DNA of 64,000 bases from the NCBI RefSeq assembly GCF_006912135.1, contig NZ_VIRS01000004.1, forward strand, positions 248,001-312,000. The letters run 5' to 3'. A program made the position numbers and the translations under genes. Positions within the stretch are counted from its first letter, which is position 1; each line of letters begins with the position of its first letter. Below the pieces are notes generated by a model that searched no databases, was not told the DNA's origin, and was given only the letters and a program-made list of their open reading frames with translations. This document shows positions 1-64,000 of the stretch, one piece after another. Origin of the DNA: Cryptosporangium phraense (lineage in GTDB: Bacteria; Actinomycetota; Actinomycetes; Mycobacteriales; Cryptosporangiaceae).

Positions 1-693
1 CTCCGCGACACCCACACCGTGCTGCTCACCGCCGACGGCGAGGCGATGCTGGGGTTCGCCCGGGCCCTGGACGAGATCCACGAGCAGGCCGCCGGGTACT
101 TCGCCGGGTCCGATTTGCGCGGCCGGCTGCGGTTCGGGGTGTCCCAGGATCTGGCGCTGACCCAGCTCCCCCGCATCCTGCGGGACTTCCGCCGTACCCA
201 CCCGCTGGTCGACCTCGAGCTCACCGTCGAACTGAGCGGGACGCTGCACAAGGCCCTGCAGGACGGGCAGCTCGACCTGGTGTTCGCGAAGCGGATGGCC
301 GGGCCGGGAGAGGGACAGCTGGTCTGGCGGGAGCGGCTGGCCTGGCTGGGCGTGCCCGACCTGCGGCTCGACCCCACCGGCCCGGTACCGCTGATCATCT
401 ACCCGCCGCCGTCGCTGACCCGGGAGCGGGCGCTGCAGGTCCTCGAGGAACAGCGCCGGCCGTGGCGGGCGGTGTGCACGAGCGCCAGCCTCAACGGGCT
501 GGCCGCGGCCGCGCTGGGCGGCCTGGGCGTGGTGCCGTTCGTGCAGCGGCTCGGGCCGGCCGGGCTGGCCGAGGTCCCGGCGCAGTACCGGCTCCCGGCA
601 CTCGGCGAGGTGGAATTCGTCCTGCTGCACACCGACCGCGTGGTCCCGGAGTCGGCCGAGGCGCTGGCCGCCGCCATCCGCACGGCAGCCTGA
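1..693 (+). CDS. LysR-type transcriptional regulator, C-terminal part
   Basis: The frame is open from the first base, so the N-terminal winged helix-turn-helix lies outside the window; 230 residues are visible. The first residues (LRDTHTVLLTADGEAM) match the linker that follows the HTH in LysR proteins. GRLRFGVSQDL then opens the periplasmic-binding-protein-like effector domain, and LAAAALGGLGVVPFV is the typical C-terminal lobe segment. The family binds a small co-inducer and usually controls a neighbouring divergent operon, which would be upstream of this window. It converges on the kinase pair with 17 bases between stops. Target and inducer cannot be inferred. Confidence 0.9.
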   Translation, partial: LRDTHTVLLTADGEAMLGFARALDEIHEQAAGYFAGSDLRGRLRFGVSQDLALTQLPRILRDFRRTHPLVDLELTVELSGTLHKALQDGQLDLVFAKRMAGPGEGQLVWRERLAWLGVPDLRLDPTGPVPLIIYPPPSLTRERALQVLEEQRRPWRAVCTSASLNGLAAAALGGLGVVPFVQRLGPAGLAEVPAQYRLPALGEVEFVLLHTDRVVPESAEALAAAIRTAA

Positions 694-710
694 CGGCTCG
701 CCGCGGCTCG

Positions 711-3182
711 TCATTCGGCCGAGGCCGGGAGGGTGATCGTGAAGACGGTGCCGCACGGGACTCCCGGGCGGGCGGCGATCGTCCCGCCGTGGCGCTCGAC
801 GATGGCTTTGGTGATCGCCAGCCCGAGCCCGGTGCCCTTGATGCCCTGCTGCACCGCGTTGCTGGTCCGGAAGAACCGCTCGAACAGCCGCGGGTACTGG
901 TCGGCCGGGATGCCGATCCCGGTGTCGGCGACGTCCAGCGTCGCAACGCCGTCGGCGTTCGCGGCCCGTATCGAGACCTGACCGCCGTCCGGCGTGTACT
1001 TCACCGCGTTCGAGACGACGTTCGTGAGCACCTGCCGGAACCGCGCCGGGTCCGCGCACACGACGACCGGGCCGTCGGTGGTCACCGCCACCGTGAGGTG
1101 CTTGGCCTCGGCGGCCGGCCGCAGGTCGGTGACGACGTCGCCGACCAGCTTGCTCAGCGACACCGGGCGGACGTCCACCGAGATCTCGCCCGCGTCCAGG
1201 CGGGCCATGTCGAGCAGGTCGTCGGTGAGCTGCTGCAGGTCGGCGGCCTTGCGGTCGACGATCCGGAGGAAGTGGTCGGCGGCCGGCGAGATGCCTTCCG
1301 GCTCGTCGAAGACCAGCTCCAGGTAGCCGCGGATCGACGTGATCGGCGACCGCAGCTCGTGGGTGACCAGCGCGACCAGCTCGTCCTTCATCCGGTCGAG
1401 CTCCCGCAGCTCGGCGATCTGCTGCCGCTTGCGGGCCAGCAGTTCCTCCCGCTCGGAGGAGATCCGGTTCCGCTCGGTGATGTCGGTACAGATCCCGTCG
1501 ATGTACAGCCGGTCGCTCTCGCGACGCGGCACCGCGCGCGTCCAGACCCAACGGACGACGCCGTCCCGGCCGACGAAGCGCGCCTCCAGTTCCCCGGGCC
1601 GGCCTTCCCGGACCGACGCGTGGAACGTGGCCAGGGACTCCGCGTCGTCCGGGTGCACGAGCTCGGAGAGCTGGACGGTCCGGCCGTCGGGCGTGTAGAG
1701 GTCGGCCCCGAACACGCGGGCGCCGTTCGGGCTGGCGAACAACAGCGTCGCCTCCCCGTGCGGACCGACCTCGACGCTCCAGACGTAGTCGTCGATGCTG
1801 GAGACGACCTGCTCGAACGCCCGCCAGGCGGCCTGCGCCCGGCGGCTCTCGACGAACCGGGCCAGGTAGGCGCCGACGCCGTCCAGCCGGCTGAGCAGCT
1901 CCTCGTCGCAGCCCAGCGGGCCGTCGTGGCGGAACACCAGGACGCCGAGGAGCCCGTCGCCGCTGCGCACCGGCAGGCCGAGCGTCGCGCCCGGGCCGTC
2001 GGACTGCCGCTCGCGCGAGAGCGGCTCGCCGCCCTCGCCCACGGCCAGCGCGACCGCCCCGTCGCCGGGCCGGCCGGTGGACGCGACGAGCGTCGCCCGG
2101 CCCTCGCCCAGCTGCCAGTACTCGCCGCTGCTCCAGCCCATCCCGTTGCTCACCGCGGCCACGGTCCGGGCGGCCGCGTCGGCGGCCGACGTCGCCTCGG
2201 TGAGCGCGGTCGCGACCGCGTGCTGCACCGCGCGCAGCCGCTCGGTGCGGACGGCCGCGGTCACGTCGTGCAGCGCGACGACCGCGCCCAGCCGGGTGCC
2301 GTCGGCGGCCCGGATCGGCTGGGCGTTCGCCAGGTACTGCCGGTCGGCGCGCCCGGAGCGCCGGACGACCAGGTCGGCGTGCTGGACGACCTCGCCCCGG
2401 AACGCCCGGGCCAGCGGCGTCTCACCGGCCCGGAACGGGACCCCGTCGGCCGTGCACAGCCCGTACTGTTCGGCCCAGTCCGCGCTGGGCACGCCGGTCG
2501 TCGGCGCCTCGACGTCCCGGCGCATGGCCCGGTTGAACAGCACCAGCCGCCCGTCGGCGTCACAGGCCGCGACCCCGGTGTCGAGGCTGTCGAGCAGCGA
2601 GGCCAGGAACGTCCGCTCGTGGTCGAGCGCCGACGACATCCGGGCCAGCTGGGCGTGGCTGAGCCGCACCGCGATCTCGGACTGGGCCGCCGACGCCAGG
2701 TCCGCGATGACGGCCAGGTCGGAGGCCGTCCACTCCCGGGGCTTCGTGTCGATCACGCAGAACGAACCGAGCGGGTGCCCGTCCGGCGACCGCAGCGGAT
2801 ATCCCGCGTACGCGATAACGCCGATGTCCGGGATGGCCAGGTTGGTGCAGAGCAGCTCGTCGGCCCGCGCGTCGCTGATGATCAGCGGCGCGTCGGCGGC
2901 CACGACGTACTGGCAGAACGAGTGCGTGTGCGGGGTCTGACGGCGTTCGGCCCACGGCTCGGGCAGCCCGACCGCGCTGACGAAGAACTGGCGGCCCGAG
3001 TCGACCAGCGAGACCAGCGCCACCGGGGCGCCCAGCACCCGGGTGGCCAGGCCGGTCAACCGGTCCAGGACGTCCACGGCCGGGCCGTCGAGTAGCCCGG
3101 TCTCGGTCAGCACCCGCAGCCGCTCCGGGTCCAGCACGGCCCGGGACGCGGCCGCCGCCGGGGCCGACAGGATCGTCGTCAC
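711..3182 (-). CDS. Multi-sensor histidine kinase (GAF-PAS-GAF-PAS-HisKA-HATPase)
   Basis: Cytosolic sensor kinase of 823 residues without membrane segments. Order: GAF (about 35-175, with SFCQYVVAADAPLII and GSFCVIDTKPREW), PAS (193-312), a second GAF (315-445), PAS with PAC (455-570), HisKA with phospho-acceptor H608 in VTHELRSPITS, and a C-terminal HATPase with N box NVVSNAVKYTPDG, DTGIGIP and GTGLGLAI. It starts at a GTG overlapping the stop of the upstream kinase (GTGA), so the two are translationally coupled. No response regulator gene is adjacent. Ligands of the GAF domains are unknown; the first GAF lacks the paired cysteines of obvious metal or heme sensors. Confidence 0.93.
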   Translation of the reverse strand: MTTILSAPAAAASRAVLDPERLRVLTETGLLDGPAVDVLDRLTGLATRVLGAPVALVSLVDSGRQFFVSAVGLPEPWAERRQTPHTHSFCQYVVAADAPLIISDARADELLCTNLAIPDIGVIAYAGYPLRSPDGHPLGSFCVIDTKPREWTASDLAVIADLASAAQSEIAVRLSHAQLARMSSALDHERTFLASLLDSLDTGVAACDADGRLVLFNRAMRRDVEAPTTGVPSADWAEQYGLCTADGVPFRAGETPLARAFRGEVVQHADLVVRRSGRADRQYLANAQPIRAADGTRLGAVVALHDVTAAVRTERLRAVQHAVATALTEATSAADAAARTVAAVSNGMGWSSGEYWQLGEGRATLVASTGRPGDGAVALAVGEGGEPLSRERQSDGPGATLGLPVRSGDGLLGVLVFRHDGPLGCDEELLSRLDGVGAYLARFVESRRAQAAWRAFEQVVSSIDDYVWSVEVGPHGEATLLFASPNGARVFGADLYTPDGRTVQLSELVHPDDAESLATFHASVREGRPGELEARFVGRDGVVRWVWTRAVPRRESDRLYIDGICTDITERNRISSEREELLARKRQQIAELRELDRMKDELVALVTHELRSPITSIRGYLELVFDEPEGISPAADHFLRIVDRKAADLQQLTDDLLDMARLDAGEISVDVRPVSLSKLVGDVVTDLRPAAEAKHLTVAVTTDGPVVVCADPARFRQVLTNVVSNAVKYTPDGGQVSIRAANADGVATLDVADTGIGIPADQYPRLFERFFRTSNAVQQGIKGTGLGLAITKAIVERHGGTIAARPGVPCGTVFTITLPASAE

Positions 3183-4384
3183 GCCTCACACACCGGGAAC
3201 CGCAGCGCGACCGTCGTACCGGCGCCCAGCCGGCTGCGCAGGTCCACCTCACCGTCGTGGGCCGAGACGATCGCCTCGACGAGCGTCAGCCCCAGACCGG
3301 GGCCCTGAACGGCGGCGTTGTCGGCGTCCTCGGTGCGGTAGAACGGGTCGAACAGCCGCGGGAGTTCCTCGTCGGCGATGCCGCTGCCGGTGTCGGTGAC
3401 CACGACCGTCGGCGCCGGGATGTCGCTGACCTGCACGGCGATCGCCCCGTCGCTGGTGAACTTCACCGCGTTGAGCAGGACGTGCTGCAGCGCCCTGGTC
3501 AGCTCCCGGTGCGAGCCGCAGACCAGCACCGGATCGTCGGGCTGGTCGAACGTCAGGTCGAGGCCCTTGAGCTCGGCCAGCGGACGGCTCCCGGCGACCG
3601 CGGCCGCGACCAGATCACCCAGGTCGATCGGCACCCGGCTGATGTCCAGGCCTTTGGGGCCCACCTTGGTGGCCAGCAGCATGTCGTCGACCAGCTGGGT
3701 GAGCCGGTGGGCGTTGCGCTGCATGACCGCGAGGAAGTCCCGGCCGGTCTGCGGGTCGAGCGGGTCCGAGTCGTCCAGCAGCAGCTCGAGATAGCCGCGG
3801 ATCGAGGCGAGCGGCGTCCGGAGTTCGTGGCTGACCGTCGTCAGGATCCGGTTCTTCAGGTCCTCGAGCTCGACGACGCGCCGGGTGACGTCGACCTTCT
3901 GGCGCGCGTAGGAGCGGAGCTCGATCTCGGCGGCCGCGTGCCGGGCCAGCGCGCGGAGCGCGCGCCGCTGAGCCGGGGTGAGCGTGCGGGGCATGCGGTC
4001 GATGACGCAGACCGTGCCGAGGCTCAGCCCGCCTTCCACGCGCAGCGGCGCCCCGGCGTAGAACCGGATGAAGGGCTCGCCGACGACCAGCGGATTGTCG
4101 GCGAACCGCGGATCGGCGGCCGCGTCCGGCACCTCGAGGATGTCGGGTTGTTCGATCGCGTGGGCGCAGAATGCGGCGTCCCGGCAGGTCTGCCGGAAGT
4201 CGAGGCCGATGTGCGCCTTGAACCACTGCCGGTCGTCGTCCACCAGGCTGACCAGCGCGATCGGCGTGCCGCAGATCTCGGCCGCGAGCAGCGCGATGTC
4301 GTCGAACTCGGTCTCGGCTTCGGTGTCGAGGATGTGATGGCCGCGCAGGACCGCGAGTCGGGTCTCCTCCGCCGCCATCGACAC
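3179..4384 (-). CDS. GAF-domain histidine kinase
   Basis: Soluble 401-residue kinase: N-terminal GAF (about 20-155, with DAAFCAHAIEQPDILEVPDA and GTVCVIDRMPR), HisKA with H186 in VSHELRTPLASI, HATPase with LLNAVKFTSDGA, DTGSGIADEEL and GPGLGLTL. The GAF resembles the first GAF of the downstream kinase, so the pair probably arose by duplication and may act together or form mixed dimers (inference). Start is GTG; a strong GGGAGG lies 7 bases upstream, inside one arm of a perfect hairpin, which could gate translation. Ribokinase ends 66 bases upstream on the same strand. Confidence 0.92.
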   Translation of the reverse strand: MSMAAEETRLAVLRGHHILDTEAETEFDDIALLAAEICGTPIALVSLVDDDRQWFKAHIGLDFRQTCRDAAFCAHAIEQPDILEVPDAAADPRFADNPLVVGEPFIRFYAGAPLRVEGGLSLGTVCVIDRMPRTLTPAQRRALRALARHAAAEIELRSYARQKVDVTRRVVELEDLKNRILTTVSHELRTPLASIRGYLELLLDDSDPLDPQTGRDFLAVMQRNAHRLTQLVDDMLLATKVGPKGLDISRVPIDLGDLVAAAVAGSRPLAELKGLDLTFDQPDDPVLVCGSHRELTRALQHVLLNAVKFTSDGAIAVQVSDIPAPTVVVTDTGSGIADEELPRLFDPFYRTEDADNAAVQGPGLGLTLVEAIVSAHDGEVDLRSRLGAGTTVALRFPVCEA

Positions 4385-4388
4385 GCTC

Positions 4389-4433
4389 GGTCCTCCCTTC
4401 CCCTAAGCCGATACGGCAGGGGAAGGGAGGACC
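4389..4433 (-). promoter_or_regulatory. Perfect 16-bp inverted repeat sequestering a ribosome binding site
   Basis: Arms 4389-4404 and 4418-4433 are exact reverse complements; the 13-base loop itself holds a GCC/GGC mini-stem. On the minus-strand transcript the second arm contains GGGAGG, the presumed ribosome binding site of the GAF kinase starting at 4384. The hairpin begins 18 bases after the ribokinase stop. No U tract follows, so a simple intrinsic terminator is not clearly indicated; translational gating or RNA processing are alternatives. Confidence 0.7.
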
Positions 4434-4450
4434 TGAGTGGTACGCCGAGC

Positions 4451-5341
4451 TCAGCCCAACTCGGCGCGCTTGGGTAGCGAGGCCATCGCGCCGGGGCGGG
4501 TGACGGTCACCGCGGCGACCCGGGTCGCCCAGCGCGCGGCCTCGACGACGTCCGCGCCGTCGAGCATCGCGTCGGCGATCGCGGCGCAGAAGCTGTCGCC
4601 GGCCGCGGTGGCGTCCACGGCCTTGACCTGCTCGGCCGGCACCCGGGTCGAGCGCTCGTCCTCGACGACCAGGCAGCCCTGGGAGCCCAGCGTGACGACG
4701 ACCGGCCCACGGGTGCCGAGCTTCTGGGCCAGCTGCACCAGGTCACCGCGGTCGACGCCGGCCAGCCCGAGCAGCTCGCCCCGGTTCGGCACCAGCACGT
4801 CGACCGACGAGAGCAACGAGGCCGAGACCGGCCGGGCCGGCGCCGGGTTCAGCACGACGAGCCCGTTCGCGACCGACGCGGCCTCCTCGACCACCGCGGC
4901 CGGCACCTCCTGCTGGAGCAGCACGCACCGGGCCGACGCGACCAGCTCACGCGCGACCTCGACGTGGTCGTTCGCGCCCGGGCTGACCACGATCGTGCTG
5001 TCGCCGTCGGCGTCGACGAACACGAACGCCTGCCCGGTCGGGATGCCGGCCGGGTTCTCGCGAGTGCCGGCCGGGAGCTGCACCACACCGCTGACGTCGA
5101 TGTTCTCGGCGCGCAGCAGGTCGAGCAGGAACTGCCCGTCGCCGTCCCCACCGACCGCACCGACCATCGCGGTCCGGCGGCCGAGGCGGGCCGCGGCCAC
5201 CGCCTGGTTGCCGCCCTTGCCGCCGCCGCTGCGGCGGGAGTCCCCGCCGAGAAGGGTCTGCCCGGCCGACGGCGCCTGCGGGACGTCGACGGTCACGTCG
5301 ACGTTCAGGCTGCCGACAACGACGATGTCGAAGGTGTTCAC
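4451..5341 (-). CDS. rbsK: Ribokinase-family sugar kinase (PfkB)
   Basis: Phosphorylates a sugar, classically ribose to ribose 5-phosphate, with ATP in the cytoplasm. At 296 residues it has normal length. Visible motifs: N-terminal substrate strand VVGSLNVDVTVDVPQAP, the SGGGKGGNQAVAAARLG glycine motif of ribokinases, NPAPARPV, NRGEL, and the catalytic segment DATAAGDSFCAA, where AAGD replaces the usual GAGD but the catalytic Asp is kept. GTG start overlaps the cupin stop by four bases; it is the last gene of the FAH-to-ribokinase operon. Its presence suggests a sugar or sugar-derived unit is released in the pathway (inference). The actual sugar is unknown. Confidence 0.88.
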   Translation of the reverse strand: MNTFDIVVVGSLNVDVTVDVPQAPSAGQTLLGGDSRRSGGGKGGNQAVAAARLGRRTAMVGAVGGDGDGQFLLDLLRAENIDVSGVVQLPAGTRENPAGIPTGQAFVFVDADGDSTIVVSPGANDHVEVARELVASARCVLLQQEVPAAVVEEAASVANGLVVLNPAPARPVSASLLSSVDVLVPNRGELLGLAGVDRGDLVQLAQKLGTRGPVVVTLGSQGCLVVEDERSTRVPAEQVKAVDATAAGDSFCAAIADAMLDGADVVEAARWATRVAAVTVTRPGAMASLPKRAELG

Positions 5342-5724
5342 TGCGCTAGTACAGCAGTCAGCTTCGCCGCGATGTCGGCGTAGTCCTCACGCGGGGGCGC
5401 GAACACGTCGAGGTTGATGCACGGCTCGGTGAGCGGCTGGATGTAGTGCTCGGCGCCGGCCGGCACCAGCAGCATCGAGCCGGCCGTCATCCGGTGCGGG
5501 ACGCCCTCGATGAAGTAGTCGGCCTCGCCCTCGAGGATCAGCGCGAGCTGGTCGAAGTCCGCGTGCGAGTGCGGGCGCAGGTCCATGCCGACCGAGAGCG
5601 AGTGCCAGCACAGCATGACCTCGTCGGTGCTGTAGACCCGGCGGCGAACGCCCGGCCGAATCACGTCCTCCGGGACGTCGGCCCAGTTCACGACCGTGCG
5701 GTAGAGCGCTTCGCTGAGCTTCAT
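5338..5724 (-). CDS. Small single-domain cupin protein
   Basis: 128 residues forming one cupin beta-barrel. Motif 1 is seen as GMDLRPHSHADFDQLALILEG (metal ligands H, H and a later E-equivalent) and motif 2 as GSMLLVPAGAEHYIQP. Such proteins are metal-dependent isomerases, oxygenases or sensors; the fold alone does not give the reaction. It sits between the HpaI-type aldolase and ribokinase with ATGA/GTGA overlaps on both sides, so it is surely co-translated with them. A role in isomerising or stabilising an aldolase substrate is plausible but not shown. Confidence 0.85.
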   Translation of the reverse strand: MKLSEALYRTVVNWADVPEDVIRPGVRRRVYSTDEVMLCWHSLSVGMDLRPHSHADFDQLALILEGEADYFIEGVPHRMTAGSMLLVPAGAEHYIQPLTEPCINLDVFAPPREDYADIAAKLTAVLAQ

Positions 5725-6458
5725 CGGGTGCCTCCCAGGGTCTGCCGCAGGGTGGCGGCGAGGAATTGCAGGTCGGAGCCGACGACCACGTACCGGTCGC
5801 CGGCCGCGACCGCGTCGTCGGCGGCGGCCGGGGATGCGGCCCAGGAACCGGCCACGGCCCCGGCGGAGGCAGCGGCCCGGATCTCGGCCACCCGCGCGTC
5901 GAACGCCTCGGCCTCGCCGAGGCCCAGGCTCACGGCCAGGTCCGTCACCCCGAGGAAAACCACGTCCAGGCCTTCGACGACGTCCGCCAGCGGGTCGTCG
6001 GTGGTGGCCGTCTCGATCTGGCCGACGAGGAGCGGCGGGTCGTCCCTCGCCGCTTCCAGGTACTCGGCCAGCGGGACGCCGCTGTAGTTGGCACCGGGGT
6101 GGGCGAGCGAGATGCTCCGCGAGCCGCCCGGGGCGTACCGGGTCGCTTCCCGCAGCGCGGTGGTCTGAGCTGTCGAACGGAGCGTCGAGAGCTGGATACC
6201 GGCCGCCCCCGCTTCGAGCAGCCGGTTGATCAGCCCTGAGTCGACGGCCGGTATCCGTACCAGCGCGGGCAGGCCGAGCAGGAATGCCCGGCTCACCGCC
6301 CGGCGGGCGTCGGCTTCGGACAGCTGGGAGTGCTCGAGGTCCACCACGACGAAGTCCGCACCGGCGGCTCTGGCCAGGTCGACCGGCTCCTCGCCCGCGA
6401 GCTTCAGGAAGGTGCCACGCACCGTCCGCCCGCTCGCGAGCGACTGCCGGAGAGACAT
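5721..6458 (-). CDS. HpcH/HpaI-family aldolase
   Basis: Class II pyruvate-type aldolase, 245 residues, of the family cleaving 4-hydroxy-2-oxo acids (for example 4-hydroxy-2-oxoheptanedioate to pyruvate plus succinate semialdehyde). Visible: FVVVDLEHS, substrate Arg in VRIPAVD, GAAGIQLSTLRS, metal-ligand Glu in GQIETATTDD and Asp in FLGVTDLAVSLG, all at the expected spacing. I start it at the ATG overlapping the reductase stop (ATGA); a longer in-frame extension exists but lacks family similarity. In this operon, after an FAH-family enzyme, it would be the final carbon-carbon cleavage of a meta-cleavage pathway (inference). Confidence 0.88.
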   Translation of the reverse strand: MSLRQSLASGRTVRGTFLKLAGEEPVDLARAAGADFVVVDLEHSQLSEADARRAVSRAFLLGLPALVRIPAVDSGLINRLLEAGAAGIQLSTLRSTAQTTALREATRYAPGGSRSISLAHPGANYSGVPLAEYLEAARDDPPLLVGQIETATTDDPLADVVEGLDVVFLGVTDLAVSLGLGEAEAFDARVAEIRAAASAGAVAGSWAASPAAADDAVAAGDRYVVVGSDLQFLAATLRQTLGGTR

Positions 6459-7459
6459 CAGAGGGCGTCCGAGCTGTGGCCCGGTGTGGTTTTCCATTTC
6501 GCGTTGACCAGCGGCGCGATGTGGTTGATCGCGGTGGCGGCCTCGCCGAAGCCGACCGAGATCAGCGCCACCTTGCCGTCGTACTGGGCGATGTCACCGG
6601 CCGCGAACACCCGGGGCAGGTTCGTCTGCTGGGTGCGGTCGACGAGGATCCGGCGGCGCTTGAGGTCCATGCCCCAGTCGGCCATCGGGCCCAGGTCGGT
6701 GAGGAACCCGATCGCCGCGACGACGGTCTTCACCTCCCGCTCGTGCGTCTCCTTGGAGTCGACGTGCTCGAGCGTGACGGTCTCGATCGCGGTCTCGCCC
6801 GCGATCGCGACGACCTCGTACGGCGTCACGACCTCGACCGACGACTCCTGCAGCGCGGTGACGCTCTTCTCGTGGGCCCGGAACGCGTCCCGGCGGTGGA
6901 CGAGCGCGACGGAGTTGGCCAGCGGCTCCAGGGCCAGCGCCCAGTCGACCGCCGAGTCGCCGCCGCCGACCACGAGCACGTCGTGCCCGGCCAGGTCGGC
7001 GAGCCGGGGCACGAAGTACCGCAGGCCGCGGCCGGCGTAGGAGCCCCCGGCCGGCAGCTCCTTGGGTTCGAATGTCCCCATGCCCCCGGCGATCAGGACC
7101 GCCTTCGCGTGCACGGTCACGCCGGGGTCGCCCGGCGTCGAGGCCACGGCCCCGATCGTCACGCCCTCGTCGTGCACCTCGATCGTCGTCGCGCGCTGCT
7201 CCAGCAGCATCGTCGGCTTCGACTGCTGGGCCTGCTCCAGCAGCGAGTCGACCAGGTCCTGGCCGCGCACCGACGGGAACCCGGCGACGTCGTAGATGTT
7301 CTTCTCCGGGTACAGCGCCGCGAGCTGGCCGCCGACCTCGGGCAGCGAGTCCATCAGCGCGACCGACATGCCCCGGAACCCGGCGTAGTACGTGCCGTAG
7401 AGCCCGACCGGCCCGGCCCCGATGATCAGGACGTCTGTGTTCACAGTATTAGGAGTCAC
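6458..7459 (-). CDS. Ferredoxin--NADP reductase, thioredoxin-reductase-like
   Basis: Flavoprotein of 333 residues transferring electrons between NADPH and ferredoxin. FAD-binding Rossmann motif GAGPVGLYGTYYAG near the N terminus, PEVGGQLAALYPEK typical of the TrxR-like FNR type (no CxxC redox pair), NADPH motif VVGGGDSAVDWA, and C-terminal FAAGDIAQYDGK. GTG start overlaps the ferredoxin stop (GTGA), so ferredoxin and reductase are made together. Likely partner of the 7Fe ferredoxin upstream, together feeding the Rieske oxygenase encoded 5 kb away; that link is inferred from context. Upstream in-frame residues have shadow-frame composition and are excluded. Confidence 0.9.
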   Translation of the reverse strand: MTPNTVNTDVLIIGAGPVGLYGTYYAGFRGMSVALMDSLPEVGGQLAALYPEKNIYDVAGFPSVRGQDLVDSLLEQAQQSKPTMLLEQRATTIEVHDEGVTIGAVASTPGDPGVTVHAKAVLIAGGMGTFEPKELPAGGSYAGRGLRYFVPRLADLAGHDVLVVGGGDSAVDWALALEPLANSVALVHRRDAFRAHEKSVTALQESSVEVVTPYEVVAIAGETAIETVTLEHVDSKETHEREVKTVVAAIGFLTDLGPMADWGMDLKRRRILVDRTQQTNLPRVFAAGDIAQYDGKVALISVGFGEAATAINHIAPLVNAKWKTTPGHSSDAL

Positions 7460-7773
7460 TTCGTCCACGAGGCGACCTCCTCGTGGTCGGCGGCCAGCGG
7501 CGGGATCTTCCGCGCGCCGCCGGGCGAGCCGATCCCCAGCGTGAGGAAGATCTGCTCGTTGATCCCGGCGAACTGCTCGCGCTCGGCCGGCAGGTCTTCC
7601 TCGTGGTAGATCGAGACCGTCGGGCAGGCCGGCTCGCAGCGGCCGCAGTCGACGCACTCCTCCGGGTTGATGTACATCATCCGGGGGCCGGTGTAGATGC
7701 AGTCGACCGGGCATTCCTCGATGCAGGACTTGTCCTGGACGTCGATGCAGGCGTCAGTGACGACGTAAGCCAT
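7456..7773 (-). CDS. fdxA: 7Fe ferredoxin (FdxA type)
   Basis: 105-residue ferredoxin with cluster ligands C9, C17, C21, C25 in the first half (CIEECPVDCIY) and C40, C43, C46, C50 in CVDCGRCEPAC, the arrangement of [3Fe-4S][4Fe-4S] FdxA proteins of mycobacteria and streptomycetes. Small electron carrier in the cytoplasm. ATG start directly abuts the amidohydrolase stop; its own stop overlaps the reductase start. Rieske oxygenases normally use [2Fe-2S] ferredoxins, so a 7Fe carrier in this neighbourhood is notable, although actinobacterial oxygenases using [3Fe-4S] ferredoxins are known. Confidence 0.93.
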   Translation of the reverse strand: MAYVVTDACIDVQDKSCIEECPVDCIYTGPRMMYINPEECVDCGRCEPACPTVSIYHEEDLPAEREQFAGINEQIFLTLGIGSPGGARKIPPLAADHEEVASWTK

Positions 7774-8934
7774 TTACTGCCCCTCAGGGTTGCCGCGCCA
7801 GGCGGTCAGCTCGTGCGAGACGCCGTTCACGAACACCGCGGTGGGCTCGAGCCGGGGGGCCTCGATCGTGTTGCCGGCCGCGTCCGGGAGAACCACGGCG
7901 TCGACCTCTTTCAGCACGGTGACGTGCGCCGGGCCGCCGACGGTGAGCGAGCCGTAGCCCTCGGAGTCCAGGCCGAGGTACTTCGCCGGCACGGTCGTGA
8001 CCCGGGGCAGGATCTCCGACATGGGAACGCCCAGCGCCAGGAACTTCGACATCGACGTCACCAGGTCGAACACCGGGCCGCGCCAGTTCCGGCCGGACGT
8101 GTCGGAGCTCAGGATGTCGGGCAGGAAGCCCTCGGCGATCGCCGGCTTCGCGACCTTGAACGACATGTTCGACTTGCCGTGGGCCGAGTCGTACATGACG
8201 CCCCGCTCGCGGGCCTTGTAGACCTCGCGCAGGACGGCGCCGTTCTCGTCCAGGATGCCGTTCTCCTTGCCGGTGTAGCAGTGGGCGATGATGTCGCCCG
8301 GGCGCAGCCGCTCGAGGATCTCCGGCAGCGTCAGCGCGGTCTCGCCGATGTGCACCATGACCGGCAGACCGGCCTGCTCGCCGAGGTCGATCGCCTTCTC
8401 CAGCAGCGGGACGATCCGGTCGCCCAGCACGTCCTCGGAGAGCCGGATCTTGAAGCCACGGACGACGTCCGGGTTGTCGGCCGCGGTCTTCAGGGCGTCC
8501 TCGACGTTGAACGTGTCCGGGTTGATCAGCTCGCCGTAGCGGAAGTCGATCAGGCCCAGCACCGAGACGTTCAGGAAGTTGACGATCCGCATCACGGTCG
8601 GCTCGACGACCAGCGTCCGGAACGCCGGGAACGTCGACGCGCCCGCGGTGCCGGCGTCGGCGGCGGCGACCACACCGCGGCGGAGGTGGGCCTCGTCCTG
8701 CGGGGCGCCGACCTTGGAGACCTTCTCGAAGATGTGCGTGTGGCCCTCGACCAGGCCGGGCATGACCATGGCGCCGGTCGCGTCCACGACCTGCGCCGCG
8801 GAGCCGGCCAGGTCGTCGCCGATCTCGGCGATCTTGCCGTCCTTGATGGCCAGGTCGGTGACCTTGTTCAGGCCCGACGCGTGGTCGAGGACGGTGCCGC
8901 CGCGCACTACGGTGTCGAAGCGCGTTTCAGACAT
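7774..8934 (-). CDS. Amidohydrolase/deacetylase-family metallohydrolase
   Basis: TIM-barrel metal hydrolase, 386 residues, of the predicted deacetylase group (COG3964-like). Metal ligands: HTH in VEGHTHIFE, His in MVHIGETAL, His in IAHCYTGKENG, and Asp in ILSSDTSG; YDSAHGKSNMSFKVA resembles the family's VGHGGGSFS-like segment. N- and C-terminal small beta domain present (VVRGGTVLD, LTVGGPAHVTVL). ATG start chosen because GGAGG sits 7 bases upstream and the family begins there. Second gene of the operon after the FAH-like enzyme. The substrate, an N-acyl or cyclic amide, is not predictable. Confidence 0.85.
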   Translation of the reverse strand: MSETRFDTVVRGGTVLDHASGLNKVTDLAIKDGKIAEIGDDLAGSAAQVVDATGAMVMPGLVEGHTHIFEKVSKVGAPQDEAHLRRGVVAAADAGTAGASTFPAFRTLVVEPTVMRIVNFLNVSVLGLIDFRYGELINPDTFNVEDALKTAADNPDVVRGFKIRLSEDVLGDRIVPLLEKAIDLGEQAGLPVMVHIGETALTLPEILERLRPGDIIAHCYTGKENGILDENGAVLREVYKARERGVMYDSAHGKSNMSFKVAKPAIAEGFLPDILSSDTSGRNWRGPVFDLVTSMSKFLALGVPMSEILPRVTTVPAKYLGLDSEGYGSLTVGGPAHVTVLKEVDAVVLPDAAGNTIEAPRLEPTAVFVNGVSHELTAWRGNPEGQ

Positions 8935-8987
8935 GGAGACCTCCACGAGGGAACGGGTCCCTTTCGGGGGACTCCGGGGTGGGGAAC

Positions 8988-9809
8988 TTACGAAATGGTG
9001 TTGACCAGCGGCGTCAGGCCGCCGACGGCGATCGTCACCTGCTGGCCGGGGCGGAGGTAGTCGCCCCGGTCCTGTCCGGTGCCGGGCGGGGTGCCGGTGA
9101 GGACGACGTCCCCGGGCTCGAGCCGCGCGTACCGGGAGAGCCGGGCCAGCAGGTCCGGCACGTCGAAGATCAGGTCGGCGGTGGAGCTCTCCTGACGCTG
9201 TTCGCCGTCGACCCACGACGCGACCGGGATCGCGTTCGGGTCCTCGACGTCGGCCAGCGGCAACACGGTGGGCCCGAACGGGGCACAGCCCGGGAAACCC
9301 TTGGCCAGCACCGGCGTACCGGTGGCCTTCATGACGTCCCGCGCCGTCGTGTCGTTCGCGGCGATGATGCCGGCGACCGCGTCCCAGACGTCCTCGGGGT
9401 CGGCGTCGACGAGCGCGCGGCCGAGCACGATGCCGACCTCGGCCTCGTAGTCGAACTGCTCGGTGAGCCCGGCCGGGATCGGCAGCGACGCCCGGTGCGT
9501 GGTGAGCGCGCTGGACGGCTTGAGGAACAGGATCGGGCTGGTCGGCACCGGGCGGCCGGTCAGCGCGGCCTTGCCGTGGTAATTCAGCCCGACGCCCCAG
9601 ACCGCGGTCGTGCTCAGCGAGAGCGGTGCGACGGCCACGTCGTCGAGCTGCGACTTGGGCAGGCGTCGGGTCACCGCGGCCTTCGCGACCTCGTCGAGCG
9701 TGCCGCCGGAGTTCAGCAGCGCGGACAGGTCCGGGTAGGGCAGGTCGACGATGGCCAGCTCGTCGCCCTCGACCCGGGCGATGCCGTAGCGGGTGACGAG
9801 CGTTTCCAT
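8988..9809 (-). CDS. Fumarylacetoacetate hydrolase (FAH)-family protein
   Basis: 273 residues with the FAH beta-roll. Seen: GVGLNYHGKAALTGR, metal ligands in FDYEAEVGIVLGR (E, E) and an Asp in ASWVDGEQRQ, IIAANDTTARDV, and the C-terminal LEPGDVVLTGTPPGTG. Family members hydrolyse, isomerise or decarboxylate oxo-dienoic acids of meta-cleavage pathways (HpaG, 2-hydroxymuconate or 2-oxopent-4-enoate enzymes). The ATG is preferred to a TTG five codons upstream, because the latter lies inside the operator. First gene of the seven-gene operon down to ribokinase. Exact reaction unresolved; hydrolase or isomerase/decarboxylase are both possible. Confidence 0.88.
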   Translation of the reverse strand: METLVTRYGIARVEGDELAIVDLPYPDLSALLNSGGTLDEVAKAAVTRRLPKSQLDDVAVAPLSLSTTAVWGVGLNYHGKAALTGRPVPTSPILFLKPSSALTTHRASLPIPAGLTEQFDYEAEVGIVLGRALVDADPEDVWDAVAGIIAANDTTARDVMKATGTPVLAKGFPGCAPFGPTVLPLADVEDPNAIPVASWVDGEQRQESSTADLIFDVPDLLARLSRYARLEPGDVVLTGTPPGTGQDRGDYLRPGQQVTIAVGGLTPLVNTIS

Positions 9810-9817
9810 GCCGTCGA

Positions 9818-9874
9818 TCTTCAATTGCGAGATCTCATCATGTCAAGTGAGACGGCAACACTCATCGTGAGACG
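9818..9874 (-). promoter_or_regulatory. Operator region of the FAH-ribokinase operon (shared palindrome plus repeats)
   Basis: 9818-9832 reads TCTTCAATTGCGAGA, 12/15 to the shared consensus TCTCGCATTGCGAGA. Next to it, 9833-9852 is TCTCA-N10-TGAGA, and GTGAGACG is repeated at 9847 and 9868, exactly 21 bases (two helical turns) apart. The cluster sits between the stop of the M20-like gene and the FAH start, the place expected for a repressor site. Binding by the IclR protein encoded at 14284 is inferred. Confidence 0.55.
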
Positions 9875-11040
9875 AAGCTCGCGACGAGCTTCTCGTACAC
9901 ACGAGCCCACTGCGTGAGGGCGGCGACCGAGAACCGGTCGATCCGCGGGTCGTCGCCGGGCGGGAGGGGCCGCGGACCCAGACGGGCGGTGGACACACCG
10001 GCGGCGCGGAACACTACGCCGTCGGTGGAGCCGGTCCAGTTGCGGATCGGCTCGGCCGGGCCGAACTCGGCCTCGTAGGCCGCGGTGGCGGCCCGGACGA
10101 TCGGGGCGTCGGCCGGTGTGCCGGGGCCGTCGCCCAGGAGCTGCTCGTCCACCTCGACGCCGTCGAACTCGGCCAGGTGTGCCCGCAGCGAGGCGGCGGC
10201 CGCGCCGGGTTCGATCGGCCCGGGCAGCACCAGGTAGCCGACCAGCTCGAGCGTCGACGGTGTGAGATCGGCCTTCTCCGGCGATCCGGCCCGCAGCGCA
10301 CCGAGCCCGAACGACGCCCCGTCGGGCCGCGACGGGTCGGCGAAAATCGCCTGCTGCCGGACGTCGGCCACGTAGTTCGAACCCCAGGTGGACACCGCGG
10401 ACAGCAGGCCGGCGGCCTGGGACAGCAACCCGCCACCGGGGTGGAGCATCAGCGGGCCCCAGCCCGCGGAGAGGCGCACCAGCAGGTAGAGGGCGCCCGG
10501 CTCCTGCCGGAGCACGCCGGGCGGACCGCCCTTGGCGACGACGGCCGCGGCCGGCCGCGGGAGGGCCTGCAGGTACTCGCCGACGCCGGTGAGGCCATGG
10601 CCGGCCCGGTGGGTCCCGCGCGCCGCGAGCAGTAGATGAGCGGTTCCACGCACGGTCGGGGCGGCCCGGACGAAGCCGGCCACCGCAGCGGCGGCGGGGG
10701 CTTTGGCCACCCCGAGCCCGAAGCCGGTCACGGTGTCGCCGTCGTGCTCGAACGGCGGCGGCGCATCGGCGCGGCCGGTGATCGCCGCATCCCGCGCGGG
10801 GTCGCCGGTCAGGGAGGTGTCGAGGTGCGAGTACAGCACCAGATCCGCGGCGCGCGCCGGACCGCCACTGCCCTCGGCCGGGCCGCCGGCGGACGCGAGC
10901 ACGCTGGCCGACCCGTCGTCGAGCGGCCGCACCTGCCAGGAGATCGACGGCCACCGGCGGGCCGCCCAGGCGGCGAAACGCTCGGCGAGCGCGCGTTCTC
11001 CCCCGTGCGGGCTCGCGGTGCCGGCCAGTTCGGCCAGCAC
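9862..11040 (-). CDS. M20-peptidase-like protein with apparently degenerate active site
   Basis: About 392 residues with overall M20/ArgE-like layout: catalytic-domain start (GTASPHGGERALAERFAAWA), metal motif HLDT in LVLYSHLDTSLTGD, dimerisation domain in the middle and a C-terminal STDGVVFRAAGVST segment resembling the GGSSDAxxF region. But the second metal motif reads GFGLGVAKAPAA without the usual Asp, and the Glu-Glu general-base motif is replaced by ARGTHRAGHG. A normal zinc peptidase mechanism is therefore doubtful. Start uncertain: GTG at this position lacks a clear ribosome binding site. Follows the Dabb-extradiol gene by 26 bases, so probably same operon. It may be an altered hydrolase or a non-catalytic protein. 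Confidence 0.7.
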   Translation of the reverse strand: MLAELAGTASPHGGERALAERFAAWAARRWPSISWQVRPLDDGSASVLASAGGPAEGSGGPARAADLVLYSHLDTSLTGDPARDAAITGRADAPPPFEHDGDTVTGFGLGVAKAPAAAAVAGFVRAAPTVRGTAHLLLAARGTHRAGHGLTGVGEYLQALPRPAAAVVAKGGPPGVLRQEPGALYLLVRLSAGWGPLMLHPGGGLLSQAAGLLSAVSTWGSNYVADVRQQAIFADPSRPDGASFGLGALRAGSPEKADLTPSTLELVGYLVLPGPIEPGAAAASLRAHLAEFDGVEVDEQLLGDGPGTPADAPIVRAATAAYEAEFGPAEPIRNWTGSTDGVVFRAAGVSTARLGPRPLPPGDDPRIDRFSVAALTQWARVYEKLVASFVSR

Positions 11041-11066
11041 CGCGAGCAGGTCCGCGTCCGAACCGG

Positions 11067-12275
11067 TCAGAACCGCTCCCAGTCGTCGGCGGCGGCGCGC
11101 CAGACGTCGATGTTGCGCGGGTCGCCCGACATCCGGCGGGCCTTGTGGGTCTCGTGCTCCTCCGGGGTGAAGACCCGGTGGCCGTCACACAGCTCGATCC
11201 GGGGACCGAACCGCTCGTCGTACAGGTAGAACGCGATCGACGTGGACGCCGAGTGGTTCACGATGTCCGACGCGATCTCGACGTTCTTGTAGAGCGCCTT
11301 GGCCCGGCCGCGCATGACGTGGTCGAGGCTCTTCATCCGGAAGCACAGGTGAGCCAGGAAGAAGCTGTTGTCGCGGCGCAGCGCCACCGAGTGGTGGTAG
11401 CGGTCCTCCGACCGGATGAACGCCGAGGTGCCGCGGCCCGGCGTCATGACGAAGTCCGAGGCCTGGAAACCGAGCACGTCGAGGTAGAAGTGCAGGCTCT
11501 CCTCGTACTTGTCGGTCGAGAGGAACGGGTGCACGAGGTCGAGCGGCCGGTACTCGAGCATCGGCGGCTCGGCGTACTCCTGGAACTCGTAGCCGAACTC
11601 GAGCGTGAGGCCGTTCGGGTCCTTGGTCGCGAAGCCCCGGGTGACGATCGCCGCGGTGCGCTCGTGCAGCGGGAGGATCTCGGCGCCCTCGGCCCGGATC
11701 CGCTTCTCCAGGTTGTCCAGATCCTCCTCGGTCGCGACCGACAGGCCGATCGCGAGGGGCTGGAACATCGTCAGGCTGGGGTCGCTGACCAGCTCGATCG
11801 AGTGGTGTTCCTTGTCCGCCCGGAGCTGGGCGTACTCGGCGGTGCGGGCCTCGAGCTGGAGGCCGACGAGGTAGGTGTAGAACTCGATCGCCTCGTCGAG
11901 GGCCGGCGTGGCCAGCCGGGCGAACTGGATGCCGTACGGGCCGCGCGGGCGGGTGGTCTCGGGCACAAGCTTCTCCGATCGGAACGGCGACGACGCTTCG
12001 AGCGTGACGATCGTCTGCTGGGCGATGACGGGCCGCCACCGCTCGCGCACGAACGACTCGTGCGACTCACTGTTGAGGTAGGACTTCAGATCGTCTTCGT
12101 CGTCGAACTCGATCGTGAACACGTGGGTCATGCGGGTGTCGCGCTGGGAGATGTTCGAGCCGAGCGTGAAGCTCCGCATCTGCGGATACTTGCTCGGGAA
12201 CGTCTCCAGCTCGGCGAGGATCGGGGCCGCGTCCGCTTCAGGTTCGAAGGCGAAGGCGACGACGTGCCTGATCAT
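11067..12275 (-). CDS. Extradiol ring-cleavage dioxygenase with N-terminal Dabb domain
   Basis: 402 residues. Residues 1-95 form a stress-responsive A/B-barrel (Dabb) domain (MIRHVVAFAF, MTHVFTIEFDDEDDLKSY). About 112-232 and 245-370 are two VOC modules of a BphC-type extradiol dioxygenase. The second module has the iron ligands H249, H309 and E361 and second-shell H294/H295, H341 and Y350, at nearly the spacing of BphC (H146, H195, H210, H241, Y250, E260). The enzyme should cleave a catechol-type ring next to the two hydroxyls. ATG start. Twelve bases downstream of the Rieske beta gene, so it acts on the product of that oxygenase (inference). The Dabb fusion is unusual. Confidence 0.88.
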   Translation of the reverse strand: MIRHVVAFAFEPEADAAPILAELETFPSKYPQMRSFTLGSNISQRDTRMTHVFTIEFDDEDDLKSYLNSESHESFVRERWRPVIAQQTIVTLEASSPFRSEKLVPETTRPRGPYGIQFARLATPALDEAIEFYTYLVGLQLEARTAEYAQLRADKEHHSIELVSDPSLTMFQPLAIGLSVATEEDLDNLEKRIRAEGAEILPLHERTAAIVTRGFATKDPNGLTLEFGYEFQEYAEPPMLEYRPLDLVHPFLSTDKYEESLHFYLDVLGFQASDFVMTPGRGTSAFIRSEDRYHHSVALRRDNSFFLAHLCFRMKSLDHVMRGRAKALYKNVEIASDIVNHSASTSIAFYLYDERFGPRIELCDGHRVFTPEEHETHKARRMSGDPRNIDVWRAAADDWERF

Positions 12276-12287
12276 CGGGCCTCCTGG

Positions 12288-12782
12288 TCAGAGAATGAAG
12301 CTGAGTCGGGCGCCGTGCTCGAGCAGCTCGTGCTCGAGGAAAGCGCGGCGGTGGGTGAACTTCAGCTCGCCCTCGTCGTTCACGACCACGTCGTGGTGGT
12401 ACCGGCCCACGTAGACGTGGTGGGTGAGGTCCCGGAACCGGTTGATGATGAAGTTCGCCTTGATCTCGACCCCGTCGGCCCCGTCGAGGACGCGGACGTT
12501 GCTGACCATGCGGTGGGTGCGCGAGTGGGGGTTCTCGGCGTGCGCCTTACGGCTCTTCAGCCGCTTGACCCGGGCGTTGAGCAGGTCCCAGTCGTCGAGG
12601 ACGAAGAAGCCGCCGCCGGTGCGGTCCCAGCCCTTGTAGTCGGTGGTCGGCACCTCGAACGTGCCGCCCTCCTCGAAGAGCGTGAGCCAGGCGTCCAGGT
12701 GCCACTCGTCGAGCAGCATGGCCTCCTGGTACAGGAAGTCCTCGGCCTGCGCGCGGGTGACCGTGATCGTGGGGGCAGACAT
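12288..12782 (-). CDS. Aromatic-ring-hydroxylating dioxygenase, beta subunit
   Basis: 164 residues of the NTF2/SnoaL fold, typical small subunit of Rieske dioxygenases (structural; part of an alpha3beta3 hexamer). Seen: AEDFLYQEAMLLDEWHLDAWL, the HRMVSNVRV strand, INRFRDLTHHVYVGRYHHDVV and the C-terminal KFTHRRAFLEHELL. The ATG overlaps the stop of the alpha subunit (ATGA), giving coupled, equimolar synthesis. No catalytic residues are expected. Pairing with the upstream alpha subunit is secure from context and length. Confidence 0.9.
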   Translation of the reverse strand: MSAPTITVTRAQAEDFLYQEAMLLDEWHLDAWLTLFEEGGTFEVPTTDYKGWDRTGGGFFVLDDWDLLNARVKRLKSRKAHAENPHSRTHRMVSNVRVLDGADGVEIKANFIINRFRDLTHHVYVGRYHHDVVVNDEGELKFTHRRAFLEHELLEHGARLSFIL

Positions 12783-14125
12783 CAACAACCACTCCCGTAC
12801 TCAGTCGCGGTGGCGTCGGAGACCTCGCCCAACGACTTGTCCCAGTGCCGCCAGAAGCTACGCATCGCGCCCTCGTCGATCGAGCGGCCCTTCTCGCCCT
12901 TCGACTCGCGCTCCATGCCGCGGGACATGTCGCTCCAGTCGTTGAAGCCGCGGCTGTCGCCCTTGCTGGCCTCGATACCGCGCTGCACGGCCTCGTAGGC
13001 CTCGATGTCGTCCGGCGTCGCCAGGCCGCCCGGGCCGACGAAGCTGGTCATCGTCTTCAGGCGCATCGCGCGCACGTCGTCGTCCTCGTCGGTCGGGACG
13101 TACTGCCAGGCCCGGACGTCGGTGCGGCCGGGCGCGACCGGCTCGAGCTGACGGATCGTCAGCGCCTCGAGGTCGAAGAACAGCAGGTTCGGCCAGACGA
13201 ACAGGATCCGGCTGGCGTCGCCGATCTGATCGGCGCGCTCCTGACCGAGCCGCTCGGCCATCGCTTTACGGTTTTCTTCCGTACGGACCTTCTCGGCCTC
13301 GCCGAAGCGGGGCTCCCAGATCATGCCCAGCCGGCCGTTGTGCCCGGTCAGCACCAGCATCGAGTGCCCGCCGCCGAGGTCGTAGGCGTACTGGTCGTCG
13401 TCGGTGACCGGGAAGCCGGTCTCCCGCAGGTAGCCGACGAACGTGTTGTGGGTCGGCGAGAAGTGGTAGCCGTCCATCGCGTTCTCGACCGCGAGCTTCC
13501 AGTTCCCCTTGACGCCGTAGCGCTGGATGCCCGGGAGCGTGGTCATGCCGGTCGCCGACTGCTCGGCCGCCATCGAGAGGACGTCGGCCGCCTCGCCCAG
13601 GTGCTCCAGGAGCGGGGGCACGTTCTCGTCGAATGAGATGAAGACGAAGCCCTCGTGGACGTCGAGCTTCGCGACCGGGCGCAGGTCCATCGTGCCCTTG
13701 AAGCGGTCGAGCTCGGCGTAGGCGTCGTCCCCGGGGAGCGCGGAGAGCTTGCCCGACGAGTTGAACGTCCAGGCGTGGTAGAAGCACTGGAAGTTGCGGG
13801 CGTTGCCGGACTCGTCCCGGCAGACCACCGTGCCGCGGTGCGGGCAGGAGTTCAGGAACGCCCGCACGACCCCGTCGCCACCCCGGACGAAGATCAGCGG
13901 CTTACCGCCGAGCACCCGCACCTTGTAGTCGTGGTTCTTGGGGATCTCGGTCTCGTGGCCCAGGTAGAGCCAGGAGTGGTGCCAGATCCGGTCGCGCTCG
14001 GCCTGGAAAACCTCCGCCGAGCGGTACGCCTCACGGTTGACCCGGAAGGTCAGCGCGTTCCAGTCCTGCGCGATCAGGCCTCCGTGGCCGGTATCGACCA
14101 GACCCTCAGCCATTGTCTGCGTCAT
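12782..14125 (-). CDS. Rieske aromatic-ring-hydroxylating dioxygenase, alpha subunit
   Basis: 447-residue catalytic subunit inserting O2 into an aromatic ring. Rieske [2Fe-2S] ligands C94-x-H96 (SCPHRG) and C114-xx-H117 (CFYHAW); mononuclear iron H221 and H226 with bridging D218 in ENAMDGYHFSPTH. Start: two adjacent ATGs; AAGGA is 7 bases before the second, which I take. First gene of an operon alpha, beta, extradiol dioxygenase, M20-like. Divergent from iclR, with a palindromic operator 28 bases upstream. No dihydrodiol dehydrogenase of the usual type is adjacent, so the hydroxylation may yield a catechol directly, for example by loss of an amino or alkoxy group (inference). Confidence 0.93.
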   Translation of the reverse strand: MTQTMAEGLVDTGHGGLIAQDWNALTFRVNREAYRSAEVFQAERDRIWHHSWLYLGHETEIPKNHDYKVRVLGGKPLIFVRGGDGVVRAFLNSCPHRGTVVCRDESGNARNFQCFYHAWTFNSSGKLSALPGDDAYAELDRFKGTMDLRPVAKLDVHEGFVFISFDENVPPLLEHLGEAADVLSMAAEQSATGMTTLPGIQRYGVKGNWKLAVENAMDGYHFSPTHNTFVGYLRETGFPVTDDDQYAYDLGGGHSMLVLTGHNGRLGMIWEPRFGEAEKVRTEENRKAMAERLGQERADQIGDASRILFVWPNLLFFDLEALTIRQLEPVAPGRTDVRAWQYVPTDEDDDVRAMRLKTMTSFVGPGGLATPDDIEAYEAVQRGIEASKGDSRGFNDWSDMSRGMERESKGEKGRSIDEGAMRSFWRHWDKSLGEVSDATATEYGSGC

Positions 14126-14152
14126 CATCGGTCCTTGTTGTGAGAGATGCCA

Positions 14153-14182
14153 TCTCGCATTACGACATGCTGTATTGCAGAG
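14153..14182. promoter_or_regulatory. Operator between Rieske operon and iclR
   Basis: 14153-14167 reads TCTCGCATTACGACA, 13/15 to the palindrome TCTCGCATTGCGAGA; the abutting 14168-14182 (TGCTGTATTGCAGAG) keeps the central TATTGC core. It lies 28 bases before the Rieske alpha ATG and 116 before the iclR ATG, a position suitable for repression of both, with autoregulation by IclR. Near-identical sites precede four other operons in the window. Confidence 0.6.
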
Positions 14183-14283
14183 TGCGTAAGTGTCAACGGG
14201 ATCGACGCCGCCGATCTGGTTGATAGCATCACGCTTCCTGAGATGAGTGCCGTGGCTCGGTCGAGCCACAAAAAGGACACCCC

Positions 14284-15093
14284 ATGCTTGAGCCAGTTCC
14301 CGAGATAGCCCCGGTCTCCCCCGCGCCGGACGACGACGAGCTGCCCCGCGCCGAGCGCGGCACGCCCGCCATTCAGGCGGTGGAGCGGGCCGCGACGATC
14401 CTCGGCGCCTTCAGCGTCGGCAGGCCGCGGCTGAGCCTGAACGAACTCACCGCTCGGCTGGGCACCAGCAAGGCCACCGCGCACCGGTACACGAAGGCCC
14501 TGCGCTCGGTGAACCTGCTCCGCTACGACGAGCGGGAGGCCCTGTACTCGCTCGGCCCGCAGGTACTGACCCTGTCCGCGGCCGCGCGCGCCGGGCTGCC
14601 GATCATCACGATCGCCGGCCCGTACATGGAGGAGCTGGTGCGCGAGGCCGGCGAGACCGTCGTGCTCTCGGTCTGGGACGGCGACACCGCGGTCGTCGTC
14701 CGCGTCGACGACAACACCGACCGCACGGTGCGGATCAGCGTCCGCACCGGCGCCCGGCTGTCGATGTCCCGGTCGGCCCAGGGCCGGGTGTTCTGCGCGT
14801 TCCTGGACGAGGACGAGATCGGCGGCCTCGGCGCGCTGCTGCGCCGCAGCCCGGATCTGCGGCAGGAGCTCGAGGCGATCCGCGAGAACGGCATCTCGGT
14901 GAACACCCCGGCCGACAACGGCGTCCGGACGATCGCCGCCCCGGTGTTCCAGGACGCCGCCATCGTCGCGACGATGGCGATCGTCGGAACGACCGCGGCC
15001 GTGGCCGACGAGACGAGCTCGCCGGCCGCGCAGTCGCTGCTCCAGGTGTGCCGATCGCTCACCCAGGAGCTGGGCAGCAGCCCGCGCCTGTAG
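14284..15093 (+). CDS. IclR-family transcriptional regulator
   Basis: 269 residues. N-terminal winged HTH about 33-95 (AIQAVERAATILGAFSVG, LSLNELTARLGTSKATAHRY, with the recognition helix in the last part) and a C-terminal IclR effector domain (LVREAGETVVLSVWD, SRSAQGRVFCAFL, VNTPADNGVRTIAAPVF). IclR proteins typically control aromatic catabolism through tetramer binding to short palindromes and respond to a pathway intermediate. AAGGA lies 7 bases before the ATG. Divergent from the Rieske operon. It is the best candidate for the shared operator seen at five loci; PucR and TetR in the window are less likely. Confidence 0.92.
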   Translation: MLEPVPEIAPVSPAPDDDELPRAERGTPAIQAVERAATILGAFSVGRPRLSLNELTARLGTSKATAHRYTKALRSVNLLRYDEREALYSLGPQVLTLSAAARAGLPIITIAGPYMEELVREAGETVVLSVWDGDTAVVVRVDDNTDRTVRISVRTGARLSMSRSAQGRVFCAFLDEDEIGGLGALLRRSPDLRQELEAIRENGISVNTPADNGVRTIAAPVFQDAAIVATMAIVGTTAAVADETSSPAAQSLLQVCRSLTQELGSSPRL

Positions 15094-15152
15094 CCGGCCG
15101 CCGGCCGCGGTCCGCGGCCGGGCGGCGGGCCGCGCCGGTGGGCGCGGGGTAC

Positions 15153-17339
15153 TCACAGATCCAGCGTCAGCCGGTCGGAGGCGCACCGGCTGACGCAAAT
15201 CATGATCGTGCTGCCGTCGGCGCGCTCGGCCTCGGAGAGAATGCTGTCCCGGTGCAGGGGCGTGCCGGCGAGTACCCGGGTCTCGCACGAACCGCAGTAG
15301 CCCTCTTCGCAGTCGTAGGGCACACCCGGGACGACCTCCCGGACCGCCTCCAGCAGCGTGCGGTTCTCGGGGACGCGGAGGGTCGCCCCGGCCCTGGCCA
15401 GCGTCACGATGAACTCGCGGGAATCGGCCGGGATCGGCGCGATCCGGTCGGTGCCGCCGCCGGTGAACCGCTCGACGTGCAGCTCCAGGTCGCCGACCGT
15501 CTTCTCGACCGCGTCGAGCAACCCCTCCGGGCCGCAGCAGTAGACCTTGGTGTCCTTCGGGGCGCTCGCGAACGCCCCGGCCAGGTCGGGGTGGCCGAGC
15601 TCGTCCTGCGGGACGAGTCGCACCCGGTCGCCGTACTCGTCGTGCAGCTTCGACGCGAACGCCATCGACGCCCGGGTACGGCCGCCGTACAGCAGCGTCC
15701 AGTCCTTGCCGGCCTGGTCGGCGGCTCGCACCATCGCACTGATCGGCGTGATCCCGATGCCACCGGCCACGAACAGGTAGTGGTCGGCGTCCACCAGCGG
15801 GAAGTGGTTCTTCGGGCCGCGGACGCGGACCGTGTGGCCGGCCCCGAGGACCTCGTGCACCTCGGCCGACCCACCACGGCCGGCCGGCTCGCGGAGCACC
15901 GCGACCTCGTAGGCGTAGCGGTCGGCCGGGTCGCCGCAGAGGGAGTACTGCCGGACCTTGCCCGACGGCAGGATCAGGTCGAGGTGCGCACCCGGCTCCC
16001 AGGCCGGGAGCTCACCGTCGCCGGTGAGCCGCAGCGAGAGCACGCCCTCGGCGATCGGCTCGACCGCGGCCAGCGTCATCGTCCGGACGTCGAGGTTGGC
16101 TTTCGCGGTGGAGATCGCGGTGCCGCGCTTGGGACCCGGCGTGAACCGGACCGGGATCGCGTCCCAGCCCGACTGGTTGCCCCAGGACTCGGTGGGGGTG
16201 GCCGGGCTCTCCAGGACGAAGTCCGGAAAACGCTCGAGAACCTGGGTGATCATCTCGCGGAACATCGCCCGGGCCAGGTGCGCGCCCGCGCAGCGGTGCG
16301 TGCCGATGCCGAAGCTGAGGTGCGCCCGCGGGTCGCGGTCGAGGATCAGCTTCTCGGGCTCGGGGAACATCTCGGGGTCGTGGTTGGCCGCGACCCACGG
16401 GATCAGCACCCGCTCGCCGTGCGCGACCGGGCAGCCGCCGATCTCGGTGTCGCTCATGACCGTCCGGGCCATCGACTGCGACGGCGCGAACTTCCGCAGG
16501 AACTCCTCGGTCGCGATGTCGAGCAGCGCGGGCTCGCGGATCAACCGCTCCCGGTCCTCGGGGTGGTTGGCCAGGTGCACGAGCGTCGAACCGGTCAGCG
16601 ACGTGGTGGTGTCCACCCCGCCGGCGACCAGCAGGAAGATGACGCTCGCGAGCTCCTCGTCGGTGAAGCTGGTCTCTTCGACGAGGGCCGAGATCGCGTC
16701 GTTCCGGGGTTCGGCCCGACGGGCGTTGATGAGCTCGAAGATCCGGTCGCCCATGAACGCGAGGCCCATGCCTCCGCGGGCCTCGCGCTCGCTGCCCGGG
16801 ATCGCCGCGAACAGGTCGTGGATCGGCCCGGCCAGGCGCTTCCAGTCCTCTCGCGGGAACCCGAGCCAGTCGAGCGTCACCGCGGTCGGGACCGGATTGG
16901 TGAGCTGGTGCACCAGGTCGGCCCGGCCGTCCTCGATGAACGCGTCGACGACCTCGGTGACGTGCTTGGCGATCATCGGCGTCAGCGCGTCGACCGCCTT
17001 TTTGGTGAGCAGGGGGTTGATGAGCTCGCGGTACGGCGTCGAGGCCGGAGGATCCAGCTCGATCGGGTACTGCGGGAGCGCCTTGCTCTCCGGGATGACG
17101 AACTGGATCCCGTCCGTTTCCGCGTGGCGGGCGGACGAGAACGTCGCGTCGTCCCGGGCGATCCGGGCGATGTCTTCGTAGCGGGTGGTGACCCAATGGC
17201 CGCCGTAGGACTCGGTCCAGGCGACCGGGCACTTACCCCGGAGCTGTGCGTACTCACGCACCGGGTCTGCGGTGAACTCCGGGGCGTGATGGTCGAATTC
17301 GACCGTCGGTCGTGCTGCTTCCACTGCCACTCCTGGCAT
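15153..17339 (-). CDS. Self-sufficient cytochrome P450 fused to a phthalate-dioxygenase-reductase-type module
   Basis: 728-residue single-chain monooxygenase of the P450RhF type (class VII). P450 domain about 20-400: I-helix AGGVDTTTS (239-247), ExxR at EEFLRKF (278-284), heme ligand C350 in FGIGTHRCAG. Linker, then FMN/NADPH reductase: RQYSLCGD (464-471), GGIGITPISAMVRAA (526-), CGPEGLL. C-terminal [2Fe-2S] with C677, C682, C685 and C715. Electrons pass NADPH, FMN, 2Fe-2S, heme without separate partners. Start ambiguous: ATG used here, though GTG five codons on has a better AGGAG. Stop lies 59 bases from the iclR stop, convergent. Probably hydroxylates or O-dealkylates an aromatic feeding the ring-cleavage route (inference). 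Confidence 0.93.
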   Translation of the reverse strand: MPGVAVEAARPTVEFDHHAPEFTADPVREYAQLRGKCPVAWTESYGGHWVTTRYEDIARIARDDATFSSARHAETDGIQFVIPESKALPQYPIELDPPASTPYRELINPLLTKKAVDALTPMIAKHVTEVVDAFIEDGRADLVHQLTNPVPTAVTLDWLGFPREDWKRLAGPIHDLFAAIPGSEREARGGMGLAFMGDRIFELINARRAEPRNDAISALVEETSFTDEELASVIFLLVAGGVDTTTSLTGSTLVHLANHPEDRERLIREPALLDIATEEFLRKFAPSQSMARTVMSDTEIGGCPVAHGERVLIPWVAANHDPEMFPEPEKLILDRDPRAHLSFGIGTHRCAGAHLARAMFREMITQVLERFPDFVLESPATPTESWGNQSGWDAIPVRFTPGPKRGTAISTAKANLDVRTMTLAAVEPIAEGVLSLRLTGDGELPAWEPGAHLDLILPSGKVRQYSLCGDPADRYAYEVAVLREPAGRGGSAEVHEVLGAGHTVRVRGPKNHFPLVDADHYLFVAGGIGITPISAMVRAADQAGKDWTLLYGGRTRASMAFASKLHDEYGDRVRLVPQDELGHPDLAGAFASAPKDTKVYCCGPEGLLDAVEKTVGDLELHVERFTGGGTDRIAPIPADSREFIVTLARAGATLRVPENRTLLEAVREVVPGVPYDCEEGYCGSCETRVLAGTPLHRDSILSEAERADGSTIMICVSRCASDRLTLDL

Positions 17340-17494
17340 CTGAAGCTTGGTGCGCGGTGTTTGCCCCGGCCGCGCCACCGGAGTTGCCGTTTACGGTAGG
17401 TCGCCCGGTGTGCGTCGTCAATCGCTTCCCGTCGCCGTCCGGCAACGTGTTGCGTCCGTGCGTACCTGCAGCTCAGAGCCGTTTTTCGGACGCC

Positions 17495-17520
17495 GGGCAG
17501 CGCGCCGCCGCGCGCTGCCC
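17495..17520. terminator. GC hairpin between alcohol dehydrogenase and P450 genes
   Basis: GGGCAGCGCG (17495-17504) and CGCGCTGCCC (17511-17520) form a perfect 10-bp stem with a 6-base loop, 58 bases beyond the minus-strand alcohol dehydrogenase stop. There is no U tract in either direction (an A-run follows on the minus strand), so termination would be hairpin-only or Rho-assisted. Nothing else recognisable occupies 17340-17577. Confidence 0.4.
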
Positions 17521-17577
17521 CGGAAACAAACTCTTCACGATTGCGTGCTGGATGAGCACAAACGCCAGCTCGCGCCT

Positions 17578-18657
17578 TTAGAACGTCAGCACAGCCTTGA
17601 CGACGTCTCCGCGCTTGGTGGCGGCGGCGGCCTCGTTGATGTCGGCGAACTCGTAGTGGGCCATCAGCTTCTCGACCGGGAACCGGCCGGCCGCCTGCCA
17701 GGCCAGCAACTGGGGCACCAGCACCTGCGGCACCGCGCTGCCCGAGATGACCCCGGTGACCGTCCGGCCGTTGAGCAGCGTCCGCCACTCGACCTCGACG
17801 TTCTCGCTCGGCCCGACGCCGACCACGGCCGCCGTCCCCCGGGTGTGCAGTGCGGCGACCGCGTCCTTCACGACGTCGGCCCGGCCGGTCGTGTCGACGG
17901 ACCCGTCGAGGCCGTCGGGCACGATCGCGCGGATCCGCTCGACCACGTCCCCCTCGCGAGAGTCGAGCACGTGCGTGGCCCCGACCTCGCTGGCCGTCTG
18001 CAGGCGCGCCGGGCTCACGTCCACCGCGACGACCGTCGACGCTCCGGACGCGGCCGCGGCCATCACCGACGCGAGCCCGACCGCCCCGGCCCCGAACACC
18101 GCGACCGCGCTCTCCGGCCCCGGCTTCAGGATGTTGACGATCGTCCCGGCGCCGGTCATGAACCCGCACCCGAACGGCCCGGCGCTGCGCAGGTCGGCGG
18201 TGTCCGGCAGCTTGATGACGCTGCGCACGTTGGCGATCGCGTGCGTGGCGAACGTCGACTGGCCGAGGAAGTGCGCATACACCGGCCGGCCGTCGATCGA
18301 GACCGCCGACGAACCGTCGGCCCGGGCCCCGGCGAAGTTCAGCGCGTCGAACTGCGCGCAGTACGACGGCGAAGCGGTCCGGCACTGCTTGCAGACGCCG
18401 CACGAGGTGAACGCCAGCGCCACCGGGTCACCCGGCTTCAGGTCCGTGACCCCGGCCCCGACCTGCTCGACGACGCCTGCGCCCTCGTGCCCGAGGACGG
18501 CGTTGGTCGGCAGGAACGTCGAGAAGTGCAGGTCGGTGGCGCAGATGCCGACGCTGACCAGGCGCACCAGCACCTCGTCGGCGCGGGGCTCCTCGAGCTG
18601 CGCGGGCCGCAGTTCGAACGTTTTCTCTTCGGTAACGGCGGCGACGGTGATGTCCAC
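17578..18657 (-). CDS. Zinc-dependent alcohol dehydrogenase (MDR, aryl-alcohol type)
   Basis: 359 residues, medium-chain dehydrogenase oxidising an alcohol to an aldehyde with NAD(P). Catalytic zinc ligands C39 (GICATD), H57-E58 (GHEGAGVV) and a Cys in FGCGFMTGAG; structural zinc C86, C89, C92, C100 (CGVCKQCRTASPSYC). Cofactor motif AVFGAGAVGLASVMAA, followed by AVDVS. Closest in layout to benzyl/aryl-alcohol dehydrogenases. GTG start with GGAG 6 bases upstream. Divergent from the aldehyde dehydrogenase with the operator between, so the two form an alcohol-to-acid pair. The aryl specificity is inferred from family resemblance and context. Confidence 0.9.
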   Translation of the reverse strand: MDITVAAVTEEKTFELRPAQLEEPRADEVLVRLVSVGICATDLHFSTFLPTNAVLGHEGAGVVEQVGAGVTDLKPGDPVALAFTSCGVCKQCRTASPSYCAQFDALNFAGARADGSSAVSIDGRPVYAHFLGQSTFATHAIANVRSVIKLPDTADLRSAGPFGCGFMTGAGTIVNILKPGPESAVAVFGAGAVGLASVMAAAASGASTVVAVDVSPARLQTASEVGATHVLDSREGDVVERIRAIVPDGLDGSVDTTGRADVVKDAVAALHTRGTAAVVGVGPSENVEVEWRTLLNGRTVTGVISGSAVPQVLVPQLLAWQAAGRFPVEKLMAHYEFADINEAAAATKRGDVVKAVLTF

Positions 18658-18671
18658 GAGGATCTCCGATA

Positions 18672-18722
18672 TCTCACTATGGCGAGACGGCATCTTGACT
18701 TCCGAGATAGTAGACGTCAAGA
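18672..18722. promoter_or_regulatory. Operator between alcohol and aldehyde dehydrogenase genes
   Basis: 18672-18687 (TCTCACTATGGCGAGA) is a palindrome one base longer than the shared consensus. Immediately to its right TCTTGAC (18693-18699) and GTCAAGA (18716-18722) make a second inverted repeat with GAGATAG half-sites inside. The palindrome lies 14 bases before the GTG of the minus-strand gene and 43 before the plus-strand ATG, so one bound protein could block both. Confidence 0.55.
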
Positions 18723-18730
18723 CTCCCGGT

Positions 18731-20182
18731 ATGAGCGCGCTCGACGTCCCAGAGAACCGACTCCTGATCGCCGGTGGCTGGCAGGCCCCGGCGTCCGGTG
18801 ACGCACTTCCGGTGCTCGACCCGGCCACCCGGGAGCCGTTCCGTACCGTCGGCCGAGCCAACGCCGCTGACGTGGACGCCGCCGTGGCGGCCGCCCGCAA
18901 CGCGTACGACGGCTGGTCGCGGATGAACCCTTCCGACCGGGGCGCGATCCTCGGCCGGTGGTCCCAGCTCATCTTCGAGCATGTCGAGGAACTTGCGCGC
19001 TATGAAGCGCAGGATGTCGGCAAGCCGCTCTCCGACGCGCGCACCAACATCTACATCGCCGGCAGCATCCTCGGCTACTTCGCCGGTGCCGCCGACAAGC
19101 TGCACGGCGCGACTCTCCCGTCCCGCTCGGCCGACAACACCGGCTTCACTCTGCGTGAGCCGCTGGGCGTCTGCGCGATGGTCATCGCCTGGAACGTGCC
19201 AGCGATCCTCTTCATGGCCGACGCCGCCCCGGCGCTCGCGGCCGGCAACACGGTCGTGCTCAAGCCGTCCGAATACGCTCCGATGAGCCCGCTCGGGATC
19301 GCCGCCCTGGCCGAGGAGGCGGGTCTCCCACCTGGCGTTCTGAACGTCGTGACGGGCCTGGGCCCGGAGGCGGGCCAACCGCTGACGAGCCACCCGGGGA
19401 TCAACCACATCAGCTTCGTCGGGTCGTCGGCGACCGGCCGGGCGATCATGAAGTCGGCGGCCGAGAACCTGGTCCCGGTGAAACTGGAACTCGGCGGAAA
19501 GTCACCCAACGTAGTTTTCGCGGACGCCGACCTGGACGCGGCCGTGCCGGCCATCCTCGAGTCAATCGTCGAGAACTCGGGCCAGAACTGCTACGCGGGC
19601 TCGCGTCTGCTGATCGAGGAACCGATCTACGACGAGACCGTCGCCCGCCTGGCCGCCGCCATGGAGGCCGTGAAGGCCGGTCCGTGGCACGAGGACCTGG
19701 ACATGGGTCCGCTGGTCAACGGCATCCAGCACGAGCGGGTGTCGGGCTACCTCGCCGGCGGCGTGGCGAACGGCGCCCGGGTGGTCACCGGTGGCCCCGG
19801 CGACACCGACGGCTGGTTCGTGAAGCCGACGCTGTTCGACCAGGTCACGCCGGACATGCCGATCGTCCGCGAGGAGATCTTCGGGCCGGTGCTGGCGGCC
19901 GAGTCGTTCCGGGGCGCCCGGGACGCGATCGACCGGGTCAACGCGACCCCGTACGGCCTGCTGGTCAGCGTCTGGACCAACGACCTGTCCCGGGCGCTGC
20001 GGGTGACGCAGGAGGTCCGCTCCGGGCAGGTGTCGGTGAACGAGTTCGCGAACTCGGCGATCATCGGGTTCCCGTTCAACCTGGCCAAGGAGAGCGGGTT
20101 CAGCCAGGGCGGCGGCTACGAGGCGATGAAGGAGTACACGTCCGAGAAGGGCGTGACGATCAAGATGCGTCCGCTGGACTGA
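18731..20182 (+). CDS. NAD(P)-dependent aldehyde dehydrogenase
   Basis: 483 residues, ALDH superfamily, converting an aldehyde to the acid. Active site: N155 (AWNVP), general base E253 in LELGGKSPNVVF, nucleophile C287 in ENSGQNCYAGSR; NAD-binding VVLKPSEYAPMSP and FVGSSATG; C-terminal EEIFGPVL. Normal length. ATG with only a weak upstream ribosome binding site (short leader likely). Divergently paired with the aryl-alcohol-type dehydrogenase, so benzaldehyde-like or aliphatic aldehydes from that enzyme are likely substrates (inference). No separate cofactor domain or fusion. Confidence 0.92.
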   Translation: MSALDVPENRLLIAGGWQAPASGDALPVLDPATREPFRTVGRANAADVDAAVAAARNAYDGWSRMNPSDRGAILGRWSQLIFEHVEELARYEAQDVGKPLSDARTNIYIAGSILGYFAGAADKLHGATLPSRSADNTGFTLREPLGVCAMVIAWNVPAILFMADAAPALAAGNTVVLKPSEYAPMSPLGIAALAEEAGLPPGVLNVVTGLGPEAGQPLTSHPGINHISFVGSSATGRAIMKSAAENLVPVKLELGGKSPNVVFADADLDAAVPAILESIVENSGQNCYAGSRLLIEEPIYDETVARLAAAMEAVKAGPWHEDLDMGPLVNGIQHERVSGYLAGGVANGARVVTGGPGDTDGWFVKPTLFDQVTPDMPIVREEIFGPVLAAESFRGARDAIDRVNATPYGLLVSVWTNDLSRALRVTQEVRSGQVSVNEFANSAIIGFPFNLAKESGFSQGGGYEAMKEYTSEKGVTIKMRPLD

Positions 20183-20260
20183 CGCTCTCCGCAGGCGTTC
20201 CCGTCCCGCCTGGCCGGCGGCGCGCGGGAGCTCGGGCCCGGACCTTGACTCCGGACCCCC

Positions 20261-20292
20261 GGCGCCGGGTCGCAACGATGCGACCCGGCGCC
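20261..20292. terminator. Bidirectional hairpin terminator
   Basis: GGCGCCGGGTCGCA (20261-20274) pairs perfectly with TGCGACCCGGCGCC (20279-20292) over a 4-base loop. It lies between the convergent stops of the aldehyde dehydrogenase and the glycosyltransferase and abuts the latter's stop. No U tract, as is common in high-GC actinobacteria. Confidence 0.7.
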
Positions 20293-20296
20293 TCCG

Positions 20297-21571
20297 TCAT
20301 CGCCGAACCGCGACCAGCGAGAGCAGCTCGTCGGTGGCTCGGCGGGCGGCGTGGGCTCCGTCGGACTCCTCGCCCAGACGCCGGGCCGCGGCCGCGAACG
20401 ACGGGTCGGCCAGCACCTTCCGCACGCCAGACCGGATCGCGGCCTCCGACGGCGTCTGCGTCCGCAGATCGACGCCGACGCCGGACCACGCGACCCTCGC
20501 CGTGACCTCGACCTTGTCCTCGGTCTTGCCCGCCGCCACCAGCGGCACGCCGTGCGCGATCGCGAGTTGCACGGTGCCGAACCCGCCGTTCGTCACGACC
20601 GCCGACGCGTGCCGGAACAGCTCGTCGAACGGGACGTACCGCTCCACCCGCGCGTTGGGCGGCACCGGCTCCAGCACCGACGGATCGGCCCCTCCGGTCA
20701 CCGCGACGACCAGCACGTCCTCGTCCGCCAGAGCCGCCAGCGACGGCCGCAGCAGCTGCGACGGATCGGTCGCGACCGTCCCCTGGGTCACGACGACGAC
20801 CGGGCGCTCGGCCGCCACGACGTCGTCCCACCACGACGGCCGCACCCACTCCGCGGGCGGCAGCGGCGCGGGGTGCCCCACGAACCGGAGCCAGGACGGC
20901 CGGTCCGAGCGTGGGTACTCGAAGCCCGCCGGCGAGAGCTGGATGAACCGGTCCGGCGCCGGCACCTCCACCGCGGTCCGCTTCCGCGCCGGCAGGCCGA
21001 CCGCCCGCCGCTGCGCGTCGAGCTGCCCCGCCGTCGGCGCGAACATCGTCTTCCGGACGACGGCGTTGAGCAGGCGATTCCGCACCCGGCCGAGGACGCC
21101 GGACGTCGGCCGCAGACCCAGCCCGAACGGGCCGGTGTCGACGCTGAGCAGCGTCACGACCGTGATCCCGTACGTGGCGGTCGGCGGCCCACCGAGCTCG
21201 CGCACCAGCGGGGCCGACAGCAGCGCGGTGTCGGCCACCAGGACGTCGGTCGGCTCCTCGAGCAGGCCCTGCAGGTGGCGCACCTGGGCCGCGATCGAGG
21301 CGATGAAGACGTGCTCCAGGTCGAACAGGAACTGCTTCACCCCGTCGTGCCGGGCCCGCTCCGGGAAGAACTCGTTCAGGGGCCGGACACTGTGGTCGAT
21401 CTCCGCCGGGAACGGAACGAACTCGGCGCCGGCGCGCTCGACACCGCGCTCGAGGGCCCGCCCAGTGGTGAACCGCACCCGGTGGCCGTCGTCGACCAGC
21501 GTCCGAACGAGAGGATGGGCCGGATTCACGTGTCCGGCCGCGGGGGTTGCCGCGAAGAGGAAACTTGCCAT
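20297..21571 (-). CDS. UGT/MGT-like glycosyltransferase (GT-B)
   Basis: 424 residues. N-terminal acceptor half with SFLFAATPAAGHVNPAHPL (GHVNP motif of macrolide and related glycosyltransferases); C-terminal donor half with VVTQGTVATDPSQLL and the sugar-nucleotide motif NGGFGTVQLAIAHGVPLVA, where Asn replaces the usual His before GG. These enzymes glycosylate small lipophilic or phenolic compounds, often to inactivate them. ATG start. Divergent from a TetR regulator 66 bases away, which probably controls it. No polyketide or other biosynthetic core is present, so a detoxification role is more likely than antibiotic synthesis (inference). Confidence 0.85.
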   Translation of the reverse strand: MASFLFAATPAAGHVNPAHPLVRTLVDDGHRVRFTTGRALERGVERAGAEFVPFPAEIDHSVRPLNEFFPERARHDGVKQFLFDLEHVFIASIAAQVRHLQGLLEEPTDVLVADTALLSAPLVRELGGPPTATYGITVVTLLSVDTGPFGLGLRPTSGVLGRVRNRLLNAVVRKTMFAPTAGQLDAQRRAVGLPARKRTAVEVPAPDRFIQLSPAGFEYPRSDRPSWLRFVGHPAPLPPAEWVRPSWWDDVVAAERPVVVVTQGTVATDPSQLLRPSLAALADEDVLVVAVTGGADPSVLEPVPPNARVERYVPFDELFRHASAVVTNGGFGTVQLAIAHGVPLVAAGKTEDKVEVTARVAWSGVGVDLRTQTPSEAAIRSGVRKVLADPSFAAAARRLGEESDGAHAARRATDELLSLVAVRR

Positions 21572-21637
21572 AGGTCGACGATGAGGGCAGCCGTCCTGGT
21601 TGACGAGCTTTGCCGAGATTGCCGGGAGGAACTGACC

Positions 21638-22237
21638 GTGTCGTTCGGTAAACCCGGGCGCCCACCCGAGGATCACACGCTGCGGCGGCGCGAGATCTAT
21701 CTCGCGGTCATGCCGCTGATCGACGACGTCGGATACCGGCGATTGAGCATGAAGGCCGCCGCCCGGGCCGCGAACCTCTCGATCGGCGGGCTGTACCACT
21801 ACTTCCCGACCAAGCGGGAGCTCGTGCTGCACCCGCTGACCGAGGACTTCGGGCGGCGGTACTGCGCCGACCTGAACGCGGTCCATGCTCCGCTCCTCGA
21901 CACCGACCCCGAGCGCTACGTCCGACTGAAGCTGCACGGCATCGCGCGGTGCGTCGCGGTGGCCCGGCCGGCGTTCCACGCCGCCGTCGAGATGGGCCTG
22001 GACGCGTATCGCGAATCCGTGGAGGCCGGGCTGACCCACAGCTTCGACGCGGTCGAGGACGCGCTGCGCCACATCGAACCGGCGCTGCCCGAGGACGCGA
22101 TCCGGGCGATCAGCCGCTCGATGCGCCGGGTGCTGATGGCCGCGATCATCGACCGGACCACGACCGAGGCCGAGATCGTCACCGACTGCAATAGGGTGCT
22201 CGACTCGTTCCTGCCTCGGCCGGCGCTGGTTCCGTAA
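21638..22237 (+). CDS. TetR-family transcriptional regulator
   Basis: 199 residues. HTH about 20-65 with RLSMKAAARAANLSIGGLYH YFPTKRELV (recognition helix LSIGGLYHYF), then an all-helical ligand domain of typical TetR length. GTG start taken because GGGAGGA lies 7 bases upstream; an upstream ATG in frame would overlap the promoter region of the divergent glycosyltransferase. Likely repressor of that gene and itself, released by a small hydrophobic ligand (family knowledge plus context). No clear palindrome is visible in the 66-base gap. Confidence 0.88.
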   Translation: MSFGKPGRPPEDHTLRRREIYLAVMPLIDDVGYRRLSMKAAARAANLSIGGLYHYFPTKRELVLHPLTEDFGRRYCADLNAVHAPLLDTDPERYVRLKLHGIARCVAVARPAFHAAVEMGLDAYRESVEAGLTHSFDAVEDALRHIEPALPEDAIRAISRSMRRVLMAAIIDRTTTEAEIVTDCNRVLDSFLPRPALVP

Positions 22238-22306
22238 GTACTGGTAACGGGCCGGTCACGGATCCGAATCTGCGCCGGTCGACCAGTACAGGGCTCCGTA
22301 TCTGCG
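22238..22306 (+). promoter_or_regulatory. Repeat-rich control region upstream of the HTH-Mop gene and modABC
   Basis: GTACTGGT (22238-22245) and ACCAGTAC (22282-22289) form a spaced inverted repeat; a near-perfect direct repeat GGATCCGAATCTGCG (22260-22274) / GGCTCCGTATCTGCG (22292-22306), 13/15 identical, has a 32-base period (three helical turns). The second copy ends 16 bases before the GTG of the HTH-Mop regulator. Plausible molybdate-responsive operator for that regulator; binding is not shown. Confidence 0.5.
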
Positions 22307-22322
22307 GTGCTAGCGTTTCCCG

Positions 22323-22739
22323 GTGCCCACCTACCGCATCAGTGAAGCCGCTGTGCTGCTCGGCGTCAGCGACGACACGGTCCGCCGATGGGCCGACGCG
22401 GGCAGACTGCCGACGATCAAGGAACCGGGCTCCCGCCTGGCGATCGACGGGGCCGACCTCGCCTCCTTCGCCTCCGAGATCGCCGCCGGCGACCTCCCGG
22501 CCGGGCTGGGCGCGCCGATCGTCGCCGAATCGGCCCGCAACCGGTTCACCGGCATCGTCACCCGGGTGCTGCGCGACGGGGTGATGGCGCAGGTCGAGAT
22601 CCAGGCCGGGCCGCACCGGGTCGTCTCGCTGATGAGCCGGGAATCCGCCGACGAGCTCGGCCTGGAGCCCGGCGTCCTCGCCGTTGCCGCAGTCAAGTCG
22701 ACGAACGTCGTCGTTGAAGTACCTCGCCACCCCGAGTAA
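22323..22739 (+). CDS. HTH-Mop molybdate-responsive regulator
   Basis: 138 residues. N-terminal excisionase/MerR-like HTH (YRISEAAVLLGVSDDTVRRW, residues 4-23, then GRLPTIKEPGSRLAIDGADL), followed by a single Mop/TOBE molybdate-binding domain (ARNRFTGIVTRVLRDGVMAQ, LMSRESADELGLEPG, AVKSTNVVVEV). This short regulator type replaces ModE in many actinobacteria. GTG start. Fifteen bases upstream of modA, so first gene of the molybdate operon; it probably senses molybdate in the cytoplasm and represses modABC (inference from domains and position). Confidence 0.88.
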   Translation: MPTYRISEAAVLLGVSDDTVRRWADAGRLPTIKEPGSRLAIDGADLASFASEIAAGDLPAGLGAPIVAESARNRFTGIVTRVLRDGVMAQVEIQAGPHRVVSLMSRESADELGLEPGVLAVAAVKSTNVVVEVPRHPE

Positions 22740-22754
22740 CTCCTGGAGGTAACC

Positions 22755-23555
22755 GTGCGTCGACCGGCCCTATTCGCGGTGGCTCTCGCAGCCGCCGCGT
22801 CGATGCTTCTCACGGGCTGCGGCTCGGACGACAGCAGCGACACGTCGAGCAACTCGTCCGCGTCGGCCAGCGCGGACTCGGTGAAGGGCACCGTCACGGT
22901 CTTCGCCGCCGCGTCGCTCACCGAGTCGTTCACGACGCTCGGCAAGCAGTTCGAGCAGGCGCACCCGGGCGTCACCGTCAAGTTCAACTTCGCGGCCAGC
23001 TCGGCCTTGGCCGAGAGCATCGGCCAAGGCGCCCCGGCCGACGTCTTCGCCTCCGCGTCCCAGAAGAACATGGACGCGGTCGTGAAGGACGGCAGCGCCA
23101 CCGACCCGAAGACGTTCGTGCAGAACACGATGGAGATCGCGGTGCCGCCGGACAACCCCGGCAAGGTGACCGCGCTCGCCGACCTGAGCAAGCCCGGCCT
23201 GAAGATCGCGCTCTGCCAGGAGCAGGTGCCGTGTGGCGCCACCGCCAAGAAGGTCCTGGACAAGGCCAAGATCACGGTGAAGCCGAAGACGCTCGGCGCG
23301 GACGTGAAGGCGGTGCTCACCACGATCTCGCTGGGTGAGGTCGACGCCGGCATCGTCTACAAGACCGACGTTCAGGCCGCCGGCACCAAGGTCAAGGGCA
23401 TCGAGATCCCGGCCGACCAGAACGCCTCCACGTCGTACCCGATCGCCACGCTGTCGAAGGCGCCGAACGCCGACGGCGCGAAGGCGTTCATGGAGTACGT
23501 GCTCTCCGCCGACGGCACCAAGGTCCTCGAGGCGGCCGGCTTCACCGCTCCGTGA
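22755..23555 (+). CDS. modA: Molybdate ABC transporter substrate-binding lipoprotein
   Basis: 266-residue extracytoplasmic lipoprotein capturing molybdate (or tungstate). Signal peptide with lipobox LLTGC at about 18-22 and a Ser/Asp-rich spacer. ModA signatures: VFAAASLTESFTTLG, the FAASSALAESIGQGAPADVF segment with the oxyanion-binding serines, and GEVDAGIVYKTDV near the C terminus. GTG start with CTGGAGGT just upstream. Its stop overlaps the modB start. Confidence 0.94.
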   Translation: MRRPALFAVALAAAASMLLTGCGSDDSSDTSSNSSASASADSVKGTVTVFAAASLTESFTTLGKQFEQAHPGVTVKFNFAASSALAESIGQGAPADVFASASQKNMDAVVKDGSATDPKTFVQNTMEIAVPPDNPGKVTALADLSKPGLKIALCQEQVPCGATAKKVLDKAKITVKPKTLGADVKAVLTTISLGEVDAGIVYKTDVQAAGTKVKGIEIPADQNASTSYPIATLSKAPNADGAKAFMEYVLSADGTKVLEAAGFTAP

Positions 23556-24424
23556 GCGACGGTTCCGGCGCGCCCGCAGAGGAATTGGCGGGCGCGCCCC
23601 AGCCGCGCCGGGGCGGCGCCCCCCTCCAGCGGCGCCGGGGCGGCGCCCCGGCGCCGCTGATGGTGCCCGCGGTCATCGCGATCGTCTTCCTCGTGCTGCC
23701 GCTGCTCGGCCTGCTGATCCGCGCGCCCTGGTCGGCGCTCCCCCAACTGCTGCGCGACCCGCTCGTCTTCGAGGCGCTGAAACTCTCGCTGATCAGCGCG
23801 GTCCTCGCCACCGCGATCTCCCTCGTCTTCGGCGTCCCGCTGGCCTGGGTGCTGGCCCGGGCCGAGTTCCCCGGCAAGACGCTCCTGCGCGCCCTGGTGA
23901 CGGTCCCGCTCGTGCTGCCGCCGGTCGTCGGCGGCGTCGCGCTGCTGCTCGCGTTCGGACGCCGGGGCATCGTCGGCAAGTACCTCGACGCCTGGTTCGG
24001 CTACACGATCCCGTTCACCACGACGGCCGTCGTCCTGGCCGAGACGTTCGTCGCGATGCCGTTCCTGATCCTCACCGTGGAAGGCGCGCTCCGGGCCGCG
24101 GACCGACGCTACGAGGAGGCGAGCGCGAGCCTCGGCGCCGGCCGCTGGACCACGTTCCGCCGGATCACGCTGCCGCTGGTCGCCCCGTCGGTGCTGGCCG
24201 GCGCGGTGCTGTGCTGGGCCCGCGCGCTGGGCGAGTTCGGCGCGACGATCACGTTCGCGGGCAACTTCCCCGGCACCACCCAGACGATGCCGCTCGCGGT
24301 CTACCTGGCGCTGGAGAACGACCCCGACGCGGCGATCGCGCTCTCGCTGGTGCTGCTGGCCGTCTCCGTGGTGATCCTCGCGGCCCTTCGGGACCGCGTC
24401 GTCCGGACGGGCACCGGCGCATGA
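23552..24424 (+). CDS. modB: Molybdate ABC transporter permease
   Basis: 290 residues. A Pro/Gly/Arg-rich cytoplasmic N terminus (about 35 residues) precedes five to six membrane helices; EAA loop seen as EEASASLGAGRWTTFRRITLPL. GTG start inside the modA stop (GTGA). The N-terminal extension is encoded by a tandem 18-base GC repeat (GCGCCGGGGCGGCGCCCC at 23605 and 23632, period 27), giving QPRRGGAP and QRRRGGAP in tandem; probably a local duplication with no transport role. Confidence 0.93.
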   Translation: MSDGSGAPAEELAGAPQPRRGGAPLQRRRGGAPAPLMVPAVIAIVFLVLPLLGLLIRAPWSALPQLLRDPLVFEALKLSLISAVLATAISLVFGVPLAWVLARAEFPGKTLLRALVTVPLVLPPVVGGVALLLAFGRRGIVGKYLDAWFGYTIPFTTTAVVLAETFVAMPFLILTVEGALRAADRRYEEASASLGAGRWTTFRRITLPLVAPSVLAGAVLCWARALGEFGATITFAGNFPGTTQTMPLAVYLALENDPDAAIALSLVLLAVSVVILAALRDRVVRTGTGA

Positions 24425-25461
24425 GCCTCCTAGCCCACGTCCGCGTCGAGCGACCGACCTTCACTCTGGACGTCCGGCTGCACGCCGACGACGGGCAGGT
24501 GCTCGGCGTGATCGGCCCCAACGGGGCCGGCAAGACGACGCTGCTGCGCGGGCTCGCCGGCCTCACCCCGACGACCGGCGGGCGCATCGAGCTCAACGGG
24601 CGGGTCCTCGACGGCGTCCGGACCGAGGACCGCCGGATCGGCCTGGTCTTCCAGGACTACCTGCTGTTCCCGCACCTCTCGGCGCTGGAGAACGTGGCCT
24701 ACGGGCCGCGGGTGCAGGGCACGCCCAAGCGGGAGGCCCGGGAGACCGCGAGAGAGTGGCTGATGCGCGTCGGGCTGGAAGACCACGCGGGCAGGAAGCC
24801 GGGGCAGCTCTCCGGCGGCCAGTCGCAGCGCGTGGCCCTCGCCCGGGCGCTGGCCACCGACCCCGACCTGCTGCTGCTCGACGAGCCGCTGTCCGCGCTC
24901 GACGCCGGCACCCGGCTACGGCTGCGCACCGACCTGCGGACGCACCTGACGTCGTACGGCGGCCCGTCGCTGGTGATCACGCACGACCCGATCGAGGCGA
25001 TGATCCTGGCCGACCGGCTGGTCGTGCTGGAGGACGGCCGAATCGTCCAACAAGGCTCGGCGACCGAGGTCACGCGCCGACCGGCGACGGATTACGTCGC
25101 TCGTCTCGTCGGCCTGAACCTGTACCGAGGGAGCGCCGCCGACGGACGGGTGGCGATCAGGTCCGGTGGCGAGTTCGTCATCACCGACCGGGACCTGAGC
25201 GGACCGGTCCACGCGGCCGTCCGGCCCTCGGAGATCGCGGTCTACCGCGAGGAACCCACCCACGGCAGCCCACGCAACACCTGGCGCGGCCGGATCACCG
25301 GCGTCGAGGCGCTGGGCGATCGGATCCGGATAGCCGTCGACGGCGAGCCACCGGCGCTGGTCGACGTGACGCCGGACGCTCTCGCCGACCTCGACCTCGC
25401 GGCCGGCCAGGACGTCTGGCTCACGGCCAAGGCCTCGGCGATCACCGCGTACCCGGCATGA
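24421..25461 (+). CDS. modC: Molybdate ABC transporter ATP-binding protein
   Basis: 346 residues. Walker A GPNGAGKTT, Q loop VFQDYLLF, signature LSGGQSQRVALARAL, Walker B LLLLDEPLSALD, H switch VITHDPIEA; C-terminal TOBE-like molybdate-binding domain (about 280-345, with NTWRGRITGVEALGDRIRI). ATG overlaps the modB stop. Energises uptake with ModAB. Substrate assignment rests on the ModA and ModB signatures and the Mop regulator upstream. Confidence 0.93.
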   Translation: MSLLAHVRVERPTFTLDVRLHADDGQVLGVIGPNGAGKTTLLRGLAGLTPTTGGRIELNGRVLDGVRTEDRRIGLVFQDYLLFPHLSALENVAYGPRVQGTPKREARETAREWLMRVGLEDHAGRKPGQLSGGQSQRVALARALATDPDLLLLDEPLSALDAGTRLRLRTDLRTHLTSYGGPSLVITHDPIEAMILADRLVVLEDGRIVQQGSATEVTRRPATDYVARLVGLNLYRGSAADGRVAIRSGGEFVITDRDLSGPVHAAVRPSEIAVYREEPTHGSPRNTWRGRITGVEALGDRIRIAVDGEPPALVDVTPDALADLDLAAGQDVWLTAKASAITAYPA

Positions 25462-25462
25462 C

Positions 25463-25494
25463 GACGGCCCCCGACCGAGCGGTCGAGGGCCGTC
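25463..25494. terminator. Hairpin terminator between modC and the TauD-type gene
   Basis: GACGGCCC (25463-25470) and GGGCCGTC (25487-25494) pair, with one C-A mismatch and a further 5-bp stem CGACC/GGTCG over a GAGC loop. It lies between convergent stops, so it probably serves both transcripts. No U tract. Confidence 0.7.
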
Positions 25495-25507
25495 GCGAGA
25501 AGCAGGC

Positions 25508-26593
25508 CTACAGGCCCCAGTCCATCCGCGGGACGACCGCGGTCTTGACCGAGAACTGGCCGAGGTCCTCGACGCCCGAGGTGTCTTCCCGGTCCTCCTC
25601 GCGCGCCTTCACGACGTGCTTGCCGAACTTGTCGACGAGCGGCCGGTCGCTGTTCCGCTTCAGCCACAGACGCAGCAGGTGACGCTTGCGGCCGTACTGC
25701 GGGTAGTCGATGAACGCGGTCCGCGAGTGCAGAGCGGCGTAGTTCGAGACCCACTGGATGTCACCGGGCTGGAAGTCCATGTCCAGCGCCATGCCCGGCT
25801 CGTAGGTGATCTCGTCGAACAGGCGGATGACCTCGATCTGCGCGTCGGTCAGACGCGGGGTCTCGGGGTAGTCCTGCGCGGTGAAGATGTACGTCGAGCC
25901 GGCGTACATGCTGAACACGCCGTCCTTGATGCTGACGATCGGAGAGGTGTACGTCTTCTCCGGAGCGTCGTGGTCCTGCTTGTACCAGTCGAAGTAGAAC
26001 GGCTCGTGCAGCAGCGGGGCCAGGTCGGGGCGGCGCGACAGGATCTCGTTGTAGATCTGCGCACCGGAGACCAGGCTGGACGCGCCACCCTCCTTGGCCG
26101 GGCGGAGGCAGAACAGCGCCACCGCGTCCGAGCTGTCGGAGTGGAACACCAGCTTGTCGGCGACCCGCGACGACAGCGCCGACGGGTCGTCCATCGTCTT
26201 CGTCGAGGTGGCGATGACGTGGTCGATCAGGTCGGCCAGCTCGTTCTGCTTCATCGGCACGCCGAGGTGCAGGCCGGTGAGGTAGAAGATCGCGCCGGAG
26301 AGCGCGTCCGAGTAGAGCTCGGTCTTCAGGCCCCGGATCAGCACGAAGCCACGACCGCGGTCCATGTCGTACGCCCACTGCTCGATCGCCGGGGCGCAGA
26401 CCGGCAGCGGGTAGTCCGCCTTGGTCACCGTACGGAGGTCGGGGTCGTCCTCGACGAACTGGCGGCCGACGGCCTCGAGCTCGGCGATCTCGGCGTCGTT
26501 CAGCTGGTAGATCCAGGTCTTCTCGTTCTGCAGCTGGTCGCCGCGCCAGGCTGCCGGCCCGGTGACCGGGGACAGGTCCGTGGTGACGGTCAT
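25508..26593 (-). CDS. TauD/TfdA-family Fe(II)/2-oxoglutarate dioxygenase
   Basis: 361 residues. Non-heme iron triad: H151 and D153 in VFHSDSSDAVAL, H289 in AALHSRTAF; 2-oxoglutarate-binding Arg in RHLLRLWL (R308). The family hydroxylates or cleaves ethers, sulfonates, betaines or amino-acid-like compounds with O2 and 2-oxoglutarate. The N-terminal 60 residues are longer than in TauD and resemble the clavaminate-synthase-like subgroup. ATG with a close GGAGAAACC upstream. Transcribed in the same direction as the SnoaL and VOC genes but separated from them by a giant palindrome. Substrate unknown. Confidence 0.9.
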   Translation of the reverse strand: MTVTTDLSPVTGPAAWRGDQLQNEKTWIYQLNDAEIAELEAVGRQFVEDDPDLRTVTKADYPLPVCAPAIEQWAYDMDRGRGFVLIRGLKTELYSDALSGAIFYLTGLHLGVPMKQNELADLIDHVIATSTKTMDDPSALSSRVADKLVFHSDSSDAVALFCLRPAKEGGASSLVSGAQIYNEILSRRPDLAPLLHEPFYFDWYKQDHDAPEKTYTSPIVSIKDGVFSMYAGSTYIFTAQDYPETPRLTDAQIEVIRLFDEITYEPGMALDMDFQPGDIQWVSNYAALHSRTAFIDYPQYGRKRHLLRLWLKRNSDRPLVDKFGKHVVKAREEDREDTSGVEDLGQFSVKTAVVPRMDWGL

Positions 26594-26655
26594 CGTGGTT
26601 TCTCCTCAGACGTGTACTTCAAAGCCCAGCCGGATCACACCGGCGAGTCGGGCCA

Positions 26656-26821
26656 GGTCGTGTTTCACAGGTTCAGGTCGCCGTGGGCGTGGTCCAGGCG
26701 GCGATCCGGCAAGGCGGAGGTCTGTCCGGATACCGCTGTTGTATCCGGACAGACCTCCAACGCAGTCCGGTCGTCGTCTGGGCCGCGGCCACGGCGAGCT
26801 GCTGGCCTGTGAAGCACGACC
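26656..26821 (+). repeat. Long imperfect palindrome, possible hairpin RNA
   Basis: Left arm 26656-26733 and right arm 26741-26821 fold on a 7-base loop. The inner 18 bp (GGAGGTCTGTCCGGATAC) are perfect; beyond two short internal loops, about 45 further positions pair out to the ends. The five single transitions (26663, 26690, 26693, 26698, 26701) are all T-G or G-T across the stem, which a plus-strand RNA would keep as G-U pairs while the minus-strand RNA would have A-C mismatches; one further difference (26687) is G-G. It begins directly at the SnoaL stop. No transposase and no target duplication at the ends. Confidence 0.75.
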
Positions 26822-27195
26822 TAGATTTGTTGCTCGACGGTCTTGCCGTCCCAGTAGTCCCGGCGGTGGGCGATGAGCCCGTCCTCGACCCGGAACCAGA
26901 ACATCCCGCGTACCGAGACCGGTTTGCCGTGCAGCCGGAACGACATCCGGTAGGCGACGGCGGCGCGGTCGTCGTCGACCAGCAGGTCTTCGACGTCGTA
27001 GTGCAGGTTCTCGAACTCGGCGAGGAAACCGCCGAGGCGTTCCCGGTAGGCCGCCCGGCTCCTCAGGCTGCGGCCGGCGGCGGACGTGTGCTCGTTGACG
27101 AAGTCGTCGGTCACACACGCCGCCACCGCGTCGGCGTCCCCGGCGTTCAGCGCGGCCAGGTAACGCTCGATGATCTCGCGGATCAGTTGCCCCAC
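26821..27195 (-). CDS. SnoaL-like (NTF2-fold) protein
   Basis: 124 residues with RYLAALNAGDADAVAACV, DDFVNEHTSAAG, LHYDVEDLLVDDDRAAVAYR and GMFWFRVEDGLIAHRRDYWD, the hallmark of SnoaL/ketosteroid-isomerase-like proteins. Fold members are isomerases, dehydratases, cyclases or small subunits; no specific activity can be deduced. GTG start overlaps the end of the VOC gene by 13 bases, so the two are co-translated. Its stop codon abuts the long palindrome. Confidence 0.8.
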   Translation of the reverse strand: MGQLIREIIERYLAALNAGDADAVAACVTDDFVNEHTSAAGRSLRSRAAYRERLGGFLAEFENLHYDVEDLLVDDDRAAVAYRMSFRLHGKPVSVRGMFWFRVEDGLIAHRRDYWDGKTVEQQI

Positions 27196-27638
27196 TTCTC
27201 GCGGATCGTCGAGAAGACCTTCTGGTTGTGGGAGATCTCGATGACGTTGCCGTCGGGGTCCTTCAGCGCGCAGACGTAGCCGACCTGGCCGCCGATGTCC
27301 TGCGGCTCCCAGTGCAGGTTGCCCATCTCGCGGGCCTTGGCCGCGATCGCGTCGACGTCCTCGCGGTTCGGCACCTCGATGCCGATGTGCGCGAACGGCG
27401 TGAGCTGGCCGTGCGTACCGCCGTGGTCCTTGTTGAAGTCGACCAGGACCAGCACGAACGGGCTGTCGACCTGCTTGTCGTGGGACAGCCACGCGCTCTG
27501 GCCGTCGTCGTCCTTGAAGCGCTCCAGCACGACCAGCGGCGTCAGGGAGGTGTAGAACTCGATGGACTTGTCGAGGTCACCGGCCGGCAACGCGACATGC
27601 GTCCACCGTGCCTGCGTCAACTTCGTGTCGTCCGCCAC
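27183..27638 (-). CDS. VOC-superfamily (glyoxalase/dioxygenase-like) protein
   Basis: 151 residues, one VOC unit of two beta-alpha-beta-beta-beta modules: RWTHVALPAGDLDKSIEFYT at the start, FAHIGIEVPNREDVDAI in the middle, DPDGNVIEISHN at the end. Candidate metal ligands H (WTHVAL), H (FAHIGI) and E (VIEIS) are present. GTG start with AGGAG 8 bases upstream. VOC proteins include lyases, extradiol dioxygenases, epimerases and resistance proteins; none can be chosen. Starts the VOC-SnoaL transcript; the 260 bases upstream toward the aldo/keto reductase show no clear operator. Confidence 0.85.
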   Translation of the reverse strand: MADDTKLTQARWTHVALPAGDLDKSIEFYTSLTPLVVLERFKDDDGQSAWLSHDKQVDSPFVLVLVDFNKDHGGTHGQLTPFAHIGIEVPNREDVDAIAAKAREMGNLHWEPQDIGGQVGYVCALKDPDGNVIEISHNQKVFSTIREKWGN

Positions 27639-27898
27639 GGGGGTACTCCTCTTCGATTCAGCCCTGGCCCTACGCTCTGGCGTTAGGACCACCGTACTGA
27701 GGGCGCCATACGGCCTGAATGTGCCGGGGGGACAAAGAACTGCGTCACACTCTGCCCCCGCACCACATCAGCGCGCCGGGCCGTCTGTGCAAAGGTTCTG
27801 ACGTATCGGTTTGCGCGTGGTTCCCAGCGCCCAATGGGGCCGGCCCTCGCGTGCCGGTCTCCCTGCGCACGGGGGCGTTCCGCAGGAGAGGACATCCG

Positions 27899-28927
27899 TT
27901 GCGCACGCAACTTCTCGGCCGTTCCGGCCTCCACGTGACCCCGCTGGTCCTCGGCACCATGATGTTCGGGGCCTGGGGCAACCGCGACCACGACGACTGC
28001 GTCCGGATCATCCACGCGGCCCTCGACGCCGGCATCAACACGCTCGACGCCGCCGACGTGTACGCGTTCGGCGAGACCGAGGAGATCGTCGGCAAGGCGA
28101 TCAAGGGCCGCCGGGACGACATCGTGCTGGCCACCAAGTTCTGCGAGCCGGTCGGCCCGGGGCCGGTGAACCGCTCCGGCGGCAGCCGTCGCTGGATCGT
28201 GCGCGCGGTCGAGGACTCGCTGCGCCGGCTCGGCACCGACTACATCGACGTCTACCAGATGCACCGGCCCGACCCGGACACCGACATCGACGAGACGCTG
28301 TCGGCGCTCTCCGACCTGGTCCGGTCGGGCAAGGTCCGGACGATCGGCTCGTCGAACTTCCCGGCCGGCGACCTGGTCGAGGCGCAGTGGGTGTCCGATC
28401 GCCGGGGCCACGAGCGGTTCCGCTCCGAGCAGCTGAGCTACTCGATCTTCGACCGCCACGCCGAGTACGACGCGCTGCCGGTGGCCGAGCGGTACGGGCT
28501 CGGGGTGCTGGTGTGGTCGCCGCTGAACGGCGGCTGGCTGACCGGTAAGTACCGGCCGGGCTCGGAGCCCCCGGAGGGCTCCCGGGCGGCCACGAACGCC
28601 GACCACTTCGACTTCCGGGCCGACGACGCCCGGGCGGCGAAGCTGGCCCGGATCGAGGCGCTGGAGGCGATCGCGCGCGACGCGAAGCTCACGCTGATCG
28701 AGCTGGCGCTCGGGTTCGTGATCGCGCACCGGGCGGTGACCGCGGCGATCATCGGGCCGCGGACGATGGAGCAGCTCGAGTCGCAGATCACCGCGGCCGA
28801 CGTCGTGCTCGACCACGAGATCCTCGACCGGATCGACGAGGTCGTGGCCCCGGGTGTGAACCTGCACCAGACCGGGGCGGGCGACCGCCCCCGAGCCCTC
28901 ACCGAGTCGGCCTACCGCCGCCGCTAG
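27899..28927 (+). CDS. Aldo/keto reductase
   Basis: 342 residues, (beta/alpha)8 NADPH-dependent reductase. Catalytic tetrad visible: Asp and Tyr in DAADVYAFG, Lys in LATKF, His in YQMHRPD. NADPH-binding C-terminal segment IIGPRTMEQLESQI. TTG start supported by GAGAGG 7 bases upstream and by family alignment (LLGRSGLHVTPLVLGTM). Monocistronic, divergent from the VOC gene, and followed by a strong hairpin. Resembles general stress/YajO-type reductases; carbonyl substrate unknown. Confidence 0.9.
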   Translation: MRTQLLGRSGLHVTPLVLGTMMFGAWGNRDHDDCVRIIHAALDAGINTLDAADVYAFGETEEIVGKAIKGRRDDIVLATKFCEPVGPGPVNRSGGSRRWIVRAVEDSLRRLGTDYIDVYQMHRPDPDTDIDETLSALSDLVRSGKVRTIGSSNFPAGDLVEAQWVSDRRGHERFRSEQLSYSIFDRHAEYDALPVAERYGLGVLVWSPLNGGWLTGKYRPGSEPPEGSRAATNADHFDFRADDARAAKLARIEALEAIARDAKLTLIELALGFVIAHRAVTAAIIGPRTMEQLESQITAADVVLDHEILDRIDEVVAPGVNLHQTGAGDRPRALTESAYRRR

Positions 28928-28940
28928 ACCCCGGGCAGTA

Positions 28941-28970
28941 CCGTGGCTCCCCCGACGAGGGGAGCCACGG
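28941..28970 (+). terminator. Perfect 12-bp hairpin ending the aldo/keto reductase gene
   Basis: CCGTGGCTCCCC, loop CGACGA, GGGGAGCCACGG. It starts 13 bases after the reductase stop and its right arm directly abuts the ATG of a small lipoprotein gene, so the only ribosome-binding-like sequence for that gene (GGGGAG) lies in the stem. It may both terminate and attenuate. Confidence 0.7.
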
Positions 28971-29129
28971 ATGCGCCTCCGAGCAGCCGGTCTCGCGATA
29001 GCACTGGCCGCGACCGCCACCGCCTGCACCGACGACGGGGAGACCCGGGAACCGAGCCCGCCGCCCACGGCCGCGTCGGTCGCCCCGGCCGGCCCCGTCG
29101 TGACGATGGGCGGCACCGCCGCCGCTTAG
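28971..29129 (+). CDS. Putative small lipoprotein
   Basis: 52 residues: a basic start, a short hydrophobic stretch and a lipobox-like ATAC near residue 19 (MRLRAAGLAIALAATATAC), followed by an acidic then Pro/Ala-rich tail. GC-rich third positions support coding. The ribosome binding site is within the preceding hairpin. The stop overlaps the stop of the convergent FGGY kinase gene (shared CTTA). Could be a real exported peptide or the truncated 5' end of a once longer lipoprotein gene. No function proposed. Confidence 0.45.
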   Translation: MRLRAAGLAIALAATATACTDDGETREPSPPPTAASVAPAGPVVTMGGTAAA

Positions 29130-30433
29130 GTCTGTGACCTGGAGCCCGCCCCCAGGCTGCGGGACTCGGAGGCGGCTCCCAGCTCCAGGAAGCGCGCGTA
29201 GCCCTCCCGATAAGCCTCCTGAGGCTCCGGATCCACCACCGTCACGGCCGGCCGCGGCCACGAGTGGGTCGCGCACGACCCCGGCCCGGCCCACCACCCG
29301 ACCCCCGCCCCGGCCGACAGGGCGGCCCCGTACGCGGCCAGGTCGGTCTCGGACGGCACCTCGACCGGCACCTCCAGCACCGAGGCCTTGATCAGGTTCC
29401 AGAGCGGGCTCCTGGCCGGGTTGCCCGCCGTCACCAGCGTCGTCAGCGTCACCCCACCGGCGGCCAGCCCGGACGCCACGTGGGCCAGCCCGTACGCGGT
29501 CGCTTCGAGCACCGCGCGGGCCAGCTGCGGGCGCCCGGCGTCCGAGCCGAGCCCCACGATCTCGGCCCGCAGCGCCCGGTTCCAGCGCGGAGCCCGCGCC
29601 CCCTCCAGGTACGGCAGCACGAGCACGCCGTCCGCGCCCGGGGGCACCGAGGACGCCAGATCGATCAGCTCCGGGATCCCCACCCCGGTGATCGTCCGGA
29701 GCCAGTCCAGCATCAGCCCGTGGCCACTCACCGGCCCACCCAGGATGTCCAGCCCGGACAGCGCGCTGCGCAGCGCGTACATCCCGGGCAACCGCTCGCC
29801 GGACGGCACCACGACCGCCATGCCGCCGGTCCGGCCGCCGGGATCCATCCCCCGCCCCGGCCGGTCCAGCGCACCGGCCCAGAACGCCAGGTACGCGTCC
29901 TGGGCCCCGGCCACCAGCGGGATACCGGCGGGCAGCCCGTGGCCGCCGTCGGTGTGCCCGATCAACGCTCCGGTGCCCACGACCGGCCCGTACCCGGGCA
30001 ACTCGGGGTCGCCGGGCCAGCGCGACTGGGCCGCGTCGGCGCCCAGCCGGACCGACAGCCAGTCGTAGACCTGCAGCGGGTCGCCCTCGGTCAGCAGCGC
30101 GAGCTGAGCCGCGTGCTGCTCGGCCGGGCTGCCGGTGGCGCCGGCCGGGTTCCGGTACGTGACCGCCAGCCCGCCGTTGGCCGGAACGGTCGTCGGGCTC
30201 TGGCCGCCCAGCGAGATCGCCGCGCACGGCCGGTCGGACGGCAGCTCGGCCAGGATCGCGGCCAGCGCGTCGGCGACGCCGGTGAGCCAGCCGGCCGGGT
30301 CGGCGTAGCCGGCCGGCCACCCGACCGCCCCCGGGTACGGGGCGTAGGCCCGCGCGACGATCTCCCCGTCGGGCCCCAGCGCCAGCGCTCTGGCCGAGTC
30401 GCTGCCCAGGTGCAGCCCCACGACTACCGTCAC
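29126..30433 (-). CDS. FGGY-family carbohydrate kinase
   Basis: 435 residues, ATP-dependent kinase with the actin-like fold. N-terminal GLHLGSDSARALALGPDGEI (phosphate-1 loop, the usual GTQS/GTSS altered to GSDS), middle GAQDAYLAFWAGALDRPG, C-terminal VTAGNPARSPLWNLIKA corresponding to the FGGY signature 2 (GGxxxSxxWxQ). Shorter than xylulokinase (about 480-500). GTG start overlaps the amidase stop. Last gene of the transporter operon, so it should phosphorylate a polyol or sugar entering through or released after BMP-type import (inference). Confidence 0.85.
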   Translation of the reverse strand: MTVVVGLHLGSDSARALALGPDGEIVARAYAPYPGAVGWPAGYADPAGWLTGVADALAAILAELPSDRPCAAISLGGQSPTTVPANGGLAVTYRNPAGATGSPAEQHAAQLALLTEGDPLQVYDWLSVRLGADAAQSRWPGDPELPGYGPVVGTGALIGHTDGGHGLPAGIPLVAGAQDAYLAFWAGALDRPGRGMDPGGRTGGMAVVVPSGERLPGMYALRSALSGLDILGGPVSGHGLMLDWLRTITGVGIPELIDLASSVPPGADGVLVLPYLEGARAPRWNRALRAEIVGLGSDAGRPQLARAVLEATAYGLAHVASGLAAGGVTLTTLVTAGNPARSPLWNLIKASVLEVPVEVPSETDLAAYGAALSAGAGVGWWAGPGSCATHSWPRPAVTVVDPEPQEAYREGYARFLELGAASESRSLGAGSRSQT

Positions 30434-32037
30434 GCCAATCCCCCCAAGAAAGCCGGTCGAGCGCGATGCCAGGCCGTCCGCTGTTGATACGCGTCCCCGG
30501 CGCGTAGCACCAGCCCTTCGTCGAACGGGGCCCCGACGATCTGCAGGCCCAGCGGCATCCGGTCCGGAGTGAACCCCATCGGCACCGACAGCGCCGGGTT
30601 GCCGACCACGTTCCAGTACGGCGCGTAGACCGCGAAGAACTCCCCGCTCTCGAACATCCGGTCCAGCCGGTCGTAGGGCGTGGCCGCGACCGCGGCGGTC
30701 GGCGTCACGACCAGGTCGACGTCGTCGAACAGAGCCGAGACGGCCTCCTGGCCGGCCCGACGTACCCGCTGAGCCTGCACGTAGTCGGCCGCGGTGAAGT
30801 CTTCGGCGACCCCGATCGTCGCCAGCGTGTTCGCGAAGAAGTCCGAAGCCCGCAGCGCGAAGTCCGCCCGGTGGTACGCCAGCGCTTCGCTCAGCGTCAG
30901 CACGATCGAGGCCGCGGCGATCTCCGGATACAGCGGCAGCGACACCTCGACCAGGTCGGCCCCCAGCGCCGCCAACTCGGCCAGCGCGGCGTCGAGCACG
31001 GAATCCAGCGAGGGATCGGCCACCGGCGAAGACAGCCGGTCGACCCCGATCCGCACCCCGGCGAGATCCCCGGTCAGCGCGTCGAGATACCCGGGCACCG
31101 CGACCTCGGCCGCGCTCGGATCCAGCGGAGAAGCCCCGGCGATCACCGACAGCAGCAGCGCGCAGTCCCGGGCGGTCGTCGCCATCGGCCCGATCGTGTC
31201 GGTCGACCAACCCATCGGCACTCCACCGGTCCGCGGCACGCGTCCGTAGGTGGGTTTGAGGCCGGTCGTGCCGCAGAACGCGGACGGCATCCGGATGCTG
31301 CCACCGGAGTCGGTGCCCAGTGCCCCCAGAAACGCCCCGGCGAGCAGCCCGGCCGCGTTTCCGGCACTCGACCCGCCGGTCCAGCGAGCGGCGTCCCAGG
31401 GATTTCTGGGCACCGGCAACGGCTTGCTGAAGTCCGGCGAACCGCAGCCGTACTCCGAGGTGAGGGTCTTGCCGACGATCACCGCTCCGGCCGCGCGCAG
31501 GCGTGCGACCGCGGTCGCGTCCGATCCGTCGTCGTCCGGCGGGACCAGGCTGCCGGCGCTCGTCGGACCGTCGAGGGTGGTCAGCAGGTCCTTGACCCCG
31601 ATCGGGATCCCGGCCAGCGGACCGAGCGGCTCCCCGGCCTCCCGGGCCCGGTCGACCCGCTCGGCGGCGGCGCGGGCCGCGTCGGGAAACCGGGAGAGGA
31701 AGATGCCGAGCTCGGCGTCGGTCTTGTCGGCGACCGCCAGCGCGGCGTCCACCAGTTCGGTGCTGCGCACCGCGCCCGCTCGCAGCGCTTCCGCCGCGCC
31801 CGCGAGCGTCTGCAGGTCCGTCTCTTTTATTACGCCCGGCCGCGAACCACCGAGGGGCATGCGCGAGCCGTAGGTGGTCGGACCGGCCGGGTCGAGCCGC
31901 TCGGCCAGGTCACTGACCTCGGCCGGACGGCGCGGGGACGCCGGCGCGGCGCTGAACACCGCGGCCGGCTCGGTGCCGCGCGGGATCGGGGCGGCGTGCA
32001 GCCGCTCCGCGAACTCCCGCGCAGCACCGCCGACCAT
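30430..32037 (-). CDS. Amidase (amidase-signature family)
   Basis: 535 residues. Ser-cisSer-Lys triad: K149 in PIGVKDLLTT, S223 in TGGSSAGNAAG, S247 in TDSGGSIRMP. Hydrolyses an amide or urea-type bond to acid plus ammonia or amine. The first 65-70 residues precede the core (which begins near KETDLQTLAG) and have low-complexity, Pro/Ala-rich character, longer than in most homologues; PLGGSRPGV is just before the core. ATG overlaps the stop of the permease (ATGA). Together with the downstream kinase and the importer, it suggests an amide substrate is brought in and opened inside the cell (inference). Confidence 0.9.
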   Translation of the reverse strand: MVGGAAREFAERLHAAPIPRGTEPAAVFSAAPASPRRPAEVSDLAERLDPAGPTTYGSRMPLGGSRPGVIKETDLQTLAGAAEALRAGAVRSTELVDAALAVADKTDAELGIFLSRFPDAARAAAERVDRAREAGEPLGPLAGIPIGVKDLLTTLDGPTSAGSLVPPDDDGSDATAVARLRAAGAVIVGKTLTSEYGCGSPDFSKPLPVPRNPWDAARWTGGSSAGNAAGLLAGAFLGALGTDSGGSIRMPSAFCGTTGLKPTYGRVPRTGGVPMGWSTDTIGPMATTARDCALLLSVIAGASPLDPSAAEVAVPGYLDALTGDLAGVRIGVDRLSSPVADPSLDSVLDAALAELAALGADLVEVSLPLYPEIAAASIVLTLSEALAYHRADFALRASDFFANTLATIGVAEDFTAADYVQAQRVRRAGQEAVSALFDDVDLVVTPTAAVAATPYDRLDRMFESGEFFAVYAPYWNVVGNPALSVPMGFTPDRMPLGLQIVGAPFDEGLVLRAGDAYQQRTAWHRARPAFLGGLA

Positions 32038-32945
32038 CAGGTGATCCCGCGGACGAACGGCTTGCCGAGCGCGCGCGGCTCGCGGCTCTTGCTGGCGAAC
32101 AGCATCATCGCCAGCAGCGCCATCAGGTACGGCGCCGCGACCAGCAGCTGCGAGTTCAGCTGGAAGCCGAGCGCGGGCAGCGCCAGCCGGAGCGCGTCGG
32201 CGAACCCGAAGACCAGGCAGCCGATGAGCGTCCCCTTGAGGCGCCAGGCCCCGAAGATGACGGCCGCGATGACGATGAAGCCTCGTCCGGCGGTCATGTT
32301 CGCGTTGAACGTGCCGACCTCGGCCGTGGCCAGGTAGGCACCGCCCAGGCCGGACAGCACGCCGCAGTAGAGCAGCGCCTGCCGCCGGAGCTTGTTGACC
32401 TTCAGCCCGGTGACGTCGGCGGCCTGCGGGTTGTCGGCGACGGCCCGCAGGTTCAGGCCCCACCGGCTGCGCTCGACCAGCCACCAGGTCAGCGGCACGA
32501 TCAGCAACAGCGTGTACATCGGCCAGCGTTGCTCGAAGAACGACCCGAGGATCGGGACGTCCCGCAGCCCCGGAATGCTCAGCTGCGCGGTCTGGTGGGC
32601 GTCGAACTGGCTGATCGCGATCAGGAAGCTCGTGAGGCCCAGCACCAGCGCGTTCAGCACCAGACCGACGACGAACGTGTTGATCTGGACCCGGTGCGAG
32701 AGGTTCCCGTGCAGCCAGCCGACGACCAGGCCGACGATCGCGCCGGCCAGCAGCCCGGTCGTCGCGCTGCCGGTGGCGCTGGCCACCGCGACCGACCCGA
32801 ACGCTCCGCCGAGCATCATGCCCTCGACCGAGATGTTCTGGGTGCCGGCCCGTTCGGCCAGGTACTCACCGCAGGCCGCGAACGCCAGCGGGGCGGTCAG
32901 CCGGAGGGTGCTGGAGAGGATCGTGGTGATCTCTTCGGTTCCCAT
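32037..32945 (-). CDS. BMP-type ABC transporter permease 2
   Basis: 302 residues, about eight membrane helices; resembles YufQ/NupQ-type permeases of nucleoside/simple-sugar importers (AFAACGEYLAERAGTQNISVEGMMLGGAF near the start is family typical). ATG shares one base with the preceding stop (TAATG). Works with permease 1, the double ATPase and the BMP lipoprotein. Nucleosides or related N-heterocycles are the known cargo of the family. Confidence 0.9.
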   Translation of the reverse strand: MGTEEITTILSSTLRLTAPLAFAACGEYLAERAGTQNISVEGMMLGGAFGSVAVASATGSATTGLLAGAIVGLVVGWLHGNLSHRVQINTFVVGLVLNALVLGLTSFLIAISQFDAHQTAQLSIPGLRDVPILGSFFEQRWPMYTLLLIVPLTWWLVERSRWGLNLRAVADNPQAADVTGLKVNKLRRQALLYCGVLSGLGGAYLATAEVGTFNANMTAGRGFIVIAAVIFGAWRLKGTLIGCLVFGFADALRLALPALGFQLNSQLLVAAPYLMALLAMMLFASKSREPRALGKPFVRGIT

Positions 32946-34144
32946 TACGCGGTCACCTTCTCCGGCTCGGTGGTGGCGGCCGGGACCGGCTCGGACGGCG
33001 GTGTCGTGGCCTCAGCCCGCCCACGCGACCGCACCCGGGCCAGCACCGGCGGCACCACGAACGCGAGCACCAACAGCGACTGGACGACGTCCACCAGGTA
33101 GTTCGGGACGCCGGTGGAGGCGAGGAAGCTCGACCCCGAGCGCAGCGCGCCGAAGAGCAGCGCGACCGGGATCGCGGCGATCGGCCGGGAGCGCGCGATC
33201 AGCGCGACCAGCAGGCCGTCCCACCCGAAGTTGTTCGAGAGCGCGGGCTGCAGGCGGAACACCGATCCGGAGAGGATCACCGCGCCGGCCAGACCGGCGA
33301 ACGCGCCGGACAGGAACAGCGCCGAGCCACCCAGGTAGGAGGCCCGCACCCCGGCGTGGCGCGCGGCCATCGGGTTGAGGCCGAGCATGTTGAGGCGGAA
33401 GCCCCAGCGGCTGCGCCCGAGCAGCACGGCCAGCACGATCGTGAGGATCAGCGCGATGACCAGACCGCCGCCGATCTCCAGGTTCGGGTACTGGCCGAAG
33501 CCCATCAGGCGGACGGCCTCCGGCAGCTGCGCCGACTCCGGCGACGCGATGCTGTCCGCGGACGCCCGGGGCGCCTGCAGCAGCCACGGCACGGAGACCG
33601 AGAAGCTGACCACCTGGATCGCGATGAACGACATCAGCAGCGTGCTGACGACGATGTTCACCCCGCGGGTGTAGTTCATGACCGCGCTGGCCCCGGACCA
33701 GATACCACCGGCGGCCGCACCGGCCAGCAGGCTCAGCAGCACCACGATCGGCCCCGGCAGGGCCAGGTGCAGCGCCACGTACGCGCCGGCCGCGGCCCCG
33801 AGGAGCAGCTGCCCCTCCTGGCCGATGTTGAACACGCCGGCCCGGTTGCTGATGCAGGCGCCGAGCGCGACGAGCAGCAGCGGCGCGGCCGCCTTGAGCG
33901 TCTCGCTCCAGGCCGCGACGTCGGCGACGCTACCGGTGTAGAGGGCCTTGGCCGCGTCGATCGGCGAACCGCCGGTCGCCGAGACCAGGATCATCGACAG
34001 GCCGACGGCGATCGCGACCGCGACGATCGTGATCAGCGTGACCTGCATGCCCCGGCCGCTCGGCCGCATGAGCTCGGCGATGTTGGGGAGCTTTCGTCGG
34101 CTCTCGCGGGCCATGGCCGCGGAGCCGTTGGCGTGCTCGCTCAT
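32945..34144 (-). CDS. BMP-type ABC transporter permease 1
   Basis: 399 residues, YufP/NupP-like. Cytoplasmic N terminus of about 35 residues, then eight or more helices; ACISNRAGVFNIGQEGQLLLG is the conserved family segment, and VRASYLGGSALFLSGAF sits in the later half. A 35-residue Pro/Glu/Thr tail ends the protein. Start overlaps the ATPase stop (ATGA). Confidence 0.9.
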   Translation of the reverse strand: MSEHANGSAAMARESRRKLPNIAELMRPSGRGMQVTLITIVAVAIAVGLSMILVSATGGSPIDAAKALYTGSVADVAAWSETLKAAAPLLLVALGACISNRAGVFNIGQEGQLLLGAAAGAYVALHLALPGPIVVLLSLLAGAAAGGIWSGASAVMNYTRGVNIVVSTLLMSFIAIQVVSFSVSVPWLLQAPRASADSIASPESAQLPEAVRLMGFGQYPNLEIGGGLVIALILTIVLAVLLGRSRWGFRLNMLGLNPMAARHAGVRASYLGGSALFLSGAFAGLAGAVILSGSVFRLQPALSNNFGWDGLLVALIARSRPIAAIPVALLFGALRSGSSFLASTGVPNYLVDVVQSLLVLAFVVPPVLARVRSRGRAEATTPPSEPVPAATTEPEKVTA

Positions 34145-35745
34145 GCGGCCTCGCCCCCGACCAGCAGTCCCAGTCGTTCCGCGGTGGCTTCGTGGATGTC
34201 CAGCACACCGGTGACCCGGCCGGACGAGATCACGGCGACCCGCGAGGCGAGCGCCATCACCTCCTCCAACTCGGTGGTGATCAGAAGCACGGCGACTCCT
34301 CGACCGGCCGCAGCACGCAACCGCTCGTACATGTCTTCGATGGCCCCGACGTCGAGGCCGTGGGTGGGCTGCGCCGCGACCAGCACACTGGGGTCGGTGG
34401 ACAGTTCGCGGGCCAGGACGACCCGCTGCTGGTTACCGCCGGAGAGGTTGCGCAGCGGGGTGTCGATCGACGGCGTCGAGATGTTGAACTGCTCGATCAG
34501 CCGGGTCGCCAGCTTGCGGGCCTCCCGCCGCCTGAGCAAGAACCGGCCGCTGACCCGGCCGAGGTCGGTCATGACCAGGTTGTCGAGCACCGACATGTCC
34601 AGGACGACGCCCGAGCGGTGCCGGTCCTCCGGCACCACGCCGACGCCGGCCTTGTGCAGCGCGCCGATCTTGGTCATCGGCACGGCCGCGCCGTTGATCG
34701 CCACCGTGCCGGACGTCGGCTCGAGCAGGCCGGAGAGCAGGTCGCCCAGCGTGGCCTGGCCGTTGCCCTCGACGCCGTAGAGCGCGAGGATCTCGCCCGG
34801 AGCCACGGTCAGCCCGAAGTTGTCGAGCAGCACCCGGCCGTCGTCGCCCTTGACCACGACGTCGGTCAGCGCGAGCGCGGGCGTCCTGGCTTCGGGGTCG
34901 GCCTTGACCGGAGCTTCGGCGGCGGCCGCCTGGACCTCCTCCGGCGTCGTGTCCTCGCTGATCAGACCGAGGGCAGCGCCCTCGGAGTGCAGCGAGACCT
35001 CACGGCCGACCATCTGCTTGGCCAGCTCGCGCGGCGACGTCTCGGGGGTCGCGCAGCGGAAGGCGACCGAGCCCTTCCGCAGGACCGTCACCTGGTCGGT
35101 GGCGGCCATGATCTCGGCCAGCTTGTGGCTGATCAGGATCACCGCGCGGTTCTCGCGGGTGACCACGTCGCGGAGGACCTCGAAGAGTTCCTGCGACTCG
35201 TTCATCGTGAGCACCGAGGTGGGCTCGTCGAGGATCAGGACCTCCGGGTCGCGCCGCAGGCACTTGATGATCTCGACCCGCTGCCGCTCACCGGCGGACA
35301 GGTCTCCGACCCGGGCGGTCGGGGAGATCGGCAGCCCGTACCGGGTGCCGACGTCCTTGATCTGGTCGGCGATCTCGTCGCGCTTGACCCGCCCGGGCTC
35401 GCCCAGGCTCACGTTCTCCCACACGGTCAGCGACTCGATGAGGCTGAAGTGCTGGTGGACCATTCCCAGGCCGAGTTCGACCGCCGCCTGGGGCGTCGGC
35501 ACCTCGACCTGCTTACCGCTGCGCATGATCGTGCCCTCGTCCCGCTGGACCAAGCCGAGGAGGACCTTCATGAGCGTCGATTTGCCGGCGCCGTTCTCTC
35601 CCAGGAGGCCGTGGATCTCACCGCTACGAACGGCGAGATCCACGGCGTCGCAGGCGACGACCGGACCGAAACACTTCGTCACGCCACGGAGCTCGAGCGC
35701 CGGCGCCTCGAGGTCGCGCGCGCTGTCCGTCTGGCCGTCGGTCAT
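34141..35745 (-). CDS. BMP-type ABC transporter ATP-binding protein (two ABC domains)
   Basis: 534 residues, YufO/NupO-like. First ABC: GLLGENGAGKSTLMKVL, LSAGERQRVEIIKCL, VLILDEPTSVL. Second: LYGVEGNGQATLGDLLSG with a degenerate Walker A, LSGGNQQRVVLAREL, VLVAAQPTHGLDVGAI, where Q replaces the Walker B Glu as usual in this family. An acidic/Ala-rich linker (about 255-290) joins them. Three bases separate its ATG from the BMP gene stop. Confidence 0.93.
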   Translation of the reverse strand: MTDGQTDSARDLEAPALELRGVTKCFGPVVACDAVDLAVRSGEIHGLLGENGAGKSTLMKVLLGLVQRDEGTIMRSGKQVEVPTPQAAVELGLGMVHQHFSLIESLTVWENVSLGEPGRVKRDEIADQIKDVGTRYGLPISPTARVGDLSAGERQRVEIIKCLRRDPEVLILDEPTSVLTMNESQELFEVLRDVVTRENRAVILISHKLAEIMAATDQVTVLRKGSVAFRCATPETSPRELAKQMVGREVSLHSEGAALGLISEDTTPEEVQAAAAEAPVKADPEARTPALALTDVVVKGDDGRVLLDNFGLTVAPGEILALYGVEGNGQATLGDLLSGLLEPTSGTVAINGAAVPMTKIGALHKAGVGVVPEDRHRSGVVLDMSVLDNLVMTDLGRVSGRFLLRRREARKLATRLIEQFNISTPSIDTPLRNLSGGNQQRVVLARELSTDPSVLVAAQPTHGLDVGAIEDMYERLRAAAGRGVAVLLITTELEEVMALASRVAVISSGRVTGVLDIHEATAERLGLLVGGEAA

Positions 35746-35748
35746 ACG

Positions 35749-36834
35749 TCAGCCTCCGAGCTTGCTGACTTCGGTGTCGGGAACGACCTTGCCGCTGCCG
35801 ATGTCCTCGATGAACTGCTTCAGCTTCGCGTTCTGGTCGGCGGTGCCGTTGCAGAGCTTGACGGTCGGAACCGAGTCCTTGCCGAGGTGCCAGTCGCGGG
35901 AGACGCCCATCTTGAGCTTGCCGTCCGCGAAGTCCGAGAGCGCGGCGTTGAAGTACTCACCCGGGTCGAAGATCACCGAGACGGCGAACTTGTTGCCGGG
36001 CTCGCCGCACCGGTCGGTGCCGGGCGTCGACATGAGCAGGCCGTTCTGCGGGGTGGCCAGCGCGGCGACCGCGTCGGTGGCACCGCCCAGGTACGGGTAG
36101 ACGACCTTGGCGCCCTGGTTGATCTGCGCCGTGGCGGCTTCCTTGGCCTTCGCCGAGTCGTTGAAGTCACCGGTGTAGGTGGTGGCCAGCGTCGCGTTCG
36201 GCACGACCTCCTTGATGCCGGCCTTGAACGCCTTGGCCGCCTGGACGGAGAAGTCCAGCTCCGGGCCGGTGATGTAGCCGGCCTTGGTGTAGCCCTTGTC
36301 CTTCATCAGCAGGCCGTTGGCGTAACCGGCGGCCAGCAGCGACTCGTTGATGAAGTCGCGGGAGATCGAGATCTGGGGGGTCTGCTTGATCTCGGCCGAC
36401 GACGGGACGTACCAGGCCGTGCCCTTGCAGACGTCCTCGGCCGAGGCCGGGATCGCGTCCTTCAGCTCGGCCGCACCCAGCGCGACCAGGTCGACCTTCT
36501 GACGGCAGAGGTTGCGCGCCTGGTTCAGCGCGTCCGCCGGGTTGATCGAGCCCACCTTGATGAGCGTCCAGCCCTTGGACTTGGTGAACGCCTCGGCCTT
36601 GGCGACGAAGCTCTCGTAGTAGCCGTTGTCGTTCAGGTCACCGGGGCTCAGCACGCCGACGACGACCTTGCCGTCACCGTTGACGTCCGGCTCCTTCGAC
36701 GCGATGTCGCTGGAACCGCTGGACGAGTCGCTGGAGGTGTCGGCCGTGTCGCTCGGGCTGGTACAGGCCGCGAGAGAGATTGCGACGCATGCCGCGGCAG
36801 CCGCGACACGTACCGCTCGAGTGGTGAGTCTCAT
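35749..36834 (-). CDS. BMP-family substrate-binding lipoprotein (copy 1)
   Basis: 361 residues. Signal peptide with lipobox SLAAC, Ser/Asp-rich linker, then the BMP/Med fold (VGVLSPGDLNDNGYYESFVAKA, LVALGAAELKDAIP, GYITGPELDFSVQAAKAFKAG, VYPYLGGATDAVAALATP). ATG taken with AAGGA just upstream. Binds the cargo outside the membrane for the ATPase-permease genes that follow directly. A second, closely similar protein is encoded at 40352. Known BMP proteins bind nucleosides; a purine-like or other heterocyclic ligand is likely but unproven. Confidence 0.93.
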   Translation of the reverse strand: MRLTTRAVRVAAAAACVAISLAACTSPSDTADTSSDSSSGSSDIASKEPDVNGDGKVVVGVLSPGDLNDNGYYESFVAKAEAFTKSKGWTLIKVGSINPADALNQARNLCRQKVDLVALGAAELKDAIPASAEDVCKGTAWYVPSSAEIKQTPQISISRDFINESLLAAGYANGLLMKDKGYTKAGYITGPELDFSVQAAKAFKAGIKEVVPNATLATTYTGDFNDSAKAKEAATAQINQGAKVVYPYLGGATDAVAALATPQNGLLMSTPGTDRCGEPGNKFAVSVIFDPGEYFNAALSDFADGKLKMGVSRDWHLGKDSVPTVKLCNGTADQNAKLKQFIEDIGSGKVVPDTEVSKLGG

Positions 36835-36917
36835 TGGAGTCCTTCCGAGGTGCGTGGAGCCTTGCAATTCGGTGCCGTTCGGTTTCACGGGGGGTTTCAC
36901 CGAGCGGCGATGACGGG

Positions 36918-37559
36918 TCAAGCGGAGTAAGCGATGCGTTCCTGTTCGAAGAGAGCCTCGCCGGCGGCTGCGACGAACCAGGGAAAGCCCATCCGGCCGA
37001 CCGGGGAGACCTTAGTGGGGTCGATCCGATTAGGACCGGCCAGGATGGCCTCGTCGGCGACGATGCACACGACCTCGGCGAGGACGATGTGGACGCCGGA
37101 GAAGCACGACGTGGGATCACCACGGTCGATTACTTCCACCACGCGGCATTCCATGTGGGCGGGGCTGGCGGCCAGTGACGGCGGGGCGACGACCTGCGAC
37201 GGGATCGTCTCCCAGCCGATGTGCTCGGCCTCGTTGAAACCGGCCGGGAACTCCTTGGCCGCCGTTTCGATGTGGTCGGCGAGCGCGACGCTCGTGAGGT
37301 TGACGACGAACTCGCCCGAGTGCTGGAGGTTGACCCAGGTGTCCTTGGGCTCCGGGGTCGCCTCGCGGACGGTGCCGATCGTGACCGCGATCGTCGGCGG
37401 CTCGCCGCAGACCGGCATGAAGTAGCTGAACGGGGCCACGTTCAGGTTCCCGTCGGCGTCGGTCGTCGAGATCATCGCGATCGGCCGCGGAACGACGAGC
37501 TGCGAGATCATCCCCTGCTTCTGGGCCGGGGTCAGGCCGTCCAGGTTGATTACGGGCAT
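36918..37559 (-). CDS. Flavin reductase-like FMN-binding split-barrel protein
   Basis: 213 residues. RPIAMISTTDADGNLNVAPFSYF-type FMN loop near residue 25 and SGEFVVNLTS, HMECRVVEV typical of flavin reductase/DIM6-NTAB proteins. Would supply reduced FMN to a monooxygenase or reduce a substrate itself. AGGAGAGAG precedes the ATG; its start overlaps the end of the amidohydrolase gene by 10 bases. No flavin-dependent monooxygenase partner is seen in the window. Confidence 0.87.
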   Translation of the reverse strand: MPVINLDGLTPAQKQGMISQLVVPRPIAMISTTDADGNLNVAPFSYFMPVCGEPPTIAVTIGTVREATPEPKDTWVNLQHSGEFVVNLTSVALADHIETAAKEFPAGFNEAEHIGWETIPSQVVAPPSLAASPAHMECRVVEVIDRGDPTSCFSGVHIVLAEVVCIVADEAILAGPNRIDPTKVSPVGRMGFPWFVAAAGEALFEQERIAYSA

Positions 37560-39007
37560 GCGCTCTCTCCTGTCTTCCCGGCGGCGCGATGCTCTGCTCC
37601 GGGCGCGGCCGGCCCTCCCGAAGTCGCCTCGAGGTCGGCCGCGGCGATCCGCGGCCAGCGGCGGAACGGGGTGATCCCGGTCCGGCGCAGCAGGTGGTGA
37701 GAGTTCTCGGCGGCGCACTGGCGCAGGTCGTCGTAGTCGACGTTCTGCAGCTCCTGGTCGCGGACGACGATCTCGCCGTCCACCACCACGTCGCGCACGG
37801 TGTGGCTGGGTGCGCCCCAGACCAGTTGCAGCGCTTCGTCGCCGCGGGGCGTCCAGACCGGGTCGCTGGTGTCGAAGACGACCAGGTCGGCCGCCTTGCC
37901 GACCTCGATCGAGCCGATCTCCTCGCCGAGGCCGATCGCCCTGGCCCCGTCGATCGTCGCCAGCGCCAGGGCCTCGTGGGCGTGCACCGGGTTCTCGTCG
38001 CCCCGGTCCAGCGACAGGCCGGTGAACAGCATGGCCGCCCGCAGGATGTCGGGGACGTCGTTGGCGTTGTGCGAGTCGCAGCCGAGCGCGATCCGGGCAC
38101 CCCGGCGGATCAACGCCACGTGCCGGTTGGCCCGGGTGAAGCCCTGGCCGAGCCGCAGGTACGCGCCCGGGCTGGACGCGACCGCGGTGTCGGTCTCGAC
38201 GATCGCGTCCACCTCGTCGTCGTCCAGCCACACCGCGTGGCCGAGCAGCAGCCGGGGCCCGAGGACGCCGATCTTGTGCATGTGCACCACCGGGCGGTTG
38301 CCCGACCGCTCGGCGTAGCCCGGGATGTCGTTCTGACCCGGCGAGATGTGCCAGGTCATCCTGGTGTCGAGCCGCTCGGCGAGCTCGGCCGCCCCCTGCA
38401 TCAGCGCGTCCGAGACCAGGTCGTGGCCGAGCAGCGTGATCCAGGCGGCGATCCGGCCGGTGGTGCCGAGCTCGGTGACGATCTCCTCCTGGCGGGCCAG
38501 GACCTCGGCCGCCGGGGCGGAGAACGGGAGCCCTTCGGTGTCCCAGCCCCAGCCGTTCAGCCGGGCCCGGATACCGGTCTTCCGGAGGCCGGCCGCCACC
38601 CGCATCGGGTGGGCGACCGTGCCGGGCTCGATGATCGTGGTGACGCCACGACGCAGCGACTCGGCGCCGGTGAGCATCGCCGAGATCTCGTCGTCGCCGC
38701 CGGTGTGCGCGTTGTGCAGGGGCACAGCCCAGTCGAAGATCGCGCTCTGGGCGTCGATGTCGTCCGGGATGCCGCTGCGGGTCAGCGGGTCGGCGGTCGT
38801 GTGCTGGTGGGCGTTGATCATCCCCGGCGTCACGACGCAGCCGGTGGCGTCGAGCTCGGTCGCGCCCGGGTAGCGGCCGCGCAGCGTCTCCGCCGTGCCC
38901 AGGGCCGCGATCCGGCCGTCGACGACCGCGATCGTCGTACCGGTGAGGACCTCGCGGCCGGGAGCCATCGTGACGACGTCCCCGCCGACGATCAGGAGCG
39001 TGCTCAC
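37550..39007 (-). CDS. Amidohydrolase, ATZ/TRZ-deaminase-like
   Basis: 485 residues. Metal ligands HQH-type pair in NAHQHTTADP, His in MTWHISPGQ, His in LLLGHAVWL, Asp in ALGCDSHNANDV; the pattern matches chlorohydrolase/S-adenosylhomocysteine-deaminase/guanine-deaminase-like amidohydrolases that remove amino or other groups from N-heterocycles. A 35-residue Pro/Ala tail ends the protein. GTG start overlaps the quinone oxidoreductase stop. With amidase, formamidase and a nucleoside-type importer nearby, a nitrogen-ring substrate is the best guess. Confidence 0.88.
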   Translation of the reverse strand: MSTLLIVGGDVVTMAPGREVLTGTTIAVVDGRIAALGTAETLRGRYPGATELDATGCVVTPGMINAHQHTTADPLTRSGIPDDIDAQSAIFDWAVPLHNAHTGGDDEISAMLTGAESLRRGVTTIIEPGTVAHPMRVAAGLRKTGIRARLNGWGWDTEGLPFSAPAAEVLARQEEIVTELGTTGRIAAWITLLGHDLVSDALMQGAAELAERLDTRMTWHISPGQNDIPGYAERSGNRPVVHMHKIGVLGPRLLLGHAVWLDDDEVDAIVETDTAVASSPGAYLRLGQGFTRANRHVALIRRGARIALGCDSHNANDVPDILRAAMLFTGLSLDRGDENPVHAHEALALATIDGARAIGLGEEIGSIEVGKAADLVVFDTSDPVWTPRGDEALQLVWGAPSHTVRDVVVDGEIVVRDQELQNVDYDDLRQCAAENSHHLLRRTGITPFRRWPRIAAADLEATSGGPAAPGAEHRAAGKTGESACP

Positions 39008-40038
39008 GGCGTCACCAGAACCTTTCCGATCGTGGTCCGATCCGTCAGGCGGTCGAACGCCGCCGCCAGCTCGGTCAACGGCAGCTCCGCGGCGATCGGG
39101 GCGGTCAGCTTCCCGGACCAGAACGCGGTCAGCGCCCGCCGGAAGTCGTCCGGCGTGTAGGCGCCGGAGCCGAGCAGGGCCAGCTCACGGTGGTATGCGC
39201 CGGGCAGGCCGAAGCTGACCTGGTCCCCGCTGGTCTGTCCCATGAACACTAGACGTCCGCGGATACCCAAAGTGCTCATCGACACCGGCCAAGTGGCCGG
39301 ACCGACATGGTCGAGGACGATCTCCGCGCCCCGCCCGCCGGTGAGTTCACGCACGTAGGAGGCGGTGTCGGCGCCCAGCGGCACGCAGTGCTCGACGCCG
39401 AGCCCGCGCAGGGCGTCGATCTTGGCGTCACTGCTGGTGACCGCGACGACCCTGGCGCCCGCGTCCATGGCCAGCTGGACGGCGGCCAGGCTGACCGCGC
39501 TCGCCGCGGCCTGGATCAGGATCGTCTCGCCGGCCGCGAGCCGGCCGACCGGGAACAGCGCGTGGTAGGCGGTGCTCCACGAGCTCGGCAGGGCCGCCGC
39601 GGTGGTGAGCGCGACCTCGTCCGGGACCGGGTGGCACTGGGCCGCGTGCACCGCGACGTACTCGGCGAAGCCGCCGGGCCGGTTGCCCCCGGTCACCTGG
39701 ACGCTCGGGCAGTAGCCGAAGTCGCCGGCGCTGCAGTAGACGCAGGCGTCGTCGTCGCAGCCGCGGGTGGGGTCGACGACCACCCGGGCGCCGGGCGCCA
39801 GCCCGGAGACGTTCGCGCCGGTCTCGACGACCGTGCCGGCCACGTCCATGCCCGCGATGTGCGGCAGCGAGAAGCCGGGCAGCAGCGCCGGGCCGGTCAG
39901 CTGGAGCAGGTCCATCCGGTTGACCGCGGCCGCTGCGACCTCGATGAGGACCTCGTCCGGCCCGATCGGGGGAACCGGCACGTCCTGGACGGACAGGGCC
40001 TCGGGTCCACCGAAGGCGGTCTGCACCATCGCACGCAT
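39004..40038 (-). CDS. Zinc-binding MDR (quinone oxidoreductase-like) dehydrogenase
   Basis: 344 residues. MDR fold with GroES-like N terminus, structural-zinc-like CDDDACVYCSAGDFGYC (several Cys), and Rossmann segment ILIQAAASAVSLAAVQLAMDAGA where the usual AASGGVG is altered to AAASAVS. C-terminal VLDHVGPATWPVS and IGKVLVTP. Start at ATG with GGGAGG 7 bases upstream rather than an earlier in-frame ATG that overlaps the operator. First gene of the 11-kb transporter operon. May reduce an enone or oxidise an alcohol in the pathway. Confidence 0.88.
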   Translation of the reverse strand: MRAMVQTAFGGPEALSVQDVPVPPIGPDEVLIEVAAAAVNRMDLLQLTGPALLPGFSLPHIAGMDVAGTVVETGANVSGLAPGARVVVDPTRGCDDDACVYCSAGDFGYCPSVQVTGGNRPGGFAEYVAVHAAQCHPVPDEVALTTAAALPSSWSTAYHALFPVGRLAAGETILIQAAASAVSLAAVQLAMDAGARVVAVTSSDAKIDALRGLGVEHCVPLGADTASYVRELTGGRGAEIVLDHVGPATWPVSMSTLGIRGRLVFMGQTSGDQVSFGLPGAYHRELALLGSGAYTPDDFRRALTAFWSGKLTAPIAAELPLTELAAAFDRLTDRTTIGKVLVTP

Positions 40039-40064
40039 GGCGTCCCTCCCTGTCGGTGTAGTCA

Positions 40065-40099
40065 TCTCACATTGCGAGGCAGCGATTCACATTGCATAA
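40065..40099 (-). promoter_or_regulatory. Operator of the transporter/catabolic operon
   Basis: 40065-40079 reads TCTCACATTGCGAGG (13/15 to TCTCGCATTGCGAGA); 20 bases further, 40085-40099 (ATTCACATTGCATAA) keeps the CACATTGCA core. The first site is 27 bases before the ATG at 40038. Same arrangement, two sites in tandem, as in front of the Rieske operon. Confidence 0.6.
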
Positions 40100-40303
40100 C
40101 AGCGATGCGGGAACGATGCCCTCCGGAAGGAAGTCCTGTCAACGAGTCAACGCCAACTCGGGGCCTGGTAACCCAGACTTTTCGCGGGTCCGGCGATGAG
40201 CACGAGAAAACTGGCCCAACGATGTGCTCACGGCGTCTTGCGCGAGTCTTGCGCCCGCGTGACTATCCCCGGCCACCCGTCGATATCGTTTCGGCAACAC
40301 AAG

Positions 40304-40330
40304 GGTCCCGCCGGCTCGGCCGGCGGGACC
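40304..40330 (-). terminator. Rho-independent terminator of the second BMP gene
   Basis: GGTCCCGCCGGC / GCCGGCGGGACC, perfect 12-bp stem with a 3-base loop, 22 bases after the minus-strand stop and followed on that strand by CTTGTGTTG. The remaining gap 40100-40303 shows no other clear feature. Confidence 0.8.
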
Positions 40331-40351
40331 CAGCGCTGGGTGTACCTCGGG

Positions 40352-41467
40352 TCAGCTCAGGTCGAGGTCCTCGTCGAGCTGGCCGTGCTGGTTCACGTAC
40401 GGGGTCGCGGCGATCTTGCCGGAACCGACGTCCGCGATGAACTGCGCCATCTGGGCGTTCTGGGCGTCGGTGCCGTTGCAGAGACGCACGGTGGGAACGG
40501 TGTCCTGCCCCAGGTGCCAGTTACGGGTGACACCCATCGCCAGCTTGCCGTTGGAGAAGTCCTCGAGCGCGGCGGCGAAGTACTCACCCGGGTCGAAGAT
40601 GACCGAGATCGCGAACCGCGGGTTGGTCGAGTCGCACCGGTTGGTGCCGGGCGTCGACAGGATCAGGTCCTTGGAGTTGCCGAGCCGGGCCGCGTCGTCG
40701 GTCGCGCCACCCAGGTACGGGTACATCGCCTGGACGCCCTCGTTGATCTGCTTCTGGGCGGCCGCCTTGGCCAGCTTCCCGTCGTCGAAGCTGCCGGTGT
40801 ACGACGTGTAGAGCTTGGCGTCCGGTACCAGCCGGCGGATGCCGGCGATGTAGCCCTGGGCCGCCCGGGTCGAGAAGTCGAGCTTCGGACCGGTGATGTA
40901 CCCGACCTTGGTGTAGTTACGGCTCTGCATCAGCAGGCCGGTGGCGTACCCGGCCGCGAGCAGGGTCTCGTCGATGAAGTCGGCCGAGATCGTGATCCGC
41001 GAGTTGATCTTGATGTCCTGGTTCGACGGCACGTACCAGGACGTCTTCGCGCAGACCGGCTCGGAGGCGGCCGGGATCGCGTCCTTGAGCTCGGCGGCGC
41101 CCAGCGCCACCAGGTCGACCTTCTGCTGGCAGAGCAGCCGCGCCTGCCGCAGGGCCTCGCCCGGCTTCTTGACGTCGACCAGACCGACCCTCTTCAGGGT
41201 CCAGCCCTTGCGCTGGGTGAACGCCTCGGCCTTGGCGACGAAGCTCTCGTAGTAACCGTGGTCGTTCAGGTTTCCGGGGCTGAGAACGCCGATGACGACC
41301 TTGCCGTCGCCGTTCACGTCCGGGCCGGGTGCGGTGCCCTTGCTGGTGACCGCACCGACGTTGGCATAACTGGTGTCATCGGCCTCTGGGTTGGAGCACG
41401 AGGCGGCAACGAGTAAGAGGCAGGTCGCGGCCACCGCCACTCGGGAGAAGCGAGTAGTCAGTCGCAT
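40352..41467 (-). CDS. BMP-family substrate-binding lipoprotein (copy 2)
   Basis: 371 residues; signal peptide ending VAASC, then the same BMP fold as copy 1: VIGVLSPGNLNDHGYYESF, LVALGAAELKDAIP, GYITGPKLDFSTRAA, MYPYLGGATDDAARL. By eye about half of the aligned residues are identical, and VLSPG-LND, TPGT-RC and FDPGEYF-AAL blocks are shared. No permease or ATPase follows, so it either shares the importer encoded at 32-36 kb with a different ligand or acts as a sensor (inference). ATG chosen with GGGAAGGA upstream; terminated by a strong hairpin. Third gene of the formamidase-PucR group. Confidence 0.92.
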   Translation of the reverse strand: MRLTTRFSRVAVAATCLLLVAASCSNPEADDTSYANVGAVTSKGTAPGPDVNGDGKVVIGVLSPGNLNDHGYYESFVAKAEAFTQRKGWTLKRVGLVDVKKPGEALRQARLLCQQKVDLVALGAAELKDAIPAASEPVCAKTSWYVPSNQDIKINSRITISADFIDETLLAAGYATGLLMQSRNYTKVGYITGPKLDFSTRAAQGYIAGIRRLVPDAKLYTSYTGSFDDGKLAKAAAQKQINEGVQAMYPYLGGATDDAARLGNSKDLILSTPGTNRCDSTNPRFAISVIFDPGEYFAAALEDFSNGKLAMGVTRNWHLGQDTVPTVRLCNGTDAQNAQMAQFIADVGSGKIAATPYVNQHGQLDEDLDLS

Positions 41468-41554
41468 GGGGGTGGGGGTCCTTCCCGGGGTAAGCACACG
41501 CCGTTATTCAGAGCACACTAGCCACACGCAGAAATCTGGCATACAGGTCGGCCT

Positions 41555-42865
41555 TCAGGGAGTCTTCCGGGTATTCGCGCGGTCGGATCGCCAGTCACCG
41601 ACGACGGGATCGTGTTCGTCCAGCGCGAGCAGGAGTTCCTGGGCCGTCAGCGCGGCCTGGAGCAGCACGATCGCCTCGGGATCGAGCGGATCGACGCCGA
41701 GCAGCGCCTTGATCTGCCCGACCCGGTACCCCACCGAGTTGCGGTGCAGATGCAGCGCGTCGGCCACCGCCGTGCGGCTCCCGCTGGACGCGAGCCAGGC
41801 GCGCAGCGTCCGGACGAGGTCCTCCCGCGGGAGCAGCGGCCCGATGTGACGCTCGACGAACTCCCGGAGCCGGTCCGGCGGCACCGTGACGAGGAGCTGG
41901 GCCAGCCCGAGCGACGCGTACGGCAGTACGGTCTGCTCCCCGCGGCGGATCAGCAGCGCGATCAGCACCTCGGCTTCCCGGAACGACTGGGCCGTGTGGT
42001 CGGCCCCGGTGACGACGGGCCCGGAGGCGGCCCGCACCACGCCGTCGCCCACGACGGCCTGGGCCCGGTCGCGGAGGCGCTCCAGCTCGCCGGCGTCGTC
42101 CCCGGGCACGACGACCCAGGCCCGGCGGCCCTCGTGCAGCGCGGTGACCCCGGCGCGGGGCAGAGCGGTCGACCAGGCGCGCAGATGCGGGCCGTCGTAG
42201 TCGAAGACCACGCCCGCGTGCGGGGCGTCCAGGCGCATGCCGAAGCGGGCGGCGGCGCGGGTCAGCTCGTCCGCCGGGCGCAGCGTGCCGCAGCGCAGCT
42301 CGTCGACGAGCTCGGCGCCGGCCGCGGTACCGGCCTCGGCGGCCGCGTCCCGCCGGACCGCCTCGATCGCCAGCGCGGTGGTGGACGCCAAGAGATAAGG
42401 AACGACGGCGGGCGGAACCGGCTCGGCGAGCAGCACGATCCCGAACCGGCGCCGGTCGGCCCGCACCGACGCGGCCCGGGCCGGACGCCCGTCGGACATC
42501 GTCAGCGGCACCGGACGCTCGGCCCCGAACACCTGGGCGACGTCGGAGGCCCGCACGGTCGGCGCGTCCCCGGTCGGCGCGGTCGGGGCGGCCGAGCCGG
42601 CGAGCAGCTCGCCGTGGACGTCGAACAGCCAGGCGGCGTGGCCGGTGTGCGCGGCCAGCCGACGCAGGATCAGCGGCCAGCCCTCGCCGGACAGCGTGAA
42701 CCGGGTCAGCTCACGCTCGAACTCCTCGGGCGTGGCCGCGGGCGAGACCGGGCCGAAGGGCCGCGCGGCGGCCGGGCGGGCGTTCACCGGAGCGGGGACC
42801 GCACGGGGCTTGGACCCGCTCTGCGGGTCCCCTCGGACCCGGCCGCCCTCCATGGCGGGAACCAT
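41555..42865 (-). CDS. PucR-family transcriptional regulator
   Basis: 436 residues. N-terminal 45-residue Pro/Ala-rich tail, a central GAF-like GGDEF-fold region (HTGHAAWLFDVHGELLAG; FDYDGPHLRAWS), and a C-terminal PucR-type HTH (LRAWLASSGSRTAVADALHL then HRNSVGYRVGQI). PucR proteins regulate purine and other nitrogen catabolism and CdaR-like sugar-acid use. The ribosome binding site GGGAGGT is only 1-2 bases before this ATG; an ATG four codons later is a possible start. Lies between acetamidase and the orphan BMP protein, all same strand. Confidence 0.88.
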   Translation of the reverse strand: MVPAMEGGRVRGDPQSGSKPRAVPAPVNARPAAARPFGPVSPAATPEEFERELTRFTLSGEGWPLILRRLAAHTGHAAWLFDVHGELLAGSAAPTAPTGDAPTVRASDVAQVFGAERPVPLTMSDGRPARAASVRADRRRFGIVLLAEPVPPAVVPYLLASTTALAIEAVRRDAAAEAGTAAGAELVDELRCGTLRPADELTRAAARFGMRLDAPHAGVVFDYDGPHLRAWSTALPRAGVTALHEGRRAWVVVPGDDAGELERLRDRAQAVVGDGVVRAASGPVVTGADHTAQSFREAEVLIALLIRRGEQTVLPYASLGLAQLLVTVPPDRLREFVERHIGPLLPREDLVRTLRAWLASSGSRTAVADALHLHRNSVGYRVGQIKALLGVDPLDPEAIVLLQAALTAQELLLALDEHDPVVGDWRSDRANTRKTP

Positions 42866-42950
42866 ACCTCCCGGTCACGGAGGGTCCCAGGCACCGGGCC
42901 AGCCGCCCGGGACTCTCGCCGACCGTGACCGAACGAGCACACCGGAGCCC

Positions 42951-44057
42951 TCAGGCGCCGAAGTCCGCCTTGCGGATCAGACAGTGAACACCCTTCACCG
43001 CGTCGACGACCTGGCTCACCTCGAAGTCGCCGGCGGCGCTCAGGTAGGCCAGCGCGGTCGCCCGCGGCATGCCCTGGGTCAGCTCGAGGAACGAGACCGC
43101 CCGGCGGACGGCCTTCTTCATCGCCTCGTCGAGGTCGGGGTCCATGCCGACCGGGATCCAGTGCGTCGCGGTCTCGACGAACGGAGCGTTCACCAGCCCG
43201 ACGGCGGCCCGGGCCACGTCGTCCTTCAGCACCGTGAGGCGCAGCGTCGCGCGCAGCGGCGCCTCCAGCGCGGTGAGCGCCACCTCGCCGTCGCCCTGGG
43301 CGTAGTGCGGGTCGCCGGCGTAGAACAAGGCCCCGGCGGTCTGCACCGGGAGGTAGAGCGACGAGCCGGCCTGCAGCTCGTTCACGTCCATGTTCCCGCC
43401 GTGGTCGCCCGGCGGGACCGAGGGAACAGCCTCGTCGGTGTCGCGGGCGACGCCCATCAGGCCGAGGAACGGCTTCAGCGGGAACCGCACCCGCCCGTTC
43501 TCACCGAAGCGGAGGTTGCCGTAGAGCACCCCGCCGTTCTCGGTGACGTCGCTGAAGTGGATGTTGCTGCCGTAGCTGTCCGGGTCGAGGACGCTCGCGC
43601 CCTCGCGGCGGAGCGTGCCCTCCGGGAACTCGCCCGGGAGCGCCCCGTAGCCGTGCCGGTTGCTGATGAACCCGTACGGGGCCCGGATCGCCAGGTCCAG
43701 CACGTCGATCTTGAGTAAGTCACCCGGCTCGGCGCCGGCCACCGCGATCGGACCGGTGACCACGTGCGGGCCGTCGTCGTAGTCGTGGGCGAGGTCCGAG
43801 GCGGCGAAGGCGCGCGAGTCCTCGAGCACGTCGTCGGCCTTCACACCGAACCCGGCCAGGTAGGCGAGCGGGTCGCGGCCCTGGTCCTCGAGGATGCCCT
43901 CGTGGCTGAGGGTGTCGATCGTGACGACCGCGCCGTCCTCGACGCTCAACACCGGCGAACTCGTGCGGTTGGGAAGGAAACCCCAGAGTGCGGTCTCCGG
44001 CGTCGTCTCGAGGTAGTGATCGCCGTGGATGCGACCTTGGCGCGGCTGCAGGGTCAC
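42951..44057 (-). CDS. Acetamidase/formamidase
   Basis: 368 residues, FmdA/AmdA family; hydrolyses formamide or short amides to the acid and ammonia. Family segments: TIDTLSHEGILEDQGRDPL near the start, HVVTGPIAVAGAEPGDLL, YGFISNRHGYGALPGEFPEG, DHGGNMDVNELQAGSSLYLP with GDPHYAQGDGEV after it, and THWIPVGMDPDLDEAM. GTG start with GGAGC 7 bases upstream. First gene of the formamidase-PucR-BMP2 run and preceded by the shared operator. It would release ammonia from a formamide-type intermediate of the nitrogen-ring pathway (inference). Confidence 0.9.
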   Translation of the reverse strand: MTLQPRQGRIHGDHYLETTPETALWGFLPNRTSSPVLSVEDGAVVTIDTLSHEGILEDQGRDPLAYLAGFGVKADDVLEDSRAFAASDLAHDYDDGPHVVTGPIAVAGAEPGDLLKIDVLDLAIRAPYGFISNRHGYGALPGEFPEGTLRREGASVLDPDSYGSNIHFSDVTENGGVLYGNLRFGENGRVRFPLKPFLGLMGVARDTDEAVPSVPPGDHGGNMDVNELQAGSSLYLPVQTAGALFYAGDPHYAQGDGEVALTALEAPLRATLRLTVLKDDVARAAVGLVNAPFVETATHWIPVGMDPDLDEAMKKAVRRAVSFLELTQGMPRATALAYLSAAGDFEVSQVVDAVKGVHCLIRKADFGA

Positions 44058-44092
44058 GCTCGGCTCCGTTTCTGCGGGTGGGAGGCATGCGG

Positions 44093-44196
44093 AAGTCGAT
44101 TACGACAGTGCGCGAGCCGTGTTTCCGTCAGAAGTCGGAGCTACGAAGGTCGAGTAACACGATCCAGGATGCGATATCCCGTCTCGCATCGCGGTA
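44093..44196 (-). promoter_or_regulatory. Operator region upstream of the formamidase operon
   Basis: 44182-44196 reads TCTCGCATCGCGGTA (12/15 to the shared consensus); 44093-44107 ends in ATTACGACA, nine bases identical to the right half of the site in front of the Rieske operon, and lies 36 bases before the GTG. GGATGCGATATCCC between them adds a partial palindrome. Confidence 0.45.
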
Positions 44197-44676
44197 GTGC
44201 GATTGCCGCCGTTACCGTCCAGATGCGATCGACCGACGCTCGGACTCAGAGTATGGCGAAAGTCGCACCCAGTTGACGAGGAAGCGCTTTCGGCTGGTCA
44301 ACACGTTCTGACGAGATACGGGGTTGCGCTCGGGGCGGTACGTCCGACTCGTCCACTGGTACGAGTTGAACGATCTCCACTACGATCCGTGCGCTGCATA
44401 TGACCGGACAACCGAAGGGGAGGCGAAACGTGGACGCGCAGTCCCGCCGCCTTACCCGAGTCGTCCGCTTAGCCACCGAGTTGCGCATGAATGACTTTGC
44501 CAATGTCCATGGCAAGGTGCGTTCATTGCACGCGCGACACGTAAGAACATGTCATCCTTCGGAGGGTCACGCCACGATTGCTCTGGCAGCGTGGCGAACC
44601 GTGCTGCGTCCGTCGCAGGGCGCAGTCTCCCGTCCGTCATTACTGAACGGGTCGGGACACGAGCACCATCGCCGGG

Positions 44677-44707
44677 TTGACACCGCTCGGCGAACGCACG
44701 CTAGGCG
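44677..44707 (+). promoter_or_regulatory. Candidate promoter of the XRE regulator
   Basis: TTGACA at 44677-44682 and TAGGCG at about 44702-44707 resemble a -35/-10 pair with a long (19-base) spacer; the GTG start at 44726 would follow a leader of about 15 bases. Spacing is not ideal. Confidence 0.35.
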
Positions 44708-44725
44708 GAGTAGGGGCTGGATACG

Positions 44726-45607
44726 GTGATCACGGCTGAGCCTGGCGCTGGCCCCACCGTCCTGCGCATCCTGCTGGGGTCCCAGCTGAGACGGCTGCGC
44801 GAAGAACGGAACGTCTCGCGCGAGGACGCCGGGTACGCGATCCGCGCGTCGGAATCGAAGATCAGCCGGATGGAGCTCGGACGGGTCGGCTTCAAGGAGC
44901 GCGACGTCTCCGACCTTCTCACCCTCTACGGCGTCCACGACGAGACCGAGCGCGAGGCCCTGCTCTCGCTGGCCCGGGAGGCCAACCAGCCCGGCTGGTG
45001 GCACAAGTACGGAGACATCCTGCCCAACTGGTTCCAGGCCTACGTCGGGCTGGAGGCGGCGGCGTCGCTGATCCGCACGTACGAGGTGCAGTTCATCCCG
45101 GGTCTACTGCAGACCGAGGACTACGCACGTGCGGTGATCCTGCTGGCGAACGGCAGCGCGCCGAAGGAAGAGATCGACCGCCGGGTCCAGCTCCGGATGG
45201 AGCGGCAGCGGTTGCTGACCCGGGCCAGCGCCCCGCGGTTCTGGGCGATCATCGACGAGGCCGTGCTACGCCGCCCGATCGGTGGCCGCGACATCATGCG
45301 CGGGCAGCTCGAGCACCTGGCCAAGATGGCCGAGCGGGCCAACGTCACGCTCCAGGTCATCCCGTTCGGCTACGGCGGGCACGCGGGCGCCGGCGGCGCG
45401 TTCACGCTGCTGCGCTTCCCCGACCAGACGCTGCCCGACATCGTCTACATCGAACAGCTGACGAGCGCGCTGTACCTCGAGAAGCGCGAGGACGTCGACA
45501 CCTATCTGGAGTCGATGGAGCGCCTCGCCGTCGAGGCGGACTCCCCCGACCGGAGCCGCGAGCGCTTCCTCGAGATCAGCCGGGATTTCACTCCCCGCTC
45601 GGAGTAG
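44726..45607 (+). CDS. XRE-family regulator with DUF5753 domain
   Basis: 293 residues. N-terminal HTH (RILLGSQLRRLREERNVSRE, ASESKISRMELGR) and C-terminal DUF5753 (WFQAYVGLEAAASLIRTYEV, FIPGLLQTEDYARAV, ERQRLLTRASAPRFWAIIDE, VTLQVIPFGYGGHAGAGGAF). This architecture is nearly always linked to a DUF397 gene in actinobacteria, here convergent 91 bases downstream. In Streptomyces related pairs (BldB/WhiJ-type systems) influence development; DUF397 protein likely antagonises the HTH protein. GTG start. Confidence 0.9.
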   Translation: MITAEPGAGPTVLRILLGSQLRRLREERNVSREDAGYAIRASESKISRMELGRVGFKERDVSDLLTLYGVHDETEREALLSLAREANQPGWWHKYGDILPNWFQAYVGLEAAASLIRTYEVQFIPGLLQTEDYARAVILLANGSAPKEEIDRRVQLRMERQRLLTRASAPRFWAIIDEAVLRRPIGGRDIMRGQLEHLAKMAERANVTLQVIPFGYGGHAGAGGAFTLLRFPDQTLPDIVYIEQLTSALYLEKREDVDTYLESMERLAVEADSPDRSRERFLEISRDFTPRSE

Positions 45608-45633
45608 AAGCCTCGCCGTACAGAAGTAGAGAC

Positions 45634-45655
45634 GCCGGCTCCTCCGTGAGCCGGC
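45634..45655. terminator. Hairpin between convergent XRE and DUF397 genes
   Basis: GCCGGCTC, loop CTCCGT, GAGCCGGC, with an additional outer CGCCG/CGGCG-like pairing and TTT shortly after on the plus strand. Placed 26 bases after the XRE stop. Confidence 0.7.
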
Positions 45656-45698
45656 CTTCGGCGTTTGCGGAGCGCGCCCGACCGCGCTCCGCAGTGCG

Positions 45699-45950
45699 TC
45701 ACTGCGTCACTGCGAGTTCGACCAGATGGTCGAAGTCACCGCTACGCGCTCCTGCGATGAGCGCAGCGATCTCATCCCGGGTGTAGATCAGGGCGGGGCC
45801 CTCGGGATGACGGGAGTTCCTCATCGCCAGCTGCCCGTCGGGCAGCTGCGCGAACTCGACGCAGTTGCCGTTGGGGTTGCTGAAGCTGCTTTTCAACCAG
45901 GCCACCTGGCCCAGCTGTTCAGCAGGCATTCCGTTGTACGCATGGTGCAT
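45699..45950 (-). CDS. DUF397 protein
   Basis: 83 residues with the family core WLKSSFSNPNGNCVEFAQL and a following RNSRHPEGPALIYTRDEIAAL. GAGAGG lies 7 bases before the ATG. Small cytoplasmic partner of XRE/DUF5753 regulators. The 220-base region upstream, shared with a divergent small gene, carries three CACGTG-type palindromes. Confidence 0.9.
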   Translation of the reverse strand: MHHAYNGMPAEQLGQVAWLKSSFSNPNGNCVEFAQLPDGQLAMRNSRHPEGPALIYTRDEIAALIAGARSGDFDHLVELAVTQ

Positions 45951-46059
45951 AGTGCGCCTCTCTCGGATCGCCGGCGGGACGTCGGTGGCCGCCGGTGCAC
46001 GATCGGCGGACGACGCCCCAATCCGTCGGTCGCAGCCGCCAACCAAAAAACCGAGCAGA

Positions 46060-46118
46060 TGCACGTGCAGACGCCCTTGCACATGCACCGCCCGATGCAG
46101 GAGGATAACGCACGTGCG
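46060..46118. promoter_or_regulatory. Cluster of CACGTG-type palindromes
   Basis: TGCACGTGCA (46060-46069), TGCACATGCA (46078-46087) and CGCACGTGCG (46109-46118), centres 18 and 31 bases apart, within the divergent DUF397/small-gene promoter region. Candidate binding sites for the XRE regulator; not demonstrated. Confidence 0.45.
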
Positions 46119-46170
46119 CGACGTAGCTCGGTAGTCGAACCACCGACAGCCTGCGTGATGGGAGGTAGAC

Positions 46171-46383
46171 GTGTCCCCTGCTTCACAGCCAGTACGGACC
46201 GAGTCCGCTCGCGGCTGCGCACATAGAGAGGCAGCCTGGAAGGTCGAACTCTCGGCTCGATTGTGCACTGATCGGGCTCACGCAGCCCGACTCAGAGGCT
46301 TAGCCGCCTGGCACCAACGTCAGGCCGATTACTTCGACCAGCTCTTCGGCGACGAGTCCGGCGCCCGGCCGGCCACCGCCTGA
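46171..46383 (+). CDS. Small hypothetical protein
   Basis: 70 residues, no recognised domain; polar, Arg/Ala-rich with a helical C-terminal half (HAARLRGLAAWHQRQADYFD). GGGAGGT lies 5 bases before the GTG, a strong ribosome binding site, which is the main reason for accepting it. Divergent from the DUF397 gene across the palindrome cluster, so possibly part of the same regulatory locus. A strong terminator follows 215 bases downstream. Confidence 0.5.
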   Translation: MSPASQPVRTESARGCAHREAAWKVELSARLCTDRAHAARLRGLAAWHQRQADYFDQLFGDESGARPATA

Positions 46384-46597
46384 GCTCGGGTCGAGCCCCT
46401 CACCAGCTCCGACGAGGCCGTTCGCGGTGCTCGCCGGTTGAGGCTGGTGCGGGTTGGAGGTGCCCGGACCCTCCAGCTCGTACCGCCCTCGTGGACTGTC
46501 CGCGCGTCGCCTACCCGGCACGGTGGCGCGCGGACTTCGCAGCCACCGTAGTGATCCGCGAACCCTTCCCCTCATCAGCGGATCCACTGCCCCCATG
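46384..46597. other. Gap downstream of the small gene
   Basis: No convincing gene or motif in these 214 bases; together with the terminator and the stretch to 46810 this forms a 427-base gene-free region. It may be a 3' untranslated part of the small gene transcript ending at the terminator. Confidence 0.4.
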
Positions 46598-46634
46598 ACG
46601 AAGGGCCCCGCCTCCCGCGGGGCCCTTCGTCTTT
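46598..46634 (+). terminator. Strong rho-independent terminator
   Basis: ACGAAGGGCCCCGC / GCGGGGCCCTTCGT, perfect 14-bp stem with a 5-base loop, followed on the plus strand by CTTTTCT. Orientation shows that a plus-strand transcript enters from the left, supporting expression of the small gene at 46171 or of an unannotated RNA. Confidence 0.9.
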
Positions 46635-46756
46635 TCTAATCCGACGCCGGTGACATAAGTCGCAATAAGAAAATCGATGCAACAGAATTGACTTCACCCT
46701 GAGTGAGCTAGGTCACTCGAATTTCTGACTATGAGTAGTAATTGGTGGGCAAACGA

Positions 46757-46795
46757 GTGAGCCTCCCCGCGGCTGGGCGCCGCCGGGAGGCTCAC
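46757..46795 (-). terminator. Terminator of the conservon operon
   Basis: GTGAGCCTCCC pairs with GGGAGGCTCAC, with an inner GCGGC/GCCGC stem; 15 bases after the minus-strand GTPase stop and followed on that strand by TCGTTTG. Confidence 0.8.
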
Positions 46796-46810
46796 CTCGT
46801 CTACCGGACG

Positions 46811-47425
46811 TCAGGTCGCGGCGACCTGCTCGCCGATCGCCTTGTGCAGCGCCCGGTTGAGCAGCACGAGCAGGGTGTCCCGCACCGACCGCTTGTCGCG
46901 GGCGTCGAACGCGACGACCGGAACCTGGTCGTCGATCGCGAGCGCCCACCGGACCGCGGCGAGGTCCTGCGCTAGCAGCCCGTCGAACGCGTTGACGCCG
47001 ACGATGAACGGGATGCCGGTGTGCTCGAAGTAGTCGACGGCCGGGTAGCAGTCGTCGAGCCGCGAGCTGTCGACCACGACCAGGGCGCCGAGGGCACCTC
47101 TGGCCAGGTCGTCCCACATGAAGCCGAAGCGGGCCTGGCCGGGCGTGCCGAACAGGTACAGCTTCACGCCGGCGTCGATCGCGACCGAACCGAAGTCCAT
47201 CGCGACCGTCGTCGTGGTCTTGGTCGAATGCTGTCCAGGGATGTCGATCCCGACTGCCACCTCGGTCATCTCGGCCTCGGTGGTCAGCGGGGCGATGTCG
47301 GAGATCGCTCCGACCGTCGTCGTTTTGCCGACCCCGAAGCCCCCGGCGATGACGATCTTTACCGGGATCGGTGGCTTGGTGCCGGCTGCTGAGGCAGTGC
47401 GGTCAGACAATGGCGCTGAGTCCAC
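46811..47425 (-). CDS. Conservon GTPase (CvnD, MglA/Ras-like)
   Basis: 204 residues. P loop GGFGVGKTTTVGAI, TTTTVAMDFGSV switch-I segment, FGTPGQARFGF switch-II where TPGQ replaces DxxGQ, base-recognition GVNAFDG (N-x-x-D). Last of the four-gene conservon. In Streptomyces such GTPases associate with the Roadblock and DUF742 proteins at the sensor kinase and switch on GTP binding. GTG start overlaps the DUF742 gene by 23 bases. Confidence 0.92.
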   Translation of the reverse strand: MDSAPLSDRTASAAGTKPPIPVKIVIAGGFGVGKTTTVGAISDIAPLTTEAEMTEVAVGIDIPGQHSTKTTTTVAMDFGSVAIDAGVKLYLFGTPGQARFGFMWDDLARGALGALVVVDSSRLDDCYPAVDYFEHTGIPFIVGVNAFDGLLAQDLAAVRWALAIDDQVPVVAFDARDKRSVRDTLLVLLNRALHKAIGEQVAAT

Positions 47426-47852
47426 GGATCACTCGCAGGATGAGTTCGGGAGAGTTGGGAGAGCTCACGTCGTGGTTGTGGACGTCGAGGTAACCCGTGG
47501 CGCGTAGGTCACCGACGAGGATCTTGACCACGCCGAGATGGAGCTTGAGTCGCGCCGAGATCTCGGCGACGGATATGGGCTGGACGCAAAGGGTCACGAT
47601 CGCGCGCAGCTCCGGCGAGAGCCGGGACGTCGGCACGCGTCCCCCGCGGGATCCGGCAGTGACCTGGGTCTCGAGTCCGATCTCCGGGTCGGCGGTGACC
47701 CGGCCGGAGGTCAGGACGAACGGACGCAGCTGCGCAGATGCCTCAGATCCGACGTTGGTGGCCTTGTCACCCGCTGAAGACGGCGACGAGGACCGCAGGT
47801 AGGGCCGGATGGAAGCCGGCTCGTCTGCGTCGGATCCGCCGAGGATCCTCAT
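47403..47852 (-). CDS. Conservon DUF742 protein (CvnC)
   Basis: 149 residues. RPFVLTSGRVTADPEIGLET near the middle is the DUF742 hallmark, and the C-terminal half has a winged-HTH-like segment (ISVAEISARLKLHLGVVKIL). N-terminal 40 residues are disordered. ATG overlaps the Roadblock stop. Confidence 0.92.
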   Translation of the reverse strand: MRILGGSDADEPASIRPYLRSSSPSSAGDKATNVGSEASAQLRPFVLTSGRVTADPEIGLETQVTAGSRGGRVPTSRLSPELRAIVTLCVQPISVAEISARLKLHLGVVKILVGDLRATGYLDVHNHDVSSPNSPELILRVIRGLSAIV

Positions 47853-48310
47853 GACTGAACGGCGTTCTTCAACTCGACGATCAGCTGCGGCGTGAGCACG
47901 GCACCGGCGCGGCTCGCGAACAGCGTCATCTCGTAGGCCACCGTGCCCAGGTTCGCCGACCGGTCGGCGATGACACCGAGGACCGATCCGCGGCTGATCG
48001 CGGTCGCCAGCAGGTAGCCGCCGGTGAGGTCCACGATGACCTTGTTCAGGCCGCCCAGCGTGTAGGTGTCGGCCACACCCGCCGCGAGGCTCGTCATGCC
48101 CGAGATGACCGCGGCGAGGCGGTCGGCGTTCGCGTGGTCGGACGTCGCGGACTTGGCCATCAGCAGACCGTCGGCCGACACCGCTACGGCTTCCACGACT
48201 CCGGCTGTGCCGGTGCAGAACGAGTCCAGCAGCCAGTTGAATGTCTGCGCCTCGGCACTGAGGCCTGCCGTCGCCAGGTCGCCGCCGTTGGGTCGGTAGG
48301 AGCTGTTCAT
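47849..48310 (-). CDS. Conservon Roadblock/LC7 protein (CvnB)
   Basis: 153 residues; Roadblock domain about 20-140 (FNWLLDSFCTGTAGVVEAVA, VSADGLLMAKS, GGYLLATAISRGSVLGVIAD). Scaffold and probable regulator of the GTPase. ATG overlaps the kinase stop (ATGA). Confidence 0.92.
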   Translation of the reverse strand: MNSSYRPNGGDLATAGLSAEAQTFNWLLDSFCTGTAGVVEAVAVSADGLLMAKSATSDHANADRLAAVISGMTSLAAGVADTYTLGGLNKVIVDLTGGYLLATAISRGSVLGVIADRSANLGTVAYEMTLFASRAGAVLTPQLIVELKNAVQS

Positions 48311-51300
48311 CGTGGGGATCCTTCGTGCTGATGGTCGTCGACGACGACCCTGTTGAGAGCGCGGGACACGCCTGCTTCGATCTGCTCGATCAGCGCCCGG
48401 GCGGCATCCGGATCTGCCACCGGTGTTGCTGCGGCCGAAACACTTCCCCGGCCGTTGGTGAAGCTCTTCAAGGTCGCCCCGGGGACGCGTCGCACAAGTC
48501 CTCCGGGAGTTCGCTGGCCTTGCTGGGACATCGACGGACCGCCGACGGACGGACCCGACGCCACCGGAGGTGACACCGGCGCCGCCGCCGGACGCTGGGC
48601 CGGCACCGGACGCGACGGCGACTGACGGGACGCCGTCGGGATCGGCTGGGTCGGCTGACCCCACGAGGGCTGCGCCGATGACGGCTGGCCCATCGACGGC
48701 TGGCCCATCGACGGCTGACGCAGCGGCGGGGAGCCGACCGGGGGCTGGCCCAGGGGCGGCTGCGGCGTGATCGGGCGGGTCGGCAGCGGAGCCGGACCAC
48801 CGTTCGTGAAGCCACCGTTCGACGAGTAGGCCCCGTTGGACGGCTGACCGCCACCGTTCGACGACGGACCACCGGACGGCGGGGCACCGTTCGACGAGGG
48901 ACCACCGTTCATCGCCGGGAGCGTGGGAACCGGGCCGGTGTCCGCGGTCCGCTGCGCGTTACGCACACCGGCCTCGAACTCCTCGATCAGCGCCCGAGCG
49001 GCGGCCGGGTCACCGGCGTCGCCCAGAGCCGCCGGCTCCTGACGCTTGTCCCTGGCCGAGATGCCGGACGGCAACTGTGCACCGGGTACCCGTCGCTGGA
49101 GCTTCGGCAGGTTGCCGCCACCGCCGGTGCTCACCGGACGCGACGGCATGGCCGGCGCGGCCGGGACCGACGTCGGGATCAGCGACGGCGCCGCAGGCTC
49201 GGCCCACTGGGGCTGAGCCGGCCGGGCCGACGGCTGAGGGACCGAGGGCCGCTGAGGCGGCTGGGGAGACGGCGGCTGGTAGGCGGGCGCCTGCGGGGCC
49301 GGCGGCTGGTAGGCCGGCACCTGCGGGGCCGGGGCCGGCGCGGCCGCCGGGGGCAGCGAGCGGAAGCCGGACGGGCTCGCCACCGGCTCCTCCGGAGCCC
49401 GGCCACCCAGCGGCGCGTCCCACCACGAGACGTCCGCGGGCGGGGCCTGGGACGGGATCGGGGCCGACTCGCTGCGGTAGAGCGCGGTGCTCGCCGCCAC
49501 GGGCTCGGCCTCGACCGGCTCGCGGTGGCCGGACCCGTCGCTCCCGGACGCGGCGAACGCATCCCAGGGGCCGGCCGAGATCGCCTTCGACGCCCGCTCG
49601 AGCGCGATGCTGTCGAACCCGGCGGCCGAGGCCACCACCGGCAGGTTCTGGGCCGGCTCGCCGTAGTGCGACGGGGCGGGCGCACCGTAGTGCGCGGGCT
49701 CCGGAGCGGCATACGGCGCCGGAGCGGCGTACGGCGACGGAGCCGCGTACGGCGACGGCTCGGCGTAGGGAGACGGGTCACCATACGGCGAAGGCTCACC
49801 GTAGGCGGGCTCGCCGTAGGGCGACGGCTCGTTCCACGGCGACTGCTCGCCGTAGGGCGACGGACCCCCGGCCGCGGTGTTCGGGACGCGGAGCACATCG
49901 GGCTGCTGCCCCGCGGCCGGCGGGAGCGCCGGGCGCGGCGGCTCTTCGACCGCGGCGATGCCCTGGTAGACCGACGGAACCAGGTGCGGCTCGTTGAGGG
50001 CCAGCACCGCGGTGACGCCACCGCCCTGGGTGGGCACCAGCGCGACGCCCATCCCGTGCCGCCGGGCCAGGCGGCCGGTCACGAACAGACCGAGCACCTC
50101 AGTGGGCGCGAGGTCGAGGCGCTCACGACGGGCGAGACGGGCGTTTTCTTCGGCCATTCGCTCGGCCGACATGCCGATGCCGTGGTCGATGATGAGCACC
50201 TGGGCCCCGGCCCGGGTGGGCTCGGCCGTGACCGTGACCCGGGTGTGCGGCGGCGAGTACGCGGCCGCGTTCTCCATCAGCTCGGCGAAGATCAGCGTGA
50301 GGTCGGAGACGACCGACGGCTGGACGACGATGTCGTCCGGGATCTCGATGTCGACGCGGGTGTAGTCCTCGATCTCACCGAGGGCCAGCCGGACGATGTC
50401 GCCGAGCGGCATCGGCGAGCCGCCGCCCTGGTCGGTCGCCATCGAACCGGAGAGAACGACCAGCGATCCCGCGTTCCGGTTGAGGCGGCTGGAGAGGTGG
50501 TCGAGCTGGTACAGGTTGCCCAGCCGCTCGGTGTTGGTCTCCTGCCGCTCCAACCGGTCGATCATCGTCAGCTGACGACCGATCAGGTTCTGCGTACGAC
50601 GACCGATGTGACCGAACATCGTCGCAACGTTGCGGCGGCTGGTGATCTGACGTTCGACCAGTCGCGACGCCGTGCTCTGCACCTGCTCGAACGCGCGGGC
50701 CAGCTCACCGATCTCGTCCTTACCGGTCGTGTTGACCGTGTCCAGACGGATGGGCTCGAAGACTTCGGACTCGTCGTCAGCGACCCGGGTGAGCTCGTTC
50801 TCGACGGCGCTGGCGATGCGGTTCGCGGAGGACGCCAGTGCGACCAGTGGCTGCGACACCCGGCGTCCGACCAGGACGGTCAGGCCGGCGACCACGAGAA
50901 GGATCAGGATCAGCGCGGCCCCGATACCGCCCGCGGCCGCGATCGCGTCCCGTCGCTGGTCGTTCGCGGCCTGGGTGATGTCCGACACCAGCGTGGTCTC
51001 GATGTACCGCGTCTGACCGAGGAACGACGTGAACCGCGGGAAGTACGTCGGCAGCGGCAGCTTCTGAACCACGTTCAGGTTCGTCTGGTCACCGAGCAGG
51101 GACAGGTTCGTCGACGTACGGTCGGCGTTCGCCTGCTGGACCAGCCGGTACAGCGAGGCCTGGCCGGCGTTCGCGTACTGGAAGTACCGGTTGGTGTAGT
51201 CGTTCGCCGAACCGAGCCCGTTGACGTACTTGCTCAGCAGCGTGCCGTTCGGCGTCGCCAGGAGCTGGGTCAGCGTCGCCAGGTTGAGCGAGTTCGCCTC

Positions 51301-51825
51301 TCCCAGGTGCAGGGCGGCGTCCATGGCGAGGATCTGGCGACCGATCGCGGTCGTCGAGTCGGCGATGCGATAGAGGCTCGTACCGTCGATCAACGCGTTG
51401 ATCTGGTCGGTCATCAGCTGCGAGAACGTGTTGACCGGAACCGCGAAGGCCAGCGTCTCGGTACGCAGGTCACGCAGCTGGTCGAGCTGCTTCACGGCGT
51501 TCCGCAGCGCCTTCGGCGAGTCGTCGTCGACCGCGGCCTTGACGTCGGCGATCTGGTCGTCGACCGTCGCCTCCTGCAGGAGGACCGACGACCGGTCGGA
51601 GACCTGGTTGAGGAAGCCGATCGTCAGCAGTCGCTCGGCCTGGAGCTCACGGACCAGGGCGGCGACCTTACCGGCGGTCTGGATCCGGCCCGAGGTCGTG
51701 TTGGCCTGCTCGGCCGCGCCGACCCGGCCGGCGATGACCGAGATCGCGAGAACGGTGACCGCGAGCAGCGGGATGATCGCCAGGAGGACGAGCTTCCCGC
51801 TGATGCGGAGCCTATCGAGGAACAC
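48307..51825 (-). CDS. Conservon sensor histidine kinase (CvnA) with long disordered tail
   Basis: 1172 residues. TM1 about 12-32, extracytoplasmic NIT-type sensor (ALVRELQAERLLTIGFLNQV carries the Q-x-x-R pattern of nitrate/nitrite-sensing domains), TM2 about 295-317, HAMP-like linker, a degenerate dimerisation region, HATPase (ELMENAAAYSPPHTRV; DHGIGMSAERM; GLGLFVTGRLARRHG-like). From about 600 on the protein is Pro/Ser/Gly-rich, with YGEPSPY-type repeats (DNA 49655-49865) and two copies of a short RRVPGA ... ARALIEEFEAGV module (DNA 48953-49110 and 48349-48503). No classical H box. GTG start overlaps the upstream gene. Confidence 0.92.
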   Translation of the reverse strand: MFLDRLRISGKLVLLAIIPLLAVTVLAISVIAGRVGAAEQANTTSGRIQTAGKVAALVRELQAERLLTIGFLNQVSDRSSVLLQEATVDDQIADVKAAVDDDSPKALRNAVKQLDQLRDLRTETLAFAVPVNTFSQLMTDQINALIDGTSLYRIADSTTAIGRQILAMDAALHLGEANSLNLATLTQLLATPNGTLLSKYVNGLGSANDYTNRYFQYANAGQASLYRLVQQANADRTSTNLSLLGDQTNLNVVQKLPLPTYFPRFTSFLGQTRYIETTLVSDITQAANDQRRDAIAAAGGIGAALILILLVVAGLTVLVGRRVSQPLVALASSANRIASAVENELTRVADDESEVFEPIRLDTVNTTGKDEIGELARAFEQVQSTASRLVERQITSRRNVATMFGHIGRRTQNLIGRQLTMIDRLERQETNTERLGNLYQLDHLSSRLNRNAGSLVVLSGSMATDQGGGSPMPLGDIVRLALGEIEDYTRVDIEIPDDIVVQPSVVSDLTLIFAELMENAAAYSPPHTRVTVTAEPTRAGAQVLIIDHGIGMSAERMAEENARLARRERLDLAPTEVLGLFVTGRLARRHGMGVALVPTQGGGVTAVLALNEPHLVPSVYQGIAAVEEPPRPALPPAAGQQPDVLRVPNTAAGGPSPYGEQSPWNEPSPYGEPAYGEPSPYGDPSPYAEPSPYAAPSPYAAPAPYAAPEPAHYGAPAPSHYGEPAQNLPVVASAAGFDSIALERASKAISAGPWDAFAASGSDGSGHREPVEAEPVAASTALYRSESAPIPSQAPPADVSWWDAPLGGRAPEEPVASPSGFRSLPPAAAPAPAPQVPAYQPPAPQAPAYQPPSPQPPQRPSVPQPSARPAQPQWAEPAAPSLIPTSVPAAPAMPSRPVSTGGGGNLPKLQRRVPGAQLPSGISARDKRQEPAALGDAGDPAAARALIEEFEAGVRNAQRTADTGPVPTLPAMNGGPSSNGAPPSGGPSSNGGGQPSNGAYSSNGGFTNGGPAPLPTRPITPQPPLGQPPVGSPPLRQPSMGQPSMGQPSSAQPSWGQPTQPIPTASRQSPSRPVPAQRPAAAPVSPPVASGPSVGGPSMSQQGQRTPGGLVRRVPGATLKSFTNGRGSVSAAATPVADPDAARALIEQIEAGVSRALNRVVVDDHQHEGSPR

Positions 51826-53023
51826 CGATCCGCTCCCGCCTCGCGTCGCGTCCCGCGTCCAGGTTGTTCAGGTACGAATCAGGACCCATCGGCTCCCCCG
51901 TGGGGTAGGCGGGGTAGTCCACGGGCTCGTTCGGCGCGCCCCGGTAGTCCGAGGGCGCGTCGACCGGCCGCGACCGGCGGCGGCCGAGCAGGCCCATCAG
52001 GATGCTGGCCAGGAGCGCGAGCACCGCGATGGCGGCGACGGCGGCCCCGAGCAGGCGGCCGGCGTCCGAGCTCGACTTCCGGTCTTCCACCTGGGAGCGG
52101 AGCTCACCGAGCAGCAGCGGGTTCAGCGACCCGGCCGCGTTCTGGGCCGAGCTGCGCAGCGAGGCCACCGACTTCGGGTCGGGCTTGGCGGTGATCGCCT
52201 CCTGGCCCGGCGGGGCGACCGATTCGATACCGCGCTGGAACGCGTCCAGGCTCTGCAGCAGGTCGGTGTCGAACGTTCCGCTCCCGGACGCGTCCACGGC
52301 CGAGGCCATGTCGGCGGCGACGTCGGCGCCGGACTCACCGGTGATCTGCCGGCTGACCGCCATCGCGGTGAGCGACTCGTTCAGCTGGTCCTGCTGGGCC
52401 TTGAACGTCGCGTCGTCGCTGGTGCGGGACGGGTCGGGCAGGTCCTTCGAGATGTACGCCTGGTCCTGGAAGCGACCGGCCCACACGATCGCGGAGGGAA
52501 TTTCCTCCAGCCCGGCGTCCTGGATGAAGTTGATGACCCGGTCGCCGTCGTGCCGCAGGCCCGAGGCCTGGGCGACCTGCGCGTAGAGCGCCAGGAGCAG
52601 GTCGGTGACCTCGCCGTAGGAGCGGAAAGCGCCCTCGGCGTCTCCGGCGCCCTGCTCGGGCAGCGTCTCGATCCGGGCGCGGAGGCCGGACCAGCGGTTC
52701 GAGGTGCCGAAGTCGGCCCCGTACTTCTCGTCGGCCGCGGCCACCGCGTCGAGCCCCTCGGAGAAGCCCCCCTTGGCCACCTGCTTGCCCTGCACCGCGT
52801 TGGACTGGGCATCCACGACGGCCGGCAGCAGCTTGTTCAGCGCACTGGCGTACTCGATGCCGTGTAGTTCCTGCCCCCGCAGGTCACTGTCGTCCGAGCG
52901 AGGCCCCCACACCAGCACGAACATCGCTATTACGGCAATAACCGCAATAACCTGGAGCGCTAGGGGCGCAAACCCCTGCAATGGGGCGGACCGTAACCGG
53001 GATCCGGACCCGGGAGAAGTCAT
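51812..53023 (-). CDS. NIT-like membrane sensor without kinase domain
   Basis: 403 residues. TM1 about 18-40 (FAPLALQVIAVIAVIAMFVL), an all-helical extracytoplasmic region of about 280 residues, TM2 about 324-347 and a 55-residue cytoplasmic tail ending in Arg/Asp-rich sequence. The external region resembles the NIT domain of the downstream kinase (SGLRARIETL, VTDLLLALYAQVAQASGLRH). AAGGATGAG precedes the ATG; its end overlaps the kinase start. First gene of the conservon operon; a co-receptor for CvnA is the simplest idea. Homologues of this partner are not part of the classical four-gene conservon. Confidence 0.8.
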   Translation of the reverse strand: MTSPGSGSRLRSAPLQGFAPLALQVIAVIAVIAMFVLVWGPRSDDSDLRGQELHGIEYASALNKLLPAVVDAQSNAVQGKQVAKGGFSEGLDAVAAADEKYGADFGTSNRWSGLRARIETLPEQGAGDAEGAFRSYGEVTDLLLALYAQVAQASGLRHDGDRVINFIQDAGLEEIPSAIVWAGRFQDQAYISKDLPDPSRTSDDATFKAQQDQLNESLTAMAVSRQITGESGADVAADMASAVDASGSGTFDTDLLQSLDAFQRGIESVAPPGQEAITAKPDPKSVASLRSSAQNAAGSLNPLLLGELRSQVEDRKSSSDAGRLLGAAVAAIAVLALLASILMGLLGRRRSRPVDAPSDYRGAPNEPVDYPAYPTGEPMGPDSYLNNLDAGRDARRERIGVPR

Positions 53024-53658
53024 CGCTCATCCTTCAACATCGCCTGCATGGGGACCCTGCGACCGATCAGCACCGGCCGCCTCCGCACGAGCTAGAAAAC
53101 CGACGCCTTTAGAAGCTAGTTCTTCGATAAACCCGATGGCAAGATGCACATCGTTAACCACAAGAATCACAGGCCGATCGGCGTAGGCGGCAAATAAATA
53201 GCGGTACCTTTTTAGCGGTTTGCCCGAATCGTGAACGGGCGGAGCCTACCCATAGGTACGCTCGATAAATAGATTCGGGTTTCGCTTTCGCAGCGTATTT
53301 TTACGCTTACTCACGGCGACATCTGCGCTTAAACGGCCGCGTCAACGGCAGTGCGTCGACGTTCCACGCTCCGCGGTCACCTGCCGAAATCTCGCCTTAA
53401 CCCAATAGCCGTAGAACGACGCGCTAACTCGGGCCGCGCGCCGCGACTAGACCTCCGGCACCTTACCGGAAATGAGCCGCCGCAAGTGCACCCCCTCCCG
53501 ATCGCGACGCTTCTCCGCTCCAATTTGGACCGGCGCGCACCACTCGTGCGATACCACACTTGTCGTCACTGACATCACCTTCACGCTATTTGCCCTATTT
53601 GAGCGATTCTGGTTGAGTTCCTACCTGCCCATCACGCGGGACCTAAAGGAGGTAGGGC
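53024..53658. other. AT-richer intergenic region
   Basis: About 635 bases between two divergent genes. Markedly richer in A/T than its surroundings (runs such as AAATAAATAG and GTATTTTTACG), with GCCCG-N9-CGGGC at 53222-53240. It must hold promoters for the conservon operon and the secreted-protein gene. No gene with a credible start is visible. Confidence 0.5.
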
Positions 53659-54066
53659 ATGCGAAACAGCATCAAGCGCGCTGCGGTCGCGATCGCCGGC
53701 CTGGCGATTGCGGGCGGTGCAGCGCTGGGCGCCGCGCCGTCGGCCGACGCGGCCACCGTCACCGGACGGACGGCGACGATCGGCGCGAGCGCGCCGAGCA
53801 GCTCGGTCGCCTGGCGCGGCCACGACGACGATGACGACTGCTGCTACGGCGGCGACCGTCACGAGTACAAGCGGTGGCACTACAAGAAGCGCTGGCACCA
53901 CGAGAAGCGTTACCGGTGGAAGAACTACGGGCGCTACGACTCGTACGACGAGGCGTGGCGGATCGGTAGCCGGTACCGCAACGACCGGTGGAGCGACTTC
54001 GACTGCCGTCGCGAGGGCGGGCGCTACGTGCTCGTCGTGAAAGAGATCTACTACGCGAACTACTGA
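53659..54066 (+). CDS. Small secreted basic/aromatic protein
   Basis: 135 residues: Sec signal peptide (about 1-31, ending PSADAA), a Ser/Thr segment, then HDDDDDCCYGG followed by a Lys/Arg/Trp/Tyr-rich stretch (RWHYKKRWHHEKRYRW). A cysteine pair at HDDDDDCC and a further Cys in DFDCRREGG could form disulfides. AAAGGAGGTAGGGC before the ATG is an excellent ribosome binding site, suggesting strong expression. No known domain; cell-wall or DNA/polyanion binding is conceivable. Confidence 0.85.
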   Translation: MRNSIKRAAVAIAGLAIAGGAALGAAPSADAATVTGRTATIGASAPSSSVAWRGHDDDDDCCYGGDRHEYKRWHYKKRWHHEKRYRWKNYGRYDSYDEAWRIGSRYRNDRWSDFDCRREGGRYVLVVKEIYYANY

Positions 54067-54073
54067 TCGAGTT

Positions 54074-54111
54074 CCGGGTGGCCCCATCAGTTCCTAGCTG
54101 GAACCACCCGG
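54074..54111. terminator. Hairpin between convergent genes
   Basis: CCGGGTGG (54074-54081) and CCACCCGG (54104-54111) with a 22-base loop containing CAG/CTG; lies between the secreted-protein stop and the DUF2252 stop. Confidence 0.6.
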
Positions 54112-54115
54112 CTCG

Positions 54116-55507
54116 TCAGGCTCGGAGCGGGGCGTCGACCGGTACGCCGGTCGACGCCCGGCGAGCGGACGCTTGCGGCGCGGGCATCGCCTCCGCCGCG
54201 ACGGCCTCGACCAGCAGGGCGTGGTCGGCCTCGGTGCGGTCGGCGTAGGCCTGCCCGAACTTCAGCATCGATCGATCGAACCGGTCGCCCTGGCCGATGT
54301 AGCCGGCGATCGCGGCCGGATCACCGCTGCGGGCGTGCGCCCGGGCCAGCACCCGGCCGCAGACCCGCGCGTACTTCGTCAGCCCGGCGGCGTCGAACGT
54401 CGAGGTGTCGAACGAGCCCTTCGCGTCCCACAGCTGGCGGACGTAGTAGTCGTGACCGGCCGCCGGATCGCGGAACCAGCCGAGCAGAACGTCCGGCGCG
54501 GCCTGGATCAGGCGCTGCCCCTCGACGACGCGCTGGCCGGCGTTCCGGTACGGGCTCGGCGTCAGGTGCCATTCGAGGACCGACTGACCGGCCTCCTTGA
54601 CCTGCAACAACAGCGGGTCGTTGGTGGACGCGGCCAGCAGCACGACCCAGCAGCGGCTGCCCACGCTGCCGACCCCGACGACCTTCCGCGCGAAGTCGAC
54701 GAACGTGTACCGGTCGAGCAGCACGCGGCGATCGGCGGGCAGCGTCTGCCGGTACTCGCGGATGCAGCGGCGCACCAGCTCCTCGTCCATGCCCTCGTCG
54801 GAGGTGTCGGGGACGTGGGTGAGCAACGGCGGATCCTCCCGGAGCCGCCACTCACCGTCGACCCGTTCGGTCAGTTTCGCGGCCGCGCTGAGGTGATCGC
54901 GGCTGCGGGCCTTCTGGACCGCCTGCAACGTGGGGACGCTCGACCGCCCGCGCTTCAGCAACGGCACGATGTCGTCGACCTCGACCCGGTCGTACCACAC
55001 TTCGAGCGCGCGTTTCGTGGCGTACTCGCTCATTGCTTCGCGGTACCCGGCCGCCGCACCGGCGGCCGCGGCCGACGCCTCACCGTTCTTGAAGCGATTC
55101 GCCCGGCCGGCCAGGATCACGCTGCTGACCAGCCTCTTCAGATCCCATTCGAACGGCGCTTCGAGCGTCTCGTCGAAATCGTTCTGATCGAAAACCAGCC
55201 GCCGATCGGGGGTTCCGGACATTCCGAAGTTCTGCAGGTGCGCATTTCCACCGGCCTGCACGAACAGGCCGCTGTGCGGCAACAACGCTAAATCGTGCGC
55301 CATCACGGTGGCCGCACCACGGAAAAAGCTGAATGGGGACGCGATCATCCGCTCATATCTGAGCGGAAGCAGTTCCCGGAGGCGATGTTCGTCCGCGGCC
55401 GCGAGAAGCGTCAACGGATTCCGGCCGTCGTCGGTGAGCTCGGCCTGCGCGGAGCGGGACACCCTGGTCCGTGCGCTGCGGCCGAGTTCGTAGCCGACGG
55501 GAGTCAC
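54116..55507 (-). CDS. DUF2252 protein
   Basis: 463 residues. Family motifs: RYERMIASPFSFFRG near residue 50, GGNAHLQNFG and FDQNDFDETLEAPFEWDLKR, KVVGVGSVGSRCWVVLL, and C-terminal YVRQLWDAKG, VCGRVLARAHARSGD. The HLQNF and DQNDFDE blocks recall the catalytic and metal-binding loops of kinase-like folds, to which this family is distantly related. Function unknown. GTG start with GGAGG 10 bases upstream. Preceded by a 163-base leader. Confidence 0.88.
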   Translation of the reverse strand: MTPVGYELGRSARTRVSRSAQAELTDDGRNPLTLLAAADEHRLRELLPLRYERMIASPFSFFRGAATVMAHDLALLPHSGLFVQAGGNAHLQNFGMSGTPDRRLVFDQNDFDETLEAPFEWDLKRLVSSVILAGRANRFKNGEASAAAAGAAAGYREAMSEYATKRALEVWYDRVEVDDIVPLLKRGRSSVPTLQAVQKARSRDHLSAAAKLTERVDGEWRLREDPPLLTHVPDTSDEGMDEELVRRCIREYRQTLPADRRVLLDRYTFVDFARKVVGVGSVGSRCWVVLLAASTNDPLLLQVKEAGQSVLEWHLTPSPYRNAGQRVVEGQRLIQAAPDVLLGWFRDPAAGHDYYVRQLWDAKGSFDTSTFDAAGLTKYARVCGRVLARAHARSGDPAAIAGYIGQGDRFDRSMLKFGQAYADRTEADHALLVEAVAAEAMPAPQASARRASTGVPVDAPLRA

Positions 55508-55670
55508 GACGGTCAGTCCTCCCACCGCAGCTCCCCCTCTCAGGTGAGCAAAGCCCCCGTGGCTAGAGGCTTCCCCGGTCACGGCAGGGTCAGGCCGGGC
55601 TGCTCCGCCCACGCCTCTGCCGGTTCCCTGCCACGTTAACGGAGGTTGGCCGGGAGGGAAATGAACTGGT
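55508..55670 (-). promoter_or_regulatory. Potentially structured leader of the DUF2252 gene
   Basis: On the minus-strand RNA, GGCAGGG (55632-55626) can pair with CCCTGCC (55589-55583), or alternatively GTGGC and AGAGGC (55634-55630, 55618-55613) with GCCTCTAGCCAC (55570-55559). The two pairings compete for the same bases. It matches no riboswitch class I know; GC-rich sequence pairs easily by chance. Confidence 0.3.
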
Positions 55671-57866
55671 TCACCTCGAAGCGACCGCCGGCGAACCGGG
55701 CAGATAGCGGATGAAGTCGTCGGGGGCCAGAGCCGGGGCGAAGTACCAGCCCTGCCCGGTGTCGCAGCCCAGCGCCCGGAGCCGGTCGTGCTGCTCGACG
55801 GTCTCGATGCCCTCGGCGACGACCTGCAGGTCGAGCGCGTGCCCGAGCGTGACGAGCGACTCCAGGATCTGGCTCTCGGCCTCGGACGGCTCGGCACCGG
55901 TGAGCCGCTGCACCAGGCCGCCGGAGAGCTTCAGGACGTCGACCGGCAGCTCGCGGAGCAGGCCGAGGTTCGCCCAGCCGGCGCCGACGTCGTCGACGGC
56001 CAGCCGGACGCCGAGCGCCGAGAGCCGCCGCAGCGGGGCCGCGTTCGCGGCCGCGACCGTGCCTGCCGCGAGTTCGAGCTGCAGGCGGCCCGGTTCGAGC
56101 CCGGTCTCCTCCAACACCCGGACGACGTCGTCGACCAGGCCCGGGTCGCGGAACTGGCTGACCGCGAGGTTGACGCTGGCGTACGGCGCCGGGTCGTCGT
56201 CGATCCGCCAGCGAGCGGCCTGGCGGCAGGCCAGCTGGAGCACCCGGCGGCCGATCGGGACGATCGCGCCGGTCTCCTCGGCCAGCCCGACGAACCGCTT
56301 GGGCGAGAGCAGCCCGAGCTCGCGGTGCCGCCAGCGCACCAGCGCCTCGGCGCCCCGCACCCGGCCGTCGGCCAGCCCGACCAGCGGCTGGAACTCGACG
56401 ACGAACTCGTCCCGCTCCAGCGCGGCCGGCATCGACGTGGAGAGCGCGTAGCGGGCGATCTGCTGTTCGTTGCGATGCGGGTCGTACACCGCGCGGCTCC
56501 CCCGGCCCTCGGCCTTGGCCCGGTACATCGTCAGCTCGGCCGCGCGGATCAGGTCGGCGGCGTCCGCGTCGACGGCCGCGTGTTCGACGAGGCCGATGCC
56601 GGCCGAGAGCGTGAGCCTGCTGTCCCCGATCGTGAACGGCGCGGCCAGCGCGCGGGTGATCTCGGCGGCCACCAGCTCGACGTCGGCTATCCCGGTGGTG
56701 CCGGTCAGCAGGACGCCGAACTCGTCGTCGCCCAGGCGGGCGACCAGCGCGCCGACCGCCGCCGAGCGGAGTCGCTCGGCCAACGCGACCAGCAATTCGT
56801 CGCCGGCCGGATGGCCGAGGCTGTCGTTGAAGACCTTGAAGCCGTCGACGTCGAGGTAGCAGAGCCCGACGCGCTCGACGCCCCGCTCGCGCACGATCGC
56901 GGTGAGCCGCTCGACGAACGCGTCCCGGTTGATCAGGCCGGTGAGCCGGTCGTGGGCCGAGCCGTGCAGCAGCGCCAGGCGCGTCGCCCGCTGCTCGGTG
57001 ACGTCTTCCACCAGCGCGGTGAGCCAGCGTGGGACGCCCGACTCGTCGGCGACCAGGCTCAGCCCGAGCGAGAGCCAGGTCTCCTCACCGCCCGGCCGGG
57101 CCAGGCGCCGTTCGATCCGGACCCGCGGCACCTCGGACGTGCGCAGGTGGTCGTAGGCCTCTTCCAGCCCGGCCCGGTGCTCGGGCACCAGGAACTCGAC
57201 CAGCCGACGGCCGACCAGCGTGCTGACCGGCAGGCCGAGCAGGTTCGCCAGCCCGTCGTTGACGTCGGTGAGCTGGCCGTCCGGCGTCGCCAGCGCGATG
57301 CCGGCCGGAGCCCCGGCCAGCACGGCCCGGAACCGGGCCTCGCTGGCCCGCAGCGCCCGCTGGGCGTCGGACTGGGCGGTGAAGGCCCGCTCGCGGGTCG
57401 CGGCGGCGAAGCCGGTCGCGAACTCGGCCGACACCGCGGCCAGCCGGGCCGGTACGTCGGTCGGCGCGGGTGCGGGTTCCGCGGCCAGCACGGCCGGAAA
57501 TTCGGCCGCGAGCAGCCGGATGCTCTCGCCCAGCGCGACCGGCTCGGCGAACCCGGTGCCCACCAGCGCGGCCCCGACGGTCGCGGCCGGGGCGGCGTCG
57601 AACGGCTCGCTGGAGGTGATCTCGATCAACCGGCCGACCGCGCCGGCCAGCCGCAACTCGGTCTCGTCGGCGGTGAGCGGCGGGGTGCCGGCCCGACGCA
57701 GAGCCCAGGCCCAATTCGTCGCGAACGCCCGTCGACGGTCGTCCCCCGAGCCCTGACCCTCCTCGCGGGTGACGTCGACGGCGGTCACGATCGGGGAGCG
57801 CTCAGCCGTAACCTCATGCCGACGAGAGTAGCGAAGCGCCACGTCGCATACCCGCGGAGTTGCCAC
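55671..57866 (-). CDS. PAS-GGDEF-EAL cyclic-di-GMP protein
   Basis: About 731 residues. N-terminal helical region of about 160 residues, PAS with PAC (170-300, ASEARFRAVLAGAPAGIALA), GGDEF domain with active-site motif GDDEF in ARLGDDEFGVLL and RxxD-like region not clear, then EAL with EALVRW. EAL motifs are mixed: EALVRW, VNLAVSQF, DDVGAGW and VAEGIET are kept, but ELTE reads ELAAG and KID reads KLS, so phosphodiesterase activity is uncertain. No membrane segments. Start uncertain; GTG used, another GTG lies 26 codons on. Divergent from the GAF kinase. Confidence 0.9.
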   Translation of the reverse strand: MATPRVCDVALRYSRRHEVTAERSPIVTAVDVTREEGQGSGDDRRRAFATNWAWALRRAGTPPLTADETELRLAGAVGRLIEITSSEPFDAAPAATVGAALVGTGFAEPVALGESIRLLAAEFPAVLAAEPAPAPTDVPARLAAVSAEFATGFAAATRERAFTAQSDAQRALRASEARFRAVLAGAPAGIALATPDGQLTDVNDGLANLLGLPVSTLVGRRLVEFLVPEHRAGLEEAYDHLRTSEVPRVRIERRLARPGGEETWLSLGLSLVADESGVPRWLTALVEDVTEQRATRLALLHGSAHDRLTGLINRDAFVERLTAIVRERGVERVGLCYLDVDGFKVFNDSLGHPAGDELLVALAERLRSAAVGALVARLGDDEFGVLLTGTTGIADVELVAAEITRALAAPFTIGDSRLTLSAGIGLVEHAAVDADAADLIRAAELTMYRAKAEGRGSRAVYDPHRNEQQIARYALSTSMPAALERDEFVVEFQPLVGLADGRVRGAEALVRWRHRELGLLSPKRFVGLAEETGAIVPIGRRVLQLACRQAARWRIDDDPAPYASVNLAVSQFRDPGLVDDVVRVLEETGLEPGRLQLELAAGTVAAANAAPLRRLSALGVRLAVDDVGAGWANLGLLRELPVDVLKLSGGLVQRLTGAEPSEAESQILESLVTLGHALDLQVVAEGIETVEQHDRLRALGCDTGQGWYFAPALAPDDFIRYLPGSPAVASR

Positions 57867-57931
57867 ATCGACCCCCGGCCGTCACATTCTCCTCAGCTGG
57901 CGGGCCGCCGGGCCGATGTGGCCACGTGACG

Positions 57932-59155
57932 ATGAGCCCCGCGCGTGGTCGGGCCCAGTTGCTGGCGCCCTACGCGGTCATCGGCGAACCTCCCGAGCCC
58001 GATCTGGAGGCCATCGCCAGCATCGCCGCGCACATCTGCGGCGTGCCCAAGGCCGTCGTCAACCTGATCGACGACACGCACCAGTACCAGGTCGCGGCGC
58101 ACGGGTTCACCCAGGCGGTCTGTGACCGCGAGGACTCGATGTGCGCGATCTCGATGACGCTGCCCGAGCCGGTCTACCTACCGGACGCCCGGACCGACGA
58201 GCGCTGGGCGAACAGCCCGTTCGTCACCGGGGCCATCGGCAACGTCCGCTTCTACTCGTCGACCCAGCTGATCACCCCGCGCGGCGACGTGCTCGGGACG
58301 CTCTGCGTGTTCGACGAGGAGGTCCGGGAGATCACCGACGCCCAGCGCCAGCAGCTCGAACTGCTCGCGCACCAGGTCGTCGACGTCCTCGAGCTGCGTC
58401 GGCAGAGCTTCGCGCTGCACGACGCGATCGCGACGCTGGAGCACACCCGGGAGGAGCTGGTCCGCTCGAACGAGCACCTGGCCGCGTTCGCCGGCCAGGT
58501 CAGCCACGATCTGAAGAACCCGCTGGCCAGCGTCGTCGGCTATCTCCACAACCTGAGCGAGGTCGGGGTGGTCGCGGCCGAGCCGGAGGCGAGCTGGTGC
58601 ACCCAGCGGGCCCTCGCGGCCAGCCAGCGGATGAGCGACATGATCGGCAACCTGCTCGACTTCGCCAGCGTCGGTGGTTCGCTGAGCTTCCAGCGCGTCG
58701 ACGTGGCCGACCTCATGGCCGACCTGACCGACGACCTGCGCGACGCGATCGCGTCGGTGGGCGGGACCGTGGAGGTCGACGGGTTGCTGCCGACCGTTCG
58801 CGCCGACCGGGTCCAGCTCCGGGCGGTGCTGCAGAACCTGATCAGCAACGCGCTGAAGTTCCGGCGGCTGCACCGCCCGCCGCAGGTCTGCGTGAGCGCG
58901 GCCCCGCAGGGCGACCACTGGCTGATCCGCGTCGCCGACAACGGCATCGGGATCCCACCGGACCGCCGCGAGCAGGCGTTCGCGCTGCTCAGCCGGGTGC
59001 ACGACGAGTCAGCCAGGGAGATCGCGGGCAACGGCATCGGGCTGGCGACCTGCAAGCGGATCGTCACCGCCCACGGCGGCGACATCGGCCTGGCCGACTC
59101 CCCCGGCGGCGGCACGACCGTGTGGTTCACGCTGCCCTACGAAGCCACGATGTGA
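57932..59155 (+). CDS. GAF-domain histidine kinase
   Basis: 407 residues. GAF (about 18-155, REDSMCAISMTLPEPVYLPD, GTLCVFDEEVREI), HisKA with FAGQVSHDLKNPLASVVGYL, HATPase with LQNLISNALKFRRL, VADNGIGIPPDRREQ and GNGIGLATCKRIV. The architecture is of bacteriophytochrome-like soluble kinases and similar to the kinases at the left end of the window. An ATG and a GTG two codons earlier are both possible starts; no ribosome binding site, perhaps leaderless. Its 3' end overlaps the convergent deaminase gene by 19 bases. No response regulator adjacent. Confidence 0.9.
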   Translation: MSPARGRAQLLAPYAVIGEPPEPDLEAIASIAAHICGVPKAVVNLIDDTHQYQVAAHGFTQAVCDREDSMCAISMTLPEPVYLPDARTDERWANSPFVTGAIGNVRFYSSTQLITPRGDVLGTLCVFDEEVREITDAQRQQLELLAHQVVDVLELRRQSFALHDAIATLEHTREELVRSNEHLAAFAGQVSHDLKNPLASVVGYLHNLSEVGVVAAEPEASWCTQRALAASQRMSDMIGNLLDFASVGGSLSFQRVDVADLMADLTDDLRDAIASVGGTVEVDGLLPTVRADRVQLRAVLQNLISNALKFRRLHRPPQVCVSAAPQGDHWLIRVADNGIGIPPDRREQAFALLSRVHDESAREIAGNGIGLATCKRIVTAHGGDIGLADSPGGGTTVWFTLPYEATM

Positions 59156-59589
59156 GAGTTCACCTTCCGGACGAGCGGGGCGAGTGACGGGACCTCGATG
59201 ACCGTCCGGCCGGCTTCGCGGAGCTGTTCGGCGCCGTCGCAGTCGACGAAGATCGCCGGCTCGCGCCAGGCGAACACGACCCGGCGCAGCCCGGACTCGA
59301 GGATCAGCCCGGTGCAGGTCCGCGGCCGGGACGCCCGGGCCGAGCACGGTTCGAGCGAGCTGTAGATCGTGGCGTCGGGGTGGACGCCGGCCAGCCCGGC
59401 CAGCGCGGCCTCCTCGGCGTGCTCGTGCGGGTCGTCGCGGCGCGACCAGCCGTCGGAGAGCACGGTTCCGTCGGCGTCGACGACCAGCGCGCCGACCGAG
59501 AACGCCGTGGCCGAGGGCGGGCAGCGGCGGGAGAGTTCGATCGCCTGACGCAGCCAGTGGAGGTCGGCCTCGGTGGGTTCAGTCTCCAT
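59137..59589 (-). CDS. Cytidine/deoxycytidylate-type deaminase (RibD N-domain-like)
   Basis: 150 residues. Zinc/proton-shuttle motif HAEEAAL (H-A-E) and the Cys pair in SLEPCSARASRPRTC, where the second Cys is ten residues on instead of the usual PCxxC, as in RibD-type deaminases. Corresponds to the deaminase half of RibD, acting on the pyrimidine intermediate of riboflavin synthesis or a related compound. Overlaps the reductase gene by 11 bases. No other rib genes nearby, so a pathway-specific rather than general riboflavin role is possible. Confidence 0.85.
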   Translation of the reverse strand: METEPTEADLHWLRQAIELSRRCPPSATAFSVGALVVDADGTVLSDGWSRRDDPHEHAEEAALAGLAGVHPDATIYSSLEPCSARASRPRTCTGLILESGLRRVVFAWREPAIFVDCDGAEQLREAGRTVIEVPSLAPLVRKVNSHIVAS

Positions 59590-60181
59590 CGGGTGGCCCG
59601 AGCAGGTAGCGCAGCAGTACGACGTCGCCCATCGTCCGCGTCTCGGCCAGCCGCATCCAGTGCGGGTTCTTCGTGACGCCGGCGAATCGGGGCGCGGACG
59701 GTTCGCCGACGAAGAACGGCGCGACCGCGAGGTGCAGTTCGTCGACCAGGCCTTCGGTGAGGAACTGGGCCTGGACGCTGCTGCCGCCCTCGACGAGCAG
59801 GCGCCGGATCCGGCGATCGGCCAGCACCTGGGGGACGCCGGGGTACACGACGGTCTCGGCGCCGGGCCCGAACACGGCGGCCCCCGGATCCAGCGAGCCG
59901 CTCCGGCTCAGCACGATACGCAGCGGCGACGGCGTGAGCCCGGCCGCGACCCGGGCCTCCCGGCGCGCGGCCGAGCGCACCAGCAGCCGCGGGTCGTCGC
60001 GGCGGACGGTCTCGGCGCCCACCAGGATCGCGTCGCACCCGGCCCGGACGGCGTCCACCCGGTCGAAGTCGGCCTCGTTGGAGAGCAGCAGGCGCTGGGG
60101 TGAGGTGTCGTCGAGGTACCCGTCGACCGACATCGCCGCCGAGACGATGACGTAGGGCTTCAGACCGGCGTGGGGCCTCAT
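59579..60181 (-). CDS. RibD C-domain-like pyrimidine reductase
   Basis: 200 residues. RibD_C fold: VIVSAAMSVDGYLDD, VGAETVRRDDPRLLV, RRLLVEGGSSVQAQFL, VDELHLAVAPFFVG. Would reduce the ribosylamino-pyrimidine with NADPH. ATG overlaps the stop of the hydratase (ATGA). Together with the next gene it gives a RibD split into two proteins, reductase first. Confidence 0.88.
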   Translation of the reverse strand: MRPHAGLKPYVIVSAAMSVDGYLDDTSPQRLLLSNEADFDRVDAVRAGCDAILVGAETVRRDDPRLLVRSAARREARVAAGLTPSPLRIVLSRSGSLDPGAAVFGPGAETVVYPGVPQVLADRRIRRLLVEGGSSVQAQFLTEGLVDELHLAVAPFFVGEPSAPRFAGVTKNPHWMRLAETRTMGDVVLLRYLLGPPDGD

Positions 60182-60924
60182 GCCGGCCGCCACGGGAACG
60201 TCGGCTCCCGCCGTTCGACGAACGCGGCGACGCCCTCGGCCAGCTCGGCCCGCCCGGCCTCTTCCCAGTACGTCTGACGCTCGATCGTGGCCGCCCGGAC
60301 GAGGTCCTTGGCCGCGTGCTGGGTCAGTTGGGACCGGCTCACCAGCGTCGTCGTGAGCTCGGCGATCCGGGCGTCGAGCGCCCCGGCCGGGACCAGCTCG
60401 TCGATCAGCCCGATGCGCAGCGCGCGTTCGGCGTCGATGAAGTCGCCGGTGAACAGCAGGAACTTCGCGGCCGCCGGCCCGACGAGGTCGACCAGGCGAG
60501 CGGTCGTGGCCGCTGGATAGACGACGCCGATCTTCGCCGGGGTGATGCCGAACCGGGCGCCCTCCTCGGCGATCCGGAAGTCACCGGCCACCGAGACCTG
60601 GCACCCGCCGCCGACGCACCAGCCCCGGATCGCGGCCACGATCGGTTTCGGGAACGCCACCAGCGCGTCCTCGGCCAGCGCGGCCGGTGAGGGCACGCCG
60701 GGCTCGAGCCCGGTGAGCGCCGAGATGTCGGCGCCGGCGCTGAACGCGTCCCCGGCGCCGGTGACGACGACGACCCGGACGTCGGGATCGGCGGTGAGCG
60801 AGGCGAGCAACGGCGGGATCGCGTTCCACATGTCGGTGGTCATCGCGTTCCGCTTGGCCGGGTTGTCGAGGACGACGGTGGCCACCCCGCCGTCGATCGT
60901 GCAGCCAACCTGCCCTGTAGCCAT
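60178..60924 (-). CDS. Enoyl-CoA hydratase/isomerase-family protein
   Basis: 248 residues, crotonase fold. NPAKRNAMTTDMW, oxyanion segment AFSAGADISAL and IRGWCVGGGCQVSVAGDFRIA, catalytic-site segment FGITPAKIGVVYP (Glu of classical hydratases not obvious there). ATG preceded by GCTGATG. First gene of the hydratase-reductase-deaminase run. Substrate a CoA thioester, otherwise unknown. Confidence 0.9.
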   Translation of the reverse strand: MATGQVGCTIDGGVATVVLDNPAKRNAMTTDMWNAIPPLLASLTADPDVRVVVVTGAGDAFSAGADISALTGLEPGVPSPAALAEDALVAFPKPIVAAIRGWCVGGGCQVSVAGDFRIAEEGARFGITPAKIGVVYPAATTARLVDLVGPAAAKFLLFTGDFIDAERALRIGLIDELVPAGALDARIAELTTTLVSRSQLTQHAAKDLVRAATIERQTYWEEAGRAELAEGVAAFVERREPTFPWRPA

Positions 60925-61311
60925 CAGCAGACGATAGTGCCGCTCCGGCGGAGAACTCTGTGAGCCAGCTCGCGTAGTTGCTCCGGAGCGCGAGATCGCG
61001 CTCGACGTCGGCACTGTGGTCGGGCTCACCCATACCGGTCTCGCCGCGGGATGCTGCGGTTCCGGTCACAGCGGCTCAAGCAGGGACGTTTGCCGCCGAC
61101 GTGCATGCTGAGCAAGTGCTGAGATCGAACCTCCGGACGGCTGAGCCCGTGTCACCTATCAGGTGCCTTCGAGGGCCAGATGCTGCTGAGGCTCGGCGAA
61201 GCACCTGTTTGCGCGGTAGCCTCGTGAACAGCGCGTGACCCGTCCGGGAACGCGCGGCGGAGCAGCCACGTTGACTCGACAGCCTGTCCCGACTCGCCCG
61301 AGGATCATCGA
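60925..61311. other. Gene-free region upstream of the small membrane protein
   Basis: 387 bases with no convincing gene, operator or terminator; contains the promoter of the hydratase operon at its left end and presumably that of the small gene at its right. Confidence 0.4.
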
Positions 61312-61458
61312 ATGGACCCAGTCGCACCTCTCGCGATCGCTGTGATGACCCTGACCGGTGGGGCCCTCGCGCTCACCTGGGCGGCGGACAAGGCGCGGCG
61401 CGCGACCCGTCCGGTCCGCGTCCGGGCCCAGCGTCGCCGGCCCACCGACCGCGGCTGA
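61312..61458 (+). CDS. Putative small membrane peptide
   Basis: 48 residues: one hydrophobic segment (about 5-23, VAPLAIAVMTLTGGALAL) followed by a strongly basic tail (RRATRPVRVRAQRRRPTDRG). AGGA lies 8 bases before the ATG. Followed by a perfect hairpin. Too short for similarity-based naming; accepted on ribosome binding site, topology and terminator. Confidence 0.45.
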   Translation: MDPVAPLAIAVMTLTGGALALTWAADKARRATRPVRVRAQRRRPTDRG

Positions 61459-61481
61459 CACCCCTCTCCACCTCTGACTCC

Positions 61482-61521
61482 CGGCGGCGGGGGCGGCCCG
61501 ACCGGGCCGCCCCCGCCGCCG
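61482..61521. terminator. Perfect 18-bp GC hairpin
   Basis: CGGCGGCGGGGGCGGCCC, loop GACC, exact reverse complement. Lies 23 bases after the small membrane peptide and 16 bases before the next ATG. No U tract. Confidence 0.7.
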
Positions 61522-61537
61522 AGTATGTTCGCCCAGC

Positions 61538-62200
61538 ATGAAGGTGATCCTGTTCGGCGCGACCGGGATGGTCGGCCAGGGCGTTCTGCGGGAATGTCTG
61601 CTCGCCCCGGACGTGACGTCGGTCCTGGCGGTCGGGCGCACCGCTCTGGGTTCGGGCGACCCCAAGCTGCGGGAGATCGTTCAGCCTGACGTGTCGGCCC
61701 TCACCGCGGAGCAGGTCGGCGGGTACGACGCTTGCTTCTTCTGTCTCGGCGTGTCGTCGGTGGGGATGTCGGAGGCCGACTACCGGCGGATCACCTACGA
61801 CCTCACGCTCTCGGTGGCGCGGCTGATGCCGCCGGGTATGACGTTCACGTACGTCTCGGGCCAGGGCACCGACGCGAGCGGGCGGTCGATGTGGGCCAAG
61901 GTCAAGGGCAGGACCGAGGCCGACCTGCTGGCGCTGCCGCTGGATGCGTACATGTTCCGGCCCGGGTTCATCCGCCCGATGCACGGCGAGGGGCCGAAGA
62001 CGCCGGTGTACCGGTGGGCGTACCGGGTGACCGGCCCGCTGACGACGCTTCTCGTCCGGTTCGCGCCGAGGTACGCGACGACGACCGAGAAACTGGGCCG
62101 AGCCATGCTCGAGGTAACCCGCACGAAGCCTGAGCAGCACGTTCTGGAGAACCCCGACATCAGCGCTCTAGGCGCCGGACTGGATCGCGAACACGACTAG
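61538..62200 (+). CDS. Rossmann-fold NAD(P)-binding protein (HTATIP2/YbjT-like)
   Basis: 220 residues. N-terminal ILFGATGMVGQGVLRECL nucleotide motif, CFFCLGVSS, TYVSGQGTD and a Lys in AKVKGRTE. Atypical SDR without the classic YxxxK. Probably an oxidoreductase or redox sensor. Its last 33 bases overlap the end of the convergent response regulator gene. Confidence 0.85.
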   Translation: MKVILFGATGMVGQGVLRECLLAPDVTSVLAVGRTALGSGDPKLREIVQPDVSALTAEQVGGYDACFFCLGVSSVGMSEADYRRITYDLTLSVARLMPPGMTFTYVSGQGTDASGRSMWAKVKGRTEADLLALPLDAYMFRPGFIRPMHGEGPKTPVYRWAYRVTGPLTTLLVRFAPRYATTTEKLGRAMLEVTRTKPEQHVLENPDISALGAGLDREHD

Positions 62201-62809
62201 TTGGGCGCGGTCTCGGGCGGCCAGTTTCAGCATGGCTCGGCCTACGTGCGTGCGTACGGTCGCCGGGCTGATCACCAGCCGATCGGCGATCTCGTCGTTC
62301 GACAGGCCCTCGGCCACCAGCGCAGCGATCTCCTGCTCCCGGTCGGTCAGGCTCGCCCAGCGCGGATGCGGCTTCGACACCCGGCTCGGCGCATCCACGA
62401 ACGTCTTCACGACCCGGCGGGTCACCGACGGCGAGAGCAGCGCTCCCCCGGCGACGACCTGACGGATCGCGTCCAGGAGCTCGGCCGGGCGGGTGTCCTT
62501 GAGCAGGAAGCCCGAGGCGCCGACCCGCAGCGCGTCGAAGATGTACTCGTCGATCTCGAACGTCGTGAGCACGATGATCCGGGTCTCGGCCAGCCTGGCG
62601 ACGATCCGCCGGGTGGCCTCGATCCCGTCGATACCGGGCATCCGGACGTCCATCAGGATGACGTCCGGCTGTGTCTCGGCCGCCAGAGCGACGGCGGCGA
62701 GGCCGTCTGCGACGTCACCGACCACCTCGAGGTCGGGCTCGTTCTCCAGCAGCGCCCGGAGCCCCAGGCGCACCAGCGCCTGATCGTCGGCGAGCAGTAC
62801 GCGGATCAC
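62168..62809 (-). CDS. NarL/LuxR-type response regulator
   Basis: 213 residues. Receiver with acidic pair in LLADDQALVR, phospho-acceptor D54 (ILMDVRMPG), switch T and K (FLLKDTRPAEL); C-terminal LuxR HTH (SLTDREQEIAALVAEGLSND then ATVRTHVGRAMLKL). GTG start overlaps the kinase stop (GTGA). Partner of the DesK-type kinase. Confidence 0.95.
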   Translation of the reverse strand: MIRVLLADDQALVRLGLRALLENEPDLEVVGDVADGLAAVALAAETQPDVILMDVRMPGIDGIEATRRIVARLAETRIIVLTTFEIDEYIFDALRVGASGFLLKDTRPAELLDAIRQVVAGGALLSPSVTRRVVKTFVDAPSRVSKPHPRWASLTDREQEIAALVAEGLSNDEIADRLVISPATVRTHVGRAMLKLAARDRAQLVVFAIQSGA

Positions 62810-63876
62810 GCGGGCAGCTCCGCCGCGACCTGGAACCCACCCGGAACGCCCCGGGCCGAGAACGTTCCGCCCACCGACTCCACCCGCTCCCGCATGCCGG
62901 AGATCCCGTGCCCCTCGGCGACCGGACCGCCGACGCCGGTGTCGGTGACCTCGATCCGGACCGCGTCCGCACGGTAGTCGACCGCGACGGTCGCGGTCGC
63001 CGGCCCGGCGTGCCGGAGCACGTTGGTCAGCGCCTCCTGCACCACCCGGTACGCGACCAGATCGACGGCCGGTGGCAGCGGCCGCCGGGTTCCGGTGATC
63101 GTCGACGACACCGGCGTGCCGCTCGCGGCGATCCGCTCGGTCAACGCGTCCAGCCGGGCCAGCCCCGCCGTCGGAACCCGCTCGGCCCGGAGAACTGCCA
63201 GCGTCGTCCGTAGCTCGTCGAGCGCCTCGCGGCTCGTCGCGCTGATCGCGGCCAGCGCCACCTCGGCGTGCGACGGCTTCGTCGGCAGCAGGTGCAGCGC
63301 GATGTCGGCCTGCATGGTGATCGCGGCCAGCCCGTGCCCGACGACGTCGTGCACCTCCTGGGCGACCCGCAGCCGCTCGTCGTCGGCGGCCCGGCGGGCT
63401 TCGGCGGCCCGCTCCCGGATCGTCGCCTGGCGGTTGAACTTCACCGCCGTCCCCAGCGCGAACGGGACGATCACCCAGGCCGACCCGGGTACCAGCCCGG
63501 GCAGCAGCGACCCGTTGAACGCCAGGTGCGACAGCAGCACCACCATCGCGCTTCCGCAGCTGATCACCGCCCGGCGCACCGGATACCGCAGCACCACCGT
63601 GTAGACCGCGACCGCCACCGAGACCAGCACCGGCCCGTACGGGTAGCCGAGGCCCAGGAACGCGGCCACCGCGACAGCGGTCACCGCCAGCACCGCGGTC
63701 GGGAACCGCCGGCGCAGCGCCAGCGACAGGCACGCGACCACGATCAGCGCGTATCCGGGTCCGTCGACCCGATCCGCGGTCGTCTGCACGGTGTGGGTCG
63801 GGCCGGCGACGGCCACGCTCGCGGCCGCGAGCACGGCCGCGAACCCGGCGTCCAGCAGGTCGGTCCGTCTGCTCAT
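62806..63876 (-). CDS. DesK-type sensor histidine kinase
   Basis: 356 residues. Four to five N-terminal membrane helices (about 8-145), HisKA_3 with ERLRVAQEVHDVVGHGLAAI (phospho-acceptor His in EVHDVVGH), short HATPase with VVQEALTNVLRHA, VTDTGVGGPV and GHGISGMRERV. No extracellular sensor domain, so it probably senses the membrane or a membrane partner. ATG overlaps the stop of an upstream gene (ATGA). Confidence 0.93.
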   Translation of the reverse strand: MSRRTDLLDAGFAAVLAAASVAVAGPTHTVQTTADRVDGPGYALIVVACLSLALRRRFPTAVLAVTAVAVAAFLGLGYPYGPVLVSVAVAVYTVVLRYPVRRAVISCGSAMVVLLSHLAFNGSLLPGLVPGSAWVIVPFALGTAVKFNRQATIRERAAEARRAADDERLRVAQEVHDVVGHGLAAITMQADIALHLLPTKPSHAEVALAAISATSREALDELRTTLAVLRAERVPTAGLARLDALTERIAASGTPVSSTITGTRRPLPPAVDLVAYRVVQEALTNVLRHAGPATATVAVDYRADAVRIEVTDTGVGGPVAEGHGISGMRERVESVGGTFSARGVPGGFQVAAELPA

Positions 63877-64000
63877 GCGGCGCTCGGCACCCGCCGTACC
63901 GGACGTACCGCCCGGCCCCGAGCCGTCCGGCCCCACGGCTTCACCACGCTCAGCACGGTCATGAACAGCAGCAGCACGCAGGCCACCGACGGCGCGATCA
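63873..64000 (-). CDS. C-terminal end of a membrane protein (partial)
   Basis: The minus-strand frame open at the window edge ends in a hydrophobic helix (VACVLLLFMTVLSVVKPWG) and a basic tail (RTARGRAVRPVRRVPSAA). The MTVLSVVKPWGRT segment resembles the end of DUF2269-like proteins. Stop overlaps the kinase start, so same operon; likely a membrane partner of the kinase or an effector. Confidence 0.6.
   Translation of the reverse strand, partial: IAPSVACVLLLFMTVLSVVKPWGRTARGRAVRPVRRVPSAA

Follow-up and report, generated by a model that had tools for sequence, protein, structure and literature searches.

A dispersed palindromic element of Cryptosporangium phraense and its relatives, probably a hairpin MITE, with pairing biased to one strand

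Why should a long hairpin, paired better on one DNA strand than on the other, begin exactly at the stop codon of a gene in Cryptosporangium phraense? In the window (the whole 64,000-nucleotide stretch analysed, positions 248,001 to 312,000 of contig NZ_VIRS01000004.1), the palindrome occupies 166 bp at 26656-26821, which is exact for the element without its TA flanks. This is where the original prediction had put it, and its perfectly paired inner stem of 18 bp (26716-26733 with 26741-26758, plus strand) and 7-base loop (26734-26740) were also correctly described. The element lies between two minus-strand genes, a SnoaL-like gene (26821-27492, the open frame as listed, the domain being its last ~120 codons) and, downstream of the element, a gene for a TauD/TfdA-family dioxygenase (25508-26593); upstream of SnoaL is a glyoxalase/VOC-family gene (27183-27692, minus strand). 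Three overlapping plus-strand frames at 22755-25461 resemble, as read from their translations, the substrate-binding protein, permease, and ATPase of a molybdate-type ABC transporter.

When the left arm was compared, blind to strand, with the reverse complement of the right arm, 65 positions were Watson-Crick pairs, four were transversions, and seven were transitions, all of them G-T on the plus strand and none A-C. One-way transitions had been claimed for five of five differences; the count is now seven of seven. Folded as RNA, the plus strand of 26640-26840 reaches -152.5 kcal/mol (z -14.78) and the minus strand -124.4 kcal/mol (z -11.27), with 0 of 200 shuffles as good in either case. Rfam gave no match at the gathering score in the window or in 14 element loci; its best sub-threshold match, EBv-sisRNA-2 (32.5 bits, cut-off 41.8, E 0.0018), was attributed to chance, the hairpin being long and GC-rich.

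The palindrome is one of many. Searches of the genome and its relatives, which the original prediction had called for, revealed 12 further full-length copies in the window genome (8.46 Mb, 87 contigs), and others in congeners G002 and G003, in the more distant G025, and in Amycolatopsis marina; the sole, weak match in congener G001 was not an element. The window copy belongs to family A, of which the same genome holds five other near-full-length copies and one deleted copy of 105 bp. Six elements of this genome that matched only centrally turned out to be full-length elements with different outer arms, i.e., a second family, and an end of that family used as a query yielded one more full-length copy and three short derivatives. 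Motifs recognized in the copies themselves served to fix where each one ends. From 40 candidate copies (G000, G002, G003, G025, and A. marina), three without clear ends (G3_C17c, G2_a, and G2_b) were dropped and the deleted G0_C73 was added, giving a first set of 38. A second set, from other genera, comprised 48 copies, 30 of which had TA-bounded ends; these include one misbounded copy (L216) and one duplicate place (L226/L246), whose removal by hand left 29 distinct copies. A further set contains the 74 of 82 fetched matches that could be bounded (7 of 20 matches in G187, 2 of 29 in G312, and all 23 in G207 were not fetched), and several of its rows, most of them from G312 and 165-192 bp long, have visibly wrong borders. 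Element length is narrowly distributed, at 163-165 bp in 24 of the 38 copies and 160-162 bp in 49 of the 74.

Relatives recognized by a model of the conserved core, built from the first set of 29 aligned cores, occur in at least 39 of 394 class genomes and at least 18 of 138 genera, which are lower bounds because 11 candidates were scored per genome; eight genomes searched more deeply contained 3 to 29 copies each. A related core was also present on three Streptomyces plasmid records (NZ_CP109119.1, NZ_CP109120.1, and NZ_CP108509.1), the first of which carries a full element (L199, core at 102856-102936) with ends TAAGGGCTGTCCCGTAAT. The exact loop pattern was found in 12 stretches of named genomes. 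Three are from A. marina, two of them full hairpins (L062 and L064) and one partly visible at the edge of its locus (L060); eight from Mycobacterium, Mycolicibacterium, and Nocardia, which have near-identical surroundings, and one from a Ruminococcus MAG lack the long hairpin and were rejected.

The borders indicate how the copies arrived. The terminal inverted repeats of the window element, GGTCGTGTTTCACAGGTT at 26656-26673 on the plus strand and its counterpart at 26804-26821 on the minus strand, recur in dispersed copies, and typical elements are preceded by YTA and followed by TAR, as expected for a TA duplication within a CTAG-like target. Among the 38 copies, TA is present on the left of 34, on the right of 30, and on both sides of 27; CTAG stands at the left border of 21 and at the right border of 19 of the 29 distinct copies in the second set. 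The window copy has its right-hand TA at 26822-26823, within CTAG at 26821-26824, and CA in place of the expected left-hand TA at 26654-26655, presumably a decayed TA. In congeners G001, G002, and G003, the orthologous SnoaL-TauD junction can be aligned to the left and right of the insertion and carries no element, although these congeners differ by small indels at the junction and the exact pre-insertion CTAG of the window site is uncertain. Dispersed copies, TA duplications, and an empty site together bear out what had been offered as the second of two alternatives, a mobile palindromic element. The original prediction supposed that mobility of this kind would tell against selection on one strand, but here both hold.

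Insertion would also account for the position at the stop codon. As had been noticed, the element borders on the SnoaL stop: the TAG (26823-26821, minus strand) consists of the flanking TA and the last base of the element. A simple ORF caller, which missed the SnoaL stop of the window itself, scored 22 of the 38 copies as forming a TAG or TAA stop for an adjacent gene at their border. The position at the SnoaL stop would follow from a CTAG-like target with TA duplication, together with tolerance of insertions that preserve a stop. Insertion would occur into YTAR, mostly CTAG, duplicating the TA; where the CTAG includes a TAG stop, or a stop common to two convergent genes, the stop would be kept intact, and copies would survive at gene ends for that reason. 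Relative to the core strand, the genes around the 38 copies are convergent in 19 cases, both antisense in eight, both sense in six, and divergent in five; the corresponding numbers for the 29 distinct copies of the second set are 12, 8, 6, and 3.

What the families have in common is a core of ~83 positions (26695-26779 in the window, plus strand) under differing outer arms. It includes a conserved AAG bulge (26711-26713) and an internal loop whose right side (26756-26760) is TCCAA in the window copy and GACAA in most copies; GCAAGGCGGAGG (left) and CGACAACGC (right) are near-fixed, and in many rows GA steps repeatedly face GA steps. Alignment A1 contains 36 of the 38 copies and alignment A2 29 of those 36. 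The covariance analysis that had been proposed showed strong covariation: over 29 aligned cores, 97.2% of cells are paired and both sides have changed at 14 of 30 pairs, and over 33 divergent cores, 89.5% of cells are paired with double changes at 24 of 30 pairs, in both cases beyond all 500 shuffles. The inner stem beside the internal loop varies with full compensation between similar copies (L085, L086, L087, and L088 of G002; A2 columns 26-31), as if pairing alone mattered there. A variant apical loop, ~14 bases longer and with its own small stem, recurs in several families and genomes (L012, L098, L074, L080, and L088). Palindromes of 41-74 bp with intact family B ends but no core were also seen in the window genome (L100, L106, and L108), G002 (L178, L180, and L189), and G003 (L183). 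Each is apparently single in its genome, and L100 and L180, from different genomes, have the same inner junction. Their single-copy state fits a need for the core, but deletion in situ explains them too.

A palindrome in DNA is of course expected to show covariation, but not a preference for one strand. Over the full arms, G-T outnumbers A-C by 234 to 99 in the 38 copies and by 477 to 149 in the 74; in the outer arms outside the core model, G-U outnumbers A-C by 105 to 32 (25 of 30 copies, those scoring at least 40). The core strand folds better than its complement in 30 of 30 copies of one set and 73 of 74 of another. The 33 divergent cores give 82 G-U to 6 A-C, in an alignment that itself leans to the structure. 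Because copies share ancestry, 110 of them were clustered at 80% identity, yielding 14 clusters, five of which are single copies: folding is better on the core strand in all 14, and the G-U to A-C ratio is 44:13 for the outer arms and 49:5 for the interior. The preference for one strand is real and extends across the family.

The bias could still be an accident. An ordinary IS5-type MITE might have started from a few ancestral sequences that happened to pair better on one strand, with later copies inheriting this and the folded strand serving no function; core pairs are indeed common by descent, cell counts are not independent, and target, ends, and helper account for the anatomy with no role for RNA or a single strand. 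We nevertheless judge this improbable. Outer arms are unrelated between families, yet the excess of G-U over A-C is found in them as well, both across the 14 clusters and in the 25 higher-scoring copies; moreover, the order of one core pair is reversed between two families, G-U against U-G. Changes that arose later, within clusters, and are common to several copies remain biased, with 114 Watson-Crick pairs altered to G-U and 35 to A-C in the nine clusters of at least four copies (105 of the 110 copies).

Consensus pairs of the same nine clusters stand at 64 G-U to 7 A-C. Changes private to a single copy are different, 30 to G-U and 26 to A-C. By Fisher's test against the private changes, p is 0.002 for the shared changes and 4e-6 for the consensus, cells being treated as independent though, through shared ancestry, they are not fully so. 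Individual clusters vary: in cluster A alone, private changes are 1 G-U to 8 A-C, and in one large G182 cluster (11 copies) shared changes are 13 to 13. Recent mutations in resident copies look strand-neutral overall, so the bias is not a product of mutation alone. From these counts, propagating lineages, and not resident copies, seem to have been under selection for the plus-strand hairpin; most economically, a good plus-strand hairpin marked out the copies that spread. The original prediction of a selected plus-strand hairpin RNA is supported, at the level of the family, as to the selected strand; as to the molecule, the counts do not tell RNA from single-stranded DNA.

The contrast between strand-neutral private changes and biased older ones favours a role in propagation and weighs against a host function maintained site by site. 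A plus-strand RNA hairpin serving the host as a terminator, attenuator, antisense RNA, or RNase III site would suit the very stable hairpin between SnoaL and TauD and the strong covariation of the core, and passages of a review of small bacterial MITEs report that related small repeats such as ERIC act on transcripts in an orientation-dependent manner (PMC2229807). Such a function is hard to reconcile with private changes that show no strand preference, with core strands that are sense in 12 and antisense in 16 of the copies between co-oriented genes (both sets pooled), or with a site that is empty in three congeners, and we regard it as unlikely. The empty site and the lack of an orientation preference speak in particular against the selected role first suggested, a transcript antisense to VOC-SnoaL-TauD, and antisense or cis-acting RNA control of the SnoaL-TauD operon was rejected as the main reading on those grounds and on the unbiased private changes.

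Orientation was also compared with the replication fork. In seven genomes pooled, 40 elements lie with the fork and 65 against it (p 0.019), an excess that comes mainly from G182, where the split is 2:13; in G002, G187, and G312 it is 4:4, 10:10, and 13:16. The G182 bias (13 of 15 elements against the fork) may be chance or a lineage effect. Movement by a REP/IS200-like (HUH/Y1) system that acts on a folded single strand of DNA, in place of a DDE transposase, would accommodate a strand-specific hairpin, the pooled fork orientation, and the TAG stops that GTAG-tagged REPs likewise lend to genes in the part of PMC3733652 consulted, but it is very improbable given TA on both sides of 27 of 38 copies, ends common to DDE transposons, and a fork bias owed mainly to one genome. 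The GTAG/CGTC-tagged palindrome of 20-40 bp that marks REPs and REPINs is not what we see here.

Insertion sequences with similar ends, candidate sources of the transposase, are present in several genomes. G002 has 27 matches to DUF4096 (24 above the cut-off), and 21 of the 23 fetched loci have inverted ends between TA. Two of its transposons (1780898-1781863 and 5826237-5827205) have the ends GGGCYTGTCCTGTGAATC between CTA and TAG. In the window genome, element G0_C2 matches these ends at 17 of 18 bases; in G002 itself, an element does so at 16 of 18. The transposase at L141 consists of two overlapping frames matching NF033580 (IS5 family), DUF4096, and DDE_Tnp_1. Five of six fetched DUF4096 loci in G227 have the ends GGGAGTGTCTGACGGATC, which match an element of G207, a genome of the same genus label, at 17 of 18 bases, while G227's own elements start GGGGGTGTCTGACGGA; one transposon end in G182 agrees at 16 of 18 with a G312 element. 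The closest transposon end to family A, that of the window copy, has 14 of 18 bases in common with it. None of the six DUF4096 loci in the window genome has TA-bounded inverted ends, and no matching helper was found there; matching ends were likewise found at 0 of 11 DUF4096 loci in G312, 0 of 2 in G071, and 0 of 1 in G001, while 2 of 10 in G187 have inverted ends, neither matching elements, and G177 has no DUF4096 match. The search centred on DUF4096, with other IS5 subtypes searched once, using PF13359. Some elements lie within ~0.7-1.2 kb of a DUF4096 transposase gene (L088 with L143, at 5338857 and 5339530 of G002; 8412234 and 8413027 of G002; 7201443 and 7202652 of G312).

Overall, the sequence comparisons make it likely that the element is a non-autonomous palindromic transposon, or hairpin MITE, moved in trans by IS5-type transposases, with a strand-specific plus-strand hairpin favoured in propagation. 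It is short, encodes no protein, and has many dispersed copies, terminal inverted repeats, a TA duplication, and an empty site; autonomous relatives share 17 of 18 end bases with two families and 14 of 18 with that of the window. Transposases of the IS5 kind (DUF4096 plus DDE_Tnp_1), supplied by insertion sequences with similar ends, would recognize the terminal repeats of the element. The lineages that spread would have kept pairs that work on the core strand, and private changes without strand preference would be those of copies already resident; the plus-strand hairpin would be needed in, or would favour, propagation.

Hairpin MITEs are known, and their pairing is usually attributed to their terminal repeats. 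Here, the presence of the core in at least 18 genera, the narrow range of lengths, and an old one-strand bias that private changes lack suggest that a folded single strand was selected while the element spread. We suggest tentatively that the plus-strand hairpin, in the form of RNA or single-stranded DNA, takes part in transposition itself, as a nucleic-acid cofactor or folded intermediate needed by an IS5-type DDE transposase or a host factor. The MITE lineage that carries it would have lasted across Actinobacteria under ends that match different insertion sequences, with its core and ~160-166 bp length kept. If this is true, a structure-dependent step would be added to DDE-type transposition. 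In any case, the family is a target for annotation, with up to 29 such repeats per genome, many of them at gene ends, in several actinobacterial genera. No description of it was found in the open-access literature searched.

Several known systems resemble the element in part. GTAG-tagged REP palindromes are likewise dispersed and frequently provide an adjacent gene with its TAG stop, but in the parts of PMC3733652 consulted, REPs are 20-40 bp, against ~160-166 bp with a TA duplication here; the words Actinobacteria, Streptomyces, and CTAG do not occur in the text of that paper. The Rickettsia palindromic elements and YPAL/RU-2 are dispersed long single stem-loops of 105-168 bp, but YPAL is without TA termini and the Rickettsia elements have hosts in another phylum, according to passages of PMC2229807. 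IS5-family insertion sequences with a DUF4096 transposase (NF033580, transpos_IS5_3) have the same CTA...TAG flanks and terminal repeats that agree at up to 17 of 18 bases; they differ in being 813-1019 bp long and transposase-bearing, and no palindrome or core was noted in them. Closest in general plan are Correia/NEMIS, ERIC/RU-1, and RUP, which are less than 200 bp long, encode no protein, have terminal inverted repeats and TA termini, are predicted to give long stem-loop transcripts, and are dispersed between genes; the passages of PMC2229807 that describe them name no actinobacterium. Unlike these, the present element is palindromic over nearly its whole length, has a core conserved across genera under different ends, has ends like those of IS5-type transposons, the putative helpers, and shows a strand bias that is old and absent from private changes.
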